A DNA stretch of 64,000 nt from Succinispira mobilis DSM 6222 (GTDB lineage: Bacteria > Bacillota > Negativicutes > Acidaminococcales > Succinispiraceae): contig NZ_KB913028.1 in the NCBI RefSeq assembly GCF_000384135.1, forward strand, positions 833,351 through 897,350, in the 5' to 3' direction. The notes beneath the pieces were generated by a model, which was given only the letters and a program-made list of their open reading frames with translations, made no database searches and was not told where the DNA came from. Position numbers and translations under genes: made by a program. This document shows positions 1-64,000 of the stretch, piece after piece. The stretch's first letter is position 1, and each line of letters opens with the position of its first letter.

Positions 1-285
1 AAAAAATCTTGGGAAGGCGCAGTTGCAGGTTTTATTGGTTGTTTAGCAACTATTGTTTATTTGGGAAATAATTTTTTGCAAATGCAGTACCAATTGTTAA
101 TTGCTATTGGCTTAATAGTGGCTTTTTTTGCGCCTATTGGTGATTTACTGGAATCTGTTTTAAAACGTAAGTTGCAGGTAAAAGACTCAGGTAATTTTTT
201 CCCAGGACATGGTGGAATTTTAGACCGTTTGGATAGTTTAATTATTGTTTTGCCGTTGATATATTATTTGGTTTTGTTAGCATAA
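1..285 (+). CDS. cdsA: Phosphatidate cytidylyltransferase, C-terminal part (5' truncated by window edge)
   Basis: The reading frame is open from the first base and ends at TAA 283-285, so the gene begins before the window. The visible part has two hydrophobic segments and the family signature: an SVLKRKLQVKDSG stretch followed by PGHGGILDRLDS, matching the S-x-x-K-R...K-D-x-G...P-G-H-G-G-x-x-D-R-x-D pattern of CdsA. The enzyme makes CDP-diacylglycerol from phosphatidate and CTP in the cytoplasmic membrane. In Firmicutes cdsA usually lies just before dxr and rseP, as here. An ATG-like internal start near position 61 should not be taken as the gene start. Confidence 0.93.
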   Translation, partial: KKSWEGAVAGFIGCLATIVYLGNNFLQMQYQLLIAIGLIVAFFAPIGDLLESVLKRKLQVKDSGNFFPGHGGILDRLDSLIIVLPLIYYLVLLA

Positions 286-315
286 ATTGCAATAGTTTAA
301 TAGGGATGTGTAAAA

Positions 316-1473
316 TTGAAAAAATTAGCGATATTGGGAAGCACAGGTTCTATTGGTCGACAAAGTTTAGAAGTGGTTAGAGCCAATAAAGAATTATTTA
401 GCATAACAGCTTTAGCAGCGGGTTCAAATGTAAATCTGCTGGAAGAACAAATGGCGGAATTCTGCCCTAGGAAGGTAGTGATAGCTGATAAACAGGTTGG
501 TGAACAATTTAGAGCTAATTATTCAGGTAATTGCCAAATATTAATCGGGGAAGAATATTTAGAGGAGCTGGCTACCGAACCAGAAGTAGATGTAGTGCTT
601 ACTTCAGTTGTTGGTTTTACTGGTTTAAAACCAACACTTGCAGCGATAAAAGCTGGCAAAACAATTGCTTTAGCTAACAAGGAAACTCTAGTAGCAGCAG
701 GTGAATTAGTTACCAACTTAGCTAAAAAACATCAAGTAGCTATTTTGCCAGTCGATAGTGAGCATAGTGCTATTTTACAAAGTATGCAGGGACAAGATTT
801 GACGGCAATACATAGAATTATTCTTACAGCTTCAGGGGGGCCTTTTAGGACTAAAACGGCGCAAGAACTTGAAAAAGTTACGATTGCGGATTGTCTAAAA
901 CATCCTAATTGGAGCATGGGGCGTAAAATCACGGTAGATTCTGCGAGTTTGGCAAATAAAGGGCTAGAGGTTATTGAAGCAAGGTGGTTATTTGCTTTAG
1001 ATTATGATAAAATTGATGTTGTTGTTCATCCTCAAAGTATTGTTCATTCTATGGTTGAGTATGTTGATGGTGCAGTGATAGCCCAACTTGGAATTCCGGA
1101 TATGAAATTGCCCATTCAATATGCCCTTACTTATCCTAAAAGATTGGTTGCTGGATTTGGGCGCTTGGATTTTTTGAAGTATAGCAATTTAACCTTTGAA
1201 GAGCCTAATCTAGGATTATTTCCTTGTTTAGATTTAGCTTATCAAGCTGGGAAAGCCGATGGCGTTATGCCTTGCGTATTCAACGCTGCCAATGAAATAG
1301 CTGTAGAGAACTTTTTAGCGGGGAAAATAAATTTTGTGCAAATACCTCGAGTGATCGAAGCTGTATTATCACAACAAGAGAATATTCACGATTATACATT
1401 TACAGATATTTTGCAAGTTGATGCAACTAGTCGAAAACTGGCAACTGAATATATAAAAAAATCTAGATTATAG
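316..1473 (+). CDS. dxr: 1-deoxy-D-xylulose 5-phosphate reductoisomerase
   Basis: This is the second enzyme of the MEP isoprenoid pathway; it converts DXP to 2-C-methylerythritol 4-phosphate with NADPH and a divalent metal. The 385-residue protein has the usual length. The NADPH loop GSTGSIG is at residues 8-14. NKETLVAAG, the metal-binding VDSEHSAI, TASGGPF, the KHPNWSMG flap and NAANEIAV follow in family order. The start is TTG at 316; a GGGATG stretch upstream is a weak ribosome binding site. It lies 30 bases after cdsA and runs directly into rseP, forming a lipid/isoprenoid operon with ispG further on. Confidence 0.97.
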   Translation: MKKLAILGSTGSIGRQSLEVVRANKELFSITALAAGSNVNLLEEQMAEFCPRKVVIADKQVGEQFRANYSGNCQILIGEEYLEELATEPEVDVVLTSVVGFTGLKPTLAAIKAGKTIALANKETLVAAGELVTNLAKKHQVAILPVDSEHSAILQSMQGQDLTAIHRIILTASGGPFRTKTAQELEKVTIADCLKHPNWSMGRKITVDSASLANKGLEVIEARWLFALDYDKIDVVVHPQSIVHSMVEYVDGAVIAQLGIPDMKLPIQYALTYPKRLVAGFGRLDFLKYSNLTFEEPNLGLFPCLDLAYQAGKADGVMPCVFNAANEIAVENFLAGKINFVQIPRVIEAVLSQQENIHDYTFTDILQVDATSRKLATEYIKKSRL

Positions 1474-1486
1474 AGTGGAGGTTAAT

Positions 1487-2521
1487 TTGATTACATTATT
1501 AGCAACAATTTTTGTTTTTGGATTATTGGTTTTTGTTCATGAATTAGGGCATTTTTTAGCAGCTAAGGCCACGGGCATGAAGGTTGAGGAATTTGCTATT
1601 GGTTTTGGTCCAGTCCTATATCAACAACGTGATGGAGAAACATTATATTCCCTACGATTAATTCCGTTGGGGGGGTTTAATAAAATAGAAGGCATGAGTG
1701 AAGAAGAGGCAACGGACGAACGTTCTTTTGCTAATAAACCGATTTTAGCAAGAATGTTTGTAATTGCAGCTGGTTCAGCTATGAATTTTATTTTACCGAT
1801 TCTATTACTTTTTGTGGTATTTATGTCGAGTGGTTACGAAAAGCCATTAGAACAACCGATAATTGGGAAAGTTGTACAAAATGCTCCAGCGGCACAAGCG
1901 GGATTGCAAGCCGGAGATAAAGTTATAAGAATTAATGAGAAAAGTATTAATAGTTGGCAAGAATTGGTACTGAGTTTAAACACAAATCCTAGCAATAAGA
2001 GCTTGGAGTTTACAGTTGTTAGTCAAGGTCAAGAACGTACTGTGAAATTATTGCCTAAGTATGATGAGAAAAGTAGACGAAATCTTATTGGGATTATGCA
2101 AGCTACAGAGCTAATTAAGCCTGGTATTGGTGAGGCGGCTGTAATGTCAGTAGAAAGAACTTACAAAGTGGCTATCGGCATGGTAGACGGGTTATTTAGT
2201 ATGTTAAGAGGTAAAACAGAAGCAGAATTAGCAGGCCCAATTGGGGTTGCCCAGATGGCTGGTGATATTGCTCGCCTTGGGATTATTCCTTTACTAACAT
2301 TTGCAGCCTTGTTGAGTATTAATTTGGGTGTAATAAATTTATTGCCCATTCCAGTACTAGATGGTGGTCATTTAGTAAATCTTTTAATTGAAGCCGTAAG
2401 AGGAAAAGCGCTTAGTGGCAAAGTATTGTATATTACACAAATGATTGGATTTGCTATTTTAATGGCGATAATGCTGTTAGCAACTTCTAAAGATATCGGT
2501 AAATTTAACATATTTGGTTAG
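1487..2521 (+). CDS. rseP: RIP metalloprotease RseP (site-2 protease family)
   Basis: This is an intramembrane zinc protease of family M50 that cuts transmembrane anchors such as anti-sigma factors. The zinc site VHELGH sits in the first membrane helix, a PDZ domain lies in the middle (about residues 110-190), and the C-terminal INLLPIPVLDGGH segment supplies the third metal ligand. The open frame reaches GTG 1475, but a GGAGG at 1477-1481 placed 5 bases before TTG 1487 makes the TTG the likely start (344 residues). It is tightly packed between dxr and ispG. The substrate cannot be told from this window. Confidence 0.95.
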   Translation: MITLLATIFVFGLLVFVHELGHFLAAKATGMKVEEFAIGFGPVLYQQRDGETLYSLRLIPLGGFNKIEGMSEEEATDERSFANKPILARMFVIAAGSAMNFILPILLLFVVFMSSGYEKPLEQPIIGKVVQNAPAAQAGLQAGDKVIRINEKSINSWQELVLSLNTNPSNKSLEFTVVSQGQERTVKLLPKYDEKSRRNLIGIMQATELIKPGIGEAAVMSVERTYKVAIGMVDGLFSMLRGKTEAELAGPIGVAQMAGDIARLGIIPLLTFAALLSINLGVINLLPIPVLDGGHLVNLLIEAVRGKALSGKVLYITQMIGFAILMAIMLLATSKDIGKFNIFG

Positions 2522-2532
2522 GAATGATAAGT

Positions 2533-3600
2533 GTGGAAAGAAAAAAGACCAAGAAAATTAAAATAGGCACGGTTGAAATAGGTGGTAACTCCTTAATTAG
2601 TGTACAGTCGATGACCAATACGAAAACTCATGATGTTGGAGCGACTGTTCAGCAAATTCGAGAATTGCAAGCGGCTGGTTGTGATTTGGTGCGGATGGCG
2701 ATTCCAGATCAACAAGCCTGTGCTGCTATTGGGGCGATCAAGGCTCAAGTAAATGTGCCCTTGATTGCGGATATTCACTTTGATTATCGATTAGCTTTAG
2801 GTGCGATTGAACAAGGTATTGATGCTTTAAGATTAAATCCTGGGAATATTAGTGAAACAGAAAAAGTAAAGCAGGTTGTACTGGCGGCAAAAACAGCAAA
2901 AATTCCGATTAGAATTGGGGTTAATGCTGGATCGTTACCAAAAGATTTATTGGGAAAATATGGACATCCTACAGCAGAGGCGATGGTCGAAGCGGCTACC
3001 CGCCATATTAAAATTTTACAGGCTTATGATTTTGAAGATATAAAAGTATCTTTAAAGGCTCATGATGTGCAGCTTACTTTAGCGGCTTATAGAAAAATGG
3101 CAGAGACTTATGACTATCCTTTGCATTTGGGGATAACGGAAGCGGGAACCATTAATTCTGGGATTATTAAATCGGCGGTGGGAATTGGTGCTTTGTTAGC
3201 AGAGGGAATCGGTGATACTTTGCGTGTGTCTTTAACTGGCAACCCCGTACATGAAGTGCGCGTTGCTAGAGAAATTTTAAAGGCTTTAGATTTACGTGAC
3301 TATGGACCGACGCTTATTTCTTGTCCCACTTGTGGGCGAACTAATATTAACTTAGAAAAATTAGCTTTGCAAGTTGAACAGCGCTTAGCTGGAATTAGTG
3401 AACCGATAAAGGTTGCTGTAATGGGCTGCATAGTGAATGGTCCAGGTGAAGCACGCGAAGCTGATATTGGTATTGCGGGTGGAATTGCTGAAGGGTTGAT
3501 TTTTAAAAAAGGTGAGGTTTTGAGAAAAGTACCCGAAGCTCAATTAATCGGCGAGTTGTTTAAAGAAATAGATATTTTGATTGCAGAAAGGAAGATTTAA
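2533..3600 (+). CDS. ispG: 4-hydroxy-3-methylbut-2-en-1-yl diphosphate synthase
   Basis: This [4Fe-4S] enzyme of the MEP pathway reductively opens methylerythritol cyclodiphosphate to HMBPP. The cluster ligands are visible in SCPTCGR and [11 protein letters not shown] near the C terminus, and the N-terminal TIM-barrel signature VQSMTNT is intact. An ATG at 2524 is in frame, but AGGA at 2520-2523 touches it and is too close. GTG 2533, nine bases after AGGA, is the better start (355 residues). It follows rseP with almost no gap, so both MEP genes here are probably co-transcribed with rseP. Confidence 0.95.
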
Positions 3601-3605
3601 TAAAT

Positions 3606-5309
3606 ATGTTAGCAAGTAATTTATATGCGCCAACTTTACGAGAGGTTCCAGCAGAGGCAGAAATTATCAGTCATAAACTAATGTTACGGGCTGGATTTAT
3701 GCGTAAGTCAGCTACTGGAATTTATACCTACTTGCCTTTGGCTTGGAAAGTTCTTAAAAAAATTGAGAATATTGTACGCGAGGAAATGGATAATGCAGGC
3801 GGTCAAGAATTATTGATGCCGATTATTCAGCCCGCAGAGATGTGGCAAGAAAGTGGACGTTGGAACGTATATGGTGATGAAATGTTTCGCCTACAAGATC
3901 GTCATGGTCGTTTTTTTTGCTTAGGGCCAACGCACGAAGAGATGATTACGACTTTAGTACGCGGCGAAGTTCGTTCTTATCGCCAATTACCAGTGCGCTT
4001 GTATCAAATTCAAAATAAATATCGCGATGAGCGTCGGCCACGTTTTGGCTTGATGCGTGGCCGAGAATTTATCATGAAAGATTTATACTCTTTTGATAAA
4101 GATGAGGCTGGCTTAGATATTAGTTACAAAAGCATGTATGATGCCTATACACGTATTTTCACGCGCTGTAATTTGAAATTCAGACCGGTAGAGGCAGATT
4201 CAGGAGCAATCGGTGGTAGTGGCTCACATGAGTTTATGGCTTTAGCAGATAGTGGTGAAGCGGAAATAGTTTATTGTCCAAGTTGTGACTATGCAGGAAA
4301 TGTTGAAAAAGCTGAGCTAAAACCAATAGTGTTGGCAGAAGAAGCTTTGGCAGAGTTGGAAATTGTAGATACTCCAGATGCGAAAACTATTGCCGCAGTA
4401 TGTGAATACTTAAATGCTCCAGTCGAAAAATCAGTTAAGGCTGTAGTTTATAATAGTGATAAAGGTCTAGTTATTGTTTTGGTACGTGGTGATCATGAAG
4501 TTAATGAAATCAAAGTGCAAAATCATCTTGGCGCATTATTTTTAGAAATGGCCAATGAAGAAGCTATTCAAGCTGCGGGAACGGTAGCAGGCTTTATTGG
4601 TGGAGTTGGTAAAAAACAAGCTTATGTTTTATTAGATAGCACTGTGGCGAAGATGTATAATGTTATTTGTGGAGCAGATCAACTTGATAAGCATTATATA
4701 AATGCTAATATTGCCCGTGATTTCACCTATGATGCGATTGCTGATGTGCGCTTAATTCAAGAAAATGATCCATGTCCAATTTGTGGTGAAGCTGTTAAAA
4801 AAGCACGAGGAATTGAAGTTGGACAAGTATTTAAATTGTTTACGAAATACAGTAAAGCCTTAAAAGCAACTTTCTTAAATGAAAATGGTAAAGAATTACC
4901 AATGGTAATGGGTTGTTATGGAATCGGAGTTACACGTACGATGTCAGCGGTAATTGAACAAAGCTATGATGAAGACGGAATTATTTGGCCAGTAGCAATT
5001 GCGCCTTATCATGTAGTTATTATTCCGGCGAATACGAAAGATGAAAAAGTAATGGAAGTAGCTCAAGAAGTTTATGCACAATTGCAACAAGGCAAAGTTG
5101 AAGTAGTATTAGATGATCGTAATGAGCGAGCCGGAGTTAAATTTAAAGATGCAGACTTAATTGGTTATCCATTGCGGATTACAGTAGGTGCAAAAACTTT
5201 AGAACAAGGTTGTGTAGAAGCACGTATTAGAAAAAATGGTTCTGTAGTGAATTTGGAAGTTGGTAAAGCTTATTTACCAGCAGTTCAAGAAATATTAAAA
5301 AATTTATAA
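3606..5309 (+). CDS. proS: Prolyl-tRNA synthetase (bacterial type with editing domain)
   Basis: This class II aminoacyl-tRNA synthetase charges tRNA-Pro. It has 567 residues, typical of the bacterial ProRS form. Motif 2 ([22 protein letters not shown] region) is followed by an inserted editing domain of about 180 residues (roughly 225-405) that removes Ala-tRNA-Pro. Motif 3 (GCYGIGVTR) and the anticodon-binding domain follow. ATG 3606 is preceded by AAAGGAAG. It is the last gene of the dxr-rseP-ispG-proS run, an arrangement common in Firmicutes, and is followed by a terminator at about 5394. Confidence 0.97.
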
Positions 5310-5393
5310 TTAGTTTGTTTATCGCATAACAGCTACCATTATTTGGCTGCTGTGTAATTGTGGATTGCGAATAATAATATAGAAACAGATTTA

Positions 5394-5440
5394 GGCTGGA
5401 TTAAGACGTAAAAATTCTTAATCCAGCTTTAATTTTTTCG
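5394..5440 (+). terminator. Rho-independent terminator after proS
   Basis: A perfect 12-base-pair stem (5395-5406 with 5416-5427) has a 9-base loop and is followed by a T-rich tract. It lies 85 bases after proS and ends the dxr-proS transcript. The rest of the 5310-5600 gap holds no gene; it contains the inverted repeat and promoter listed separately. Confidence 0.85.
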
Positions 5441-5465
5441 CATAAAAAAATAATTGTGGAAAATA

Positions 5466-5501
5466 AATCTTAATAAATTTTTATTATTGCTAATTAAGAT
5501 T
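5466..5501. promoter_or_regulatory. Inverted repeat upstream of the peroxidase operon promoter
   Basis: AATCTTAAT at 5466-5474 and ATTAAGATT at 5493-5501 form a perfect 9-base inverted repeat with an 18-base spacer. The right arm touches the -35 box of the promoter at 5500. The position suits a regulator-binding site, but it does not match a regulator box I can name. Confidence 0.45.
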
Positions 5502-5528
5502 GACTAATTTATAATATTGGTGTATAAA
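5500..5528 (+). promoter_or_regulatory. Sigma-A type promoter of the gpx-trxB-like-grx operon
   Basis: TTGACT (5500-5505) and TATAAA (5523-5528) are separated by exactly 17 bases. This is a close match to the housekeeping consensus, about 70 bases before the peroxidase start. Confidence 0.75.
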
Positions 5529-5600
5529 GAATTATAAGCATAAGTTGCAAGCAAAAAAAGAAAGGATAGCAAGTTAGCTCTTGCTATAGAGGTGAAGGTT

Positions 5601-6137
5601 ATGAGTGTACATGATTTCACAGTTAAAAAGAAAAATGGTGAAGAAATTTGTTTGCGTGAGTATAAAGATAAAGTTTTATTGATTGTGAATACAGCGAGTA
5701 AATGTGGGTTTACCTCACAGTATGCTGAATTAGAAAAACTATATAAACAATACCAAGAGCGGGGCTTAGTAATATTAGGGTTTCCCTCTAACCAATTTGC
5801 TAGTCAAGAACCAGGAACAGACGAGGAAATCCAAAATTTTTGTCAGGTTAATTATGGGGTAACTTTTCCTATATTAGCTAAATCAGAAGTTCGCGGCGCA
5901 AATGCACAACCACTTTACAAATATTTAGTTGAACAACAAGGCTTTGCAGGTTTAGAATTTTTAGGCGAGAAGTTAAGTGGATTTTTAAAAAGCAATTTAC
6001 CGGAATTTTTAGTAGGTGATGAAGTGAAGTGGAATTTTACTAAATTTTTGATAGATAAACAAGGAAAGGTTATCAAGCGCTATGAATCCATGGTTAATCC
6101 GTTGGATATTGCGCCTGATATTGAAAAATTATTATAA
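5601..6137 (+). CDS. Glutathione peroxidase-family thiol peroxidase (cysteine type)
   Basis: The protein (178 residues from ATG 5601) has the GPx signature NTASKCGFTSQY with the catalytic cysteine at residue 35, then FPSNQFASQEPGT carrying the active-site glutamine, and KWNFTKFLID with the active-site tryptophan and asparagine. The catalytic residue is an ordinary Cys codon, not UGA, so no selenocysteine is involved. Bacterial members usually take electrons from thioredoxin rather than glutathione. The frame is open from GTG 5592, but GAGGTG just upstream fits ATG 5601. It leads a three-gene redox operon with a flavoprotein reductase and a glutaredoxin-like protein, which could act as its electron supply (inference). 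Confidence 0.92.
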   Translation: MSVHDFTVKKKNGEEICLREYKDKVLLIVNTASKCGFTSQYAELEKLYKQYQERGLVILGFPSNQFASQEPGTDEEIQNFCQVNYGVTFPILAKSEVRGANAQPLYKYLVEQQGFAGLEFLGEKLSGFLKSNLPEFLVGDEVKWNFTKFLIDKQGKVIKRYESMVNPLDIAPDIEKLL

Positions 6138-6151
6138 ATGAGGTAGAGGTT

Positions 6152-7093
6152 ATGCAAAAACCGATTAAAGAACTGGAATTATTAATTATTGGCGCAGGCG
6201 CAGCAGGTTTAAGTGCAGGTATTTATGCGGCTATGCTAAAAGTTGATACTTTAATTTTAGAAGATCAGTTAATTGGCGGGCAAATTTTAGATGCTTATAG
6301 CGTTGAGAATTATCCGGGTTTTATTAATACCACGGGTGCGGAACTAATGGAAATAATGCATCAGCAGGCTGAAAAACAAGGGGCGAAAGTGGATGAGTTT
6401 GACACGATTTTAAGTGTAAAACTAACTGATACAGATAAAATTATTGAAACAGATAGTTTTATTTATAAACCTAAAGCTGTGATTATTGCAGCGGGGATGA
6501 AAAGAAGAACCTTACCTTTGCCTGAAGAAACCAAGTTTAAAAGTAAAGGTGTGCATTATTGTGAACTTTGTGATGGCCATTTATATGAGGGCAAAAAAAT
6601 CATGGTTGTGGGCGGGGGACGTGCAGGCGTGGGGGCAGCGATATCATTAACGCGCTATGCAAGTGAGGTATTGTTGATACATCATGGTCCAAGTCTGCAG
6701 GCAGAAGCTAAGGTGCAAGATGAGCTTTTGGCGAATGCTAAAATTAAAGTTTTGTATAATATGCAAGTTGTAACCTTGCAAGGTGAACAAAATCTGGAGC
6801 GAGTAGTTTTAGAAAATGTTAATACCAAAGAGCAAACAACCATAGAAGTCCCAGGAATGTTTGTCTTTATTGGTTGGATTCCCAGAACAGATATGTACGC
6901 CCCATATATAGAATTAGATTCTTATGGGAATATAGTAGCTGGAGAGGATTGCCAAACAAAAGTCGCGGGTGTTTTTGCGGCTGGCGATGTTCGGAGTAAA
7001 AAAATCCGTCAACTTACAACAGCGGTTAGTGATGGTACCGTAGCGGCAATTAATGCTGAAGAATATCTGAAAAATTTAAAATATAGTAGATGA
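6152..7093 (+). CDS. Thioredoxin reductase-like FAD disulfide oxidoreductase with altered NADPH site
   Basis: This 313-residue flavoprotein has the FAD motif GAGAAG at residues 14-19, the redox pair C137-E-L-C140 followed by DG, and the C-terminal FAD motif AAGDVR. The overall plan is that of low-molecular-weight thioredoxin reductase. The nucleotide-binding domain is unusual: GGGRAGVGAA (154-163) replaces the usual GGGDSAxEEA, and the HRRxxxR motif that holds the NADPH 2'-phosphate is replaced by HHGPSLQAE (about 177-185). This suggests NADH, ferredoxin or another donor rather than NADPH. It sits 14 bases after the peroxidase and 16 bases before the glutaredoxin-like gene, so it probably reduces one or both. 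I leave out the symbol trxB because the donor and target are uncertain. Confidence 0.85.
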   Translation: MQKPIKELELLIIGAGAAGLSAGIYAAMLKVDTLILEDQLIGGQILDAYSVENYPGFINTTGAELMEIMHQQAEKQGAKVDEFDTILSVKLTDTDKIIETDSFIYKPKAVIIAAGMKRRTLPLPEETKFKSKGVHYCELCDGHLYEGKKIMVVGGGRAGVGAAISLTRYASEVLLIHHGPSLQAEAKVQDELLANAKIKVLYNMQVVTLQGEQNLERVVLENVNTKEQTTIEVPGMFVFIGWIPRTDMYAPYIELDSYGNIVAGEDCQTKVAGVFAAGDVRSKKIRQLTTAVSDGTVAAINAEEYLKNLKYSR

Positions 7094-7109
7094 GAGAGAG
7101 GTTTTAGTG

Positions 7110-7337
7110 ATGCTAAAAGTTTATTCAATTGAAGAATGTACTTGGTGTGCGAAAGTAAAACGCTATTTACAACAAAAAGGTGTAGAGTATTTAGAAATTA
7201 ATGTCGAAGAAAACGAGCAGGCTTTTAAAGAAATGCTAAGAATTTCAGGGCAACAGACAGTTCCCGTATTAGAAAAAGACGGTCAAGTTGTTGTTGGTTT
7301 TGATAAGAAACAAATTGATGAATTACTTCAAGCCTAG
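7110..7337 (+). CDS. Glutaredoxin/NrdH-like redoxin
   Basis: This small protein of 75 residues has a CTWC active site at residues 10-13, the cis-proline motif QTVPVLE and the C-terminal GFDKKQIDELL segment typical of NrdH-redoxins and glutaredoxin-like proteins. A GTG at 7107 is in frame just before ATG 7110; GAGAGAGG upstream fits the ATG. It is last in the peroxidase operon and ends 5 bases before a strong terminator. It is likely the small dithiol carrier between the upstream reductase and its targets (inference). Confidence 0.85.
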   Translation: MLKVYSIEECTWCAKVKRYLQQKGVEYLEINVEENEQAFKEMLRISGQQTVPVLEKDGQVVVGFDKKQIDELLQA

Positions 7338-7342
7338 AGCGT

Positions 7343-7374
7343 AAAGAGCCACATAATCGTGGCTCTTTATTTGT
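7343..7374 (+). terminator. Rho-independent terminator
   Basis: AAAGAGCCAC (7343-7352) pairs perfectly with GTGGCTCTTT (7359-7368) around a 6-base loop, with a T-rich tail. It closes the redox operon. Confidence 0.92.
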
Positions 7375-7386
7375 TATGATGATAAT

Positions 7387-7415
7387 TTTACTATCTAGAG
7401 TAGATATTGTATAAT
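7387..7415 (+). promoter_or_regulatory. Promoter for miaB-mutS-mutL
   Basis: TTTACT (7387-7392) and TATAAT (7410-7415) are 17 bases apart. The spacer contains the short palindrome ATCTA-GAG-TAGAT, a possible operator. The start codon of miaB follows 38 bases later. Confidence 0.75.
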
Positions 7416-7452
7416 GTAAAGATAATATTTTTTTATAAGGCAAGGTGTGTAG

Positions 7453-8784
7453 ATGGGAAAAAATAAATTTTATCATATATTAAATTTTGGCTGTCAAATG
7501 AATGAAAGTGATACAGAACACTATGCGGCACAACTAATAACGTTAGGCTATGAACAAGCGCCAACTATTGAAATTGCTGATGTTATTGTTTTTAATACAT
7601 GTTGCGTACGAGAAAGTGCAGAACAAAAAATTCTTGGTAAAATTGGTGAAATTAAACATTTAAAAAATAAAAACAAAGAATTAGTTTTAGTTATTGCAGG
7701 TTGTATGGCCCAAAAAGAGGGGAAAAATTTAATAAAAAAATTCCCCTATATTGATTGTGTTATAGGGACTCATTATGTAAATAGTTTTTTAGAAATCATA
7801 CAGGCTTTTTTGGAAAATCGCAAAAAGTTGATTTTGTTAGAACAAAATGCTGATGCTAAAACTGAATTTAGCGGTATAAGTGCGCGTAAAAGTAGTTTTG
7901 CGGCTTGGATTCCAATTATGTATGGTTGCAATAATTTCTGCACTTATTGTATTGTACCGCATGTGCGAGGCAGAGAACGTAGCCGAAGTTTTGCGGAAAT
8001 TGAGCAAGAAATTAAAGAGGCGGTTGCAAAGGGCTTTAAAGAGTTTACTTTGTTAGGACAGAATGTTAATTCTTACGGCAAGGAATTCCCCGGAGAAGAC
8101 AATTTTGCTAAATTATTGGAAATCGTTGATGCCATCCCAGGAGTAGAACGAATTCGTTATATGACTAGTCATCCGCGAGATATGAATGAAGCGGTAATAA
8201 AAACTATTGCGAACAGTAAACATATTTGTGACCATTTCCACTTACCTTTACAAGCAGGTAGTGATAAAATTTTAAAGCGAATGAATCGTGGTTATACAGC
8301 TGCCGAGTATTTGAAACTAGTGGAATTGGTAAGGCATTATGTACCCCAAGCCACTTTGACTACGGATTTAATTGTAGGCTTTCCAGGCGAAACAGAAGCT
8401 GATTTTCAAGCTACTTTAGATACTGTGAAAGCAGCTGGCTATGACGCTGCCTATACATTTTTATATTCGCGTCGTTCAGGAACTCCAGCGAGTGAATATA
8501 GTGAACAGGTGCCACTTCCAGTTAAAAAAGAACGGTTTAATAAACTGTTAGCGATGCAAAACGAAATTTGTTTGGCTAAAAATGAAGCTTATGTAGGTAA
8601 AGTAGTGGAGGTCTTGTGTGAAGGTTCAAGTAAAACAGATGCTACAGTATTGACGGGCAGAACTACCGGTAATAAAATCGTTTTATGGCCTAAAATTAAA
8701 GAGAATATTGCAATAGGTGATCTTATACAGGTTAAAATTACCCAAGCTCAAACTTGGTTACTAAAAGGTGAGCAAATATGTTAG
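7453..8784 (+). CDS. miaB: tRNA-2-methylthio-N6-dimethylallyladenosine synthase
   Basis: This radical-SAM methylthiotransferase adds the 2-methylthio group to i6A37 of tRNA. The 443-residue protein has the N-terminal UPF0004 domain with cluster cysteines C14, C50 and C84, the radical-SAM motif C159-NNF-C163-TY-C166, and a C-terminal TRAM domain. MiaA, which makes its i6A substrate, is encoded four genes downstream (14155). Its last 7 bases overlap the start of mutS (ATGTTAG), so the two are translationally coupled. Confidence 0.96.
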   Translation: MGKNKFYHILNFGCQMNESDTEHYAAQLITLGYEQAPTIEIADVIVFNTCCVRESAEQKILGKIGEIKHLKNKNKELVLVIAGCMAQKEGKNLIKKFPYIDCVIGTHYVNSFLEIIQAFLENRKKLILLEQNADAKTEFSGISARKSSFAAWIPIMYGCNNFCTYCIVPHVRGRERSRSFAEIEQEIKEAVAKGFKEFTLLGQNVNSYGKEFPGEDNFAKLLEIVDAIPGVERIRYMTSHPRDMNEAVIKTIANSKHICDHFHLPLQAGSDKILKRMNRGYTAAEYLKLVELVRHYVPQATLTTDLIVGFPGETEADFQATLDTVKAAGYDAAYTFLYSRRSGTPASEYSEQVPLPVKKERFNKLLAMQNEICLAKNEAYVGKVVEVLCEGSSKTDATVLTGRTTGNKIVLWPKIKENIAIGDLIQVKITQAQTWLLKGEQIC

Positions 8785-11351
8785 AAAATCCAACACCAAT
8801 GATAGCGCAATACTTGAGTGTGAAAGCAAAACATCCTCAAGAGATTCTGTTTTTTCGTTTGGGGGATTTCTATGAAATGTTTTTTGATGATGCCGTTTTG
8901 GCATCGAGAGAGTTAGAAATTGCGCTTACAGCTCGTGACGGTGGGAATAAAAATAAAATCCCAATGTGTGGGGTTCCTTACCATGCGGCAAATAATTATA
9001 TTGCCAAACTTATAGATAAAGGTTATAAGGTTGCAATTTGTGAACAGGTTGAAGATCCTAAAATGACTAAAGGGTTGGTAAAACGCGAAGTTATTAAAGT
9101 TGTTACCCCAGGCAGTTTTTTTAATGAAAATTTAGAACAAGGGAGTAATAGCTATATAGTACAAGTAGTGCGCTATGAGTTAGAAGCTGCTTTAGCAGTA
9201 GTTGATGTATTCACTGGAGAATTTAAGTACCAATACTTGGGCAGGTTAGAAAATGATAGCTTGCTATTGGATAGTTTAGCTCGTTTAAATCCAGTAGAAT
9301 TAATTTTAGAAACAATTACTCCAGCAAATGATGTTATGCTAGAATTTTTGCAGAGTCGTTTTCCAAAATGCCTGCTAACTTACTACAAACCTGATGTTGC
9401 CGAACAACTGTTAGAAAAACATTTTGAACAACGACCAGCTCAAATTGTTGCAGTAAAAGCCATAGAAAACTTACTAGCTTATGTACAATATATTTTAAAA
9501 ATAGATTGTAAGCATATTAATAAACTAGAAGAAATTGTTCAAGAAGAATACATGCGTTTGGACACAGCAACATTGCGAAATCTAGAATTGTTGCGCAATA
9601 CAAACGACTATGGCAGTAAAAATTCTTTGTTTTGGGCATTAAATGCAACTCGGACCAGTATGGGGGCCCGTAAACTACGAAAAAGCATTGAATTTCCGCT
9701 CCTAAATATAAACACGATCAGAACTAGGCAAGAAGCTGTAGGCGTACTAATCAAAGAAACTTTGCGGCGAGATACAATTGCTGAGCTGTTAGATAACTGT
9801 TGTGATATTGAACGGCTTTTATCCAAAGTAGAGTTAAACACGATAAACCCACGAGATTTAGTTAATTTAAAGCAGACTTTAATAAAATTACCGAGTTTAA
9901 AAGTAGAACTGAGCAATTTAACAGCAAGCGGACTTTTACAAAAATTAGGTTTAGAATTGGCTTTGCAAAGTGAATTAGGCGTTTTATTAGAACAGGCTTT
10001 GGTAGAAAACCCACCCCTGATTATAAAAGATGGTGGGGTGTTTAAGAGTGGCTACAGTCAAGACTTAGATGAACTGCGAGAGTTATCACAAGATAGTGAT
10101 ACTTGGTTGAAAAACTTTGAGCAACAACAACGAGAGCTTACAGGAATTAAAAATCTAAAAGTAGGCTATAGTAAAATTTTTGGGTACTATCTTGAAGTTA
10201 GTAAGGGAAATGTAGGTGCAGTACCAGCTAATTTTATCCGTAAGCAAACCCTAGTTAATGGGGAACGATATATTGTTGCCGAATTAAAAGAATTTGAAGA
10301 TAAAATTTTAGGCTCTAAAGAAAAAGTATATCAATTGGAATTGCTTTTGTTTGAAAACTTACGTTTACAAGTAGCTAAAAACATTAAGGAGTTACAGTTG
10401 TTGGCACAGCAATTAGCTTTATTAGATTTAGTTTTAAGTTTTGCTACTGTAGCGGACCGCTATAACTATATTTGTCCACAAGTTGTTAGCGGCGACCAGC
10501 TTAAAATTGTAGAAGGTAGGCATCCAGTAGTCGAAAGACTACTAAAAAAAGAATTGTTTGTACCTAACAATACAGATTTTGCCGGCGCAAGGATACAGAT
10601 AATTACTGGACCGAACATGGCTGGGAAGTCTACATATATGCGCCAAGTTGCTTTATTGTGTATTATGGCTCAAGTTGGCAGCTTTATTCCAGCAAGCCAA
10701 GCAACTATCTCTCCAATTGAGCAGGTCTTTACTAGAGTTGGTGCCAGTGATGATTTAGCAACTGGACAAAGTACGTTTATGGTAGAGATGCAAGAAGTTG
10801 CTGGAATTTTGGCAAGAGCTAATAAAAAAAGTTTAATTATCTTAGATGAAGTTGGCCGTGGGACAAGTACTTATGATGGGATTAGTATTGCTCATGCTGT
10901 GGTAGAATATATTGCACAAAAGATAAAAGCAAAAACCTTATTTGCTACACACTATCACGAATTAATTGAGCTTGAAACTTGTCTAACTGAAGTAAAGAAT
11001 TTTAGCGTGGCAATTCGTGAGCGTGGCCGCGAAATAGTTTTTTTAAGAAGGATTGTAAGGGGCGGTTCTGATAAGAGTTATGGTGTACATGTAGCTCAAT
11101 TAGCAGGATTGCCTAGCTCAGTGTTGCTTAGAGCAACCGCACTAGTAGATTTTTATGCTAAGGATAATAATATATGTCAACCAGAGAAAACGCCTAGTGT
11201 TGCGAAAAAATCTGTAGATAATCATTCAACAGGCGACTTATTTAATGATGTTTTGTTACAAGAAGTTTTAGAGTTGGATTTACCAAGCATAACGCCATTA
11301 GAAGCGTTGAATTTTTTGTATAAATTCCAAGCAGAACTAAAAAAAACATGA
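8778..11351 (+). CDS. mutS: DNA mismatch repair protein MutS
   Basis: MutS detects mismatches and recruits MutL. The 857-residue protein starts with the mismatch-binding FYEMF motif (in FRLGDFYEMFFDDA) and continues through connector, lever and clamp domains. The ATPase has Walker A GPNMAGKST near residue 612 and the DEVGRGTSTYDG segment. The length and C-terminal helices are normal. It overlaps miaB by 7 bases, with mutL 32 bases downstream. Confidence 0.98.
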   Translation: MLENPTPMIAQYLSVKAKHPQEILFFRLGDFYEMFFDDAVLASRELEIALTARDGGNKNKIPMCGVPYHAANNYIAKLIDKGYKVAICEQVEDPKMTKGLVKREVIKVVTPGSFFNENLEQGSNSYIVQVVRYELEAALAVVDVFTGEFKYQYLGRLENDSLLLDSLARLNPVELILETITPANDVMLEFLQSRFPKCLLTYYKPDVAEQLLEKHFEQRPAQIVAVKAIENLLAYVQYILKIDCKHINKLEEIVQEEYMRLDTATLRNLELLRNTNDYGSKNSLFWALNATRTSMGARKLRKSIEFPLLNINTIRTRQEAVGVLIKETLRRDTIAELLDNCCDIERLLSKVELNTINPRDLVNLKQTLIKLPSLKVELSNLTASGLLQKLGLELALQSELGVLLEQALVENPPLIIKDGGVFKSGYSQDLDELRELSQDSDTWLKNFEQQQRELTGIKNLKVGYSKIFGYYLEVSKGNVGAVPANFIRKQTLVNGERYIVAELKEFEDKILGSKEKVYQLELLLFENLRLQVAKNIKELQLLAQQLALLDLVLSFATVADRYNYICPQVVSGDQLKIVEGRHPVVERLLKKELFVPNNTDFAGARIQIITGPNMAGKSTYMRQVALLCIMAQVGSFIPASQATISPIEQVFTRVGASDDLATGQSTFMVEMQEVAGILARANKKSLIILDEVGRGTSTYDGISIAHAVVEYIAQKIKAKTLFATHYHELIELETCLTEVKNFSVAIRERGREIVFLRRIVRGGSDKSYGVHVAQLAGLPSSVLLRATALVDFYAKDNNICQPEKTPSVAKKSVDNHSTGDLFNDVLLQEVLELDLPSITPLEALNFLYKFQAELKKT

Positions 11352-11383
11352 TTTAGATATTAACTAAAGAGGTGGTGATAAAG

Positions 11384-13378
11384 ATGGCGAAAATTAAAAT
11401 TTTAGATAAAAATGTGGCCAATCAAATAGCGGCAGGCGAAGTAGTAGAACGGCCCGCTTCGGTTATAAAAGAGTTAGTGGAAAATTCTTTGGATGCTGGG
11501 GCGACAGTAATAGATGTTGAAATTATCCAAGGCGGGATAGAGTATTTACGAGTTACTGATAATGGGCAAGGAATGTCGGCTGAAGATGCCTTGCTGGCTA
11601 TTGAAAGGCATGCAACAAGTAAGATAAACCTTGCAGAGGATTTGGCTAAAATTCATACATTAGGTTTTCGAGGTGAAGCCTTGCCAAGTATTGCTTCGGT
11701 TTCAGAATTTAAGCTTTTGACACGTACTAAAGAAGATGAGCTGGCAATTATTGTACAAGTTGCAGGTGGTTCGGTAAAAGAGCTAGAAAAAACAGGAGCA
11801 AACTTAGGAACGACGGTATTTGTGGAAAACTTATTCTATAATTTGCCCGCAAGGCGTAAATTTTTAAAAACAGTTAGTACGGAAGCAAGATATATAAATG
11901 AAGTTATAACCAAATTAGCTTTATCAAGGCCAGATGTAAAGTTTACTTTGAAAAATAATGAGCGACTAGTTTTAAAAACACCGGGTAGTGGACAGTTGCA
12001 GGACTGTATTCAGGCTCTATATGGTAGTGAAGTGGCGGAAGCTTTGTTAACTGTGAATTTGCAAGCTGCGGGCATTGTGGTTACGGGATTCGTTAGTCGA
12101 CCTAGTTTTACTAAAAGTAGTAGAATTTTGCAATTAGCTTTTGTCAATAAACGTAGTATTACTAGCAAGCTTGTATATCGTGCTATTGATGCGGCTTATC
12201 AATCTAAAATAGCTCGAGGAACACATCCCTTTGCACTTTTAAACATTACAATTGATACTGAACAGGTTGATGTTAATGTGCATCCTCAAAAACAAGAAGT
12301 AAAGTTTAGCGATGATAGTTTTGTTTATCGGCATCTTTATCGTGCCATTTTAAATGCTTTAGAATATCCATTAGAGGAATTAGTTTTGCAAGAAAAACAA
12401 GGAACTCAAAATATCGAGGCAATAAGCAATGCCGCAGAAGTTTCCAAGGATAATTCTCCAAGACTGGTAAGTTTTTGCCAAGAAAAGAATTATATTTATC
12501 CTAAACAGCAAGAAACAGGTGAAATTTGGCGGGCTGCTCATTCGGAAATAGAGGCAACAATTAGAAATAATGTTGCCACAAAGCAACAAGAGCGGTCGCA
12601 AATTATTACTGAAGTAGAACGTAGCTCAGTAGCGACAACAACAGTAGTGCCTAATATAGCGCTAGAAAGCATGAAAACTATAAATGAAAAATCTTTCTTC
12701 AATGAGGAACTTTCAGAATTAAAAACTGGATTTGATCCAATTACGGGCGAGGTAGCTTCAGTTGTTGTTCCTCTTCAAGATGCTAGTTCATTGTTTGAGG
12801 ATAAAAAGTTTTCTAAATTGCAAGCTCTAGGACAAGTTTTAAACAAATATATTTTAGCAGAACAAGGGGATAAACTAGTAATTATAGATCAACATGCGGC
12901 GCATGAAAGAATAATTTATGATAAATTGGTTCAGCAAGAACAAGCTAATTATGTACAGGAGCTTTTGGTACCGGAGTATATCAAGTTATTGCGTTCGGAA
13001 GAACAGTTAATTCAAGAAAATTTGGCACATTTTCTACAAATTGGTCTGCAATTAGAGTTTGTAGGACAGCAGACAGTGCGTGTTGCTAGTGTGCCTGCTG
13101 CAATTAATAGTGAAAATTTTAGAGAGTTTTTTAATTATTTGTTACAAACTTTGTTAGAATATAAAAAGCCAACTTTAGCTGATTTCAGACAAGCCGTGGC
13201 ACACTCGGTTGCTTGCAAAGCAGCAATAAAAGCGGGTAAAAATTTAGATTTAGGACAGATGCAGCTTTTGTTAGAAGAATTATTGGCAACTACCCATCCT
13301 TTTACATGTCCTCATGGGCGGCCAATTATGATCGAATTTACAGATCATGAATTAAATAAAATGTTTAAGCGGAGTTGA
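11384..13378 (+). CDS. mutL: DNA mismatch repair protein MutL (endonuclease type)
   Basis: The N-terminal GHKL ATPase is complete (NQIAAGEVVERP, ENSLDAGAT, DNGQGM, GFRGEALPSIASV). The C-terminal domain carries the metal-binding endonuclease motifs of MutL in bacteria lacking MutH: DQHAAHERIIYD (residues 502-513), ACKAAIKAG and CPHGRPI. The last position of the DQHA(x)2E(x)4E motif is Asp513 instead of Glu. The middle linker is long and low in complexity. The frame is open from GTG 11372, but GAGGTGG upstream fits ATG 11384 (664 residues). It overlaps the next gene's ribosome binding site. Confidence 0.97.
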   Translation: MAKIKILDKNVANQIAAGEVVERPASVIKELVENSLDAGATVIDVEIIQGGIEYLRVTDNGQGMSAEDALLAIERHATSKINLAEDLAKIHTLGFRGEALPSIASVSEFKLLTRTKEDELAIIVQVAGGSVKELEKTGANLGTTVFVENLFYNLPARRKFLKTVSTEARYINEVITKLALSRPDVKFTLKNNERLVLKTPGSGQLQDCIQALYGSEVAEALLTVNLQAAGIVVTGFVSRPSFTKSSRILQLAFVNKRSITSKLVYRAIDAAYQSKIARGTHPFALLNITIDTEQVDVNVHPQKQEVKFSDDSFVYRHLYRAILNALEYPLEELVLQEKQGTQNIEAISNAAEVSKDNSPRLVSFCQEKNYIYPKQQETGEIWRAAHSEIEATIRNNVATKQQERSQIITEVERSSVATTTVVPNIALESMKTINEKSFFNEELSELKTGFDPITGEVASVVVPLQDASSLFEDKKFSKLQALGQVLNKYILAEQGDKLVIIDQHAAHERIIYDKLVQQEQANYVQELLVPEYIKLLRSEEQLIQENLAHFLQIGLQLEFVGQQTVRVASVPAAINSENFREFFNYLLQTLLEYKKPTLADFRQAVAHSVACKAAIKAGKNLDLGQMQLLLEELLATTHPFTCPHGRPIMIEFTDHELNKMFKRS

Positions 13379-13380
13379 AG

Positions 13381-14151
13381 ATGAAGGTAGCCATAACTGT
13401 AAGTAATAAGGCGGGCTGGGCTCAATGTGAATTAGCCAAGCAATATGCCCGGCAACTGGAAGTTGCTTATTTAGCTCGAAAACCAATAACTGCAATGTTG
13501 GAAGAAAATGAGTTACAAGCGATCTTAGTTCTAGAAAATTCTGGGTGGAAATTAAAAACCACAGAGCAAGAATTTTTTTTTCACCCGAGTATGGCTAAGT
13601 TAAGGATCGAAAATCTATTGAAAGGCGGAACCGATAATTTATTGGAAGCAATGCAACTACAAACCGGCATGAAGATTTTAGATGCTACGTTGGGCTTAGC
13701 AAGCGATGCTTTAGTTTGTGCATATGCATTGGGAAATCAGGGGACGATTACCGGAATAGAAGCTTCTAAGTGGATAAGTTTTATTGTGACGCAAGGATTA
13801 AAAGATTATTCAACTATAGGTCTGTTAGAAAACGCAGCACAGCGTATCAAGGTTCACTGCCAAGATCATTTGAGTTATTTGGTGTCGCAGGCTGATGCCA
13901 GTTATGATATTGTTTATTTTGACCCGATGTTTGAACACCCTGTGCATGGTTCGAGTAACATGCAACCTTTGCGCGAATTCGCTTGTAGCCAAGAATTAAC
14001 TTTATTAGCTATAGAGCAGGCACTGCGTGTAGCTAGGCGACGTGTTGTTATTAAAGAAAACAAATATAATAGTTTATTTGCTAAATTACCGCTAACAAGG
14101 GTGTGTGGTGGTAGATATAGTAAAATAAAGTATGCTGTTATTGAGGTATAG
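13381..14151 (+). CDS. Class I SAM-dependent methyltransferase, RsmJ-like
   Basis: The protein (256 residues) has a SAM-binding motif region ILDATLGLASDALV (about residues 98-111), a GIEAS acidic strand and the catalytic-type YFDPMFEHP motif. Together these resemble the RsmJ family that makes m2G1516 in 16S rRNA. The DPMF/P motif suits N-methylation of a base. GCGGAG upstream fits ATG 13381, which overlaps the mutL end closely. Placement between mutL and miaA suggests an RNA-modification role, but the target base is not shown by the sequence. Confidence 0.75.
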   Translation: MKVAITVSNKAGWAQCELAKQYARQLEVAYLARKPITAMLEENELQAILVLENSGWKLKTTEQEFFFHPSMAKLRIENLLKGGTDNLLEAMQLQTGMKILDATLGLASDALVCAYALGNQGTITGIEASKWISFIVTQGLKDYSTIGLLENAAQRIKVHCQDHLSYLVSQADASYDIVYFDPMFEHPVHGSSNMQPLREFACSQELTLLAIEQALRVARRRVVIKENKYNSLFAKLPLTRVCGGRYSKIKYAVIEV

Positions 14152-14154
14152 AAC

Positions 14155-15090
14155 ATGAAAAAAAAAGTGATTGTTTTATTGGGGCCCACGGCTACTGGTA
14201 AAAGTGATTTGGGAATTGAATTAGCCCAATTATTAGATGGAGAAATAATTTCGGGAGATAGTGTCTTGGTCTATCAGGGCTTAAATATTGGCAGTGCTAA
14301 ACCAGCTAGAGAAGAAATGGCGGGTATTCAACATCATATGATTGATATTTTAACAGCAAAAGAGAGTTTTGATGTTTTGACCTTTAAAAAAAAGGTTGAA
14401 GAATTAATAGTTTCTATCAATGCCAAAGGGAAAATGCCGATTTTAGTTGGGGGGACAGGACTTTATCTTAAAGCAGTTCTAGAGGATTATTCTTTTTTGA
14501 ATGTGCAAGAAAATGTACAACTAAGAAAAGAATTAGAAGAATTTGCGAGCCAGTATGGGAATAAAGCATTACATCTGCGTTTGGCAGAATTAGATAAGGC
14601 AATGGCCGAAAAACTACATTATAATGATTGTTTTCGTGTTATTCGCGCAATTGAAATAGCGTTAGCGGGAGAAAATAAAGAACAGGCTAGTTCAACTGGA
14701 CAAATTCGACCTGATTATCAGGCTTGGGTATATGGTTTGAATATGGAGCGGAGCAAATTATACGCGCGAATTAATTTGCGTGTAGATAAAATGTTAGAAG
14801 CTGGCTTAATTGCGGAGGTAAAAAATTTGTTGGCGGATGGAGTTTCTAGCCAGTCACAGGCTTTACAGGCAATTGGTTATAAACAAGTTGTGGAATATCT
14901 TCAAGGTGAAGTGGATTATGATACTTGCGAATACAATATTAAACAGGCTACGCGTCGCTTTGCGAAACGACAAATTACTTGGTTTAAGAAAATGTCATAT
15001 ATAAAATGGTTAGAAGTTACGGAAAAAACAAAAATGGAAGACGTAGCCAAATTCATTGCACAGGAGGTAGGCAGTTATGAAGAAGTATAG
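14155..15090 (+). CDS. miaA: tRNA dimethylallyltransferase
   Basis: MiaA transfers dimethylallyl from DMAPP to A37 of tRNAs reading U-starting codons. The P-loop GPTATGKS is at residues 9-16. DSVLVYQGLNIGSAKP and VGGTGLYLKAVLE match the family in order. It has 311 residues, normal for the family. It lies 3 bases after the methyltransferase gene and its end overlaps the next start by 14 bases. With miaB upstream, the window encodes both steps to ms2i6A. Confidence 0.96.
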   Translation: MKKKVIVLLGPTATGKSDLGIELAQLLDGEIISGDSVLVYQGLNIGSAKPAREEMAGIQHHMIDILTAKESFDVLTFKKKVEELIVSINAKGKMPILVGGTGLYLKAVLEDYSFLNVQENVQLRKELEEFASQYGNKALHLRLAELDKAMAEKLHYNDCFRVIRAIEIALAGENKEQASSTGQIRPDYQAWVYGLNMERSKLYARINLRVDKMLEAGLIAEVKNLLADGVSSQSQALQAIGYKQVVEYLQGEVDYDTCEYNIKQATRRFAKRQITWFKKMSYIKWLEVTEKTKMEDVAKFIAQEVGSYEEV

Positions 15091-16258
15091 GTGGGGTAAT
15101 ATAACAATTTTTGCTATAGCCATATTAGTAGTTAGTGCCTTAGCAAGTTGGTATTTTTTTGCTAATAAAACTAAATCTGATGCAGGAAAAGAACAACCTC
15201 AAACTAAACAAGTAGTATTGAATAAAAGTGACTATAAAGAAGAAAGTAAACAAGCCTTACGCTTGCTAGATAAATTTTTTGCACAACATGAAAATTGGGC
15301 AGTTGAAGAACAGTCACGGTTAGAAAGTAAACAACATGGTAGCAGTGGTTTAACTAGAAGTATGGAAATTCGTTTGACCGAAAAAGACAATCTAGAGGTA
15401 GTGCTAGAAAAACTAAAAGGTTTTGCAGAAAAAAATAACTTGAAAATGCAAGCACAAAAGGAAGAGAAAACTACTAGTGCTAACAAAGCCATTAGTTTAG
15501 AGATTGGGTTTGAAACGGCTCAGGGAGTATTTGTAACTGATAAATTACTTTTTTTGTCAGCAAATAAAGAAAAGAGTAAAAAGAAAGAAAGCGCTGGCAA
15601 TGGTCGTTTAGCTCTAATAATTGATGATGCAGGCTATTCATTGGAACCTTTAGAAAAAATGTTACAAATAGAGGTACCATTAACTTTTGCGATTTTACCA
15701 TATCGACCCTATTCAGAGGATAGTTTAAGATTGATTAAGGCTTCGGGGCAACAAGCAATTTTACATTTGCCGATGCAACCCTTAAATCAAGCAGCACAAT
15801 CAGAAAAAAGCACGATAACAGTAGATATGACAGAAAATGAAATTATCGCCACTACTAAAGCTGCTTTAGATAGTTTACCAGGTGTTATTGGTGTAAATAA
15901 TCATCAAGGTTCGCGAGCTACGGCTGATGAACGGGTGGTGAAAGCAGTATTAAGTGTGTTAAGTAATCGGGATTTGTTTTTTGTAGATAGTTATACCCAA
16001 CCAAAAACTATCGCTTATAAAGTAGCTACACAAATGGGCGTTCCCAATGCAAGGAACATGGCTTTTTTAGATGGTGAAGCTGATGTTAGCTATATTAAGG
16101 GGCGGATGTTGCAGGCCGCAAAAGCTGCCTTGAATGATGGAACGCATATTGCGATTTGTCATGTGCGCCCCGCTACAGCTACGGCGCTACTGGCAACTAT
16201 TGAAGAAATTAAAAGTATGGGTGTAAAATTAGTTTATGTATCTGATTTAGTAAATTAA
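15077..16258 (+). CDS. Divergent polysaccharide deacetylase family protein, membrane-anchored
   Basis: A short basic N terminus and a hydrophobic segment (about residues 8-29) indicate a signal anchor. A lysine- and glutamate-rich linker follows. The C-terminal half begins with RLALIIDDAGYS and contains FAILPY, ILHLPMQP, GVNNHQGS and ICHVRPAT. These fit the divergent polysaccharide deacetylase family (YibQ type) with a NodB-like fold. It should face the periplasm and probably acts on envelope polysaccharide, though activity in this family is not well established. A clear AGGAGG lies before ATG 15077, inside the end of miaA. Confidence 0.82.
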   Translation: MKKYRWGNITIFAIAILVVSALASWYFFANKTKSDAGKEQPQTKQVVLNKSDYKEESKQALRLLDKFFAQHENWAVEEQSRLESKQHGSSGLTRSMEIRLTEKDNLEVVLEKLKGFAEKNNLKMQAQKEEKTTSANKAISLEIGFETAQGVFVTDKLLFLSANKEKSKKKESAGNGRLALIIDDAGYSLEPLEKMLQIEVPLTFAILPYRPYSEDSLRLIKASGQQAILHLPMQPLNQAAQSEKSTITVDMTENEIIATTKAALDSLPGVIGVNNHQGSRATADERVVKAVLSVLSNRDLFFVDSYTQPKTIAYKVATQMGVPNARNMAFLDGEADVSYIKGRMLQAAKAALNDGTHIAICHVRPATATALLATIEEIKSMGVKLVYVSDLVN

Positions 16259-16281
16259 AATAATTACTAGGGAGTGGAAGC

Positions 16282-17523
16282 ATGTCAACTGAACAAGTTA
16301 TTAGTAAATATGAAAAATATATAAATCCAGCGATGGCGAAATTATTTAGATTTATGGGTTTAAATAGTGTTGAAAATAGGGCTCAAGGCTGTTATGTATA
16401 TGATGAGCAAGATAAAGAGTATATTGATTGCTTAGGTGGTTATGGGGTCTTTGCCTTAGGTCATTGTCACCCTCAAGTTGTAAAAGCTGTTCAAGAACAG
16501 GTAGGAAGGATACCTCTATCGAGCAAAGTTCTGTTCAATCGTCAATTAGCAGATTTAGCCGAAAAATTAGCGGAAATAACTCCAGGAGACTTGCAATATT
16601 CTTTTATTGTAAATAGTGGTACAGAAGCTGTAGAAGCGATGTTGAAAGTAGCAAAATTGGCTACTGGTAAAGGTAAGTTTCTATGTATGACAAATTCATT
16701 TCATGGCAAAAGTTTAGGTTCATTATCAGCCACTGGACGGGAGTTATTTCGCGAACCATTTAAACCCTTGTTAAATGGTTTTGAACACATTCCTTTTGGG
16801 GATATTAAGGCTTTAGAACAAAAACTTGATTCTAGCTATGCTGGAGTGATTTTAGAACCGATTCAAGGAGAAGGTGGAATTATTTTACCGCCAGCAGGAT
16901 ATTTGCAAAAAATTCGCGAACTTTGTGATCAGCATGGTGTATTGATGTTAGTAGATGAAGTGCAAACAGGAATGGGGCGTACTGGTAAATATTTTGCAGT
17001 TGAGCACGAAGCTGTAGTGCCAGATATTATTGCATTGGCAAAAGCACTAGGTGGCGGAGTTATGCCGATTGGAGCAATAGTGGCGCGAGAAAAAGTTTGG
17101 CAGGGCTTAATTGAATCACCATTTTTACATACTACAACTTTTGGTGGTAATCAATTAGCTTGCACAGCTGCTTTAGCTACAATAGAAGTTATTGAAAAAG
17201 AAGGGCTGCTGGCGTTAGCACGTGATAATGGCGCATATTTTTTGGCAGGATTGAGGGCTATCCAAGATAAATACCCCGCAGTAATTACTCAAGTCCGTGG
17301 TTTAGGAATGATGCTGGGGCTAGAGCTTAGTAAAGAGGGCGTGGGCGGTTTGCTTTTATCGTTATTAATCGATGATGGAATTTTGATTGCTTACACCCTA
17401 AATAATCCCAAAGTAATTAGGCTAGAACCAGCCTTGAACATGCCTAGAGAATTGATTGATATTGTATTGGCAAAAATAGCGTGTGCAGTAGCTACTGCCA
17501 ATGAAGCAATAGAAGATTTATAG
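16282..17523 (+). CDS. Class III PLP aminotransferase, putrescine aminotransferase (PatA/YgjG)-like
   Basis: The 413-residue protein has fold-type I class III motifs: CLGGYGVFALGHCHP near residue 53, NSGTEAVEAMLK, FHGKSLGSLSATGR, LVDEVQTGMGRTG and the PLP-lysine region LAKALGGGVMPIGA. The wording of the N-terminal half is closest to what I recall of putrescine aminotransferase PatA, but ornithine or other diamine substrates cannot be excluded. ATG 16282 follows GGAGTGG. No polyamine genes are adjacent, so context gives no further help. Confidence 0.75.
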   Translation: MSTEQVISKYEKYINPAMAKLFRFMGLNSVENRAQGCYVYDEQDKEYIDCLGGYGVFALGHCHPQVVKAVQEQVGRIPLSSKVLFNRQLADLAEKLAEITPGDLQYSFIVNSGTEAVEAMLKVAKLATGKGKFLCMTNSFHGKSLGSLSATGRELFREPFKPLLNGFEHIPFGDIKALEQKLDSSYAGVILEPIQGEGGIILPPAGYLQKIRELCDQHGVLMLVDEVQTGMGRTGKYFAVEHEAVVPDIIALAKALGGGVMPIGAIVAREKVWQGLIESPFLHTTTFGGNQLACTAALATIEVIEKEGLLALARDNGAYFLAGLRAIQDKYPAVITQVRGLGMMLGLELSKEGVGGLLLSLLIDDGILIAYTLNNPKVIRLEPALNMPRELIDIVLAKIACAVATANEAIEDL

Positions 17524-17538
17524 AAAAGAGGGAAAAAA

Positions 17539-17973
17539 ATGCCAAGTGTATTAGTAAGTAAAAAAGTTAGTGGCAAGATAGACGATATTTATCAGCTAAT
17601 CAGTGATATGCCTAGTTATCCACGATTCATGCCGGATTTGCTTAGTGTAACTTTGCTGTCCAGGGAATTAAATAAAACGACAACCCATTGGATTTCTAAT
17701 GTTGATGGGCGGAAGATTGAGTGGACTGAAGAAGATTTATTTTATCCGCAACAGTATCGGATTGAGTATCAGCAAATAAAAGGCGATTTAAAAAAGTTTA
17801 CTGGTTACTGGCAGTTAGCAGAAACAACGGAAGGGGTAGAAATTAGTTTATTTGTAGATTTTGAATTTGGGATCCCTATGATTGCCGGCTTATTAAATCC
17901 GCTATTAAAGAAGAAAGTCCGCGAAAACAGTGAAAATATGTTAACTGCAATTGAACAAGAACTTTGCAAATAA
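17539..17973 (+). CDS. SRPBCC/START-domain protein (COQ10/RatA type)
   Basis: This 144-residue protein fits the polyketide-cyclase/dehydrase (START-like) fold of the COQ10/RatA family: an N-terminal VSKKVSGKIDDIYQLISDMPSYPRFMPD segment, central strands with WTEEDLFYPQQYRIEY, and a C-terminal helix. Members bind hydrophobic ligands such as quinones; the RatA ribosome-toxin label on some homologues should not be assumed here. It begins 15 bases after the aminotransferase with RBS AGAGGGAA. Confidence 0.7.
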   Translation: MPSVLVSKKVSGKIDDIYQLISDMPSYPRFMPDLLSVTLLSRELNKTTTHWISNVDGRKIEWTEEDLFYPQQYRIEYQQIKGDLKKFTGYWQLAETTEGVEISLFVDFEFGIPMIAGLLNPLLKKKVRENSENMLTAIEQELCK

Positions 17974-18072
17974 TTTCACAAAAAATTTACAAATTTATAC
18001 TTGTATTTTGGCGAAAATTCCGCTAGTATGAATGATATAAAACAAACATTAGTTTATGTTTAGGAGGGGTAT

Positions 18073-18957
18073 ATGAGTTCTTTAAAAACGGCTGCTTTAT
18101 TGGCCTTGATGACAGCCCTATTGGTAGCAGTAGGTGGGGCTTTTGCTGGTCGAGGCGGCATGATGATTATGTTAATTATTTCTTTAGGGATAAATTTTGT
18201 AAGTTACTGGTTTAGTGACAAAATAGTTTTAAAAATGTATAATGCTCAAGAAGTTAGTATGCAACAAGCACCAGAATTAGTTGGTTTAGTTGCGAAATTA
18301 GCAAGAAAAGCAAATATGCCTATGCCTAGGGTATATGTAATTGATATGGATGCACCTAATGCTTTTGCAACAGGCAGAAATCCAGAGAATGCTGCAGTAG
18401 CGGCAACAAGAGGAATTCTGAGAATGTTGACTTTAGAAGAATTAGAGGGCGTTATGGCTCATGAGTTAGCGCACGTGAAAAATCGTGACACCTTAATTAG
18501 TACGATCGCGGCTAGTTTAGCTGGGGTGATTACAATGATTGCTGATATGGTACGTTGGGGTGCGATTTTCGGAATGGGACGTAGCAATGATGATGATGGT
18601 GAAGGGGCAGGCGGATTAGTTGGCTCCTTAGCAATGATGATAGTGGCGCCATTGGCGGCAATGCTAATTCAAATGGGTATTTCTCGTTCGCGTGAATATT
18701 TGGCAGATCGAACTGGGGGAGAATTGTCAGGTAATCCGTTGGCATTGGCTAGTGCTCTTAGCAAAATGGAGATGTTTGCACGGGGTACTTATCAGCCGGA
18801 TACTAACGCTACGCCAGCAACGGCACATATGTTTATTGTAAATCCACTAGCGGGCAAAGGGCAATGGTTAATGAGTCTTTTTAGTACACATCCGACTACT
18901 GCCAGCCGAATTGAAGAATTAAAAAAACAAGCTGAATTAATGCGGTATCGCAAATAG
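18073..18957 (+). CDS. htpX: Membrane zinc metalloprotease HtpX (M48)
   Basis: HtpX degrades misfolded membrane proteins. The 294-residue protein has two N-terminal membrane helices, the zinc motif [10 protein letters not shown] near residue 133, two further hydrophobic segments and the third-ligand region [19 protein letters not shown] precedes ATG 18073. The 99-base gap after the START-domain gene contains weak promoter-like boxes (TTGTAT at 18001, TAGTAT at 18024), so separate heat or envelope-stress transcription is possible but unproven. Confidence 0.95.
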
Positions 18958-18961
18958 TTAA

Positions 18962-19015
18962 AAAAAGCGCACTTGCTTGAAAGTTTTTTAGGAAACTTTA
19001 GCAAGTGCGCTTTTT
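18962..19015. terminator. Bidirectional terminator between htpX and the EF-G-like gene
   Basis: AAAAAGCGCACTTGC (18962-18976) pairs perfectly with 19001-19015, and an inner AAAGTTT/AAACTTT stem extends it. T-runs occur on both strands, so it serves both convergent genes. Confidence 0.92.
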
Positions 19016-19032
19016 ATAGTATAATTATATAA

Positions 19033-21099
19033 TCATTCGGATTTACTACTGTTTTTAATTAATTCTTCTGCTATTTTATGTGGCACTTCTTCATAATGAG
19101 AAAAATGCATATCGAATTGGCCACGGCCTTGAGTAAGTGAACGAAGTTGCACAGCATAATCTAGCATTTCTGCATAAGGAACTTGCGCAATAACTTTTCC
19201 TTGTCCTTTCTCACCAGGTGTCATACCTGCAATTCTACCACGGCGACTATTAAAGTCTCCGATTACATCCCCCATGTAATTATCAGGCATAGCTACTTCA
19301 ACTTCATAAATTGGCTCTAAAATAACAGGTTTGGCTTGCAGGGCAGCTTTTTTGAAAGCACCACTACTAGCTATTTTAAAGGCCATTTCAGAAGAGTCCA
19401 CTGTATGATAAGAACCATCTAGTAGGGTAACTTTAACATCTACGACTTGATTACCTGCTAGCACGCCAGACTGCATAGCTTCTTGGACGCCTTTTTCTAC
19501 AGCGGGGATATACTGTCTAGGTACGGCCCCACCAAAAATGGCATCTACAAACTCTAACCCTTTTCCAGGTTCAATAGGTTCGATTTTAATTTTCACATGT
19601 CCATATTGTCCATGTCCGCCACTTTGTTTTTTGTGCTTGTTTTCGACTTCAGCAACACCACGGATGGTTTCGCGATAGCTGATTTTAGGTAGATGGGTAT
19701 TAGCTTCTACACCAAATTTGCGTTTCATCTTTTCTAAAATTATATCAAGATGTTGGTCGCCGATACCGCTAATGAGTTTTTCTTTACTGCCGGCTAATTT
19801 ATAGGAAATAAAGGTTGGATCTTCATCCATTAGACGGGTGATGGCAGTCCCGATTTTATCTTCATCGTTTTTATTTTTTGCTTCGATGGCTAAAGTATAC
19901 ATTGGCTTAGGAAAAGAAATACTTTCAAATTGGAGCGGTTGCTCTTTTTGGCAAATTGTATCACCAGTTGAAGTATCTTGTAATTTGGCAACAACGCCGA
20001 TATCACCCGCCACAATTTTAGTTAAAGGAAGCTGTTGTTTGCCACGTAAACTAAAAATGTTGCCAACGCGTTCTGTCTTATCTTTATTAATATTATAGAT
20101 TGTACTGTCCGGAGTGATACTGCCAGAAAAAACTTTCAAAAAGCTTAAACGGCCGACAAATGGATCAGTGGTAGTTTTAAAAACTAAAGCAGCCAAAGAA
20201 CTATTGGGATTGAGGGTAATAGGATTGTTGGTACGTTTATCTGTAACTTGTATCGTTTTTTCACTAGCGTTAGGTGTGTAATCAGTGATAGAATCTAAGA
20301 GACGTCCAATGGCAATATTTTTGCTAGTAGAACCACAAAATACAGGGAAAATACGAGCGTTTTTTACGCCATCAACTAAACCAAGCATTATTTCTTCTTC
20401 ACTTAGTTCTTCACCATCAAAATATTTGGTTAGAATTTCATCATTAACCTCAGCGGCAGCTTCGATGATTGCTTCGCGAGAAATAGTGGCGATATCTAAC
20501 AGTTCTTCAGGAATTTCTTCTTCTATATAAATATTCCCTTGGGCAATATACGCTTTCATTTTAACTATATCGACAATGCCGCGAAAATTTTGTTCCGAAC
20601 CAATTGGGATTTGCAAAGGAATTACTCTTTTGGAAAAATTTGCTTGCATAGTGTCGACAATTTTTTCAAAGTTAGCATTTTCACGATCCATTTTGTTTAC
20701 AAAAATAATTCTAGGTAGGTTTAGTTCTTCAGCATAGTTCCAAACTTTTTCAGTGCCGACTTCTACACCAGAATAAGCACATACTACCACTAAAGCACTG
20801 TCTACAGCATGAAGACAGCCTTTGACTTCAGCCACGAAATCTGCATAACCAGGTGTGTCAATGAAGTTTATTTTGTTGTCTTTCCATTCAACCGGAGCTA
20901 AAGCAGAGCTAATTGTAACTTTACGTTTAATTTCTTCTGGTTCGTAATCGGTAGTCATAGAACCATCCTCGATTTTCCCCATTCTTGTTATTGCGCCGGA
21001 ACGGAACAGTAAAGCCTCGGCAACCGAAGTTTTACCCGAACCGCTGTGACCGACAATGCCCACGCTGCGTATTTTGTTACTAGTGTAATCTTTCATCAT
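19033..21099 (-). CDS. Elongation factor G-like GTPase (EF-G-2/FusA2 type)
   Basis: The 688-residue protein has all EF-G domains, with G-motifs GHSGSGKT (17-24), DTPGYADF and NKMDR. The P-loop reads GHSGSGKT rather than the GHIDAGKT of translational EF-G. This is typical of the EF-G-2 paralogue group, whose function in translocation is uncertain. ATG 21099 follows a strong AAGGGGGA. It is a single gene on the minus strand, divergent from the threonine aldolase. TTGTAA and CATAAA boxes 17 bases apart upstream may be its promoter. The true fusA would be expected in a ribosomal-protein operon elsewhere. Confidence 0.9.
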   Translation of the reverse strand: MMKDYTSNKIRSVGIVGHSGSGKTSVAEALLFRSGAITRMGKIEDGSMTTDYEPEEIKRKVTISSALAPVEWKDNKINFIDTPGYADFVAEVKGCLHAVDSALVVVCAYSGVEVGTEKVWNYAEELNLPRIIFVNKMDRENANFEKIVDTMQANFSKRVIPLQIPIGSEQNFRGIVDIVKMKAYIAQGNIYIEEEIPEELLDIATISREAIIEAAAEVNDEILTKYFDGEELSEEEIMLGLVDGVKNARIFPVFCGSTSKNIAIGRLLDSITDYTPNASEKTIQVTDKRTNNPITLNPNSSLAALVFKTTTDPFVGRLSFLKVFSGSITPDSTIYNINKDKTERVGNIFSLRGKQQLPLTKIVAGDIGVVAKLQDTSTGDTICQKEQPLQFESISFPKPMYTLAIEAKNKNDEDKIGTAITRLMDEDPTFISYKLAGSKEKLISGIGDQHLDIILEKMKRKFGVEANTHLPKISYRETIRGVAEVENKHKKQSGGHGQYGHVKIKIEPIEPGKGLEFVDAIFGGAVPRQYIPAVEKGVQEAMQSGVLAGNQVVDVKVTLLDGSYHTVDSSEMAFKIASSGAFKKAALQAKPVILEPIYEVEVAMPDNYMGDVIGDFNSRRGRIAGMTPGEKGQGKVIAQVPYAEMLDYAVQLRSLTQGRGQFDMHFSHYEEVPHKIAEELIKNSSKSE

Positions 21100-21274
21100 A
21101 AGATCCCCCTTGTTTCAAAAATGTGGTACGTTAACTCTTTGTGTTAATAATTCGATAAATTTATGCATAATCCTGCTGCTGTTTACAAAAAATTATAAAA
21201 TAATTAGAAAAATTTTATTTTGCCTGATAACATATTATATTAGAAAAATATTACGGAAAAGGAATGTGATAATA

Positions 21275-22312
21275 GTGTACAGTTTTAAAAACGATTATAG
21301 CGAGGGGGCACATCCTCAAATTTTAAACCAAATTTTAAAAATAAACGCCGAACAAAATATTGGTTATGGACAAGACCAATATAGTGAGTTGGCTAAAGAA
21401 TTGATAAAAAATATAATTGCTAAAAAAGATGCAGCGATTCATTTTCTTGTAGGCGGAACTCAAACTAACCTTACGGTTATGGCGGCGTTTTTACGTCCTT
21501 ATGAAGCCGTAATAGCTCCACATACTGGGCATATTTTGGTTCATGAAACAGGAGCGATTGAATCAACAGGTCATAAGATTATTAGCGTTGCCACTACAGA
21601 AGGAAAATTGACAACAGAACAAATATTAGCAGTATTAAAGGAACATACAGATGAACATATGGTTAAACCTAAGATGGTATATATTTCTCAACCAACTGAA
21701 ATCGGTACAATATATTCTTATGCGGAACTAAATAAAATAAGTGAATTATGTAAGCAAAAAAACTTGTATTTTTACATCGACGGTGCTAGACTAGGTTCGG
21801 CGTTGATGTCGGAAAAAAACGATGTGAATTTAGCGCAAATAGCTCAATTAACGGACGCATTTTATATTGGGGGCACGAAAAATGGAGCATTATTTGGCGA
21901 GGCTTTAGTAATTTGTCGACAAAAACTACAAACAGATTTTCGCTATCACATTAAACAACGCGGTGCTATGTTGGCTAAAGGTCAGTTTTTAGGGGTGCAG
22001 TTTTGGGAAATGTTTAAAGCTGGACTTTATTATCAATTAGCAGAGCATGCTAATAAAATGGCAAAACTTTTAAAAATGGCCTTGCAAGACTTAGAATGTG
22101 AATTTTTAGTGAATACGGATACAAATCAAATTTTTCCAATCTTGAGTAAACGGGTTATTGCTAGTCTAGAAAAAAAATACAGCTTTTATATCTGGCAAGA
22201 AATAAGTGAAGATTGTGCAGCTGTTCGCTTAGTAACATCATGGGCGACCAGTGAAAGTGTTGTACAAGAGTTTGTTGCAGATTTAAAGCAATTATTGAGT
22301 GGCGCGGTATAA
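21275..22312 (+). CDS. Low-specificity L-threonine aldolase family protein
   Basis: This PLP enzyme of fold type I cleaves threonine or allo-threonine to glycine and acetaldehyde. FKNDYSEGAHPQIL at the N terminus, GGTQTN, the aspartate-containing YIDGARLGSAL and the PLP-lysine motif IGGTKNG are visible. The frame is open back to TTG 21110, but that extension is hydrophobic, AT-rich and unlike the family. GTG 21275 (345 residues, normal length) preceded by AAAAGGA is preferred. The 21100-21274 gap is the divergent control region shared with the EF-G-like gene. Confidence 0.85.
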   Translation: MYSFKNDYSEGAHPQILNQILKINAEQNIGYGQDQYSELAKELIKNIIAKKDAAIHFLVGGTQTNLTVMAAFLRPYEAVIAPHTGHILVHETGAIESTGHKIISVATTEGKLTTEQILAVLKEHTDEHMVKPKMVYISQPTEIGTIYSYAELNKISELCKQKNLYFYIDGARLGSALMSEKNDVNLAQIAQLTDAFYIGGTKNGALFGEALVICRQKLQTDFRYHIKQRGAMLAKGQFLGVQFWEMFKAGLYYQLAEHANKMAKLLKMALQDLECEFLVNTDTNQIFPILSKRVIASLEKKYSFYIWQEISEDCAAVRLVTSWATSESVVQEFVADLKQLLSGAV

Positions 22313-22331
22313 ACAATAGGAGGCAATGGTT

Positions 22332-23675
22332 TTGGAAGCTTTATTAAGAAAATTTAGTTGGCATTTTTCTAATTATCAAATTGTAGTTTTAAGTTTTGCA
22401 ATCTTGATTTTTACAGGGGCACTACTGCTAATGTTACCCTGGGCAAGCACTAACGATGAAAGTTTAAGTTTTTTAAATGCGCTGTTTACAGCTACTTCGG
22501 CTGTTTGTGTAACAGGCTTGGTTGTAGTAGACACTGGTACACACTTTACGATATTTGGACAGATGGTAATTATTATTCTTATTCAGTTAGGGGCTATTGG
22601 CGTTATGACCGGGGCAACAATGACAATTGTTGCTTTGGGCAGAAGAGTGAATTTAAAACAACGTTTATTAATGCAAGAAAGTCTCAATCAAGATGGGTTA
22701 TCAGGAATGGTAAGATTAACACAAATTATTATAAAATATACTTTTTTAATCGAATTTTTAGCTGGGATAATCTTAGCGCTAAGATTTTATCAAGATTATG
22801 GTCTAAAAGGAATTTATTTTGGCTTTTGGCATGCAATATCGGCCTTTTGTAATGCCGGTTTTGATTTACTTGGTGGTTATAGTAGTCTTACCAGTTATAG
22901 TGGCGATATTATCATAAATTTGACAATTGCAAGTTTAATAATTTTAGGTGGTTTAGGTTTTACGGTAATGGTAGATGTTGTTGAGAAAAAAAACTGGCAA
23001 AGGTTACTAGTGCATACCAAGGTGGTTATTTTTACCACGGTGTTGTTAATTATAGTAGGTAGTGTTGGTATTTATATATTGGAAAAAGATAATGTGGACA
23101 CTTTGGGGGGCTTGAGCCTACAAGCCAAACTGCTAGCTAGCTTTTTCCAAGCTGTATCGCCGCGTACGGCAGGATTTAACACGATTGATTTGACGGCTTT
23201 AAATAGTTCGACGATATTTTTAATTATCTCCTTAATGTTTGTAGGTGGGTCCCCTGCTTCAACTGCAGGGGGGATAAAGACCACGACTTTTTATATTTTA
23301 ATTATGTCTGTTTGGAGTATGATTCGAGGCAAGTCCGAAACTACTATTTTTTATCGTAGCATTAGTCAAAATGCAATACATAAAGCTTATGTTGTGTTTA
23401 CGCTATCAGGCATTTTAGTGATTTCGGTTACTTTTTTGCTGAATATTTTTGAAGGCAATAATTTTTTATATTTGTTTTTTGAAACTATTTCGGCATTTGC
23501 AACCGTGGGGTTATCTTGTGGATTAACGCCTGCATTAACAGATAATAGCAAGATTGCATTAATTATTACAATGTTTGCTGGACGGGTGGGTCCGTTAACT
23601 TTAGCTTATGCACTTTTGCATAAAAACAAAGAGGCGGCGATTAGATATCCCGAAGGCAAAGTAATTATAGGGTAG
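22332..23675 (+). CDS. ktrB: TrkH/KtrB-family potassium uptake membrane subunit
   Basis: The protein (447 residues) is highly hydrophobic with the repeated membrane-pore-membrane plan of TrkH/KtrB. Filter regions are recognisable, for example TSAVCVTGLVV and AFCNAGFDLLGG, then SPRTAGFNT and ATVGLSCGLT. It forms the ion path of the Ktr system. AGGAGG at 22318-22323 is too close to ATG 22326 and is well placed for TTG 22332, which I take as the start. The regulatory subunit follows immediately. Confidence 0.9.
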   Translation: MEALLRKFSWHFSNYQIVVLSFAILIFTGALLLMLPWASTNDESLSFLNALFTATSAVCVTGLVVVDTGTHFTIFGQMVIIILIQLGAIGVMTGATMTIVALGRRVNLKQRLLMQESLNQDGLSGMVRLTQIIIKYTFLIEFLAGIILALRFYQDYGLKGIYFGFWHAISAFCNAGFDLLGGYSSLTSYSGDIIINLTIASLIILGGLGFTVMVDVVEKKNWQRLLVHTKVVIFTTVLLIIVGSVGIYILEKDNVDTLGGLSLQAKLLASFFQAVSPRTAGFNTIDLTALNSSTIFLIISLMFVGGSPASTAGGIKTTTFYILIMSVWSMIRGKSETTIFYRSISQNAIHKAYVVFTLSGILVISVTFLLNIFEGNNFLYLFFETISAFATVGLSCGLTPALTDNSKIALIITMFAGRVGPLTLAYALLHKNKEAAIRYPEGKVIIG

Positions 23676-23686
23676 AGGTGAGTATT

Positions 23687-24346
23687 TTGAAAAATAAAAA
23701 ACAATACGCGGTAATTGGCTTAGGGAAATTTGGCGGTAGTGTAGCTAGAACTTTAAATGAATTAGGCCACGAGGTTTTGGGTATTGATATTGATGAAGAA
23801 AAAGTGCAAGCTTATAGTAATATTTTAACGCATGTCGTTATTATGGATGCTCGCGATGAAGAAAGTTTATATTCTTTGGGGCTTAGAAACTTTGATGCTG
23901 TAGTTGTGGCAATTGGCGAAGGTGTAGAAACTAATTTATTTACGACATTAATTTTAAAAGAATTTGGTGTAGCTAAAATTGTAGTTATGGCTAATAACCA
24001 TTTACATGGACGCATGTTGGAAAAAATTGGCGCAGATAAGATAATTTATCCGGATATCGACATGGGACAACGAGTGGCGCATAATATTGCTTCAAGTAGC
24101 ATTTTAGATTTTGTGGAATTAGATGATAATTTGAGCGTGGTAGAATTTCATGCCCCCCGCTTTATAGTGGGGCATACTTTGGCACAAACCCGCTTAAGAG
24201 ATGAATATGAAGTCAATGTAGTAGCCCTGAAAAATAAAAATGGCATTCAAGTACCACCCTCGCCGCACGCCATAATTAATGCTGACGATGTATTAATTTT
24301 AGTTGGTAAAAATGATGGAATTAGACGTTTGGAGGCCTTGGTATGA
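23687..24346 (+). CDS. ktrA: Potassium uptake regulatory subunit, KtrA/TrkA (RCK domains)
   Basis: The protein has an N-terminal RCK-N Rossmann domain beginning VIGLGKFGGSVA, with acidic GIDIDEE at the end of strand 2, and a C-terminal RCK-C domain (last 80 residues). It binds nucleotide and gates KtrB. The frame is open from GTG 23678, but that GTG is part of GAGGTG, which serves TTG 23687 six bases on (219 residues). It overlaps the following methyltransferase gene by 4 bases (ATGA). Confidence 0.92.
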   Translation: MKNKKQYAVIGLGKFGGSVARTLNELGHEVLGIDIDEEKVQAYSNILTHVVIMDARDEESLYSLGLRNFDAVVVAIGEGVETNLFTTLILKEFGVAKIVVMANNHLHGRMLEKIGADKIIYPDIDMGQRVAHNIASSSILDFVELDDNLSVVEFHAPRFIVGHTLAQTRLRDEYEVNVVALKNKNGIQVPPSPHAIINADDVLILVGKNDGIRRLEALV

Positions 24347-25137
24347 TCGAAATACAAAGCCTGCAAAATACAGTAGTTAAAGATTGTGTTAATTTAGCTT
24401 TAAAAAAATATCGTCAGCAACAAGGATTGTTTATTGTAGAGGGCTGGAAACTTATAGACGAGGTTTTAGATAGTGGCTGGCAGATTAAAGATATTTTTAT
24501 CGAAAAGACTGCCCTTGCTAATTTAGCATCTGTAAAAATTAATCAATTGCAACAAGCTTGTGAGAATTTTTATAAAATTAATGAAGAGATTTTAAAGAAA
24601 ATATCAGATGTACAAACTGCTCAGGGGATTTTAGCAACTGTATATATGCCCAAACCACAACTGGATTTGGAAAAATTGGCGAGCCAAAATGGGTTAATCT
24701 TGGTGTTGGAGACAATTCAAGATCCTGGCAACTTAGGAACGTTAATTAGAACAGCAGTGGCAACAGGTGTTCAGGCGATAGTACTAGTGGAAAATTGCGC
24801 GGACCTTTATGCGCCTAAAGTTGTTAGAGGGAGTATGGGCGGTATTTTTCGTGTCCCGATTATCGGAATGTCTCGGCTGGAAGTTTTGGAGCGATTAAAG
24901 GCTAGTAATTATAAAATTTTAGTTACTAGTTTAGAGGCCGCCCAAAATGTTTATGAAATAGAATTGCCAGTTAGAATGGCCTTAGTTTTAGGGAATGAAG
25001 CAAATGGGGTTAGTGAAGTTTTTTTGCAAGCGAGTGACTTGAAAATAGTCTTGCCACAGCTAGGAAAGATAGAATCCTTAAATGTAGCTATCGCAGGCAG
25101 TGTCTTGATGTATGAGTATTTAAGGCAAAATAAGTAG
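24343..25137 (+). CDS. TrmH-family (SpoU) RNA 2'-O-methyltransferase
   Basis: The protein has 264 residues with an N-terminal substrate-binding domain and a SPOUT catalytic domain. The three SpoU motifs are clear: ETIQDPGNLGTLIRTA, ALVLGNEANGV and LPQLGKIESLNVAIAGSVLMYE. Homologues next to pheS in Firmicutes are usually annotated as 23S rRNA methyltransferases; the methylated residue is unknown here. Its start overlaps the ktrA stop. No terminator was seen before the pheST promoter at 25157. Confidence 0.88.
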   Translation: MIEIQSLQNTVVKDCVNLALKKYRQQQGLFIVEGWKLIDEVLDSGWQIKDIFIEKTALANLASVKINQLQQACENFYKINEEILKKISDVQTAQGILATVYMPKPQLDLEKLASQNGLILVLETIQDPGNLGTLIRTAVATGVQAIVLVENCADLYAPKVVRGSMGGIFRVPIIGMSRLEVLERLKASNYKILVTSLEAAQNVYEIELPVRMALVLGNEANGVSEVFLQASDLKIVLPQLGKIESLNVAIAGSVLMYEYLRQNK

Positions 25138-25156
25138 AAAATATACGCTATTTTGC

Positions 25157-25186
25157 TTGATAGATAGCTTTTTTTAATGTTATAAT
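25157..25186 (+). promoter_or_regulatory. Promoter of pheST
   Basis: TTGATA (25157-25162) and a perfect TATAAT (25181-25186) are 18 bases apart. Transcription would begin near 25193, giving a leader of about 135 bases before pheS. Confidence 0.78.
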
Positions 25187-25247
25187 TAACAAGTGTTAGA
25201 TAATAGTGTTAAGAATAATATTAGTATGTAACTTGTTGAAATAAAAT

Positions 25248-25311
25248 ACTGCCTTAGTTGTTTGAAACATTAGTACAAAACAGCCTAAGGTAGTTTTTGT
25301 ATTATTTTTTA
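25248..25311 (+). promoter_or_regulatory. Terminator-like hairpin in the pheST leader (candidate attenuator)
   Basis: Bases 25248-25257 pair with 25285-25294 (ten pairs, one G-U), and the stem extends inward with TGTTT/AAACA. A T-rich run follows. Because it lies between the pheST promoter and pheS, it may be an attenuator. No T-box core sequence and no Phe-rich leader peptide could be found. It might instead be only the end of the upstream transcript. Confidence 0.55.
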
Positions 25312-25328
25312 GGGGGATTGTTTGAAAA

Positions 25329-26372
25329 ATGGAGCAACAAATAAAGGCTTTGCAAATAGAAGCGACAGAAAAATTTGCCGCGGCTAACAGCTTAGAGCAA
25401 TTAAATGATTTTAAAGTACAATATTTGGGTAAAAAAGGGTCGCTGACTAGTATTTTGCGGGGGATGGGTAATTTATCAGCCGAAGAAAGACCGCGGATGG
25501 GACAATTAGTTAATGATGTCCGCAAAGTTCTGGAAGATTTATTTGAAACAGTAAGTGCGAAATTAAGCCAGCAAGAACTGGAAAATAGATTAAGTAGTGA
25601 AAAAATTGATATAACTTTACCAGGGAGAGTCAATAAAATTGGTCATATTCATCCAATAAACTTAACTATGCGCCGTATTAAAGATGTGTTTTTGAAGATG
25701 GGTTTTAGTATTTATGAAGGGCCAGAAGTTGAAAGTGATTATTATAATTTTGAAGCTTTAAATTTGCCCAAAGATCATCCAGCGCGAGATATGCAAGATT
25801 CTTTCTATATAACTCCGGAATTTTTATTGCGTACCCATACTTCGCCAATGCAAGCTAGAACTATGGAAGTAAATTCCAAAGAGAATAAGCCTATTAGAAT
25901 GATTGCACCTGGCAAGGTATATCGTCGTGATTATGATGCCACACATTCACCAATGTTTCATCAAGTAGAAGGATTAGTAGTGGGTGAAGATATTAGCTTA
26001 GCGGATCTGAAAGGTACTTTAGAATTATTTTTGAAAGAAATTTTTTCCGAAGATGTAAAAGTACGCTTAAGACCAAGCTTTTTCCCTTTTACAGAACCAA
26101 GTGCGGAAGTTGATATTTCTTGTGTGATTTGCAAAGGTGCTGGTTGCAGAGTTTGTAAATCATCAGGTTGGTTAGAAATTTTAGGTTCGGGTATGGTACA
26201 CCCACGCGTTTTAGAAATGAGTGGTTATGATAGTAGTAAAGTTAGCGGCTTTGCTTTTGGCATGGGTGTAGAACGGATTGCAATGTTATTATATGGAATT
26301 GATGACTTAAGACTGTTTTTTGAAAATGATTTGCGTTTTATAAGACAGTTTGCTTTAAGGGGGATTAAATAA
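25329..26372 (+). CDS. pheS: Phenylalanyl-tRNA synthetase alpha subunit
   Basis: This is the catalytic class II subunit of the alpha2-beta2 enzyme, 347 residues. The N-terminal coiled coil is followed by motif 1 ([19 protein letters not shown]), motif 2 ([21 protein letters not shown]) and motif 3 ([14 protein letters not shown]). AGGGGGA precedes the ATG. pheT starts 2 bases after its stop codon, giving the usual pheST pair. Confidence 0.97.
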
Positions 26373-26374
26373 CA

Positions 26375-28807
26375 ATGAATGTTTCCTTCAATTGGTTAAA
26401 ATATTATATAGATATAGATTTGACAGCAGAAGAATTAGCGGAAAAAATGACGCTAGCAGGGATAGCGGTAGAAAATATTCACTATTTAGGTCAAGGGTTA
26501 GAAGGCGTAGTTACAGGTAAAGTTGTGGAAATTTACAAACATCCGGAAGCCGATAAACTTTGGATTTGTAAAATCGATGTTGGACAAGCGGAATTGGCTA
26601 ATATTGTTACTGGTGCCGATAATGTGCGCCAAAATTCTGTAGTTCCAGTAGCTGTAGTCGGTGCTTGCTTACCTAATGGTATGAAGATGAAAAAAGCAAA
26701 ACTCCGTGGAGTTGCTTCGGAAGGAATGCTTTGTTCGGCGGGGGAATTAAATTTAGACGCTAAAACTTTATTGCCAGAACAGCGTGAAGGTATTTTCTTA
26801 TTACCAGCAGATACGCCAGTTGGTGTAGATATTAAACAAGTTTTAGGCTTGGATGATGTGATTTTAGAGTTTGAATTAACTGCTAACCGAGCGGATTGCT
26901 TTGGAGTGATCGGGATTGCGCGTGAGGTAGCTGCGTTAACTGGTAAAGCTTTGAAAAACATTCCCTTGGCCGCTACGACGGATAAAATTGTTACTAAAAA
27001 TCAAGGTTTGGAAATTGAAATTCAAAACAAACAACTTTGCAAGCGTTTTTCTGGACGAGTGCTTAAAGGGGTTAAATTAGATAATTCACCTAGTTGGCTA
27101 CAAAAATGTTTACGTTCAGTAGGGTTGCGTCCAATAAATAATATTGTTGATGTTACTAATTTTGTGATGTTAGAACTTTGTCAACCAATGCATGCTTATG
27201 ATTATAGTAAAATTGCCGGGAAAAAATTAGTGGCACGCTTAGCTAAAGCTGGGGAGCAATTACAAACTTTAGATGAGCAAGAAAGGAATTTGCAGTCTGA
27301 AATGTTGGTGATTGCTGACATAGAAAAAGTGCTAGGAATTGCCGGCGTAATGGGTGGTTTAGAGAGTGAAGTGGGCTCAACTACAAAAGATATAGTTTTG
27401 GAAGCGGCTTATTTTAACGGTACAAGTGTGAGGAAAACTAGCCGAGCTTTAGGATTGCGCAGTGAAGCCTCATCACGATTTGAGCGCGGCACCGATTTAG
27501 AAACTACTATTTTGGCTATTGCACGCGCAACTCAATTGTTGCAAGATATTACCACGGTTGAAGCTGTTGAAGATATTGTAGATTGTTATCCAGAAGTAAA
27601 AGAAGCAGTGGTGCTAACTGTCTCAGTAGCTAAAATTAATGCTCGACTAGGGACAGATTTGTCGGCGACAAAAATGCGTGAAATTCTTATAGCTTTAGGT
27701 TTTGGCGTAGAGATTATCTCAGAAGAACTGAAAATTACAGTGCCTAGTTGGAGATTTGATGTAACTAGTATGGTTGATATCAGCGAAGAAATTGCCCGCG
27801 TTATTGGTTTTGACAATATTAAAGCGACTGTGCCTAAAGGTGAGTTAATGAGTGCGGAACAAACCTTGGTAACCAAGTTAGCAGAAGACTTGCGCAATAT
27901 TATGGTGGCTAATGGGTTAGATGAAGTAATTAATTATAGTTTTATTCATCCTAGTGCTTTTGATAAACTTAATTTAGCTAAGACAGATTTAAAACGCACG
28001 GCTATTGAAATAACTAATCCAATTACAGATGAGTTTAAGATTTTACGTACGACTTTATTAGCTAGTATTTTGCAAACAGTAAATTATAATATTGCCAGAC
28101 GAAATGAAGATTTAGCTATTTTTGAAATTGGCAATATTTATTTGCCTGAGCAATTACCTTTGGTAAAATTACCGCAAGAGAGACCTGTGCTAGCAGGAGC
28201 TATGACGGGGAAAAGATTTGCGAGTCATTGGCAAGAAAGCAAAGCGGACTTTGATTTTTATGACGCGAAAGGCTTAGTAACAGATTTAATGCATAAGTTT
28301 GCAGTTAGAGACTATCAGCTGGTGCCAAGCAGTTTAGCTAGCCTGCATCCAGGTAAAAGTGCAGATATTATTGTGGCAGGTCAGTGTGTAGGCAGTTTTG
28401 GTCAAGTACATCCAGTGGTGGAAGAGAATTATTCACTTAATAAACCTGTTTATATATTTGAATTAGATTTAACAGTATTATTTGCAACTTATGAAAATAG
28501 TGCTAGCTATTGTGCTTTACCTAAATACCCATATATTAGTCGCGACCTAGCGGTACTAGTTCCAGAGGAAATTTTAATGGCTGATTTAGAGCAATTGATT
28601 TTAGCTGCGGGTGGAAAGTATCTACAAGATTTAAAATTATTTGATGTATATCAAGGCAAACAAGTTGCCGCAGGCTTCAAAAGTATGGCTTTTACGTTAA
28701 CTTTTCAAGCTACGGATAGAACTTTGACAGATAAAGAAGTGGAAGAATTTACTAAGCAAATTCTAGAAAGCTTGCAAGAAAAATTTAATTTAAAACTAAG
28801 ATCTTAA
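26375..28807 (+). CDS. pheT: Phenylalanyl-tRNA synthetase beta subunit
   Basis: The 810-residue beta subunit has an N-terminal tRNA-binding (EMAP-like) domain (about 40-150), the B3/B4 editing domain, the B5 domain, a catalytic-like module and a C-terminal anticodon-binding FDX-ACB domain ending near LKLRS. The order and length are normal. It follows pheS directly and is closed by a strong terminator. Confidence 0.97.
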   Translation: MNVSFNWLKYYIDIDLTAEELAEKMTLAGIAVENIHYLGQGLEGVVTGKVVEIYKHPEADKLWICKIDVGQAELANIVTGADNVRQNSVVPVAVVGACLPNGMKMKKAKLRGVASEGMLCSAGELNLDAKTLLPEQREGIFLLPADTPVGVDIKQVLGLDDVILEFELTANRADCFGVIGIAREVAALTGKALKNIPLAATTDKIVTKNQGLEIEIQNKQLCKRFSGRVLKGVKLDNSPSWLQKCLRSVGLRPINNIVDVTNFVMLELCQPMHAYDYSKIAGKKLVARLAKAGEQLQTLDEQERNLQSEMLVIADIEKVLGIAGVMGGLESEVGSTTKDIVLEAAYFNGTSVRKTSRALGLRSEASSRFERGTDLETTILAIARATQLLQDITTVEAVEDIVDCYPEVKEAVVLTVSVAKINARLGTDLSATKMREILIALGFGVEIISEELKITVPSWRFDVTSMVDISEEIARVIGFDNIKATVPKGELMSAEQTLVTKLAEDLRNIMVANGLDEVINYSFIHPSAFDKLNLAKTDLKRTAIEITNPITDEFKILRTTLLASILQTVNYNIARRNEDLAIFEIGNIYLPEQLPLVKLPQERPVLAGAMTGKRFASHWQESKADFDFYDAKGLVTDLMHKFAVRDYQLVPSSLASLHPGKSADIIVAGQCVGSFGQVHPVVEENYSLNKPVYIFELDLTVLFATYENSASYCALPKYPYISRDLAVLVPEEILMADLEQLILAAGGKYLQDLKLFDVYQGKQVAAGFKSMAFTLTFQATDRTLTDKEVEEFTKQILESLQEKFNLKLRS

Positions 28808-28814
28808 ACAAGAG

Positions 28815-28855
28815 AAAAGAGTTGTCTTAAAATATTTAAGCAACTCTTTTTTTAT
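28815..28855 (+). terminator. Terminator of pheST
   Basis: AAAAGAGTTG (28815-28824) pairs with CAACTCTTTT (28841-28850), extended by CTTAAA/TTTAAG and followed by T residues. Confidence 0.92.
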
Positions 28856-28903
28856 AGACATAAGCTAATCGGAAAATAGCAAGAAATGGAGCGAAGGTAG
28901 TAT

Positions 28904-30037
28904 ATGCAAATTTTTAAAGAGAATAAACGCAACATTCTTATCTTAGTGGCAATTTTACTAGTAATAGGAATTGGGTATCGAATTTATGACAACATTCAAA
29001 CAAATCGGCAACGTGCTAATAAAATTTCTAGTGGGCAAACTTTAGCTGTGCAAACAGAAATAGTTAAAAAAGGAAGTATTTTGCCAATCTTAAAATTTTC
29101 TGGGAGCCTAGAACCAATTTGGCAGGCGGATATCTCATCCAAAGTTGCTAGTAGGATTGATAAAATTTTAGTTTATGAAGGCGATCAAGTTGCTAGTGGA
29201 CAAATTTTGATAAAACTTGATGCTTCCGAGTTTGTTGCTCAAGTAGAACAAGCTCGCGGTACAGTATATGAATCGCAGGCTAGTTTAGAGCAAGCTCAAA
29301 CAGATTTGTTGAGAGCGGAGCAACTGTTGCAAAATGGAGCAGTATCTAAACAAGAGCGAGATACTGCTAATTATAAAAAAAATATGGCTATAGGCAAACT
29401 AGAATCTGTGCGTGGTAATTTAGGTGCTTTGCAAATCAAATTGGATAATACAGTAATTACTGCCCCACGTAGCGGAGTTATTGCTAAAAAATACGTTCAA
29501 GAGGGCACTTTTGCAAATATTAGTATGCCAATTATTAATTTGGCAGATACTACAAGTTTGTTGGCAAAAATAAACATTGGCGAAGCAGAAATTGTAAATG
29601 TGCATTTAGGGCAAGAAGCGGTGTTGAAAATAAATGCTTATGGGGAACGTGAATTTATTGGCAAGGTTACACGAATTTCACCAGTTGCTAGTTTACCAGC
29701 ACGTAGTTTCAGTGCGGAAATAACTATTGATAATAGTAAAAATGAACTAAAGGCAGGAATGTTTGCGAATGCCTTTATTACTACTAAGTTGCGCGAAAAT
29801 GTTGTAGTTATTCCTCAAAGTGCGATAGTTATGAGGGAAGATCAACAAACCGTATATGTGGTTAACAAAGACAATGTGTTAGAACAAAAGCTAATTAAAG
29901 CTGGTTATACTGGTGAGGGTAAAATTGAGGTGTTAGCTGGGATTAATGAAGGGGATACGATTGTTGTAGCTGGACAAAACAAGTTGCATGAGGGTGTAAA
30001 GGTGCGCTTAGATAAAAAAGAGGACGGCAAGGTGTAG
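28904..30037 (+). CDS. RND efflux periplasmic adaptor subunit (AcrA/MexA type)
   Basis: A membrane anchor at residues 9-27 is followed by the membrane-fusion plan: lipoyl/barrel-sandwich halves (IDKILVYEGDQVASGQILIKLD and TVITAPRSGVIAKKYVQEG) flanking a coiled coil rich in Glu and Gln, then beta-barrel and membrane-proximal domains. It links the inner-membrane pump encoded 3 bases downstream to an outer-membrane channel. An RND adaptor implies an outer membrane. No TolC-type gene is present in the window. There is no lipobox cysteine, so it appears anchored by the N-terminal helix. Confidence 0.93.
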   Translation: MQIFKENKRNILILVAILLVIGIGYRIYDNIQTNRQRANKISSGQTLAVQTEIVKKGSILPILKFSGSLEPIWQADISSKVASRIDKILVYEGDQVASGQILIKLDASEFVAQVEQARGTVYESQASLEQAQTDLLRAEQLLQNGAVSKQERDTANYKKNMAIGKLESVRGNLGALQIKLDNTVITAPRSGVIAKKYVQEGTFANISMPIINLADTTSLLAKINIGEAEIVNVHLGQEAVLKINAYGEREFIGKVTRISPVASLPARSFSAEITIDNSKNELKAGMFANAFITTKLRENVVVIPQSAIVMREDQQTVYVVNKDNVLEQKLIKAGYTGEGKIEVLAGINEGDTIVVAGQNKLHEGVKVRLDKKEDGKV

Positions 30038-30040
30038 AAG

Positions 30041-33000
30041 ATGATAAAGGTATTTATTAAGCGACCAGTTTTTACGACAATGTTTATCATGCTATTAGTG
30101 GTGTTTGGGATAAATTCTTATCCGAAAATCGGTGTAGACTTATCTCCTGATGTGGAGTTGCCTTTTGTAAATGTGACAGTTACTTATACTGGCGCATCTC
30201 CAGAAGAAATGGAAACCTTGATTACTAAGCCGATCGAATCTGCAGTAAGTTCTGTGGCCGGGATTAAAAATATTTCCTCCATGGCACGCGAAGGATTTTC
30301 TCAAACGATTATTGAATTTGAATTAGGCATAGATCCGCGACAAGCCTCAAGCGAAGTCCGCGAAAAAGTGGCTGGTGTGAGAAAAAGATTGCCGGATGAA
30401 GTAGATGAACCAGTTGTACAACGGCAAGATATTTCGGCACAGGCAATTTTAATGTTTACTTTTTCATCGGATATTCGGGATCGAGGTACTATTCGCAAGA
30501 TTGTAGAAGATGTGGTCCAAGAGCAAGTTCAAAGAGTGGATGGTGTATCAGAAGCCAGTATTATTGGGGCTAGCGCTCGTGAGATTCGCTTGTTGGTAAA
30601 TCCTAGAAAATTAGAGGCTTATAAGATTAGCTATCAAAATTTACTGAGCATTGCTAATACTGAAAACGTGAATACACCTGGCGGTAAAGTAGATGAAAAG
30701 GGTAGAGAATTAACGGTTAGAACTATTGGTAAATATAAAAACGTTGAAGATATCAAAAATATTGTAGTAGCTAATTATGATGGTAAGTTAGTACGCATGG
30801 GTGATGTAGTTGAAGTAGATGATGGTTGGGAAAGAGAAACTACTTATGCACGTGTAAATGGTCAACCTAGTGTGATGATGACCGTGCGGAAACAATCAGG
30901 CACAAATACAGTAGATGTTTCTGAAAGAGTTATGCAAGAAGTAGCTAAAATATCAGAGCGGGAGTTACCTAAAGATATAAAAGTCGAAATAATTCGAGAG
31001 CAGTCAAAATATATTCGTGACAATGTGGATGATGTATGGAATGCAATTTTATTTGGTGGATTTTTAGCAGTTTTAATTACTTATCTTTTTTTAGGCGATT
31101 TTAAGGCTACTGTTATTGGGGCTTTAGCAATACCTAGTTCCATTATTTCTACTTTTTTCTTAATGAAGTACATGAATTTTAGTTTAAACAATATGTCTTT
31201 GATGGCCTTGAGTTTGGCCGTAGGTATTTTGATTGATGATGCTATTGTATTGATTGAAAACATTTTTCGTCACTTAAGAATGGGCAAAGATAAATTCACG
31301 GCGGCCTATGAAGCCACTAAGGAAATTTCTCTAGCTATGTTAGCGACGACAATGTCACTGTTAGCAGTTTTTGTGCCGATAGGTAGTATGGGAGAGACGA
31401 TAGGTCAATTTTTTAAACAATTTGGCTTGACGGTTGCTTTCTCAGTAGCGATATCAACCTTAGTAGCATTTACTTTAACGCCGATGTTGGCAGCACATTG
31501 GTTAGAAAGCAAGAAATATACCTTGGCAAGGCCGCGAATTGTGGACAAAGTGATTACTTATTTTGAACAGGGTTTCCAAGAATTTTTAGGTGCTTATGTG
31601 CAAATTTTAAATTGGTGTTTGCAAAGGCCGAAAAAAATAATTTTAATAGCTACCTTGTCGTTGTTATTTAATTTTGCGTTAACACCATTTTTGGGGAAAG
31701 AATTACAACCGACCTATGATTCGGGCGAATTTAGTGTTAATATAAAGGCTCCGCCAGGGACGTCTTTAGAAAAAATGAAAGAGCTTACAGCACCAATAGA
31801 AAAGCAAATTTTGACTATTCCAGAAGTAAAACTTGCAGGACTTTGGATTGGTGGTGGCAGAAGACCTGTTTATGAAGGTAGTTTTAATGTTAAGCTGGTA
31901 GAAACTACTGAAAGACAGCGAAGCATGATGCAAATTATGGATGAACTGCGGATGCAACTTAGAAAAAATACTGATTTGAAAATTTCGGTAGTATCTAATC
32001 AAGGTGGAGGACGTGGTGATTCACGACCAGTTCAAATTGGCTTGCGAGGATCTGAATTAGAAAAACTTAATGAATATGCTTTGATTTTGGTCAATGAATT
32101 AAAAAGTATTCCAGGAACTTCTGATGTTGATGTATCTAGTGCAGATAGTGAACCTGAAATAGCTATTAAGTTAGATAAACAACGGAGTGCTGATGCGGGA
32201 ATTAATAATTCACAGGTGGGCGAGGTCGTCCAAACTGCGTTTTTAGGTAAGACAACTAAAAATAAATTTACAATAGGTGATAGTGACTATAATATTAGGT
32301 TACTTTTAACTGAAAAAAGTCGTTTAAATATCAACGATGTAGCTAATTTGCGAATATCTTCAAGCAAAGGTGATTTTGTACGGCTAGGGGATATAGCGGA
32401 AGTGAAAATGTCTTCAGGACCAACGCAGATTGATCGTGAAGGGCGACAACGCCAAGTTATTGTCTATGCTAATACTGTGGGGGTATCACCAGGTGAGGTA
32501 ATAGAGAAAGTTGATAAAGAGATTATGCCAAAACTAAATATGCCTTTAGGCTATAAATATGCCTTTATTGGGCAAGCAGAAACTATGCAAAGGGCATTTG
32601 TTGAAGTTATAAAAGCTCTAGTTTTGGCAGTTATTATTATTTATATGGTTTTAGCAGCTCAATTTGAAAGCTTTATCCATCCACTAGTAATAATGGTTTC
32701 TTTGCCGTTTGCGATAATTGGGGCAATACTAGGCTTGTTGCTTTCTGGACAAACCTTGAATATGATTTCGACTATTGGCTTTGTAATGTTGATGGGTTTA
32801 GTTACCAAAAATGCGATTTTATTGGTTGATTATACTAATCAAGCCCGCGAAGAGGGCAAGAGTATTAAAGAAGCATTGGTTGAAGCGGGCTCGTTGAGAC
32901 TACGTCCAATTTTAATGACCACTTTATCCACAATTTTAGGAATGCTACCCATAGCCTTGGGAATTGGGGCTGGGGCAGAATTGCGGCAATCTATGGGCGT

Positions 33001-33094
33001 GGTATTAGTGGGCGGTTTAATTACTTCAACAATGTTAACCTTAATTGTGGTGCCGTTAGTATATTTAGTAATAGCAGAGTGGCGGAAAAACTAA
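30041..33094 (+). CDS. RND efflux pump inner-membrane transporter (AcrB/HAE1 type)
   Basis: The 1017-residue protein has the duplicated RND layout of 12 membrane helices and two large periplasmic loops. The N-terminal motif FIKRPVFTTMF, the helix-4 proton-relay region LSLAVGILIDDAIVLIENI with paired aspartates, and the helix-10/11 region LVTKNAILLVDY are visible. It would export drugs, lipids or metabolites with the adaptor just upstream. The substrate is not predictable. Its stop is 22 bases before the larE start, so read-through into the lar genes is likely. Confidence 0.95.
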   Translation: MIKVFIKRPVFTTMFIMLLVVFGINSYPKIGVDLSPDVELPFVNVTVTYTGASPEEMETLITKPIESAVSSVAGIKNISSMAREGFSQTIIEFELGIDPRQASSEVREKVAGVRKRLPDEVDEPVVQRQDISAQAILMFTFSSDIRDRGTIRKIVEDVVQEQVQRVDGVSEASIIGASAREIRLLVNPRKLEAYKISYQNLLSIANTENVNTPGGKVDEKGRELTVRTIGKYKNVEDIKNIVVANYDGKLVRMGDVVEVDDGWERETTYARVNGQPSVMMTVRKQSGTNTVDVSERVMQEVAKISERELPKDIKVEIIREQSKYIRDNVDDVWNAILFGGFLAVLITYLFLGDFKATVIGALAIPSSIISTFFLMKYMNFSLNNMSLMALSLAVGILIDDAIVLIENIFRHLRMGKDKFTAAYEATKEISLAMLATTMSLLAVFVPIGSMGETIGQFFKQFGLTVAFSVAISTLVAFTLTPMLAAHWLESKKYTLARPRIVDKVITYFEQGFQEFLGAYVQILNWCLQRPKKIILIATLSLLFNFALTPFLGKELQPTYDSGEFSVNIKAPPGTSLEKMKELTAPIEKQILTIPEVKLAGLWIGGGRRPVYEGSFNVKLVETTERQRSMMQIMDELRMQLRKNTDLKISVVSNQGGGRGDSRPVQIGLRGSELEKLNEYALILVNELKSIPGTSDVDVSSADSEPEIAIKLDKQRSADAGINNSQVGEVVQTAFLGKTTKNKFTIGDSDYNIRLLLTEKSRLNINDVANLRISSSKGDFVRLGDIAEVKMSSGPTQIDREGRQRQVIVYANTVGVSPGEVIEKVDKEIMPKLNMPLGYKYAFIGQAETMQRAFVEVIKALVLAVIIIYMVLAAQFESFIHPLVIMVSLPFAIIGAILGLLLSGQTLNMISTIGFVMLMGLVTKNAILLVDYTNQAREEGKSIKEALVEAGSLRLRPILMTTLSTILGMLPIALGIGAGAELRQSMGVVLVGGLITSTMLTLIVVPLVYLVIAEWRKN

Positions 33095-33116
33095 TTCAGA
33101 AAAAGCGAGGGTGAAA

Positions 33117-33932
33117 ATGGAGTTAAAAACTAAATTAGAAAAACTTAAGACTGTTTTAGCGGAATATACAAATTTAGTGGTAATGTTTTCTGGAGGAATT
33201 GACAGTAGCCTGCTATTATATGTTTGTCAAAAATTTTTCCCAGATAAATTAAGGGCGATTACAATCTTGTCGGCCACCTTAAGTGCCGAAGAAAGAATAC
33301 GCATTGAGCAAATCGCCTCTGAAATTGGTGTGGAACACCACTATTTAGTTAGCAGAGAATTAGAAAATAGAGAGTTTGCGCTTAATGATGCGAAACGCTG
33401 TTATTATTGCAAAAAAATTCGTCTTGAACAATTACAACAATGGGTTAAAAATTTCCCCAATACTATTTTTTTAGATGGTTCTAATACCGATGATTTGCAA
33501 GATTATCGTCCTGGGATGTTAGCAGTACAAGAATTCCCGGGTTTGTTAATTAGTCCTTTTTTATTAGCTGGTTTTGACAAGCAAGACATTCGCCAGCTAG
33601 CGAAACAAATGGGGATTAAATACTGGGATTTGCCTAGTTCAGCTTGTCTGGCCTCTCGTTTAGCTTATGGCTTGGAAATAACAGTGGAAAGACTTCGGCA
33701 GGTGGAACAAATAGAAAAGTATTTGGCAACAGTACTTACAGGTGCTATTAGAGTGCGACACCATGGTGATTTGGCCAGAATTGAATTAAATCCAGAAAAT
33801 TTTTCCAGCGCACTAGAAGAAAATTTGCGCAAGCAAATTGTTAAATATTGTAAAGAAGCGGGTTTTAGTTACGTTACGCTAGATTTACAAGGCTATCAGT
33901 TGGGCAGTATGAATAGAGTTATTGAGAGGTAG
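33117..33932 (+). CDS. larE: LarE, ATP-dependent sulfur transferase for nickel-pincer cofactor (three-cysteine form)
   Basis: LarE inserts sulfur into the pyridinium bis-carboxylate precursor of the nickel-pincer nucleotide. The PP-loop SGGIDSS is at residues 25-31. Cysteines C95 and C98 (RCYYCKK) and C177 (SSACLASRL) are present. C177 is at the position of the sacrificial cysteine of the Lactiplantibacillus enzyme. The added CxxC pair fits the Fe-S type that is reported to bind a [4Fe-4S] cluster and act catalytically (inference). GCGAGGGTG fits ATG 33117 rather than GTG 33111. larB and larC follow. Confidence 0.92.
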   Translation: MELKTKLEKLKTVLAEYTNLVVMFSGGIDSSLLLYVCQKFFPDKLRAITILSATLSAEERIRIEQIASEIGVEHHYLVSRELENREFALNDAKRCYYCKKIRLEQLQQWVKNFPNTIFLDGSNTDDLQDYRPGMLAVQEFPGLLISPFLLAGFDKQDIRQLAKQMGIKYWDLPSSACLASRLAYGLEITVERLRQVEQIEKYLATVLTGAIRVRHHGDLARIELNPENFSSALEENLRKQIVKYCKEAGFSYVTLDLQGYQLGSMNRVIER

Positions 33933-33937
33933 AGAAA

Positions 33938-34687
33938 TTGGATGACAAAATTAAGGAACTTTTATTAGCTTATAAAGCGCAAGCAATAAGTACGAGTGCT
34001 GTGGTACAGGAAATCAAAAACTTGACTTGTGGTGATTTGGGATTTGCCAATATCGATTACAATCGGGCCTCTAGACAGGGATTTCCTGAGGTTGTATATT
34101 GCGAAGGTAAAACTTCTGAACAGATTGCTCTAATAATGGAAAAATTAAGTCTAATTAGTAAGAATATTTTAGGTACAAGAGCTACCCGTGATAATTATCT
34201 CCAAGTGTTAAAGAAAGTACCGCATGCTAAATTTAATGAAGTGGCTCGTACGATAACAGTTGAAGAACAAATAGTTATAAAAAGACCTGAAAAAAAGATT
34301 TTAGTTATTAGTGCGGGTACTAGTGATATGCCTATTGCAGAAGAAGCTGTAATTACAGCGGAGATAATGGGCAATAAAGTTGAAAGGTTATATGATGTCG
34401 GTGTAGCAGGAATTCAGCGCTTATTAGGGCGGTTAGATAAATTAAATGAAGCTAATGTTTTAATTGTAGTGGCTGGAATGGAGGGGGCCTTAGCCAGTGT
34501 TGTGGGTGGTTTAGTGAATAAACCGGTAATTGCCGTACCTACTAGTGTGGGTTATGGGGCAAACTTTCAAGGGTTGTCTGCACTTTTAGGAATGTTAAAT
34601 AGCTGTTCAGCGGGAGTTGCAGTAGTTAATATTGACAATGGCTTTGGCGCAGGTCGTTTGGCAAGCATCATTAATAATCTTGAGTAG
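33938..34687 (+). CDS. larB: LarB, nickel-pincer cofactor biosynthesis carboxylase
   Basis: LarB carboxylates and hydrolyses nicotinic acid adenine dinucleotide, the first step to the nickel-pincer nucleotide. The 249-residue protein ends in an AIR-carboxylase (PurE)-like domain: ISAGTSDMPIAEEAVITAE, GVAGIQRLLGR, VVAGMEGALASVVGGL and PTSVGYGANFQGL. The start is TTG 33938, five bases after larE, with GAGAGGTAGAG upstream. Order larE-larB-larC suggests one transcript. Confidence 0.93.
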   Translation: MDDKIKELLLAYKAQAISTSAVVQEIKNLTCGDLGFANIDYNRASRQGFPEVVYCEGKTSEQIALIMEKLSLISKNILGTRATRDNYLQVLKKVPHAKFNEVARTITVEEQIVIKRPEKKILVISAGTSDMPIAEEAVITAEIMGNKVERLYDVGVAGIQRLLGRLDKLNEANVLIVVAGMEGALASVVGGLVNKPVIAVPTSVGYGANFQGLSALLGMLNSCSAGVAVVNIDNGFGAGRLASIINNLE

Positions 34688-34697
34688 GGGGAGTGTA

Positions 34698-36002
34698 ATG
34701 CGGGTATTATTTTTAGATACATTTAGTGGAATTAGCGGAAATATGTTACTAGGTTTATTAATAGATTTAGGGGCAGATCAACAATATATTTTGTCAGAAC
34801 TAAATAAGCTTAATATTGGTGAATACAAAATTATTATTGAGCGTGTTAATAAATTAGGAATAGATAGTACTTATGTAGACGTACAGTGCAAAGAGTTTGA
34901 TGAACAGCATAGCCATGAACATGGATTAGTTGGTACATTAATTCATAAACTGCAAAATATATTGGGAAAACCTACAACAGGTCATGTGCATAGTCATGGT
35001 GGTGTAACGCATAGTCATGGGCCAGAGGCACAACGTAATTTAGACAGTATTATGGAGATTATTAATAATTCTGAATTAGCCGCAACTATAAAATTTCAGG
35101 CAGAAAAGGTTTTTACTGAATTGGCAAAAGCTGAAGCTAAGGTGCATGGGAAAAGTATCCAAGAGGTTCATTTTCACGAAGTAGGTGCAGTGGATACTAT
35201 TATTGATATTGTGGGTTGCTTGTTAGCTTTGGAAAATCTTAAAGTAGAAAAGATCATGGCAAATCGTTTACAAACAGGACGGGGCTTTGTAAAATGTGCA
35301 CATGGGTTAATGCCGATTCCTGCACCTGCTACAGCGGAGCTGATTAAGAATATCCCTAATTATGCGGGTGAAATAGATAAAGAATTAGTAACACCTACTG
35401 GTGCTGCGTTGCTAAAAGTTCTGGTTACTGAATATCAGCCAGATGTTGCTAGCTTGGAATGGGAAAGAATTGGGTATGGTGCGGGGACTTGGGATTTGTC
35501 AATTCCTAATGTGGTAAGGGGTTATTTAGGTGAAAAATCAATGTTGCAAGAAAGTGCTTTACCCACAGTTGGAGATTTGCTAGTAATACAAACCAATATT
35601 GATGATATGAATCCGGAATATTATGAGTATATACTAAATAAATTGCTGGAAAATGGGTGTCAAGATGTTTGGTTGACAGCCATAATAATGAAAAAAAATC
35701 GTCCGGCTAATGTTTTGAACATTCTTTGTCAACAGAACTTATTTGATAAAATTGTAGCGATTGTTTTACGTGAAACTACTAGTATTGGCTTACGTTATTA
35801 TCCTGTGCAAAGAGTTGTAGCGGAGCGAGAAATCCAGGCAGTTGTTCTAAAATCAGGAAGTGTCGTAGCTGTAAAATGTGCATACTTTCAAGGCGAGCTA
35901 ATAAATAGAGCTCCCGAGTATGAAAGTTGCTTAGAGGTAGCTAAAAGAGAAAGTCGTCCTTTAAAGGATATTTATCAAGAAGCGCTGGAATGTTTAAAAT
36001 AA
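34698..36002 (+). CDS. larC: LarC, nickel insertion protein for the nickel-pincer cofactor
   Basis: LarC inserts nickel into the pincer nucleotide in a CTP-dependent reaction. The 434-residue protein begins MRVLFLDTFSGISGNMLLG and has a histidine-rich segment (HSHEHG, GHVHSHGG, THSHGPE, about residues 72-112) suited to nickel binding, followed by EVHFHEVGAVDTIID. The frame opens at 34632, but GGGGGAG at 34687-34693 and family N termini fix ATG 34698. In Lactiplantibacillus larC is split and joined by frameshifting; here one continuous frame encodes the full protein. A LarA racemase gene is not adjacent. Confidence 0.93.
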   Translation: MRVLFLDTFSGISGNMLLGLLIDLGADQQYILSELNKLNIGEYKIIIERVNKLGIDSTYVDVQCKEFDEQHSHEHGLVGTLIHKLQNILGKPTTGHVHSHGGVTHSHGPEAQRNLDSIMEIINNSELAATIKFQAEKVFTELAKAEAKVHGKSIQEVHFHEVGAVDTIIDIVGCLLALENLKVEKIMANRLQTGRGFVKCAHGLMPIPAPATAELIKNIPNYAGEIDKELVTPTGAALLKVLVTEYQPDVASLEWERIGYGAGTWDLSIPNVVRGYLGEKSMLQESALPTVGDLLVIQTNIDDMNPEYYEYILNKLLENGCQDVWLTAIIMKKNRPANVLNILCQQNLFDKIVAIVLRETTSIGLRYYPVQRVVAEREIQAVVLKSGSVVAVKCAYFQGELINRAPEYESCLEVAKRESRPLKDIYQEALECLK

Positions 36003-36109
36003 TACTGCAAAAAAAATTTCTAAGGTGTATAATTTAAGTAAGCTTAAATATAGCAAGCCAAGAGAGTTGTATATTTATTGATATTAAAATAAAGTTGGGA
36101 GGGATAGTT

Positions 36110-36538
36110 ATGTTCCGGAAAATTTTAGTACCTGTTGATGGTTCGGATTGTTCATGGAAAGGGTTGGCTTATGCAGAAGAAATTGCTGAAAAGTTTTCTA
36201 GTCAGTTACTTGTTTTAAACGTAGAGCAAGTATACAATGCTAATTTATTAGCATTGCCAATGGACAATGTTTATATGGATCAAATGCTATCAGAAAATGG
36301 CGAGAATTTAATTCTTAAAAATGCACAAGAGAAAATTGAAAAATACACAGGAAAAGTACAGTTCATCTCTGAAAAAGGCCATCCCGCTGAACAAATTTTA
36401 ATTGTGGCGGCAAAAATGCAGTGTGATTTGATAGTTATAGGTAGTAGGGGTTTAAGTGGAATTGCAGAATTTTTGTTGGGAAGTGTTAGTACTAGAATTT
36501 CAGAATACTCACAAATTCCAGTTTTAATTGTGAAATAA
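36110..36538 (+). CDS. Universal stress protein, UspA family
   Basis: The 142-residue protein begins MFRKILVPVDGSDCSWKGLAYA and ends with the ATP-binding pattern VIGSRGLSGIAEFLLGSVSTRISEYSQIPVLIVK (G-2x-G-9x-G-S/T type). Such proteins bind ATP and respond to stress, with varied partners. GGGAGGG upstream fits ATG 36110, not the earlier TTG 36095. It is separated from larC by 107 bases with a TATAAT at 36028 that could be part of a promoter, and is followed by its own terminator. Confidence 0.92.
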   Translation: MFRKILVPVDGSDCSWKGLAYAEEIAEKFSSQLLVLNVEQVYNANLLALPMDNVYMDQMLSENGENLILKNAQEKIEKYTGKVQFISEKGHPAEQILIVAAKMQCDLIVIGSRGLSGIAEFLLGSVSTRISEYSQIPVLIVK

Positions 36539-36569
36539 AAATTTTATATAAAGCTTATAGATAATAGAG

Positions 36570-36608
36570 TTAGAATTACTAAAGCAATTTGGTAATTCTA
36601 ATTTTTTT
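36570..36608 (+). terminator. Terminator after the UspA gene
   Basis: TTAGAATTAC (36570-36579) pairs perfectly with GTAATTCTAA (36592-36601), followed by seven T residues. Confidence 0.9.
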
Positions 36609-36636
36609 GTCTAGAAATAATAAATATTTAAAGGAT

Positions 36637-36652
36637 TGGCACATGCCTTGCA
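36637..36652 (+). promoter_or_regulatory. Sigma-54 type promoter upstream of RNase J
   Basis: TGGCAC (36637-36642), five bases, then TTGCA (36648-36652) reproduces the -24/-12 sigma-54 consensus exactly. It lies in the gap between the UspA terminator and the RNase J gene, on the coding strand. The predicted start is near 36663. No sigma-54 activator gene or obvious enhancer site is seen in the window. Confidence 0.6.
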
Positions 36653-36676
36653 TTAATTCTGCCTAACAGGTATAAT
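36648..36676 (+). promoter_or_regulatory. Overlapping sigma-A type promoter for RNase J
   Basis: TTGCAT (36648-36653) and a perfect TATAAT (36671-36676) are 17 bases apart. The -35 box is the same TTGCA that forms the -12 element of the sigma-54 site, so the two holoenzymes could compete for this stretch. Confidence 0.68.
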
Positions 36677-36689
36677 TACAATAGAAGAA

Positions 36690-36752
36690 ATGAGCGGGGT
36701 ATCATTATTTTTGAAGATGGTTACATGGAACGTCTTTATGTAACTTTTATTT
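36690..36752 (+). promoter_or_regulatory. RNase J leader: short ORF overlapping a hairpin
   Basis: A 17-codon frame (36690-36743) starts with ATG and ends with TAA within the right arm of a hairpin. The hairpin pairs GTTACAT (36720-36726) with ATGTAAC (36738-36744) and is followed by a T-rich run. The ribosome binding site for the short frame is weak. It could be an attenuator or an mRNA-decay control element; this is inference. Confidence 0.35.
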
Positions 36753-36825
36753 TGTTTAGTGACTATTATATTTTGTTCTTTTTTCATATAAAAAAATATT
36801 TATATATAAAATGGAGGGTTATTCG

Positions 36826-38490
36826 TTGCAAAAGATGAAAAGTAAATTACAAATTATTCCTTTAGGAGGCCTAGGGGAAATAGGGAAGAACATGACAGTT
36901 ATTCGCTATGAAGATGATATCATTTTAGTGGATGCTGGGTTGATGTTTCCAGACGATGATATGTTAGGGGTTGACTTAGTTATTCCTGACATGTCATATC
37001 TGTTTGAAAATCGTGATAATATTCGGGCAGTTTTTTTAACTCATGGGCATGAGGATCATATTGGTGCATTGCCATATCTATTAAAAAATCTTGATTTGCC
37101 AGTTTATGGTACTGCTTTGACATTAGGGATTCTTCAAAGTCGTTTGAAAGAAGCTAATGTTAGTGCGAAAAATCTTTTTGAAATAAAACCAGGGGATAAA
37201 ATTAAGGCGGGAGTTTTTAAAGTTGGGTTTTTAAGGGTTAATCATAGTATTGCTGACGCTGTAGCTTTAGCAATTGATACTCCACATGGGATGGTAGTTC
37301 ATACAGGCGATTTTAAATTTGATCAAACTCCAGTAGATGGTCAAGTTACCGAATTTCATAAATTTGCAGAATTAGGCGATAAAGGTGTTTTAGCACTTTT
37401 GTGTGACAGCACTAATGCCGAACGCCCTGGCTATACTTTGAGTGAAAAAAGTGTCGGAGCAGCTTTTGATGAAATTTTCCGCAATGCCAAAAATAGAATT
37501 GTTGTAGCTAGTTTTTCTTCAAATGTACACAGAATCCAACAAGTTATTGATGGTGCGGTAAAATATAAGCGCAAAGTTGCGGTTATTGGTAGAAGTATGA
37601 TTAACGTAGTTGGGATTGCTTCTGAATTAGATTATTTAAAAATACCTGAAGGGGTACTAATTGATATTGATGAGGTAAACAATTACCCAGCGAATCAGAT
37701 AGCAATAGTAACGACAGGTAGCCAAGGGGAACCAATGTCAGCCTTGACGCGTATGGCGATGTCTGATCATCGTAAAGTTACAATTGTAAAGGGAGATACT
37801 GTTGTTATTTCGGCAACACCAATTCCAGGGAATGAAAAGCTGGTAGCACGCACCGTTGATTTTTTATTTAAATTAGGTGCTGAGGTTATTTATGAAAAAT
37901 CTGAAGGTATTCATGTATCTGGACACGCTAGCCGTGAAGAATTAAAAATGATGCATAATTTGGTACGTCCTAAGTTCTTTATTCCAGTACACGGCGAATA
38001 CCGTCATCTTATTCATCATGCTAAATTGGCAAATGAAGTAGGTTTACCGAAAGAAAATATTTTCGTAATGGAAAATGGTGATGTCGTGGAACTTACGGCT
38101 ACTGAAGGCGCAATTGCCGGTAAGGTTGCAGCGGGCCGAGTATTAGTTGATGGACTAGGTGTAGGCGATGTGGGGAATATTGTTTTGCGGGATCGTCGAC
38201 AATTATCGCAAGACGGAATATTGATTATTGTTGTTACTATTGATCGGAGTCGTGGTGCGGTGGTTGCTGGGCCAGACATTGTGTCGCGGGGGTTTGTCTA
38301 TGTGCGTGAAGCTGAAGGTTTGATGGAAGATGCTAAAGACCGTGTGCAACAAGCCTTAGATAAGTGTGCACAAAATGGAGTTTCTGATTGGTCAAGTATT
38401 AAATTTTCAGTGCGAGATTCTTTAGGAAGATTTTTATATGAACGTACACGTAGAAGACCAATGATTTTGCCAATCATAATGGAAATATAA
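36826..38490 (+). CDS. rnj: Ribonuclease J
   Basis: RNase J is a 5'-3' exonuclease and endonuclease of Firmicute RNA decay and rRNA maturation. The protein (554 residues) has the metallo-beta-lactamase zinc motif THGHEDHIGALPYL, a beta-CASP domain with SFSSNVHR and SGHASREE, and the C-terminal-side PVHGEYRHL motif. The start TTG 36826 is set by GGAGGG at 36813-36818; an in-frame ATG 36811 overlaps that site. Only one copy is seen here, so whether it is RnjA or RnjB cannot be decided. The leader is unusually rich in possible control elements. Confidence 0.93.
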   Translation: MQKMKSKLQIIPLGGLGEIGKNMTVIRYEDDIILVDAGLMFPDDDMLGVDLVIPDMSYLFENRDNIRAVFLTHGHEDHIGALPYLLKNLDLPVYGTALTLGILQSRLKEANVSAKNLFEIKPGDKIKAGVFKVGFLRVNHSIADAVALAIDTPHGMVVHTGDFKFDQTPVDGQVTEFHKFAELGDKGVLALLCDSTNAERPGYTLSEKSVGAAFDEIFRNAKNRIVVASFSSNVHRIQQVIDGAVKYKRKVAVIGRSMINVVGIASELDYLKIPEGVLIDIDEVNNYPANQIAIVTTGSQGEPMSALTRMAMSDHRKVTIVKGDTVVISATPIPGNEKLVARTVDFLFKLGAEVIYEKSEGIHVSGHASREELKMMHNLVRPKFFIPVHGEYRHLIHHAKLANEVGLPKENIFVMENGDVVELTATEGAIAGKVAAGRVLVDGLGVGDVGNIVLRDRRQLSQDGILIIVVTIDRSRGAVVAGPDIVSRGFVYVREAEGLMEDAKDRVQQALDKCAQNGVSDWSSIKFSVRDSLGRFLYERTRRRPMILPIIMEI

Positions 38491-38511
38491 AGATAAAATT
38501 AATCCAGTTAG

Positions 38512-38552
38512 CCCCTGAAGTTAGCTTATTGTTTGCGTACTAACTTTGGGGG
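38512..38552 (+). terminator. Probable terminator after RNase J
   Basis: CCCC and AAGTTAG (38512-38524) pair with CTAACTT and GGGG (38540-38551), with a small bulge. The following tract is only partly T-rich, so termination may be incomplete. Confidence 0.5.
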
Positions 38553-38573
38553 TGTTCTATAGCAAAAAAAGTT

Positions 38574-38602
38574 TTGTTTTCTCAAGCATTATAGTATATA
38601 AT
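38574..38602 (+). promoter_or_regulatory. Promoter for the RodZ-like gene
   Basis: TTGTTT (38574-38579) and TATAAT (38597-38602) are 17 bases apart, 58 bases before the TTG start. Confidence 0.65.
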
Positions 38603-38660
38603 ATAAAACTGACTACTTTGGTTTTTGTAAAGCATGTAAATATCAAGGAGGGGGTTAAAT

Positions 38661-39437
38661 TTGCCTAAGGTTGGGAGTAAATTACGGGAAACACGGGAAG
38701 CAAAAAATTTAACTTTAAAAGATGTAGAACAAGCAACTAATATACGTAGAAAATATTTGGAAGCTTTAGAAGCTGGTGAATATGAAGTTTTACCTGGAGA
38801 AGTCTATGTCAAAGGGTTTATTAGAAATTATTCAGAGTGTTTGGGCTTAAATCCAGAAGAACTTTTGGCGTTATATAAAAATGAAAATTCGCCATTGAAG
38901 ATAGAAGAGCAAATTGATAATTCCCGAAGTGAGATAAAAGAAAAAAAACAAAATGAGGGCTCTTTCAAAGCAAAAATTCATCAAGAACGGCAGAACAATT
39001 ATTTAGTATATTTTGTGGTTGTGGTGGTGCTGGCACTAGGAATTTACTTTGGCTTAGAGATGTTTAGTCCTAAAGAAAAATCGCAGTTAGCAACGCAAGC
39101 AGAAACGATAGTTTTGGAAAAAAAAACTGAGCAAGTTTTGAGTAAACCGGTTCAAGAACAAAAAACAGTTACATCAACAGCAACAAAAAACCAAGGGTTA
39201 ACCTTGGAAGTTCAAGCAAGCAGACGCTGTTGGGTGTTTGTTGTTGCTGATGGCAAAAAGATTTATGAAGGTATACTTGAAAAGGATGCCAAAATTAGTT
39301 GGCAGGCTCGTGAGAAATTGAGTGTTAAATTAGGCGACGCAACGGCTTTGAAGTTGGAACTAAACAAAAAAGCAGTTGCTTTAAAGGCTAAAGATGGGGA
39401 AGTCATCGAGAAAGAATTTACAGTAAAAGATATATAG
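38661..39437 (+). CDS. RodZ-like cell-shape protein (HTH, single membrane helix)
   Basis: The 258-residue protein has an N-terminal Cro-type helix-turn-helix (residues 1-70, LRETREAKNLTLKDVEQAT), a charged linker, one membrane helix (114-134) and an extracytoplasmic DUF4115 domain. This is the RodZ plan, in which the HTH binds MreB and links it to the cell-wall elongation machinery. The start is TTG 38661 with a strong AAGGAGGGGG. No shape gene is adjacent; ygiQ follows. The DNA-binding look of the N terminus should not be read as a transcription factor. Confidence 0.85.
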   Translation: MPKVGSKLRETREAKNLTLKDVEQATNIRRKYLEALEAGEYEVLPGEVYVKGFIRNYSECLGLNPEELLALYKNENSPLKIEEQIDNSRSEIKEKKQNEGSFKAKIHQERQNNYLVYFVVVVVLALGIYFGLEMFSPKEKSQLATQAETIVLEKKTEQVLSKPVQEQKTVTSTATKNQGLTLEVQASRRCWVFVVADGKKIYEGILEKDAKISWQAREKLSVKLGDATALKLELNKKAVALKAKDGEVIEKEFTVKDI

Positions 39438-39450
39438 TTAACTGAACTTT

Positions 39451-39468
39451 GGCGGGTATATACCCGCC
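39451..39468. repeat. Perfect 18-base palindrome between the RodZ-like gene and ygiQ
   Basis: GGCGGGTATATACCCGCC is a perfect palindrome, GC-rich against an AT-rich background. It is 27 bases before the ygiQ start and is not followed by a T-run. It could be an mRNA stem that limits read-through or a protein-binding site. Confidence 0.7.
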
Positions 39469-39494
39469 ACTGAGTATTTATAAAGGAGATATGA

Positions 39495-41363
39495 ATGTTA
39501 AAAAATTTTTTACCCATTACTAAGCAAGATATGGCCGAACGCGGTTGGGAGCAGTTGGATTTTATTTTTGTCAGTGGGGATGCCTATGTAGACCATCCTT
39601 CATTTGCACCAGCTGTTATTTGTCGCGTGCTAGAAGCACAGGGATATAAGGTTGGTTTAATTTGTCAACCTGATTGGCGCGATACCAAAGATTTTAAACG
39701 ACTAGGTCGCCCACGCTTGGGATTTTTAGTGGCGGCTGGTAATTTAGATAGCATGTTAAGCCGTTATACAGCTGCAAAACGTGAACGTAAGACAGATTTA
39801 TATACTCCAGGTGGGGCAGTTGGTAAACGCCCAGACCGGGCAACAATAGTCTATTGTAATCGAGTGCGAGAAGCTTATAAAAAAGTACCAATTATTATTG
39901 GGGGAATAGAGGCAAGCTTACGGCGATTTACACATTATGATTATTGGGAAAATAAATTACGCCGTTCTGTTTTGGTAGACAGCAAGGCGGATTTATTGAT
40001 TTATGGAATGGGCGAAAAACAAATTGTGGCTGTAGCAGATTATTTGGCAGGTGGAATTCCTGTAGAAGAAATCCAGTTTGTAGAAGGAACGGCCTATTTG
40101 GCTACTAGTATTCAACACTTAGAAGGAATGGAACAGGTTCATATTGCTAGCCATGAACAGTTGTTGACAGATAAAAAACTGTTTGCTAAGGCTTACAAAA
40201 TGCAATATGATGAGCAAGACCCAATTCGAGGACGCATGGTTATTCAAAGAACTGCCGATTGTTATGTGGTTCAAAATCCTCCTGCCCAACCTTTGACTAC
40301 TGCTGAAATGGACGCAATTTATGCTTTACCATATATGAAAACTTATCATCCGAGCTATGAAGCATTAGGTGGAGTACCGGCGATAGAGGAAGTTAAATTT
40401 AGTATTGTTAGTCAGCGAGGGTGTTTTGGTAGTTGTTCTTTTTGTGCAATACATTCGCATCAAGGACGTATTATTCAAAGCAGGAGCCATGAATCGATTA
40501 TTCAAGAAGCCACAGAGCTTACAGAAATGGAAGATTTTAAAGGGTACATACATGATTTGGGAGGGCCTACTGCTAATTTCAGACATCCATCTTGTAGCAA
40601 ACAGTTAAGTAAGGGAACTTGTAAAAATAGACAATGCTTACATCCAACACCCTGTAAAATGCTAGATACTAGTCATGAGGACTATATTCAACTTTTAAGA
40701 AAAGTTCGGGCGTTACCAGGTATAAAAAAAGTATTTATACGTTCAGGTATTAGATATGACTATTTACTACTAGAAAAAACTGGAGTGTTTTTGCATGAAC
40801 TTTGTGCTAATCACGTAAGTGGGCAATTGAAAATTGCTCCAGAGCATATTGTACCGCATGTTTTAGAAGCTATGCAGAAACCAGGAAAAGAAGTCTATTT
40901 AGAATTTATGGATAAATTTACTAAAAAAAATGAAAAGTTGGGTCTTAAACAGTATTTAGTGCCTTATTTGATTTCTAGTCATCCAGGTTCGCGCTTAGAA
41001 GATGCGATAGCTCTAGCTGAATTTTTACTAGCAATTGGTCATTATCCAGAACAAGTACAGGATTTTATTCCAACCCCAGGTAGTTTATCGACGGCTATGT
41101 ATTATTCAGAATATAATCCATTAGAAAATACTGAAATTTATGTTGCTAAAGAACAAAAGGAAAAAGCAATGCAAAGAGCATTGTTGCAGTATAAAAATCC
41201 TAAAAATCGAGAGTTAGTATTACAGGCTCTACAAAAGGCTGGTCGACTTGATTTAATTGGTAATGGCCCTAAGTGTTTGATAAAAGGTAGAGAACGAGGA
41301 CAAAGTCCAAGAAGTAATTATGTCAAAAAAAATAATAAACCACCAATTAAAAAGGGTAACTAA
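39495..41363 (+). CDS. YgiQ family radical SAM protein
   Basis: The 622-residue protein matches the YgiQ family: an N-terminal FVSGDAYVDHPSFAPAVI segment, the radical-SAM cysteines in GCFGSCSFCAI (C-x3-C-x2-C), a mid-protein Cys-rich patch (CSKQLSKGTCKNRQCLHPTPCKML) and a KIAPEHI segment. The short C-terminal tail is basic. The reaction is unknown. AAAGGAGATATGA precedes ATG 39495. It ends a two-gene unit with the RodZ-like gene, followed by a large hairpin. Confidence 0.92.
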   Translation: MLKNFLPITKQDMAERGWEQLDFIFVSGDAYVDHPSFAPAVICRVLEAQGYKVGLICQPDWRDTKDFKRLGRPRLGFLVAAGNLDSMLSRYTAAKRERKTDLYTPGGAVGKRPDRATIVYCNRVREAYKKVPIIIGGIEASLRRFTHYDYWENKLRRSVLVDSKADLLIYGMGEKQIVAVADYLAGGIPVEEIQFVEGTAYLATSIQHLEGMEQVHIASHEQLLTDKKLFAKAYKMQYDEQDPIRGRMVIQRTADCYVVQNPPAQPLTTAEMDAIYALPYMKTYHPSYEALGGVPAIEEVKFSIVSQRGCFGSCSFCAIHSHQGRIIQSRSHESIIQEATELTEMEDFKGYIHDLGGPTANFRHPSCSKQLSKGTCKNRQCLHPTPCKMLDTSHEDYIQLLRKVRALPGIKKVFIRSGIRYDYLLLEKTGVFLHELCANHVSGQLKIAPEHIVPHVLEAMQKPGKEVYLEFMDKFTKKNEKLGLKQYLVPYLISSHPGSRLEDAIALAEFLLAIGHYPEQVQDFIPTPGSLSTAMYYSEYNPLENTEIYVAKEQKEKAMQRALLQYKNPKNRELVLQALQKAGRLDLIGNGPKCLIKGRERGQSPRSNYVKKNNKPPIKKGN

Positions 41364-41378
41364 TTAAGGTTATACAAT

Positions 41379-41445
41379 GCAGGTGCAGGTAGAGCCAAAA
41401 TAGTCTTAAGTTTAGTTTAAGACTGGCTTACCTGCACTTGCTTTC
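41379..41445 (+). terminator. Large hairpin after ygiQ, probable terminator
   Basis: Bases 41379-41391 pair with 41429-41441 (13 pairs, one G-U), then AGCC/GGCT and AGTCTTAA/TTAAGACT continue the stem after small bulges. Only a short CTTTCT tail follows. The rest of the 41364-41595 gap has no gene; TTGCAT (41481) and TAAGAT (41504) 17 bases apart are a weak promoter candidate for rimO. Confidence 0.7.
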
Positions 41446-41595
41446 TCAAAAAGAAAATTTACACAATATTGTACTTGTTATTGCATAAATGCGATGTTAG
41501 TGTTAAGATAATAAAATAGGTAAAATGTAAGTAGAACTACCTAAAAATTATGCAAAAGTAATTTTTTAAAGTTTAAATTGTAGTGAGGGAAAGAA

Positions 41596-42945
41596 ATGAG
41601 TTTGAAAGTTGGGCTAGTTAGCCTAGGGTGCCCCAAAAATTTAGTAGATTCCGAGAATATGCTTGGATTTATTAATGCTTCTAAATATGAAATTACACCA
41701 CATCCAGAAGATGCGGATGTAATTATTATTAATACATGTGCTTTTATTGAGTCCGCGAAGGAAGAATCAATTACGACTATTCTTCAAATGGCTCAATACA
41801 AGCAAGAAAAATGCAAGGCTATTATAGTTGCTGGCTGTATGGTTGAGCGTTATGCAGAAAGTTTATTGGAAGAAATTCCTGAAATTGATGCAGTGGTCGG
41901 GGTGAATGATTGGCAAAAAATAATTGAGGTTATTGAGCAACTGGATTTAGCAGTAGAAAAGCAGGCGCAAATTGTTTGTACAAATAGTGAACAATTAGCG
42001 TTATATAGTTCTGCAATGCCAAGATTATTGACTACACCTAAGCATTTTGCGTATGTAAAAATAGCAGAAGGCTGCGACAATGCTTGTTCTTATTGTATTA
42101 TTCCACGTATTCGCGGGGAATATCGAAGTCGAGATAAAGCAGATATTTTAAAAGAAGTTACTAGTTTAGTAGAAAAAGGCGTCAGGGAAGTAATTTTAAT
42201 TGCTCAAGACGTAACCCGTTATGGTGAAGATCTTTATGGTAAATTAACTTTGCCAGAGCTATTGTCTGATTTAAATGCTATTGAAGAATTGAAATGGATT
42301 AGGTTAATGTATTTATACCCACAGTCTTTTACAGATGAGTTAATTGAAACTATGGCTAATTTGCCAAAGGTGCTGAAATATATTGATATTCCGTTGCAAC
42401 ATATTTCCAATAAAGTTCTTGCCGATATGAATAGACAGGACAGTAAGGAAAGTATTAGTTGTTTAATAGATAAGATTCGAGCAAAAATCCCAAATGTTTG
42501 TATACGCACGGCATTTATTGTTGGGTTTCCAGGGGAAACAGAACAGGATTTTTTAGAGTTGTGCGATTTTGTTGAAACATATAATTTCGATAATGTAGGT
42601 ATATTTACCTATTCGCAAGAAGAAGATACAGTAGCTGCGGAAATGCCTAATCAGGTGGATGATTTTGTAAAACAAGAGCGTTACCACCAATTAATGAGTA
42701 TTCAAGCGAAAATTTCTGAATTCAAAAATCAAACTTTAGAAACAGCTGAAATAGAAGTTGTGATTGAAGGATTTGATTTAGAAGACAAAACTGTAGCGCT
42801 AGCTAGATCATATCGCGAAGCTCCAGAAATTGACGGTTGTGTGTACGTGGAGAATGCCTCAGGATATCAAGTTGGTGATTTCTTACAAGTTGAGGTTTTA
42901 CAAGGTTTTACTTATGAGATTGTAGCAGAACCAAAAGTAAAATAA
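41596..42945 (+). CDS. rimO: Ribosomal protein S12 methylthiotransferase
   Basis: This is a radical-SAM methylthiotransferase related to MiaB that modifies an aspartate of ribosomal protein S12. The N-terminal LGCPKNLVDSE motif marks RimO rather than MiaB. CDNACSYCIIPRIRG is the radical-SAM cluster site, and a C-terminal TRAM domain follows. It has 449 residues, normal length. GTGAGGGAAAG precedes ATG 41596. It leads a transcript with cinA. Confidence 0.96.
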   Translation: MSLKVGLVSLGCPKNLVDSENMLGFINASKYEITPHPEDADVIIINTCAFIESAKEESITTILQMAQYKQEKCKAIIVAGCMVERYAESLLEEIPEIDAVVGVNDWQKIIEVIEQLDLAVEKQAQIVCTNSEQLALYSSAMPRLLTTPKHFAYVKIAEGCDNACSYCIIPRIRGEYRSRDKADILKEVTSLVEKGVREVILIAQDVTRYGEDLYGKLTLPELLSDLNAIEELKWIRLMYLYPQSFTDELIETMANLPKVLKYIDIPLQHISNKVLADMNRQDSKESISCLIDKIRAKIPNVCIRTAFIVGFPGETEQDFLELCDFVETYNFDNVGIFTYSQEEDTVAAEMPNQVDDFVKQERYHQLMSIQAKISEFKNQTLETAEIEVVIEGFDLEDKTVALARSYREAPEIDGCVYVENASGYQVGDFLQVEVLQGFTYEIVAEPKVK

Positions 42946-42959
42946 AGAGGGTTTGGAAA

Positions 42960-44207
42960 ATGATTGTTGAAATTGTTAGTACGGGAACAGAGTTATTATT
43001 AGGCGAAATTTTAGATAGTAATGCCCAATTTTTATCTACACGTCTAAATGAGCTAGGCTTTAGTGTGCTCTATCGGACTACTGTAGGCGATAATCATGAA
43101 AGAATGGCGTCTGTATTAAAAACAGCGTTACAGCGGGCGGATATCGTAATAACAACTGGTGGCTTAGGGCCAACTCAAGGTGATATTACTAAAGAAGTTA
43201 CTGCTAAAATCTTCGATTTACCAATGGTGTTAGATGAAGCAAGTTTAGAACACATTAATCAATTTTTTGCAAAGCGTGATATTTGTATGCCGACAAGCAA
43301 TAAAAAACAAGCGGAGTTTGCTTTAGGTGCCGAAATTATTCCTAATAATTTTGGTACAGCACCAGGAATGAGCATTAAGCAAGCGGATAAAATGATTATA
43401 AACTTACCTGGACCACCTGCGGAACTTCAAGGGATTTTTGAAGAGCAAGTAGTGCCATATTTATTTAAGAACTTTGGTTATCAAGGTATAATATATTCAA
43501 AAACTCTAAAAATGTTTGGGATGGGTGAATCAAGTGTGGCTAATAGTTTGGAAAAAATTATTAGTACTCAAGATAATCCTACTATTGCAATATATGCTCG
43601 TAATAGTGATGTTTTAGTAAGACTTACAGCTAAGGCTCAGGATGAGCAGCATGCACAAAATTTACTAGAACAAACAGAACAACAGGTGCGTGCTTGTTTA
43701 GGTGAATTTATATATGGAGTGAATGCAGAAGAATTGCAGGCCGTAGTTGCCCAAGAACTCCTTACTAAACAGCAAACAATTAGTCTGGCGGAGTCATGTA
43801 CTGGTGGATTAGTTACAGCAATGCTTACGGAAATTCCAGGCTGTTCTAACTTTTTAAAAGGTTCGATAGTTTGTTATTCCAATGAAAGCAAAATTAGAGA
43901 ATTGCAAGTTGAGCCAATAAGCTTGCAAACTCATGGTGCAGTTAGTGAACAAGTTGCTAAGCAAATGGCTATTGGAGTTCGTAAACTTATGCAAACTGAT
44001 ATTGGAGTGGGCATAACGGGAATTGCTGGCCCTGATGGCGGTAGCGACTTAAAACCAGTGGGGCTGGTATATGTAGCGATTGCTACTGAAAATAAAGTAG
44101 TATGTCAGCGCTATATATTCACAGGTAGTAGAAATGTAGTAAGGCATCGTGTAGCCAAAACTGCGTTAATGAATGTATTTAAAATTATAAAACATAAAGA
44201 ATTTTAG
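42960..44207 (+). CDS. cinA: CinA-family competence/damage-inducible protein, NMN deamidase type
   Basis: The 415-residue protein has an N-terminal MoaB-like COG1058 domain (STGTELLLGEILDSN, TTGGLGPTQGD) and a C-terminal CinA domain (LAESCTGG, VGITGIAGPDGG) with nicotinamide-nucleotide amidohydrolase activity in relatives. It is 14 bases after rimO. recA, which often follows cinA in Firmicutes, is absent here; a DEAD-box helicase follows instead. Confidence 0.94.
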   Translation: MIVEIVSTGTELLLGEILDSNAQFLSTRLNELGFSVLYRTTVGDNHERMASVLKTALQRADIVITTGGLGPTQGDITKEVTAKIFDLPMVLDEASLEHINQFFAKRDICMPTSNKKQAEFALGAEIIPNNFGTAPGMSIKQADKMIINLPGPPAELQGIFEEQVVPYLFKNFGYQGIIYSKTLKMFGMGESSVANSLEKIISTQDNPTIAIYARNSDVLVRLTAKAQDEQHAQNLLEQTEQQVRACLGEFIYGVNAEELQAVVAQELLTKQQTISLAESCTGGLVTAMLTEIPGCSNFLKGSIVCYSNESKIRELQVEPISLQTHGAVSEQVAKQMAIGVRKLMQTDIGVGITGIAGPDGGSDLKPVGLVYVAIATENKVVCQRYIFTGSRNVVRHRVAKTALMNVFKIIKHKEF

Positions 44208-44217
44208 GAGGAATATA

Positions 44218-45807
44218 ATGACAGGACAACAAAACAGCTTTTTCGGGGATTTATCATTAGACAAAAAAATAGTAACAGCTTTAACAGCTATGGGGTTTGA
44301 AGAACCATCACCAATTCAAAGTCAAACCATTCCCTTGGTGCTTTCTGGTACGGATGTAATAGGACAAGCACAAACAGGAACAGGTAAAACTGCAGCATTT
44401 GGTATTCCGATTATTCAAAATATCGTGGACAACCGTCAATTGCAAGCTTTAATTATGACACCTACGCGGGAGTTGGCAATTCAAGTATCGGAAGAGCTAA
44501 GTAAAATTGGTAAATTCCGCAAAATTAAGGCTTTACCAGTTTATGGTGGCCAGCCAATCGATCGTCAAATCAGAAGTTTGCGTTCTGGAGTACAAGTAGT
44601 AATTGGTACACCAGGAAGATTACTAGATCATATTCGCAGAAACACAATAAAACTTGACCATGTAAAATTCCTAGTATTAGATGAAGCTGATGAAATGCTA
44701 GATATGGGCTTTGTAGAAGATATGGAAACAATAATGCAATCTATTCCTAAAGAACGTCAAACTTTATTGTTTTCGGCTACAATGCCAAAACCAATTATGA
44801 ATTTATCTGCTAAATATATGAATAAACCTAAAGTTGTTGCTGTAAGCAAAGAAGAACTAACAGTACCATTGATCGAACAGTGCTACTATGAAACTTATGA
44901 TAAAGTTGATGGTTTATGCCGTTTGCTAGATGTAGAAGTTACAGGAAAACTAATTATTTTCTGTCGTACTAAAAAAGGCGTAGATGATTTAGTTATTGCT
45001 TTGGCAACGCGTGGTTATTTAGCTGAAGGTTTACATGGTGATTTGAGTCAAAATCAACGTGACCGGGTAATGAAAAAATTCCGTGAAGGGAAAACTGATG
45101 TCTTAATTGCTACAGATGTAGCAGCAAGAGGTTTAGATATTGACAACATTACTCATGTAGTTAATTATGATATACCTCAAGACCCAGAAAGCTATGTGCA
45201 TAGAATTGGTCGTACAGGCCGTGCAGGTAACAAGGGTGTGGCAATGACCTTTATTACTCCAAGAGAATTTAGACAACTGAAATTAATTGAACGAGTTGCA
45301 AAAACTAGAATTATTCGTAAAACTTTACCAACTAATGCAAGTGTATTTGAAAAACAAAAAGATTCATTAATTGCGAGAATGTATGCAGTTTTAGAACAAG
45401 CAAAGTATAGTGATTATCATCCAATTGTAACAGCCTTGCAAGAAGAATTTTCTTTGGAAGATATCGCTGCAGCGGCAATAAAATATATGCATGAAGGTAA
45501 CAAAGCTCTAGAAGTTCAAGCAGAGCCAGTGAAAAAATCATTTAGTAATACTGGTGCCAAAGCTGGGATGGTAAGATTGTTTATGAATATTGGTCGTAGC
45601 CAAAAGATATCTCCAGAAGATGTGGTAAAAACTTTTGCAAGCGAAGCTGATATTCCGGGAAATGTTATTGGCTTAATAAATATTTATGATAAGTTTACTT
45701 TTGTAGAAGTACCTGAAGATATAGCGGAAAAAGTTATTAACGCAATGCATAGAAATAGTATCAAGGGCTATAAAGTAAATATCGAGCCAGCTAAAGCTAG
45801 AGATTAA
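44218..45807 (+). CDS. DEAD-box ATP-dependent RNA helicase (DeaD/CshA type with DbpA-like C-terminal domain)
   Basis: The 529-residue protein has all helicase motifs: Q motif (GFEEPSPIQ), AQTGTGKT, PTRELAIQ, GTPGRLLDH, DEADEM, SATMP, ATDVAARGLD and HRIGRTGRAG. A linker follows, then a DbpA-type RNA-binding domain over the last 80 residues (VRLFMNIGRSQKISPEDVV). It is likely involved in cold adaptation, ribosome assembly or RNA decay. AGGAGGAATATA precedes ATG 44218, 10 bases after cinA. Confidence 0.93.
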   Translation: MTGQQNSFFGDLSLDKKIVTALTAMGFEEPSPIQSQTIPLVLSGTDVIGQAQTGTGKTAAFGIPIIQNIVDNRQLQALIMTPTRELAIQVSEELSKIGKFRKIKALPVYGGQPIDRQIRSLRSGVQVVIGTPGRLLDHIRRNTIKLDHVKFLVLDEADEMLDMGFVEDMETIMQSIPKERQTLLFSATMPKPIMNLSAKYMNKPKVVAVSKEELTVPLIEQCYYETYDKVDGLCRLLDVEVTGKLIIFCRTKKGVDDLVIALATRGYLAEGLHGDLSQNQRDRVMKKFREGKTDVLIATDVAARGLDIDNITHVVNYDIPQDPESYVHRIGRTGRAGNKGVAMTFITPREFRQLKLIERVAKTRIIRKTLPTNASVFEKQKDSLIARMYAVLEQAKYSDYHPIVTALQEEFSLEDIAAAAIKYMHEGNKALEVQAEPVKKSFSNTGAKAGMVRLFMNIGRSQKISPEDVVKTFASEADIPGNVIGLINIYDKFTFVEVPEDIAEKVINAMHRNSIKGYKVNIEPAKARD

Positions 45808-45835
45808 AATACAAGGCTTTAAAGGTGGTGTCCAC

Positions 45836-47647
45836 ATGGCGGATATAAATGGAAATACCAAAGGTATAAAAAAAACAGTACTAGAAGATTTAGAAAAGTT
45901 ATATGAACTGCAAGTTCCAACTACTCAAATTGCTACAGTGGAGCTGATAGAAAAACTTAGAACTTTAACTAAAATATGTGGACGAGAAATAGTTGTATAC
46001 ATAAACAGGCGTGGTGTGATTATCGATGTGGCTGTAGGTGATGCTAGTACGGCAATCTTAAGCAAAATCGATAGTCGGCGTTCTGTGCAAAGATTAAGTG
46101 GGGTGCGGTGTTTACACACCCACCCTAGTTCTAAAAGCGACCTAAGCGAACTAGATATATCTTCTTTAAAGAGATTACGTTTAGATTGTATGGTCGCAAT
46201 TTCTTTAGAGGCAACTAATTATTTAAGTATAGCTTTTATTGGAGAAGTTACCGCTGACAATGATTATGAAGTTGTTTCTTACAATGGAGTGGATTTGGAA
46301 GATTTTTGTGAATTGAATTTTTCACAATTAATGGAGCGTATAGACAAGACGCTAAGTTTTAATGCGGTAGCAGGATATGCTGTAGAAAAAAATCATGAAG
46401 TAGCAATATTAGTCGGCTTAGAAAATTCTAGGCCAGATAAAATATGGAAAGTTCAAGATTCTTTGGCCGAACTAAAACAATTAGCAGATACTGCTGGGGC
46501 AAAGGTTGTAGATAGCCTTTGGCAAAAACGCGAAAGACCAGATTCGGCATATTATGTAGGTAAGGGAAAGTTGCAAGAGATACAACAGATTTGCCAACAA
46601 AAAAATGCAGATATGGTCATTTTTGATGATGAACTGTCACCAGCACAGCAACGTAATATTGAGATGTTCTTAGGTTTGAAAATCGTGGATCGCACAGCAC
46701 TAATTTTAGATATTTTTGCACAACGAGCGCGAACACATGAAGGAAAGTTACAAGTTGCTTTAGCACAAATGCAATATAATCTACCTAGAATTATGGGCCA
46801 AGGTTTAGTACTTTCACGGTTAGGTGGTGGAATTGGTACCAGAGGACCGGGAGAAACAAAGTTAGAAACTGATCGAAGGTATATTCGCAATAGAATTCAT
46901 GATATCAAAAAAGAATTAGAACAAGTGAAAAAGGTTCGCCAATTACATCGAAAACAAAGAGAAGATACGGGCATTAGACAAGTATCGTTAGTAGGATACA
47001 CAAATGCAGGTAAATCTACTTTACTAAATAGTTTGACGGCTACAGATTCGCAAGTGTATGTAGCCAATAAATTATTTGCTACCTTAGATCCTACGACACG
47101 AAGTTTGCAACTGGAAAATCAACAGGAAGTTTTACTTACTGACACGGTGGGTTTCATTCAAAAATTACCGCATCAATTAGTGGCAGCGTTTCGGGCCACT
47201 TTAGAAGAAGTTTTGTGGGCTGATTTATTGGTTCATGTGGTTGATGTTAGCCATCCGCTTTACAAAGAACAGATTGCATCAGTGAACGCAGTGCTTGAGG
47301 AAATTGGTGTGACCGATAAAAAGTCAATTATAGTTTATAATAAAATTGATTTAATAACTGACACAGGCGTACTACAAGAATTAGTTAAACAAGAAAATAC
47401 TTTATTAATTTCTGCTAAAGCGGCCGCAGGGTTTGTAGAATTAAAGCAACTAATTGCTAATAATTTAAACATGTTATTTAAAAAAGTTTCGTTATTAGTT
47501 CCCTACACTGAAACAGCTATTGTGTCAAAAATACATGATCTAGCCGAAGTTCTCAGTATAGAATATTTAGAGCAAGGCGTGGCCTTGACAGTTAGTATTG
47601 CCGAAGAAAAGCTCCCACAAGTAAGAAATTATTTGGTGCAGACTTAA
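45836..47647 (+). CDS. hflX: GTPase HflX with extra N-terminal JAMM-like domain
   Basis: HflX binds the 50S subunit and splits stalled or hibernating ribosomes. The canonical part starts near residue 185 (ILVGLENSRPD) and has the HflX domain, the GTPase with GYTNAGKST (about 388-396), DTVGF and NKIDL, and a C-terminal domain. At 603 residues it is some 180 longer than ordinary HflX. The extra N-terminal region holds a full JAMM pattern: E51, then H94-T-H96 with S104 and D107 (H-x-H-x7-S-x2-D), as in MPN/RadC-like metal proteins. The function of this part is unknown. The next gene is the aluminium-resistance family enzyme, the usual hflX partner in Bacillus. Confidence 0.93.
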   Translation: MADINGNTKGIKKTVLEDLEKLYELQVPTTQIATVELIEKLRTLTKICGREIVVYINRRGVIIDVAVGDASTAILSKIDSRRSVQRLSGVRCLHTHPSSKSDLSELDISSLKRLRLDCMVAISLEATNYLSIAFIGEVTADNDYEVVSYNGVDLEDFCELNFSQLMERIDKTLSFNAVAGYAVEKNHEVAILVGLENSRPDKIWKVQDSLAELKQLADTAGAKVVDSLWQKRERPDSAYYVGKGKLQEIQQICQQKNADMVIFDDELSPAQQRNIEMFLGLKIVDRTALILDIFAQRARTHEGKLQVALAQMQYNLPRIMGQGLVLSRLGGGIGTRGPGETKLETDRRYIRNRIHDIKKELEQVKKVRQLHRKQREDTGIRQVSLVGYTNAGKSTLLNSLTATDSQVYVANKLFATLDPTTRSLQLENQQEVLLTDTVGFIQKLPHQLVAAFRATLEEVLWADLLVHVVDVSHPLYKEQIASVNAVLEEIGVTDKKSIIVYNKIDLITDTGVLQELVKQENTLLISAKAAAGFVELKQLIANNLNMLFKKVSLLVPYTETAIVSKIHDLAEVLSIEYLEQGVALTVSIAEEKLPQVRNYLVQT

Positions 47648-47680
47648 TAAACAAAGATAATCAAAGAAAATGGTGATGAT

Positions 47681-48904
47681 TTGGAAACTATTATAAAAAA
47701 TGCCCAAGTACAAGTAGGTAAGTATGCAGCAACTTTAGAAGATATCAGTATGTTTAATACAGCAAAAGTTTTAGCGGCCTTTAAAAAATATAAAGTGGCA
47801 GACTATTATTTTAAAGCAACTACGGGATATGCTTACTCTGATGCGGGTAGAGAAAACTTAGATTTGATTTATGCGGAAATTTTTGGGGCTGAAGCGGCAC
47901 TAGTTAGAACCCAGTTTGTTTCAGGTACACACGCTTTAGCAGTTGCTTTATTGGGGGTTTTGCAAGCTGGTGATGAGTTGATTTCGGCAACAGGAACTCC
48001 TTATGATACAATGCAGACTGTTATTGGTTATAAAAAGGACATTCCGGGTTCGCTTGTGTCTCTAGGAATTACATATAAGCAGGTTGAGATGCACGATACT
48101 GGTGTGGATTTGGAGGCTTTAGGTAAAGCAATTACGCCTAAAACAAAATTGATTTTAATCCAACGTTCGCGTGGGTATTCGGCTCGCCCTAGTTTAACAG
48201 TAGCAAAGATTGAGGAAATTTGTACTTTTGTTAAAACAATAAATCCTGAGATAATATGTTTTGTGGATAATTGTTATGGTGAATTTACAGAAAAACTAGA
48301 ACCAACACAGGTGGGGGCAGATCTTATTGCTGGCTCTTTGATAAAAAATGCCGGCGGAGGATTGGCTCCTACTGGTGGTTATATTATAGGTAAAAGTAAA
48401 TTGGTGGAACTGGCCTCTTATCGTTTGACAGCACCAGGATTAGGAGCAGAGATGGGGGCAAGTTTAGGTGATAGTACCAGGCTTTTATACCAAGGTTTAT
48501 TTTTAGCGCCGCATGTAGTTATGCAAGCTATTAAGGGCGCTGTTTTTGCTGCCGAAGTTTTTCTAAACCTAGGTTATGAAGTATATCCTTTACCGGAAGA
48601 GCCAAGGAGCGATATAATTCAAGCGATAACTTTTAATAATAAAGAAAAACTAGTAGCTTTTTGTCAAGCGATACAAAGTTACTCGCCCGTGGATGCACAC
48701 GCTCTACCAATAGGTGGAGATTTGCCGGGCTACGAGGATAGCATAATCATGGCAGCCGGAACTTTTGTCCAAGGCGCTTCGATAGAACTAAGTGCAGATG
48801 CTCCTTTACGGGAACCATATCGAGCTTATTTGCAAGGTGGGCTCACTTATGAGCATGTTTTTTTAGCAGTTAGTTCAGCAGCGCGAGATATTGGTAGAGT
48901 ATAG
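47681..48904 (+). CDS. Aluminium-resistance/methionine gamma-lyase-like PLP enzyme
   Basis: The 407-residue PLP fold-type I protein belongs to the aluminium-resistance family (YnbB type): GYAYSDAGRENLDLIYAEIFGAEAALVR, SGTHALAVALLGVLQAGDEL, TGTPYDTMQTVIG, and the likely PLP lysine in GSLIKNAGGGLAPTGGY. Members are often labelled methionine gamma-lyase by homology; the natural reaction is not established. The start is TTG 47681 after TGGTGATGA. It lies 33 bases after hflX, repeating the ynbA-ynbB pairing. Confidence 0.88.
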   Translation: METIIKNAQVQVGKYAATLEDISMFNTAKVLAAFKKYKVADYYFKATTGYAYSDAGRENLDLIYAEIFGAEAALVRTQFVSGTHALAVALLGVLQAGDELISATGTPYDTMQTVIGYKKDIPGSLVSLGITYKQVEMHDTGVDLEALGKAITPKTKLILIQRSRGYSARPSLTVAKIEEICTFVKTINPEIICFVDNCYGEFTEKLEPTQVGADLIAGSLIKNAGGGLAPTGGYIIGKSKLVELASYRLTAPGLGAEMGASLGDSTRLLYQGLFLAPHVVMQAIKGAVFAAEVFLNLGYEVYPLPEEPRSDIIQAITFNNKEKLVAFCQAIQSYSPVDAHALPIGGDLPGYEDSIIMAAGTFVQGASIELSADAPLREPYRAYLQGGLTYEHVFLAVSSAARDIGRV

Positions 48905-48909
48905 TAGCG

Positions 48910-49161
48910 ATGATGTTTTGGGGATATAAAAGCATAGTTATTATTTTGCTTAATATAGGATTATTTTTTTGTATAAATAAAATTTTCCACAAACTAAATA
49001 GATGGGTGTATTGTTTGACAATAATTATAGGTTTGGGTATAGGGGTGGCAATTGACTATATATTGTTCCGAAATATTGACAATTTACTGGCTGTATGCCC
49101 TTTGTTGGTAATTTGGGGAATTGCCACTTTTTTGTTAGCTAATTATATTTTTAAGCGCTGA
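48910..49161 (+). CDS. Small membrane protein of unknown function
   Basis: This 83-residue protein is almost entirely hydrophobic, with about three membrane helices (roughly 5-22, 31-52 and 60-80) separated by short polar loops, and a basic KR end. It starts 5 bases after the aluminium-resistance gene without a strong ribosome binding site. I do not recognise the family. Its position before the PRC-barrel genes suggests an envelope role, which is only inference. Confidence 0.55.
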   Translation: MMFWGYKSIVIILLNIGLFFCINKIFHKLNRWVYCLTIIIGLGIGVAIDYILFRNIDNLLAVCPLLVIWGIATFLLANYIFKR

Positions 49162-49174
49162 TGAGAATAGTTTC

Positions 49175-49204
49175 TTGCATAGTTAATGTATTATTTGGTA
49201 TCAT
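49175..49204 (+). promoter_or_regulatory. Promoter candidate for the PRC-barrel genes
   Basis: TTGCAT (49175-49180) and TATCAT (49199-49204) are 18 bases apart, about 40 bases before the first PRC-barrel gene. Confidence 0.5.
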
Positions 49205-49246
49205 ATATTTAGTAAAGATAAAATTGTAATTAGGGGTGTAAGTTTG

Positions 49247-49705
49247 ATGAAGAAGGATACCGACATGATTGGGTTGAGCGTTTTAAGCGTTCAAGAAGGT
49301 TCGGAAATAGGCACAGTTGAGAGATTATTAGTGGATAAAAAATCATTTTCTGTGGTAGCTTTAGCATTAAGTACTGACAAGTGGTATGAGGATTATAGAG
49401 TACTTAATTTTAAAGATATTATTGGTATGAGTGAAGAACTGTTGACGATTGAACAAGCAAATATCGCACAAATTTGTACTGCATACCCTGCATTTGAAAC
49501 ATTACTAGCAAATACTGTAGAATTAGTTGATAGTAGAATTGTAAGTAAAACTGGTAAAGTTTTAGGTGAAGTAGTTAGTTATACTCTTGATGACACAGGA
49601 CGTATTGCTGAAATTGATATGTTAGATACGGCAGATGAATTAACTACTGTAGCTGGGGACAAAATCTTTTCTATAAATAATAATATACTCATCATCAACG
49701 ATTAA
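49247..49705 (+). CDS. PRC-barrel domain protein
   Basis: The 152-residue protein consists of two PRC-barrel-like units: GLSVLSVQEGSEIGTVERLLVDKK with a YRVLNFKDIIGM continuation, and VDSRIVSKTGKVLGEVVSYTLDDTG. PRC barrels occur in RimM, photosynthetic reaction centre H and many uncharacterised proteins that bind other proteins. AGGGGTG upstream fits ATG 49247 (a TTG at 49244 is adjacent). The next gene is a longer paralogue, which suggests duplication. No signal peptide is visible. Confidence 0.8.
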   Translation: MKKDTDMIGLSVLSVQEGSEIGTVERLLVDKKSFSVVALALSTDKWYEDYRVLNFKDIIGMSEELLTIEQANIAQICTAYPAFETLLANTVELVDSRIVSKTGKVLGEVVSYTLDDTGRIAEIDMLDTADELTTVAGDKIFSINNNILIIND

Positions 49706-49734
49706 AAAGAGCTAAGAGAAAGGAAGTAAGACTA

Positions 49735-50652
49735 GTGAAAAGAGTAACAGATTTTTTTGATTTGGCTGTTCTAGAAATAACTAATGCTAGTGAATTTGCT
49801 CGAGTTGATAAACTCGTAGTAGATAGAATAGCTTTCAAATTGGTTGGTTTTGCGGTAGAAGATACATGTTGGTATCAAGGGAAAAAATATTTAGCATTTG
49901 ATAAATTAATTGGGATTCATGAAGATGTTTTAACAGTAAATTCACAAGCTGATGTAGTGCAACTTAAAGAAGAGCAATATAATGAACTTGCAGCTACAGA
50001 TGTAGAAGTTTTTTTAAGTAGAGTAATAACTCGTAAAGGTAGTTTTATAGGCTATGTTGAGGATTTCTACATTGATGATCAAGGTAATATTATTGCCTAT
50101 GAAATATCTAAAGAAGACAGCCAAGAATATATGTTGGTGGATAAAAAGCAAGTTTGTTCTTTGGGTAAAGATATTTTAGTTTTAGTGGAAGATTTTGAAT
50201 TTACGGTACTTACTGTACCAGAAGACGCTGAGCAACAAGAACTTAATTATTCTACGCCGGCAGAAGAACTTGAAGAGGAAAGTTTTGAACCTAACTTACC
50301 CTTAGAATTACAGCCAGTTGATGGACATGAAGCGGAAGAACAAATATCTTTACAAGATGCAACTAATGCTATTGATGAAGTTGTTGAAGAAGAGGAAGAA
50401 GATGTTGCGCCAGAAGTTCAGTTCACGGCTCCTAAAGCTAAAGAAATAGCTGCTACGGAAGAGCAAGCGCCGGCAGCAAAAATAGAAGATAAGCAAAAAC
50501 AATTTATTTTAGGCAAAACATCTTCTAAGACAATAGTTACAGATAATGGTGTAGTTATTATAGAAGAAGGCAATATGATAACCGAAGAAACAATTCAAAG
50601 AGCAAAGCTTGCTGGCAAATTTATGGAATTGCTCATGAATTTACAACACTAA
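49735..50652 (+). CDS. PRC-barrel domain protein with acidic C-terminal extension
   Basis: This 305-residue protein repeats the plan of its upstream neighbour: DLAVLEITNASEFARVDKLVVDR then VFLSRVITRKGSFIGYVEDFYIDDQG. A long, strongly acidic low-complexity tail (about residues 178-250, with an EEEEED run) and a short helical end (about 280-305) follow. The start is GTG 49735 after AAAGGAAG. It is probably cytoplasmic. It is likely co-transcribed with the first PRC gene and with the membrane protein 3 bases downstream. Confidence 0.78.
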   Translation: MKRVTDFFDLAVLEITNASEFARVDKLVVDRIAFKLVGFAVEDTCWYQGKKYLAFDKLIGIHEDVLTVNSQADVVQLKEEQYNELAATDVEVFLSRVITRKGSFIGYVEDFYIDDQGNIIAYEISKEDSQEYMLVDKKQVCSLGKDILVLVEDFEFTVLTVPEDAEQQELNYSTPAEELEEESFEPNLPLELQPVDGHEAEEQISLQDATNAIDEVVEEEEEDVAPEVQFTAPKAKEIAATEEQAPAAKIEDKQKQFILGKTSSKTIVTDNGVVIIEEGNMITEETIQRAKLAGKFMELLMNLQH

Positions 50653-50655
50653 AAT

Positions 50656-51660
50656 ATGCAATGCGGGAAGCGTAAATTTTACGGTTTTGTTGCTTTAATT
50701 ACACTTGTTACAATTTTTTTTGTAGCAAGTGTTTCTTTTGATATTGGAGAACAGATTGTAGAAAATATAAGAATTCAAAATGTTGCCGTAGGCAAATTAA
50801 CTAGAACGCAAGCTTTGCAAGAGTTGAAACAGCAAATACGAAAGCCAGTGTTAAAGTTAAGTTATAAAAATAAGAACTATTATATTACACCAGAAGATAT
50901 TGCCTACGGGTATGATTATCAAGCTAGCATAGAACAAGTTTATCAGGTAGGGCGAATTCCTCAAGAAAATATATACCAACGCTATGTGGATATTTATTAC
51001 ACTAGACAGTATGGGCGAAGTTATCAATTAGTTTGTACATATGATAAAGAATTGTTGCATACTAAAATTCAAGAAATCATAAGAGAAATTCAAATTCAAC
51101 CGCAAGATGCTAAGCTAATTGGCAGTACCCAACAAAATAATTTGCAAGTAGAACAAATAGGTGTTTTAGTAGAAGCCTACGGCTTATACTATCAGATTTT
51201 GGAAGCTTTACACAAAGGGCAAGATTGTGAAATTAGAATTGAAACACTTAATTTTTTGCCAGGGCGATATGCACAAGATTTAGTGAAATTTAAAAAAATG
51301 TTAGGGCGACAAAGTTTTTCTAGTGATGAAGCAGACTTAGCTTTGATAGATTGTTTAGATGGAATTGTTTGGAAGAAAAACACTAGTATTTCTTGGCAAC
51401 AGCAGTTAAATAGAATTGAAAAAAGCACCAACTATAGTATCCCAAAAGGCAACTCGCAGCTGATGCTAGAGGGATTTTATCAACTAAGTCAACAATTACA
51501 ACTGTTTTCGGAACGAATATCATTAGATGAAGCAGGAAAGCTCATTGTGCAAAAAGGTAATCTAGATTTAATTATTAGAAATAACAGTAACCAAGATATT
51601 TATATAAGTTGCTATAAGGAAAGAAATAAAATTTATTTAGAGTTTTGGGGAGAAAATTAA
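50656..51660 (+). CDS. Membrane-anchored VanW/peptidoglycan-binding-like protein, apparently degenerate
   Basis: One N-terminal membrane helix (about residues 9-28) leads to an extracytoplasmic region. NVAVGKLTRTQALQELKQQI resembles the repeat that opens peptidoglycan-binding domains found before VanW domains. The last 40 residues (KLIVQKGNLDLIIRNNSNQDIYISCYKE) resemble the end of a VanW domain. The cysteine-containing centre typical of VanW (a GGGICQVSST-like stretch) is missing. It may be a diverged VanW-like wall protein. Its TAA abuts the stop codon of the convergent pap gene with no gap. Confidence 0.55.
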   Translation: MQCGKRKFYGFVALITLVTIFFVASVSFDIGEQIVENIRIQNVAVGKLTRTQALQELKQQIRKPVLKLSYKNKNYYITPEDIAYGYDYQASIEQVYQVGRIPQENIYQRYVDIYYTRQYGRSYQLVCTYDKELLHTKIQEIIREIQIQPQDAKLIGSTQQNNLQVEQIGVLVEAYGLYYQILEALHKGQDCEIRIETLNFLPGRYAQDLVKFKKMLGRQSFSSDEADLALIDCLDGIVWKKNTSISWQQQLNRIEKSTNYSIPKGNSQLMLEGFYQLSQQLQLFSERISLDEAGKLIVQKGNLDLIIRNNSNQDIYISCYKERNKIYLEFWGEN

Positions 51661-53154
51661 TTATTTTTTCCCTAATTTTTTTTCTATTTGGCTAATTACA
51701 GTCTTAATAACTTGAATACGCGCAGAGTATTTGCAATTACCAGCAACTATTACCCAAGGGGCCACTTTAGTATTAGTTTGAGCAAACATATCGTTAGCAG
51801 CTTCTTGATATAAATCCCATTTTTCGCGATTGCGCCAATCTTCTTCTGTTAACTTCCACTCTTTCTTGGGATCGACTTCACGTTCTTTGAAGCGTTTATA
51901 CTGTTCGTCTTTATCGATATGTATCCAAAATTTACAAACAATTGCTTCATCATGAACTAACTGTGCCTCCATTTTATTTATTTCGGAGTAAGCTCGCCGC
52001 CATTCTTGTTCAGTTGCAAACTTCTCTACTCTTTCAACTAAAACACGCCCATACCAGCTGCGGTCAAAAATAGCAATATGTCCTTTGCGAGGCATACTAC
52101 GCCAAAAACGAGCTAAATAGTTAACCGATTTTTCGGCAGAGGTGGGGGCGGCTATAGGAATAACATAATAAATTCGAGGATCAAGGGGCATTGTTAAACG
52201 TCTAATTGCTCCGCCTTTGCCAGCTGCATCCCAGCCCTCAAAAGCTAAAACAACTGGAATTTGTTTGCGGTATAATTCAAACTGCAAGTCCTTAAGCTGC
52301 TCTTGTAATGCTGATAACTTATCTTCATAATCAATCTTAAGCATTCTTGTTTTTAAATCAATATTGGCAAAGCTGTCTTTTTTTTGCGTGAAAGTGTCAT
52401 TAAGTATTGGTTTATCAAAAAGTAGATGAGGCGTAAAAGTTGTTATATTTAAACGTTCGGAGAGGAGATTAATCAAATAATCAAATGTTTTTAATTTGGC
52501 GTAGTTTAAATCATCTGCTTCGACAATAATCCAGGGAGCAACATTAGTGTTAGTTTGACGAATCATATCTTGATAGGCTTCGAAAAAATGATCATAATTT
52601 TCAATTTCCATAGCATCATAGTCTGTAATTTCGAAAATATGTTGAATTTTTTTACTTAAGGTGCGGACACGTTTTTTTAGGTGTTTTTCTGAAACATTTA
52701 AAAAAAACTTGATGATAGTCGCATTGTCATAGATTAAGCTGTTTTCAAAGTCATTGATATCTGTGTATTTAACGCTAGCTTCATAAACAGGAACATCATT
52801 TTTAAAGTTTTCCATAACAGTACGATGATACCAACTACGTTCAAATAAAGCAAATTGTCCTTTAGCGGGGAGATTTAACCAATATTGCCAAAAAAAAGGT
52901 CTTAAAAAAGCATCGGATGAACTATTATAGCCAGAGCATAGTTTGAAACCGCGTGGATCAAGAGCTTGTAAGATAGAATTAATAACTTCTCCCTTGCCCG
53001 AACCAAACCAACCTTCAATGACGATTATTGTTGGTATTTGCCGTTCTTGTAATTCGCGTTGTAGTTCAGCTAGTTTTTCGTAACGGGCTTTTAGTAATTT
53101 AGTAAACTCTTTTTTTTCGACAGAAAGTTCTACATCCAATGACTTTAATAGCAT
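51661..53154 (-). CDS. pap: Polyphosphate:AMP phosphotransferase (two-domain PPK2)
   Basis: This is a fused pair of PPK2 domains, 497 residues. The N-terminal domain has GWFGSGKG (48-55) and FERSWYHRTVME; the C-terminal domain has GWDAAGKGGAIRRL and FDRSWYGRVLVERVE. Two-domain PPK2 enzymes phosphorylate AMP to ADP with polyphosphate, and the C-terminal half is the usual catalytic one. It is on the minus strand, 31 bases after yfcE, so it probably shares the rdgB promoter. There is no room for a terminator before the convergent gene. Confidence 0.92.
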   Translation of the reverse strand: MLLKSLDVELSVEKKEFTKLLKARYEKLAELQRELQERQIPTIIVIEGWFGSGKGEVINSILQALDPRGFKLCSGYNSSSDAFLRPFFWQYWLNLPAKGQFALFERSWYHRTVMENFKNDVPVYEASVKYTDINDFENSLIYDNATIIKFFLNVSEKHLKKRVRTLSKKIQHIFEITDYDAMEIENYDHFFEAYQDMIRQTNTNVAPWIIVEADDLNYAKLKTFDYLINLLSERLNITTFTPHLLFDKPILNDTFTQKKDSFANIDLKTRMLKIDYEDKLSALQEQLKDLQFELYRKQIPVVLAFEGWDAAGKGGAIRRLTMPLDPRIYYVIPIAAPTSAEKSVNYLARFWRSMPRKGHIAIFDRSWYGRVLVERVEKFATEQEWRRAYSEINKMEAQLVHDEAIVCKFWIHIDKDEQYKRFKEREVDPKKEWKLTEEDWRNREKWDLYQEAANDMFAQTNTKVAPWVIVAGNCKYSARIQVIKTVISQIEKKLGKK

Positions 53155-53185
53155 AGTGCACCTTCTTATTTTAATAAATTTCTAG

Positions 53186-53665
53186 CTAGAGCGAATGAAA
53201 CTCAACTTGTGCTTCGAGTTGGGATAAGTCTAAAATAGCAAAACTCTTATAACTACCATTACGGGGCCGACTAATGCTACCAGGATTTAAAAATAAGATA
53301 TTGGCTTCTTTATGTACATAGGGTGTGTGCGTGTGCCCGAAAATTACAATATTGGCGTCAACGAGTTGGGCTTGCTCCAATAATAATTCAATATTTTGAT
53401 TATTGTCAAGATAACGATGTCCATGTGTTAACCAAATATTATAGCCGGATAACTCTAAAAACAAATCAGGTTTATAAGCTTGGCGGTTATAATCACTATT
53501 ACCATAAACTGCATAGACTGGCAGGGCTGTTTCGTGTCGAATAAAATCAGCATCTTGAGCAAAGTCGCCGGCGTGTAAATAGCCTTGAACTGGTATTTGC
53601 AAATCTAATAACTGGTGCAGATTTTGCATTTCTCCATGGGAATCACTTAGAACTAGATAACGCAT
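53186..53665 (-). CDS. Metallophosphoesterase, YfcE/MJ0936 type
   Basis: The 159-residue phosphodiesterase fold protein begins MRYLVLSDSHGE and has HAGDFAQD, YGNSD, THGHR, GHTH and LNPGS, a complete set of di-metal ligands. Substrates of this group are uncertain. The longer frame to 53710 lies inside rdgB; GGAGAG upstream fits ATG at 53665. It overlaps the end of rdgB by 23 bases, a pairing common in Firmicutes. Confidence 0.9.
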   Translation of the reverse strand: MRYLVLSDSHGEMQNLHQLLDLQIPVQGYLHAGDFAQDADFIRHETALPVYAVYGNSDYNRQAYKPDLFLELSGYNIWLTHGHRYLDNNQNIELLLEQAQLVDANIVIFGHTHTPYVHKEANILFLNPGSISRPRNGSYKSFAILDLSQLEAQVEFHSL

Positions 53666-54251
53666 AATAACTCTCCAAATCTTTGACAAGTCTTTGCAAA
53701 GCGCGTGCACGATGACTAATAGAGTTTTTTTCAGAAGCGCTAGCTGTAGCTAAACTTTTATTTAAGTCTAGTGAATAAAAAATTGGATCATAACCAAAGC
53801 CATTTGTGCCCTGAGGCTCAGTTAGCAAATTACCTTTGCATTCCCCTTGGGCAGTAAATAATAATTCCCCTTGGGCGTTAACTAGTGCTAATGCACAGAT
53901 AAATTGACAAGCCCGATTATCTACATCTTGCATATTAGCTAGCAGTAATTTAATATTATCTAAATCTGAGGCTTTAGGGCCGGCATAACGGGCAGAATAA
54001 ACGCCAGGGGCACCAGCTAAAGCCTCGACGGCAATACCAGAATCATCCGCCAAACATGGTTTATGATAGTGTTTAGCATAATACTGTGCTTTTAATGTAG
54101 CATTAGCGAGAAAAGTATTGCCAGTTTCTTCAGGTTCAACAACCGCAGGCAATTCTTGGAGCGAAATAATTTTACAGGGGAAATTTATAAACAACTCCTG
54201 AAATTCGAGCACTTTCCCAGAGTTTTTGGAAGCAATAATAATTTCTTGCAT
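53643..54251 (-). CDS. rdgB: XTP/dITP diphosphatase (non-canonical purine NTP pyrophosphatase)
   Basis: RdgB removes dITP, dXTP and ITP from the nucleotide pool. The 202-residue protein has IIASKNSGKVLEF, EETGNTFLANATLKA, CLADDSGIAVEALAGAPGVYSARYAG, GFGYDPIF and SHRARAL, all expected motifs. It is the first gene of the minus-strand group rdgB-yfcE-pap, with a good promoter at 54294-54322. Confidence 0.96.
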   Translation of the reverse strand: MQEIIIASKNSGKVLEFQELFINFPCKIISLQELPAVVEPEETGNTFLANATLKAQYYAKHYHKPCLADDSGIAVEALAGAPGVYSARYAGPKASDLDNIKLLLANMQDVDNRACQFICALALVNAQGELLFTAQGECKGNLLTEPQGTNGFGYDPIFYSLDLNKSLATASASEKNSISHRARALQRLVKDLESYYALSSSK

Positions 54252-54269
54252 TATACACCTCGTTCATTG

Positions 54270-54322
54270 GTTAATTTGTTAACTTATATGAGTATTATAG
54301 AAAAAATATATTGCGATTACAA
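54270..54322 (-). promoter_or_regulatory. Promoter and small palindrome upstream of rdgB
   Basis: On the minus strand TTGTAA (54317-54322) and TATAAT (54294-54299) are 17 bases apart. GTTAA-N4-TTAAC at 54270-54283 lies just after the predicted start and could be an operator. For the divergent mscS-like gene, TATACT at 54366 is a possible -10 box. Confidence 0.65.
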
Positions 54323-54405
54323 GGGAAATCTCAGGAAAACTCTTAACTTGTTGAATTGAATTGTGTATACTGATAAGCAGAGAGAAGTTATAAGTGAGGT
54401 ACAAA

Positions 54406-55635
54406 ATGCTACAAAGTATGATTCATCGTGTATTAGCAGAATATGGTGTGCAAAAGCAAAATATCGTTGAAGTAGGCACATGGGTAATAATTATCGGTAG
54501 TTTAGTACTAAGTGTGATTTTATATAATATTTTCCGCCAATTATTAAAAAGATTAGCCTTGCGAATAAGTTTGGCTAATAGAAAATATTCTTGGTTAAAA
54601 GTTTTTGTGGAAAAAAGGGTTTTTGATTGGCTAGCACATATTTTGCCAGTTTATATATTATTTGTTTTAGGTGAAATTTTTGCTAAATATGAAGATAAGA
54701 TTTTTTTGTTAGGTAAGGTATATTTTAGTGTAATGGTAGCAGTTATTACGGCTAGAGTTCTAGATGCTTTAGCGGCTTTATATAATAAGGCGCATGAAGG
54801 GCAGGCGAATATTCGCCCGATTAACAGTTATGTAGACTTGTTAAAAATTATTGTGTATTCTTTTTCGGGCTTATTAATTATTGCAATTTTGTTCAAGCAA
54901 TCTTTACTAACAATATTAAGTGGTATTGGAGCCTTAACAGCAGTGTTTCTCTTGGTGTTTAGAGATACCTTACTAGGATTAGTTGCTAGTGTGCAAATTT
55001 CAACTTATAATTTGGTGCAAATTGGTGACTGGATAGAATTACAAAAATATGGAATTGATGGTAAGGTAGAGGATATTAACTTAAACACTATGAAAATCAG
55101 AAACTTTGATAATAGCGTATCTGTACTACCAACGCATATGGTGATTTCAGAATCTTTCCGAAACTGGCGCGGTATGGAAGAATCAGGCGGGCGACGAATT
55201 AAACGGCATGTGCTAATAGATGTAGATAGTATTAAGACTATTCATGATTTTGATTGGAATTTAATTGTAAAAAATTCTGCGTCTGTTTTGCAAGAACAAG
55301 ATCGCCGCCTCACTAACGTCGGAATTTTACAAGCTTATTTACAACGTTATTTACAAGCACATCCGCAAGTGAGCAATAACCTAAATATTGTGGTTAGACA
55401 GCTACAACCAAACGATTTTGGTTTGCCCATTGAAATCTATTGTTACAGCCTAGAGAAAGATTTATTACCTTACGAAGCAATTCAATCGGAGATAATGGAA
55501 GAGATATTTACCATTTTACCAATTTTAAATTTACGTATGTACCAACGTCCCTCTACTTATGGGCAACGTCAATTAGCAACGAATGAATATCACAACTTGC
55601 TTCAAGAAGATTTTTTAAACTTAAAACGTCCCTAA
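54406..55635 (+). CDS. Mechanosensitive ion channel, MscS family (YbdG-like)
   Basis: The 409-residue protein has about five membrane helices, then the MscS pore helix and beta domain: VFLLVFRDTLLGLVASVQIS, IQIGDWIELQ, GKVEDINLNTMKIRNFDNSVSVLPTH and SFRNWRGMEESGGRRIKRH. This resembles YbdG-type channels more than MscS itself. It would release solutes on hypo-osmotic shock. GAGGT at 54396-54400 fits ATG 54406; the earlier GTG 54394 is part of that site. Confidence 0.92.
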   Translation: MLQSMIHRVLAEYGVQKQNIVEVGTWVIIIGSLVLSVILYNIFRQLLKRLALRISLANRKYSWLKVFVEKRVFDWLAHILPVYILFVLGEIFAKYEDKIFLLGKVYFSVMVAVITARVLDALAALYNKAHEGQANIRPINSYVDLLKIIVYSFSGLLIIAILFKQSLLTILSGIGALTAVFLLVFRDTLLGLVASVQISTYNLVQIGDWIELQKYGIDGKVEDINLNTMKIRNFDNSVSVLPTHMVISESFRNWRGMEESGGRRIKRHVLIDVDSIKTIHDFDWNLIVKNSASVLQEQDRRLTNVGILQAYLQRYLQAHPQVSNNLNIVVRQLQPNDFGLPIEIYCYSLEKDLLPYEAIQSEIMEEIFTILPILNLRMYQRPSTYGQRQLATNEYHNLLQEDFLNLKRP

Positions 55636-55642
55636 CTTGCTA

Positions 55643-55671
55643 TTTACAAAATAGCTTTAATATGTTAAACT
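55643..55671 (+). promoter_or_regulatory. Promoter of rpsO
   Basis: TTTACA (55643-55648) and TAAACT (55666-55671) are 17 bases apart. The transcript would start near 55678. Confidence 0.72.
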
Positions 55672-55683
55672 ATCTTAGTGATT

Positions 55684-55730
55684 ACCGCTACATGGTTTAT
55701 CGTAACTCCGACGATTTACTCTGTATTGGT
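55684..55730 (+). promoter_or_regulatory. Structured rpsO leader, probable S15 autoregulatory site
   Basis: ACCGCTACA (55684-55692) can pair with TGTATTGGT (55722-55730) with one G-U and one mismatch. It encloses a second hairpin, ATCGT/ACGAT (55699-55703 with 55711-55715). S15 represses its own mRNA through leader structures in several bacteria, so this is a likely site; I do not match it to a named leader family. Confidence 0.5.
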
Positions 55731-55761
55731 GGACAATTAATTGTAAAAGGAGGTTGCTAAC

Positions 55762-56028
55762 ATGTTAACAAATACTGAAAAACAAGAATTAATTCTTGCT
55801 TATCGTGTGAACGAGTTCGATACTGGTTCTCCAGAAGTTCAAATTGCTATTTTAACTGCAAAGATTAAATATCTTACTGAGCATTTGAAAGAGCATAAAA
55901 AAGATCATCATTCACGTCGTGGCTTATTAAAAATGGTAGGACAACGTAGAGGCCTACTTAATTATGTAGCTGGCAAAGATATTGAACGTTACCGTAACTT
56001 GATTGCAAGATTAGGTATCCGTAAATAA
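55762..56028 (+). CDS. rpsO: 30S ribosomal protein S15
   Basis: The 88-residue protein matches S15 throughout: an F[18 protein letters not shown] N-terminal part, [25 protein letters not shown], and a [12 protein letters not shown] end. It binds 16S rRNA early in small-subunit assembly. AAAGGAGG precedes the ATG. pnp follows after a terminator-like hairpin, the widely conserved rpsO-pnp order. Confidence 0.98.
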
Positions 56029-56041
56029 AATAAGAATTATT

Positions 56042-56068
56042 AAAAAGCGGGCGATTGCCCCGCTTTTT
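56042..56068 (+). terminator. Terminator between rpsO and pnp
   Basis: AAAAAGCGGG (56042-56051) pairs with CCCGCTTTTT (56059-56068) around a 7-base loop. Some read-through to pnp is likely, as in other bacteria. Confidence 0.9.
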
Positions 56069-56104
56069 CTATATATATTCGCTTTTTTTGTGAAAAAAAA
56101 GTAG

Positions 56105-56132
56105 CCTTAGCATGAAATTAATAATGCCAAGG
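56105..56132 (+). promoter_or_regulatory. Hairpin in the pnp leader
   Basis: CCTTAGCAT (56105-56113) pairs with ATGCCAAGG (56124-56132) with one mismatch. Leader hairpins of pnp mRNA are sites of RNase III/PNPase autocontrol in enterobacteria; whether this one acts that way is inference. Confidence 0.4.
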
Positions 56133-56185
56133 AAGCCTAAATTGTGATATAGTATAGTGTGAGAAAAAATATAGGGGGAAAATAT

Positions 56186-58270
56186 ATGAGTAATGTATTT
56201 ACTAAACAGTTTCATGGGAAAACTGTTGTAATTGAGTCTGGAAAATTAGCAAAACAAGCTAATGGCTCAGTAATGGTTAGATGTGGAGAAACAGCGGTAT
56301 TGGTAGCAGTAACAGGTTCAACACAACCACGAGATGGCGTGGATTTTTTTCCGTTAACAGTAGATTTTGAAGAAAAAATGTATGCCGTTGGTAAAATACC
56401 AGGTGGCTTTATAAAAAGAGAAGGTCGTCCAAGTGAAGCAGCAATTTTAACTAGCCGCTTAATTGATCGTCCAATTCGTCCGATGTTTCCAGATGGTTAT
56501 AGAAATGATGTTCAAATCGTTGCTACAGCAATGTCCGTAGAGCAAGATTTCCAACCAGATACTTTGGCAATGCTAGGTGCTTCTTGTGCGCTTTGTATTT
56601 CAGATATTCCTTTTAATGGTCCAATTGCTGGGGTGCGTGTAGGCTTAATTGAGGGTAAATATATCATTAATCCAACTGTAAGTGAGCAAGAGGTAAGTGA
56701 ATTAAATTTAGTGGTAGCAGGTACAAGCGAAGCAATTTTAATGGTAGAAGCAGGCGCTAAAGAAATTAGCGAAGCAGTAATGTTAGAGGCGATTTTATTT
56801 GGTCATGAAGCTATTAAAGAATTAGTAGCTTTCCAAGTAGAAATAGCTGCGCAAATTGGTAAGGCAAAACGCGAATTAGTAGTTTATGCTCCACCAGAAG
56901 CAATTTTAAATGAAATTACCGAATTTGCTTTAGAAAAAGTGCAAAACGTTTTGCAGATTCATGAAAAATTAGAACGTGAAGAAGCTTTAGAAGCTTTACG
57001 TGCTGAAGTAAATCAACTATTTATCGAAAAATATCCAGATAACAAAAAAGACATTAGCTATGTTTTCCAAAAATTAGTTAAGAAAACAGTCCGTAAAATG
57101 ATAACTGTGGATAAAATTCGTCCTGATGGTCGTGCGGTGGATGAAATTCGCCCGATTTCTTGTGAAGTAGGTATTTTAGCTAGAGCACATGGTTCAGGTC
57201 TATTTACGCGTGGGCAAACACAAGTACTTACTGTAACCACTTTAGGGCCTTTGGGCGATGGACAAATTTTAGATGGATTAGGCTTAGAAGATTCTAAACG
57301 CTATATGCATCATTATAATTTTCCACCTTATAGTGTAGGCGAAGCTCGACCTTTACGTTCCCCAGGTAGACGGGAAATTGGTCATGGCGCTTTAGCAGAA
57401 CGGGCTTTAGTACCAGTAATTCCAACTGAAGCTGAATTTCCTTACGCTTTGCGGTTAGTATCGGAAGTATTAGAGTCTAACGGTTCATCTTCTATGGGTA
57501 GTGTGTGCGGTAGCACGTTGTCTTTAATGCAAGCTGGTGTGCCGATTAAAGCGCCAGTATCTGGTGTGGCTATGGGACTTGTAAAAGATGGTGAATATTT
57601 CACGATTTTAACAGATATTCAAGGGATGGAAGATGCTTTAGGTGATATGGACTTTAAAGTTGCGGGAACTGCAAAAGGTATTACCGCAATTCAAATGGAT
57701 ATAAAAATAGATGGTATTAATAAAGAAATTTTTGAGCAAGCATTAGAACAAGCTAAACGTGGTAGGGCTTTTATTTTAGATAAGATGATGCAAGCGATTA
57801 ATACGCCAAATGAAGAGTTATCTAAATATGCACCAAGAATTATTACTTTGCAAATTAAACCTGATAAAATCCGCGATGTTATTGGGCCTGGCGGCAAAGT
57901 AATTAAAAGCATTATCGATCAAACTGGTGTAAAAATTGACATTGAAGATGATGGTAAGGTCTTTATTGCAGCGGTTGATGAAACAGCAGCGCAAAAAGCC
58001 ATAAAAATTATTGAACAACTTACAGCTGAAGTCGAAGTTGGCAAAGCTTATTTGGGTAAAGTAACACGCCTGATGCAATTTGGCGCATTTGTAGAAATTT
58101 TACCAGGTAAAGAAGGTCTTGTACATATTTCACAATTAGCTTTAGAGCGGGTTAATAAAGTGGAAGATGTTGTTTCAGTAGGCGATGAAATTATCGTAAA
58201 AGTTACTGAAGTAGATAGACAAGGCCGAGTTAACTTATCTAGAAAAGAAATTTTACAAGAAAAAGCCTAA
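56186..58270 (+). CDS. pnp: Polyribonucleotide nucleotidyltransferase
   Basis: PNPase is a 3'-5' phosphorolytic exonuclease of the RNA-decay machinery. The protein (694 residues) has two RNase PH domains ([15 protein letters not shown] and [17 protein letters not shown] regions), then a KH domain ([14 protein letters not shown]) and an S1 domain ([28 protein letters not shown]). AGGGGGA fits ATG 56186, not the earlier ATG-type frame opening at 56159. Its TAA shares a base with the dut ATG. Confidence 0.97.
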
Positions 58271-58725
58271 TGTTGATGCGGGTACGTGGTTTTGAAGTTG
58301 TAAGCAGTTTTGTGGGCCAGGACATTGTGATGCCTGCTCGCAAAACTCAATATTCAGCAGGCTATGACATTAGTGCTTTAGGTGATTATGTGATTGAGCC
58401 AAAAGCATGTGTTAAAATTGCAACTGGTCTTAAAGTCTGTATGTTGCCAGATGAATTTTTGGGTTTGCATATTCGCTCTAGTTTAGCAATTAAACAGGAA
58501 TTAATGCTAGTAAATAGTCAAGGAATTATTGATTGTGATTACTATAATAATCCTGATAATGAAGGCCATATTATTATTGTTTTAAGGAATCTTGGTCAAC
58601 ACCAAGTAGTTATTCGTAATGGTGAACGGATTGCGCAAGGGATTTTTTATAAATATCTTTGTGTAGATAACGAAGTTGCTCCACAGGCAGTACGCAGTGG
58701 TGGCACAGGCAGTACGGGTAAGTAA
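58270..58725 (+). CDS. dut: dUTP diphosphatase (trimeric dUTPase)
   Basis: dUTPase hydrolyses dUTP to dUMP. All five motifs are present in the 151-residue protein: SAGYDI, RSSLA, the GIIDCDYYNNPDNEGH region, GERIAQG and the glycine-rich RSGGTGSTGK end. In motif 3 the usual IDxDYRG is IDCDYYNN, as in some Firmicute and phage forms. Start ATG 58270 overlaps the pnp stop (TAATG); ATG 58276 is also possible. Confidence 0.93.
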   Translation: MLMRVRGFEVVSSFVGQDIVMPARKTQYSAGYDISALGDYVIEPKACVKIATGLKVCMLPDEFLGLHIRSSLAIKQELMLVNSQGIIDCDYYNNPDNEGHIIIVLRNLGQHQVVIRNGERIAQGIFYKYLCVDNEVAPQAVRSGGTGSTGK

Positions 58726-58729
58726 TAGA

Positions 58730-58757
58730 ATGCAAGGCAGCGAAGCCTTGCATTTTT
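58730..58757 (+). terminator. Terminator after dut
   Basis: ATGCAAGGC (58730-58738) pairs perfectly with GCCTTGCAT (58745-58753), followed by T residues. Confidence 0.92.
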
Positions 58758-58798
58758 CTATCTAAAATACTTGCCGGGGTTAGAACTAGGGGGAAAAT

Positions 58799-60001
58799 AT
58801 GAATTTAACTAGCAATAAAGAAAATAAACAAAAATATTTTGGCAAAAAAATATTTTTGATATATTTAGCATTAGTGGGGACTTTTGCCCCTATTTCAACG
58901 GATATATATTTACCCTCATTAGGGAAAATGGTAACATATTTCAATCAGCCAATTAGCACGGTTAATTTGACCTTGAGTATGTTTTTTGTTTTTTACAGTA
59001 TTGGTATTTTACTATGGGGTCCATTAAGTGACAAGTTTGGGCGCAAAAAGATCTTGCTTACAGGACTTGTCAGCTATACGCTAGCTAGCCTAGTCTGTAT
59101 TTTTTCAGAAAATATTTGGCAGTTAATTGGCGGGCGGATTTTTCAAGCGCTGGGCGGGGCGGCCTCAGTAGCGGTGGTTAGTGCCATAATTAAAGATGTG
59201 TACTTAGCTAAAGAACGTGAAACTGCTTTAGCTACTGTGCAGTCGATTGCTGTATTAGCGCCCATGGTAGCACCACTTTTGGGCGCGGCGATTTTAAATT
59301 TTTTCCCAGAGTGGCAGGTGGTATTTATAGTTTTGGCCGCGGCAGGCTTGATTGCCACCATCAGCACTTTGTTTTTCACGGAAACACATGGCGGTAATAG
59401 TGAGTTTACAATTGCTAGTGCCCTATGGGATATTAAAGTAGCTTTAAGCAAATTTAAGCTTGCGGCCTTACTTTTAATTTTCTCTTTACCACTTATTCCT
59501 TTTTTAAGTTATATTGTAAGCGCATCTTATATTTATATGATGTTTTTTAATTTAAGTGCGACACAATTTAGTTTGTTTTTTGCGGCTAATGCAGCAATAA
59601 CTATTGTCTCACCCATTATCTATATTAAAGTGCTCAGAAAATATTTTCAAATTAGAAATTTAGTTGCGGCCTGTTTTGCTACGATGATTATTTCTGGGTT
59701 GTGTATGTATTTCTGGGGTAGTAATAATGAATGGTTATTTCTCGCAACAATCATTCCGAACACTTTAGCAGGATCGGTATTGCGCCCCCCTGGAGCAAAT
59801 ATTATGCTCGGAAAACATGAAAACGCCGGTACAACTTCCTCACTAATGGGTTTTTCGGCCATGTTTTTAGGCGGAGTTGGCACTTTGTTGGTGTCATTAG
59901 GTTGGACAAATATTATTAGTTTCCTGGGAATTTTATTTGCGATTGTCGGCTGTGTGGCTTTGATAATGTGGCTATGTTTATATGAGCGTGTAATAGATTA
60001 A
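58799..60001 (+). CDS. Bcr/CflA-family multidrug MFS exporter
   Basis: The 400-residue protein has about 12 membrane helices. The N-terminal TFAPISTDIYLPSL motif is characteristic of the Bcr/CflA subfamily. It is followed by the MFS A-motif GPLSDKFGRKK and GRIFQALGGAASV. It would export drugs or small metabolites such as cysteine-related compounds in exchange for protons; the substrate is unknown. AGGGGGA precedes ATG 58799. Its neighbour is an Rrf2 regulator, but no shared control is evident. Confidence 0.9.
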   Translation: MNLTSNKENKQKYFGKKIFLIYLALVGTFAPISTDIYLPSLGKMVTYFNQPISTVNLTLSMFFVFYSIGILLWGPLSDKFGRKKILLTGLVSYTLASLVCIFSENIWQLIGGRIFQALGGAASVAVVSAIIKDVYLAKERETALATVQSIAVLAPMVAPLLGAAILNFFPEWQVVFIVLAAAGLIATISTLFFTETHGGNSEFTIASALWDIKVALSKFKLAALLLIFSLPLIPFLSYIVSASYIYMMFFNLSATQFSLFFAANAAITIVSPIIYIKVLRKYFQIRNLVAACFATMIISGLCMYFWGSNNEWLFLATIIPNTLAGSVLRPPGANIMLGKHENAGTTSSLMGFSAMFLGGVGTLLVSLGWTNIISFLGILFAIVGCVALIMWLCLYERVID

Positions 60002-60063
60002 GATGCTGCTTATTTGCTTAAATATCAGGCATGTGGTATATTTTTGTAGAGGTGATGGGGAAG

Positions 60064-60501
60064 ATGAAAATTTCTACAAAGGGTAGATATGCTTTGCGCT
60101 TAATGATTGATTTAGCACAATATAACACAGGTGAATATATAACTTTAAAAGATATTTCACGTCGCCAAGATATCTCGATTAAGTATTTAGAGCAAATTGT
60201 TAGTTTGCTTAGTAAAGCGGGACTGTTAAATAGTGTCCGTGGCCCTCAAGGGGGATATAAATTGCGCAAATTAGCCCAAGAGTATACAGTGGGCGATATT
60301 TTGCGGGTGACCGAAGGTAGCCTAGCCCCAGTTGCTTGTTTAGATACAGCTGAAGCTGACTGTAATCGCTTGGTGGCTTGTGTAACAAGAGAGTTTTGGC
60401 AGGGGCTAGAACAAGTGGTTAACAACTATGTAGACAGTATAACACTAGCTGATCTAGCACAGCGTAGTAAAGAAAAAGCAGGCTATGATTTTAATATTTA
60501 A
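60064..60501 (+). CDS. Rrf2-family transcriptional regulator with three cysteines
   Basis: The 145-residue protein has the N-terminal winged helix (MKISTKGRYALRLMIDLA...SIKYLEQIVSLLSKAGLLNSVRGPQGGY) and cysteines at 92, 100 and 106 followed by a VTREFW segment. The spacing is close to that of IscR (92, 98, 104), so an Fe-S cluster is possible. cysK and mnmA downstream resemble the context of the cysteine regulator CymR. GAGGTGATGGGG fits ATG 60064; the upstream ATG 60031 lacks a site. Confidence 0.9.
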   Translation: MKISTKGRYALRLMIDLAQYNTGEYITLKDISRRQDISIKYLEQIVSLLSKAGLLNSVRGPQGGYKLRKLAQEYTVGDILRVTEGSLAPVACLDTAEADCNRLVACVTREFWQGLEQVVNNYVDSITLADLAQRSKEKAGYDFNI

Positions 60502-60511
60502 ATAACGTTGG

Positions 60512-60552
60512 CGGCAAGTTTAAGGTTGATAGCCTGAACTTGCCGTTTGTAA
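60512..60552 (+). terminator. Probable terminator after the Rrf2 gene
   Basis: CGGCAAGTT (60512-60520) pairs with AACTTGCCG (60537-60545), and an inner AGG/CCT adds stability. The tail is TTTGTAATTG, so it is moderate. The rest of the 60502-60802 gap contains no supported gene; the cysK promoter is at its right side. Confidence 0.65.
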
Positions 60553-60717
60553 TTGTAAAAATAATGTTTTCACTAATCGAGAAATATTACAAGGGTTGCT
60601 TTTTCAAAGTCGGCTATCGGATTATGTAGAAATTTTCGCCCCTTACACAATACACAATAAAGCTCAAAGATCTTCTCAAACTTTTTTAGCTAAACAGAAG
60701 AGTGGGCTGAAAATAGC

Positions 60718-60746
60718 TTGACAAACTAAATAGTTAGTTGTAAAAT
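60718..60746 (+). promoter_or_regulatory. Promoter of cysK-mnmA with palindrome in the spacer
   Basis: A perfect TTGACA (60718-60723) and TAAAAT (60741-60746) are 17 bases apart. The spacer holds AACTA-AA-TAGTT (60724-60735), a palindrome placed where a repressor would block RNA polymerase. The Rrf2 protein encoded just upstream is the obvious candidate (inference). Confidence 0.75.
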
Positions 60747-60802
60747 AAAAACATAGTAAACAGATAGGAAATATATGTTAAATAAAAACAGGAGTGATAA
60801 TC

Positions 60803-61732
60803 ATGAAAATAGCTAAAAGCATTACTGAATTAATCGGTCATACACCACTACTAGAGTTAAGCAATTACCAAGCGCAACATCAACTGGGAGCTAGAATTTT
60901 GGCTAAACTAGAATACTTTAATCCCGCAGGTAGTGTTAAGGATCGGATTGCCAAAGCCATGATAGAAACGGCAGAAGCCGCAGGTATTTTAAGCAAGGAT
61001 TCGGTAATTATCGAACCTACAAGTGGCAATACTGGCATTGGGTTGGCTGCGATTGCCTCTAGTCAGGGTTATCGGATTATTTTAACAATGCCAGAGACAA
61101 TGAGTATTGAACGCCGTAAATTATTAAAAGCTTATGGGGCCGAATTAGTGTTAACCGAAGGAGCTAAAGGCATGAAAGGCGCAATTGAAAAAGCGCAGGA
61201 GCTTGCGGCAACAATTCCTCATAGTTTTATTCCTAGCCAATTTACCAATAAAGCTAATCCTACAGTGCACCAAGCTACTACTGGTGTAGAAATTTGGGAA
61301 GATACCGCAGGCGAAGTGGATATTTTTGTCGCTGGGGTCGGTACAGGTGGCACGGTATCAGGAGTTGGGGCCTATTTAAAAAGTCAAAATCCAGCAATTA
61401 AAATAGTTGCTGTAGAACCAAAAGATTCGCCCGTGTTATCAGGTGGAGCTGCGGGCCCGCATAAAATTCAAGGTATTGGCGCAGGTTTTATTCCCGATAC
61501 TTTAGATACTAAAATTTATGAGCAAATAATCACGGTAGAAAATGAAACAGCTTTTGCAACGGCGCGTACAGTTGCGAAAACTGAAGGGATATTAATCGGG
61601 ATATCAGCGGGAGCAGCAGTAGCGGCGGCGACTCAATTAGCTAGCTTGCCAGAAAATGCAGGTAAAACTATTGTAGTGCTACTAGCGGACAATGGGGAGC
61701 GCTATTTATCCACTCCGTTGTTTGAAGGTTAA
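60803..61732 (+). CDS. cysK: Cysteine synthase (O-acetylserine sulfhydrylase)
   Basis: The 309-residue PLP enzyme of fold type II joins O-acetylserine and sulfide to make cysteine. The PLP lysine lies in [27 protein letters not shown], the [10 protein letters not shown] phosphate loop and [11 protein letters not shown] follow as in CysK. CAGGAGTGAT fits ATG 60803 rather than the GTG 60794 within it. mnmA starts 4 bases after its stop codon, so the two are co-transcribed from the promoter at 60718. Confidence 0.95.
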
Positions 61733-61736
61733 ATAA

Positions 61737-62813
61737 ATGCAAACAAAAAAAGTAATGGTAGCAATGAGTGGCGGTGTAGATAGCTCGGTCGCCGCTTATT
61801 TAATAAAACAGCAGGCTTTAGAAACTATTGGCGCAACTTTAAAACTATTTAATAATGTTGATGTTGCTGTGGATACGGCAAAAACCTGTTGCTCCTTGCG
61901 TGATGTAGAAGATGCCCGTGCGGTGGCAACACGTTTAGATATTCCCTACTATGTGTTAAATTTTGTGGACTATTTTAAAAATGATGTTATAGAGCGATTT
62001 ATTGCCAGCTATCAAGCGGCTCAAACGCCTAATCCTTGTATAGACTGTAATCGTTATATAAAATTTGAAAAAATGTTAATGCGGGCCAGGGAAATTGGCT
62101 TTGACTATTTAGCAACGGGTCATTATGCTCAAATTGAACAACCACAGGCAACAGGCCGCTATTTGCTCAAAAAGGCTCGGGATATCAGCAAAGACCAAAC
62201 CTATTTTCTCTATTGCTTGACGCAGGCACAATTAGCACAAACTATTTTTCCGCTAGGACAATTAAGCAAACAAGAAGTACGACAAATTGCCAGTGCGCAA
62301 AATTTTGTAACTGCTCAAAAACAAGAAAGTCAAGATATTTGTTTTGTGAAAAATAGTAGTTATGTGGATTTTATTAAGCGGTATACTGGTGAAGAACCGC
62401 CTAAAGGAGAAATTGTTGATAAACAAGGCAAAGTTTTAGGCGAGCATCAAGGCTTATATGCCTATACTATTGGCCAGCGCAAAAAAATTGGCTTAGCCCT
62501 ACCGACGCCACACTATGTATGTGCCAAAGATATGGATAGTAACCGTCTAATTATTGGCTCTAAAGCGGAACTCATGCAAAAAACTTTAATTGCTAAAGAT
62601 GTAAACTTAATAAGTTGTGCGACTATTCAAGGTAGAGTTAAAGTTTTAGCCAAAGCCCGCTACAATCAAACAGAACAACCAGCTTGGTTAGAGCAAATTG
62701 ATCAAGATAGCTATCTAGTAGAATTCGAGCAAGCCCAAGCCGCAATAACACCTGGACAAGCCGTAGTATTTTATCAAGGGGAATACGTGTTAGGTGGGGG
62801 AACAATTTGTTAG
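61737..62813 (+). CDS. mnmA: tRNA 2-thiouridylase MnmA (CXXC + C type)
   Basis: MnmA makes 2-thiouridine at U34 of tRNA Lys, Glu and Gln. The 358-residue protein has the PP-loop SGGVDSS (11-17), cysteines C101 and C104 in NPCIDCNRYIKF, and C202 in ESQDICFV. C104 and C202 are the usual catalytic pair. The extra C101 gives the CXXC+C pattern linked to a [4Fe-4S] cluster in some MnmA proteins. The usual partner iscS is not adjacent; cysK is in its place. Confidence 0.95.
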   Translation: MQTKKVMVAMSGGVDSSVAAYLIKQQALETIGATLKLFNNVDVAVDTAKTCCSLRDVEDARAVATRLDIPYYVLNFVDYFKNDVIERFIASYQAAQTPNPCIDCNRYIKFEKMLMRAREIGFDYLATGHYAQIEQPQATGRYLLKKARDISKDQTYFLYCLTQAQLAQTIFPLGQLSKQEVRQIASAQNFVTAQKQESQDICFVKNSSYVDFIKRYTGEEPPKGEIVDKQGKVLGEHQGLYAYTIGQRKKIGLALPTPHYVCAKDMDSNRLIIGSKAELMQKTLIAKDVNLISCATIQGRVKVLAKARYNQTEQPAWLEQIDQDSYLVEFEQAQAAITPGQAVVFYQGEYVLGGGTIC

Positions 62814-62914
62814 TTAACTAATGCTACTGTGAAGCGACTATGGAATAACTAGGGAATTTAGTTAGCGGTTAAATTTGTAACTAAGAGTAGTTTAAATAAG
62901 AAGAATTAGAAAAT

Positions 62915-62970
62915 AAAACAACCTAAAAGCAGGGAAGAATAGAGTCCAGCTTTTAGGTTGTTTTGTTTTT
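62915..62970. terminator. Strong terminator between mnmA and the C39-like peptidase gene
   Basis: AAAACAACCTAAAAGC (62915-62930) pairs perfectly with 62949-62964 (16 pairs, 18-base loop), then a T-run. It can serve both convergent genes. No other feature is seen in 62814-63037. Confidence 0.92.
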
Positions 62971-63037
62971 TAATTTTGGGCAAAGCAATTATACACAAAA
63001 TAGCGGCAATGCTTAAAGCGTGTTATTGAAAAGAGGC

Positions 63038-63829
63038 TTATTTTTTGGGAGAGACGGCTAGCCATTGTTGGGTTCGTTGCTCAATCGGTAACATATTGAT
63101 ATCAAACCAAATATAAAAGAATTTTTCAAAAGGTTGAACTACATAACCATCTTGTTGGTGATCAGCCACATCATAACTATCAGCCATAATTAGAACATCA
63201 TCATGAGTATGGGCGGTGTTCATGGTATCATAACCAATAATTACACGCCAATGTCCGCCCCAATCAATATTTTCCACGAGAATTGGCGTGTTGTTTTGCA
63301 AATGTTGTAAAATAAAGTTTTTAAATTCAGTTGGTTCTAAGAAACTGGGTTTAGCAGCACCCGCAAAAGTTTGACTAGATTCTACCTGCCAACCGATACT
63401 TGAGAAAAAATTGGCCATGTTAGCAGTGCTAGTGCCTATTTCGCCACGTTCGTTACGCTCATTTAAACAATTCATTAGGCCAGCCAATTGCAATTCGTGA
63501 TAATTTGTATTGCCAAAATGCTGTAAAACTGTCAGAGCTGCCGCAGGGCCACAAGTAGTTTCTGTAGTTTGTTGGTAAGTTTTGTAGTTGCTAAGAATTG
63601 TTAGCCCCTGCTTATTGGAGCGAAGTTTAAAAAAATCTAAAGAATTAAAGTAGCGAGATTTTGGCACATTACCAATATCTTTATAGCTAGAGGCGCCAGC
63701 TTGATCCAGGATATAACCGGAAGGATAAGGTATTAAATGCTGATTAGTCTTGGCAAATGCAACTGTTTGTAGGCTAAATAAGAAAATGGCCGTTAGAATT
63801 GCAATTTGAAATTTGCGCCCAAAAAACAT
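63038..63829 (-). CDS. Secreted C39-like cysteine peptidase family protein
   Basis: The 263-residue protein has a clear signal peptide (basic start, hydrophobic 9-22, AFA cleavage near residue 26). The papain-like domain has the catalytic cysteine C93 in TTCGPAAALTVLQHFG, histidine H193 in GGHWRVIIGYD and an aspartate in MADSYD (217). This fits the C39_2 type of peptidase, acting outside the cytoplasmic membrane. It has no ABC transporter or double-glycine peptide nearby, so it is not a bacteriocin exporter. AAGGAGTGATG precedes ATG at 63829. Confidence 0.85.
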   Translation of the reverse strand: MFFGRKFQIAILTAIFLFSLQTVAFAKTNQHLIPYPSGYILDQAGASSYKDIGNVPKSRYFNSLDFFKLRSNKQGLTILSNYKTYQQTTETTCGPAAALTVLQHFGNTNYHELQLAGLMNCLNERNERGEIGTSTANMANFFSSIGWQVESSQTFAGAAKPSFLEPTEFKNFILQHLQNNTPILVENIDWGGHWRVIIGYDTMNTAHTHDDVLIMADSYDVADHQQDGYVVQPFEKFFYIWFDINMLPIEQRTQQWLAVSPKK

Positions 63830-63885
63830 AATAGCATCACTCCTTGTTTTTACAGAAGTTTAATAAAATAAAAGGTATAATAAAA

Positions 63886-63905
63886 AATACATATTAAAAT
63901 GTATT
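63886..63905. promoter_or_regulatory. Palindrome upstream of the C39-like gene
   Basis: AATACAT-N6-ATGTATT (63886-63905) is a perfect 7-base inverted repeat in the 91-base gap before the peptidase gene. It may be an operator or a weak hairpin; no matching regulator is in the window. Confidence 0.4.
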
Positions 63906-63920
63906 AGTACTAAAATATTG

Positions 63921-64000
63921 CTAGTTTTCATCATAAACTAAAAGAGCTGTTTTGTCACTATCAGAGATTGACTCAACTTTTTTTAGTTTGTTAGATATAA
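63921..64000 (-). CDS. C-terminal end of an unidentified protein (truncated by window edge)
   Basis: On the minus strand an open frame enters from the right edge and ends at TAG (63921-63923). The visible residues end KTALLVYDEN and are preceded by an ISNKLKKVES stretch, with a protein-like composition. It lies upstream of, and in the same direction as, the peptidase gene. With only 25 residues the family cannot be named, and the frame may be open by chance. Confidence 0.4.
   Translation of the reverse strand, partial: ISNKLKKVESISDSDKTALLVYDEN

Follow-up and report, generated by a model that had tools for sequence, protein, structure and literature searches.

A predicted RadC-type JAMM domain at the N terminus of the GTPase HflX in Negativicutes and Clostridia

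An hflX gene with an additional N-terminal domain

The window we analyzed, the whole stretch of 64,000 nucleotides from Succinispira mobilis DSM 6222, contains an open reading frame on the forward strand (45836 to 47647; the purine-rich AAAGGTGGT lies upstream of its ATG) that encodes an HflX protein of 603 amino acids. Its membership in the HflX family is supported by the equivalog model TIGR03156 (GTP_HflX; E = 1.4e-146, 487.9 bits against a cut-off of 216.75) and by the G1, G3 and G4 motifs. The TIGR03156 match is confined to residues 190 to 543, and the earliest of the HflX domains that Pfam recognizes in the protein (GTP-bdg_N, GTP-bdg_M and MMR_HSR1) begins at residue 208. Because HflX homology begins only at about residue 190 or 208, depending on the model, residues 1 to about 185 represent an additional domain, in keeping with the initial annotation, which had described the protein as about 180 residues longer than an ordinary HflX. 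As delimited here, the gene joins a predicted RadC-like JAMM/MPN domain (residues 1 to 185, 45836 to 46390; AlphaFold, Foldseek and hhalign) to a complete HflX GTPase, whose core (residues 190 to 603, 46403 to 47647) was placed with Pfam, TIGR03156 and the HflX structures 8vkw, 8a57 and 5ady. These features and all those described below lie on the forward strand.

The surroundings are those of an ordinary hflX locus. A methionine gamma-lyase family gene lies downstream of hflX in 52 of 79 loci, and the same downstream gene follows HflX without the extension, so the neighborhood offers no clue to a substrate. Upstream, hflX adjoins a gene for a DbpA-type DEAD-box helicase with a DbpA RNA-binding domain (44218 to 45807), which makes two ribosome-related factors adjacent; a DbpA-type cluster stands directly upstream in 12 hflX loci. 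Two consecutive PRC-barrel genes occupy 49244 to 50652. An ordinary RadC is encoded separately, elsewhere in the genome, next to an mreB-like gene.

Predicted fold and relation to RadC

The initial annotation had read a JAMM metal motif in residues E51, H94, H96, S104 and D107, all of which are present at those positions, and had placed E51 in a strand-like segment. In the AlphaFold models of the domain (pLDDT 88.6 with a 21-row alignment; pLDDT 90.0 and pTM 0.86 with a 49-row alignment), the JAMM glutamate E51 (45986 to 45988) indeed opens a predicted strand, spanning residues 51 to 57. The predicted metal ligands of H94-T-H96 (46115 to 46123; H94 at 46115 to 46117, H96 at 46121 to 46123) fall at the end of strand 90-95, and the JAMM serine and aspartate of S104-x2-D107 (46145 to 46156; S104 at 46145 to 46147, D107 at 46154 to 46156) fall at the start of helix 105-114. 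The order of these elements agrees with that in JAMM proteins. When we compared the model with the PDB using Foldseek, the top match was the RadC structure 2qlc_A (probability 0.96, E = 2.5e-3); CSN5 and further MPN proteins ranked next, and the 21-row model also matched PfJAMM1 (probability 0.90). No PDB match had an E value below 1e-3, and TM-scores were modest, at 0.2 to 0.5. Against viral models, 14 matches were obtained at E<=1e-3, the named ones among them being for the most part of RadC-like JAB, MPN-domain or minor capsid type, and the viral model library gave matches to RadC-like and MPN-type proteins at probability 1.00. An HMM search of the PDB with the domain profile was weak (the AMSH-LP motif region reached E ~0.9); its BMC-H match (E = 0.0045) covers residues 60 to 100 only, lacks a complete JAMM motif and appears fortuitous.

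The five residues are strongly conserved. Among homologous domains of Negativicutes and Clostridia, 132 of the 141 distinct ones have all five, with one further row cut off ahead of E51, and the residues are invariant both among 37 aligned proteins and in a separate 49-row alignment; E51 is found in 98% of distinct rows. The exceptions among the 141 domains have lost several of these residues together, and such joint change is expected of residues that form one site. The JAMM motif of the HflX N-terminal domain is not a chance pattern.

Profile comparisons likewise point to RadC. Aligned by hhalign with 30 RadC proteins, the domain scored a probability of 94.1% (E = 1.3e-7), with E51, H94, H96, S104 and D107 opposite the corresponding RadC residues (the Glu, HNHP and S-x2-D); controls with unrelated HflX domains reached 0.2%, and shuffled RadC columns stayed below 1%. 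The 49-row alignment gave 92.3%, whereas 60 column shuffles reached at most 10%. Masking the motif columns reduced the probability to 0.8%; the sequence link to RadC therefore rests on the motif, with the fold match as a second support. Against ten Prok-JAB proteins, hhalign gave no significant match (1.6%). Searched alone against Pfam and NCBIfam, the window's N-terminal domain gave only chance-level matches and no usable name, and the Pfam RadC model found nothing in the window protein at E<=10. Across 21 members of the family, weak Pfam matches to Prok-JAB appeared in 17 (best E = 1e-4) and to RadC in 11 (best E = 4.4e-4). In genome searches of 399 genomes, the matches that ranked next after the fused HflX proteins were mostly open reading frames of RadC size (230 to 297 amino acids), several of which coincide in place with matches to PF04002. 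RadC is thus the closest family both by profile and by fold, as an aside in the initial annotation had suggested, and the JAMM/MPN identification itself is upheld by a predicted fold that matches RadC/JAMM proteins first and by the conservation of all five residues among homologs. We consider it almost certain that residues 1 to 185 adopt a RadC-clade JAMM/MPN fold.

Other conserved positions set the family apart. Arginines R81, R82, R86 and R91 are conserved and family specific, and R50 and R58 are conserved as well. The first three belong to a flexible loop (approximately residues 68 to 89) that, by conservation counts and a block of low pLDDT at residues 71 to 80, forms a feature together with R91-C92 (46037 to 46111). 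C92 (R91-C92, 46106 to 46111), two residues ahead of H94 and outside the JAMM motif, is conserved almost without exception (152 of 157 canonical rows), and a redox or metal role is possible for it. A polyanion would suit the conserved arginines next to the site, but the domain as a whole carries a net negative charge (median -4), so that RNA binding is not self-evident.

Distribution and lineages without the metal site

A genome search detected the domain in 76 of 101 genomes of the same class. HflX was found in 79 of the 101, and these include all 76 that carry the domain; three HflX-bearing genomes lack it (G021, G022 and G072), and it occurred in none of the 22 genomes without HflX. Many of those 22, in which no HflX match was obtained, are near-complete (G003, G024, G036, G040 and G044 among others). 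One genome (G005) has two HflX copies, at C1:2319757 and C1:3554441, both with the N-terminal domain. Across the phylum, HflX-fused matches at E<=1e-9 were present in 73 of 399 genomes, in open reading frames of 520 to 702 amino acids except for one cut by a contig end. No standalone version of the domain was found in the 399 phylum genomes or the 101 class genomes. A short open reading frame in G395 (324 amino acids) was ruled out as a standalone domain because it ends at a contig end, and a weak second match in G017, in an open reading frame of 158 amino acids, was not counted as a relative. Near-exclusive fusion of the domain to HflX is strongly supported. RadC itself is widespread among bacteria; of 61 Bacillota genomes sampled, 60 have it.

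When one genome per species was scanned, relatives were encoded in 470 stretches. The best 80 of these came from Sporomusa, Pelosinus, Selenomonas, Phascolarctobacterium and other Negativicutes, and also included Clostridiaceae, Peptococcaceae and Christensenella bins. No close relative was found in viral contigs or phage records, and at that sensitivity the domain is therefore not of a mobile-element kind. Its history may consist of one ancient gain followed by losses, or of several transfers.

In some lineages the domain persists although its metal site does not. HTHP has become YTFN or similar in families f67/f119 (L176, L177, L178 and L180) and FTRL in family f111 (L181 to L184), and the two groups occupy separate clades of an HflX core tree whose deep branches are poorly resolved. 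All eight proteins without a metal site have intact GTPase motifs. Nearly all of the conserved arginines are kept in f67/f119 (positions 50, 58, 81, 82, 86 and 91, some as lysine), whereas f111 keeps R58 and has lost the loop. In one f67/f119 genome (G273, L180), the domain match crosses a stop codon. Judged by their residues, at least two lineages are natural pseudoenzymes. The initial annotation had allowed that the domain might be catalytically silent, and this clearly holds for a minority of lineages, although not clearly for the rest. Given that these proteins have lost the metal site and yet keep both the domain and the GTPase, the domain apparently plays a second role, for which the site is not needed.

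Possible functions and comparison with known systems

A review (PMC12493154) describes HflX as splitting stalled 70S ribosomes, with its N-terminal domain contacting H69, and reports that a short HflX extension in mycobacteria disorders H68, H69 and H71. The identity of the JAMM domain, its conserved metal site, its fusion to HflX and the repeated loss of that site beside an intact GTPase are shown or strongly supported, and the best explanation of the whole, to which we give a probability of roughly 55%, is a RadC-clade JAMM hydrolase carried on HflX that also has a noncatalytic ribosome-binding role. By analogy with the mycobacterial extensions, HflX would take the domain to the intersubunit face of a stalled 70S ribosome or a freshly split 50S subunit, where bound zinc would activate water for the hydrolysis of a ribosome-associated substrate. 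As the substrate, an RNA or nucleotide end near H68-H71, tRNA or mRNA would be somewhat likelier than a ubiquitin-like isopeptide, and a ring of arginines next to the site would bind the polyanion. The same arginines could also provide a noncatalytic ribosome-binding role, which would persist in lineages that have lost the metal site. Since at least two such lineages keep the domain and the GTPase, and one keeps the arginines, the domain probably combines a metal-dependent activity with a separable ribosome- or RNA-binding role. It appears likely that the domain is catalytically competent in most lineages; if it is, we would put the chance that the substrate is a nucleic acid at about even. 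A more specific proposal, that the domain is an active metal-dependent RNA-processing enzyme, brought by HflX to trim or cleave tRNA, mRNA or 23S rRNA during splitting, seems to us unlikely; if true, it would supply the first cellular target for the RadC clade. The lineages without a metal site count against the hydrolase reading, because they indicate that HflX can do without catalysis.

Those lineages instead favor a noncatalytic module that binds the ribosome or a partner and tunes HflX, with zinc in a structural or sensing role, much like the mycobacterial N-terminal extension. Inactive MPN subunits occur in eIF3 and offer a parallel. At least two lineages have dispensed with the metal site but retain the domain and intact GTPase motifs, one of them with its arginines, and the mycobacterial extension acts on rRNA with no enzyme activity known for it (PMC12493154). 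The full five-residue set, however, is maintained in most domains and lost only in concert, and it includes the serine and the glutamate, which are expected for catalysis and not for ordinary metal ligation; as an account of the family, the noncatalytic module is possible but doubtful. Alternatively, the domain might be a JAMM isopeptidase or peptidase that takes off a protein modifier or shortens a ribosomal or nascent peptide as HflX splits the ribosome. The JAB/JAMM domains characterized biochemically act as peptidases on ubiquitin-like proteins (PMC5512222), the Foldseek matches include CSN5, Rpn11, PfJAMM1, BubCD and a bacterial Ubl-deubiquitinase complex, and the motif resembles the AMSH-type HTHP..LS.vD. 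Membership in the RadC clade nevertheless speaks against a ubiquitin-type isopeptidase, since published analyses report no groove for the ubiquitin tail in JAMMs of that clade and argue that these may act on nucleic acids (PMC5512222, PMC3482391). No ubiquitin-like or E1 genes were found among the recurrent hflX neighbors, and the window's genome encodes a single full-length ThiF-family protein. The isopeptidase idea, which had been raised in the initial annotation, thus found no support, and we regard it as rather unlikely. It is also conceivable that the motif arose by chance in an unrelated alpha/beta domain, for example of GAF/IclR-like type, given that beyond the motif there is no significant similarity to RadC and that Foldseek also lists IclR, GAF and CodY folds, with low probability. 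Yet RadC/JAMM proteins lead that list at 0.96, against about 0.3 or less, the motif is invariant across families, and the viral library matched RadC-like and MPN-type proteins with full probability. A chance motif is therefore largely refuted and highly improbable. The reading that we prefer is still the RadC-clade hydrolase with an additional noncatalytic role.

Both the domain and the GTPase are of known kinds, and their fusion, as far as the sequences indicate, is widespread and apparently undescribed. Titles and abstracts yielded no relevant literature linking HflX to JAMM, JAB, MPN or RadC, although unpublished annotation may exist. N-terminal HflX extensions are also noted in several Clostridium and Paenibacilli in the review PMC12493154, the available text of which makes no JAMM identification of the Clostridium extensions. 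There is no agreed function for RadC, and the DNA-repair role first assigned to it is contested (PMC5512222, PMC11981726). With a RadC-type domain fixed to a ribosome splitter, the question of RadC function becomes testable. Across a large part of the Negativicutes and Clostridia, HflX is more than the simple GTPase known from Escherichia coli: it is a ribosome-rescue factor joined to what is predicted to be a metal-dependent enzyme.

The protein shares with ordinary HflX (TIGR03156; E. coli HflX and Listeria lmo1296) the full GTPase architecture and motifs and the downstream methionine gamma-lyase family gene, but ordinary HflX has about 410 to 430 amino acids and lacks the 185-residue N-terminal domain. 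The mycobacterial extension occupies the same end of HflX, although as described in PMC12493154 it comprises 39 to 58 amino acids, has no metal motif described, carries no JAMM assignment and is linked to the disordering of 23S rRNA. RadC (PF04002) has the E, H-x-H-P and S-x2-D elements in register with those of the HflX domain, provides the best PDB fold match (2qlc) and is the nearest non-HflX family in the genome profile searches. The HflX domain, however, has HTHP where classical RadC has HNHPSG and lacks the VLDHIIIG segment, which makes it RadC related and not a RadC protein; it also precedes a GTPase and has its own conserved arginines and C92. JAMM isopeptidases (PfJAMM1, AMSH-LP, CSN5, Rpn11 and Bub) share the metal motif and an MPN-like fold, but they act on ubiquitin-like tails, for which the RadC clade is reported to have no groove (PMC5512222). 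RadC-like DinG (PMC11981726) similarly places a RadC-like JAMM domain N-terminal to a nucleic-acid machine, although its partner is a DNA helicase, whereas that of the HflX domain is a ribosome factor.
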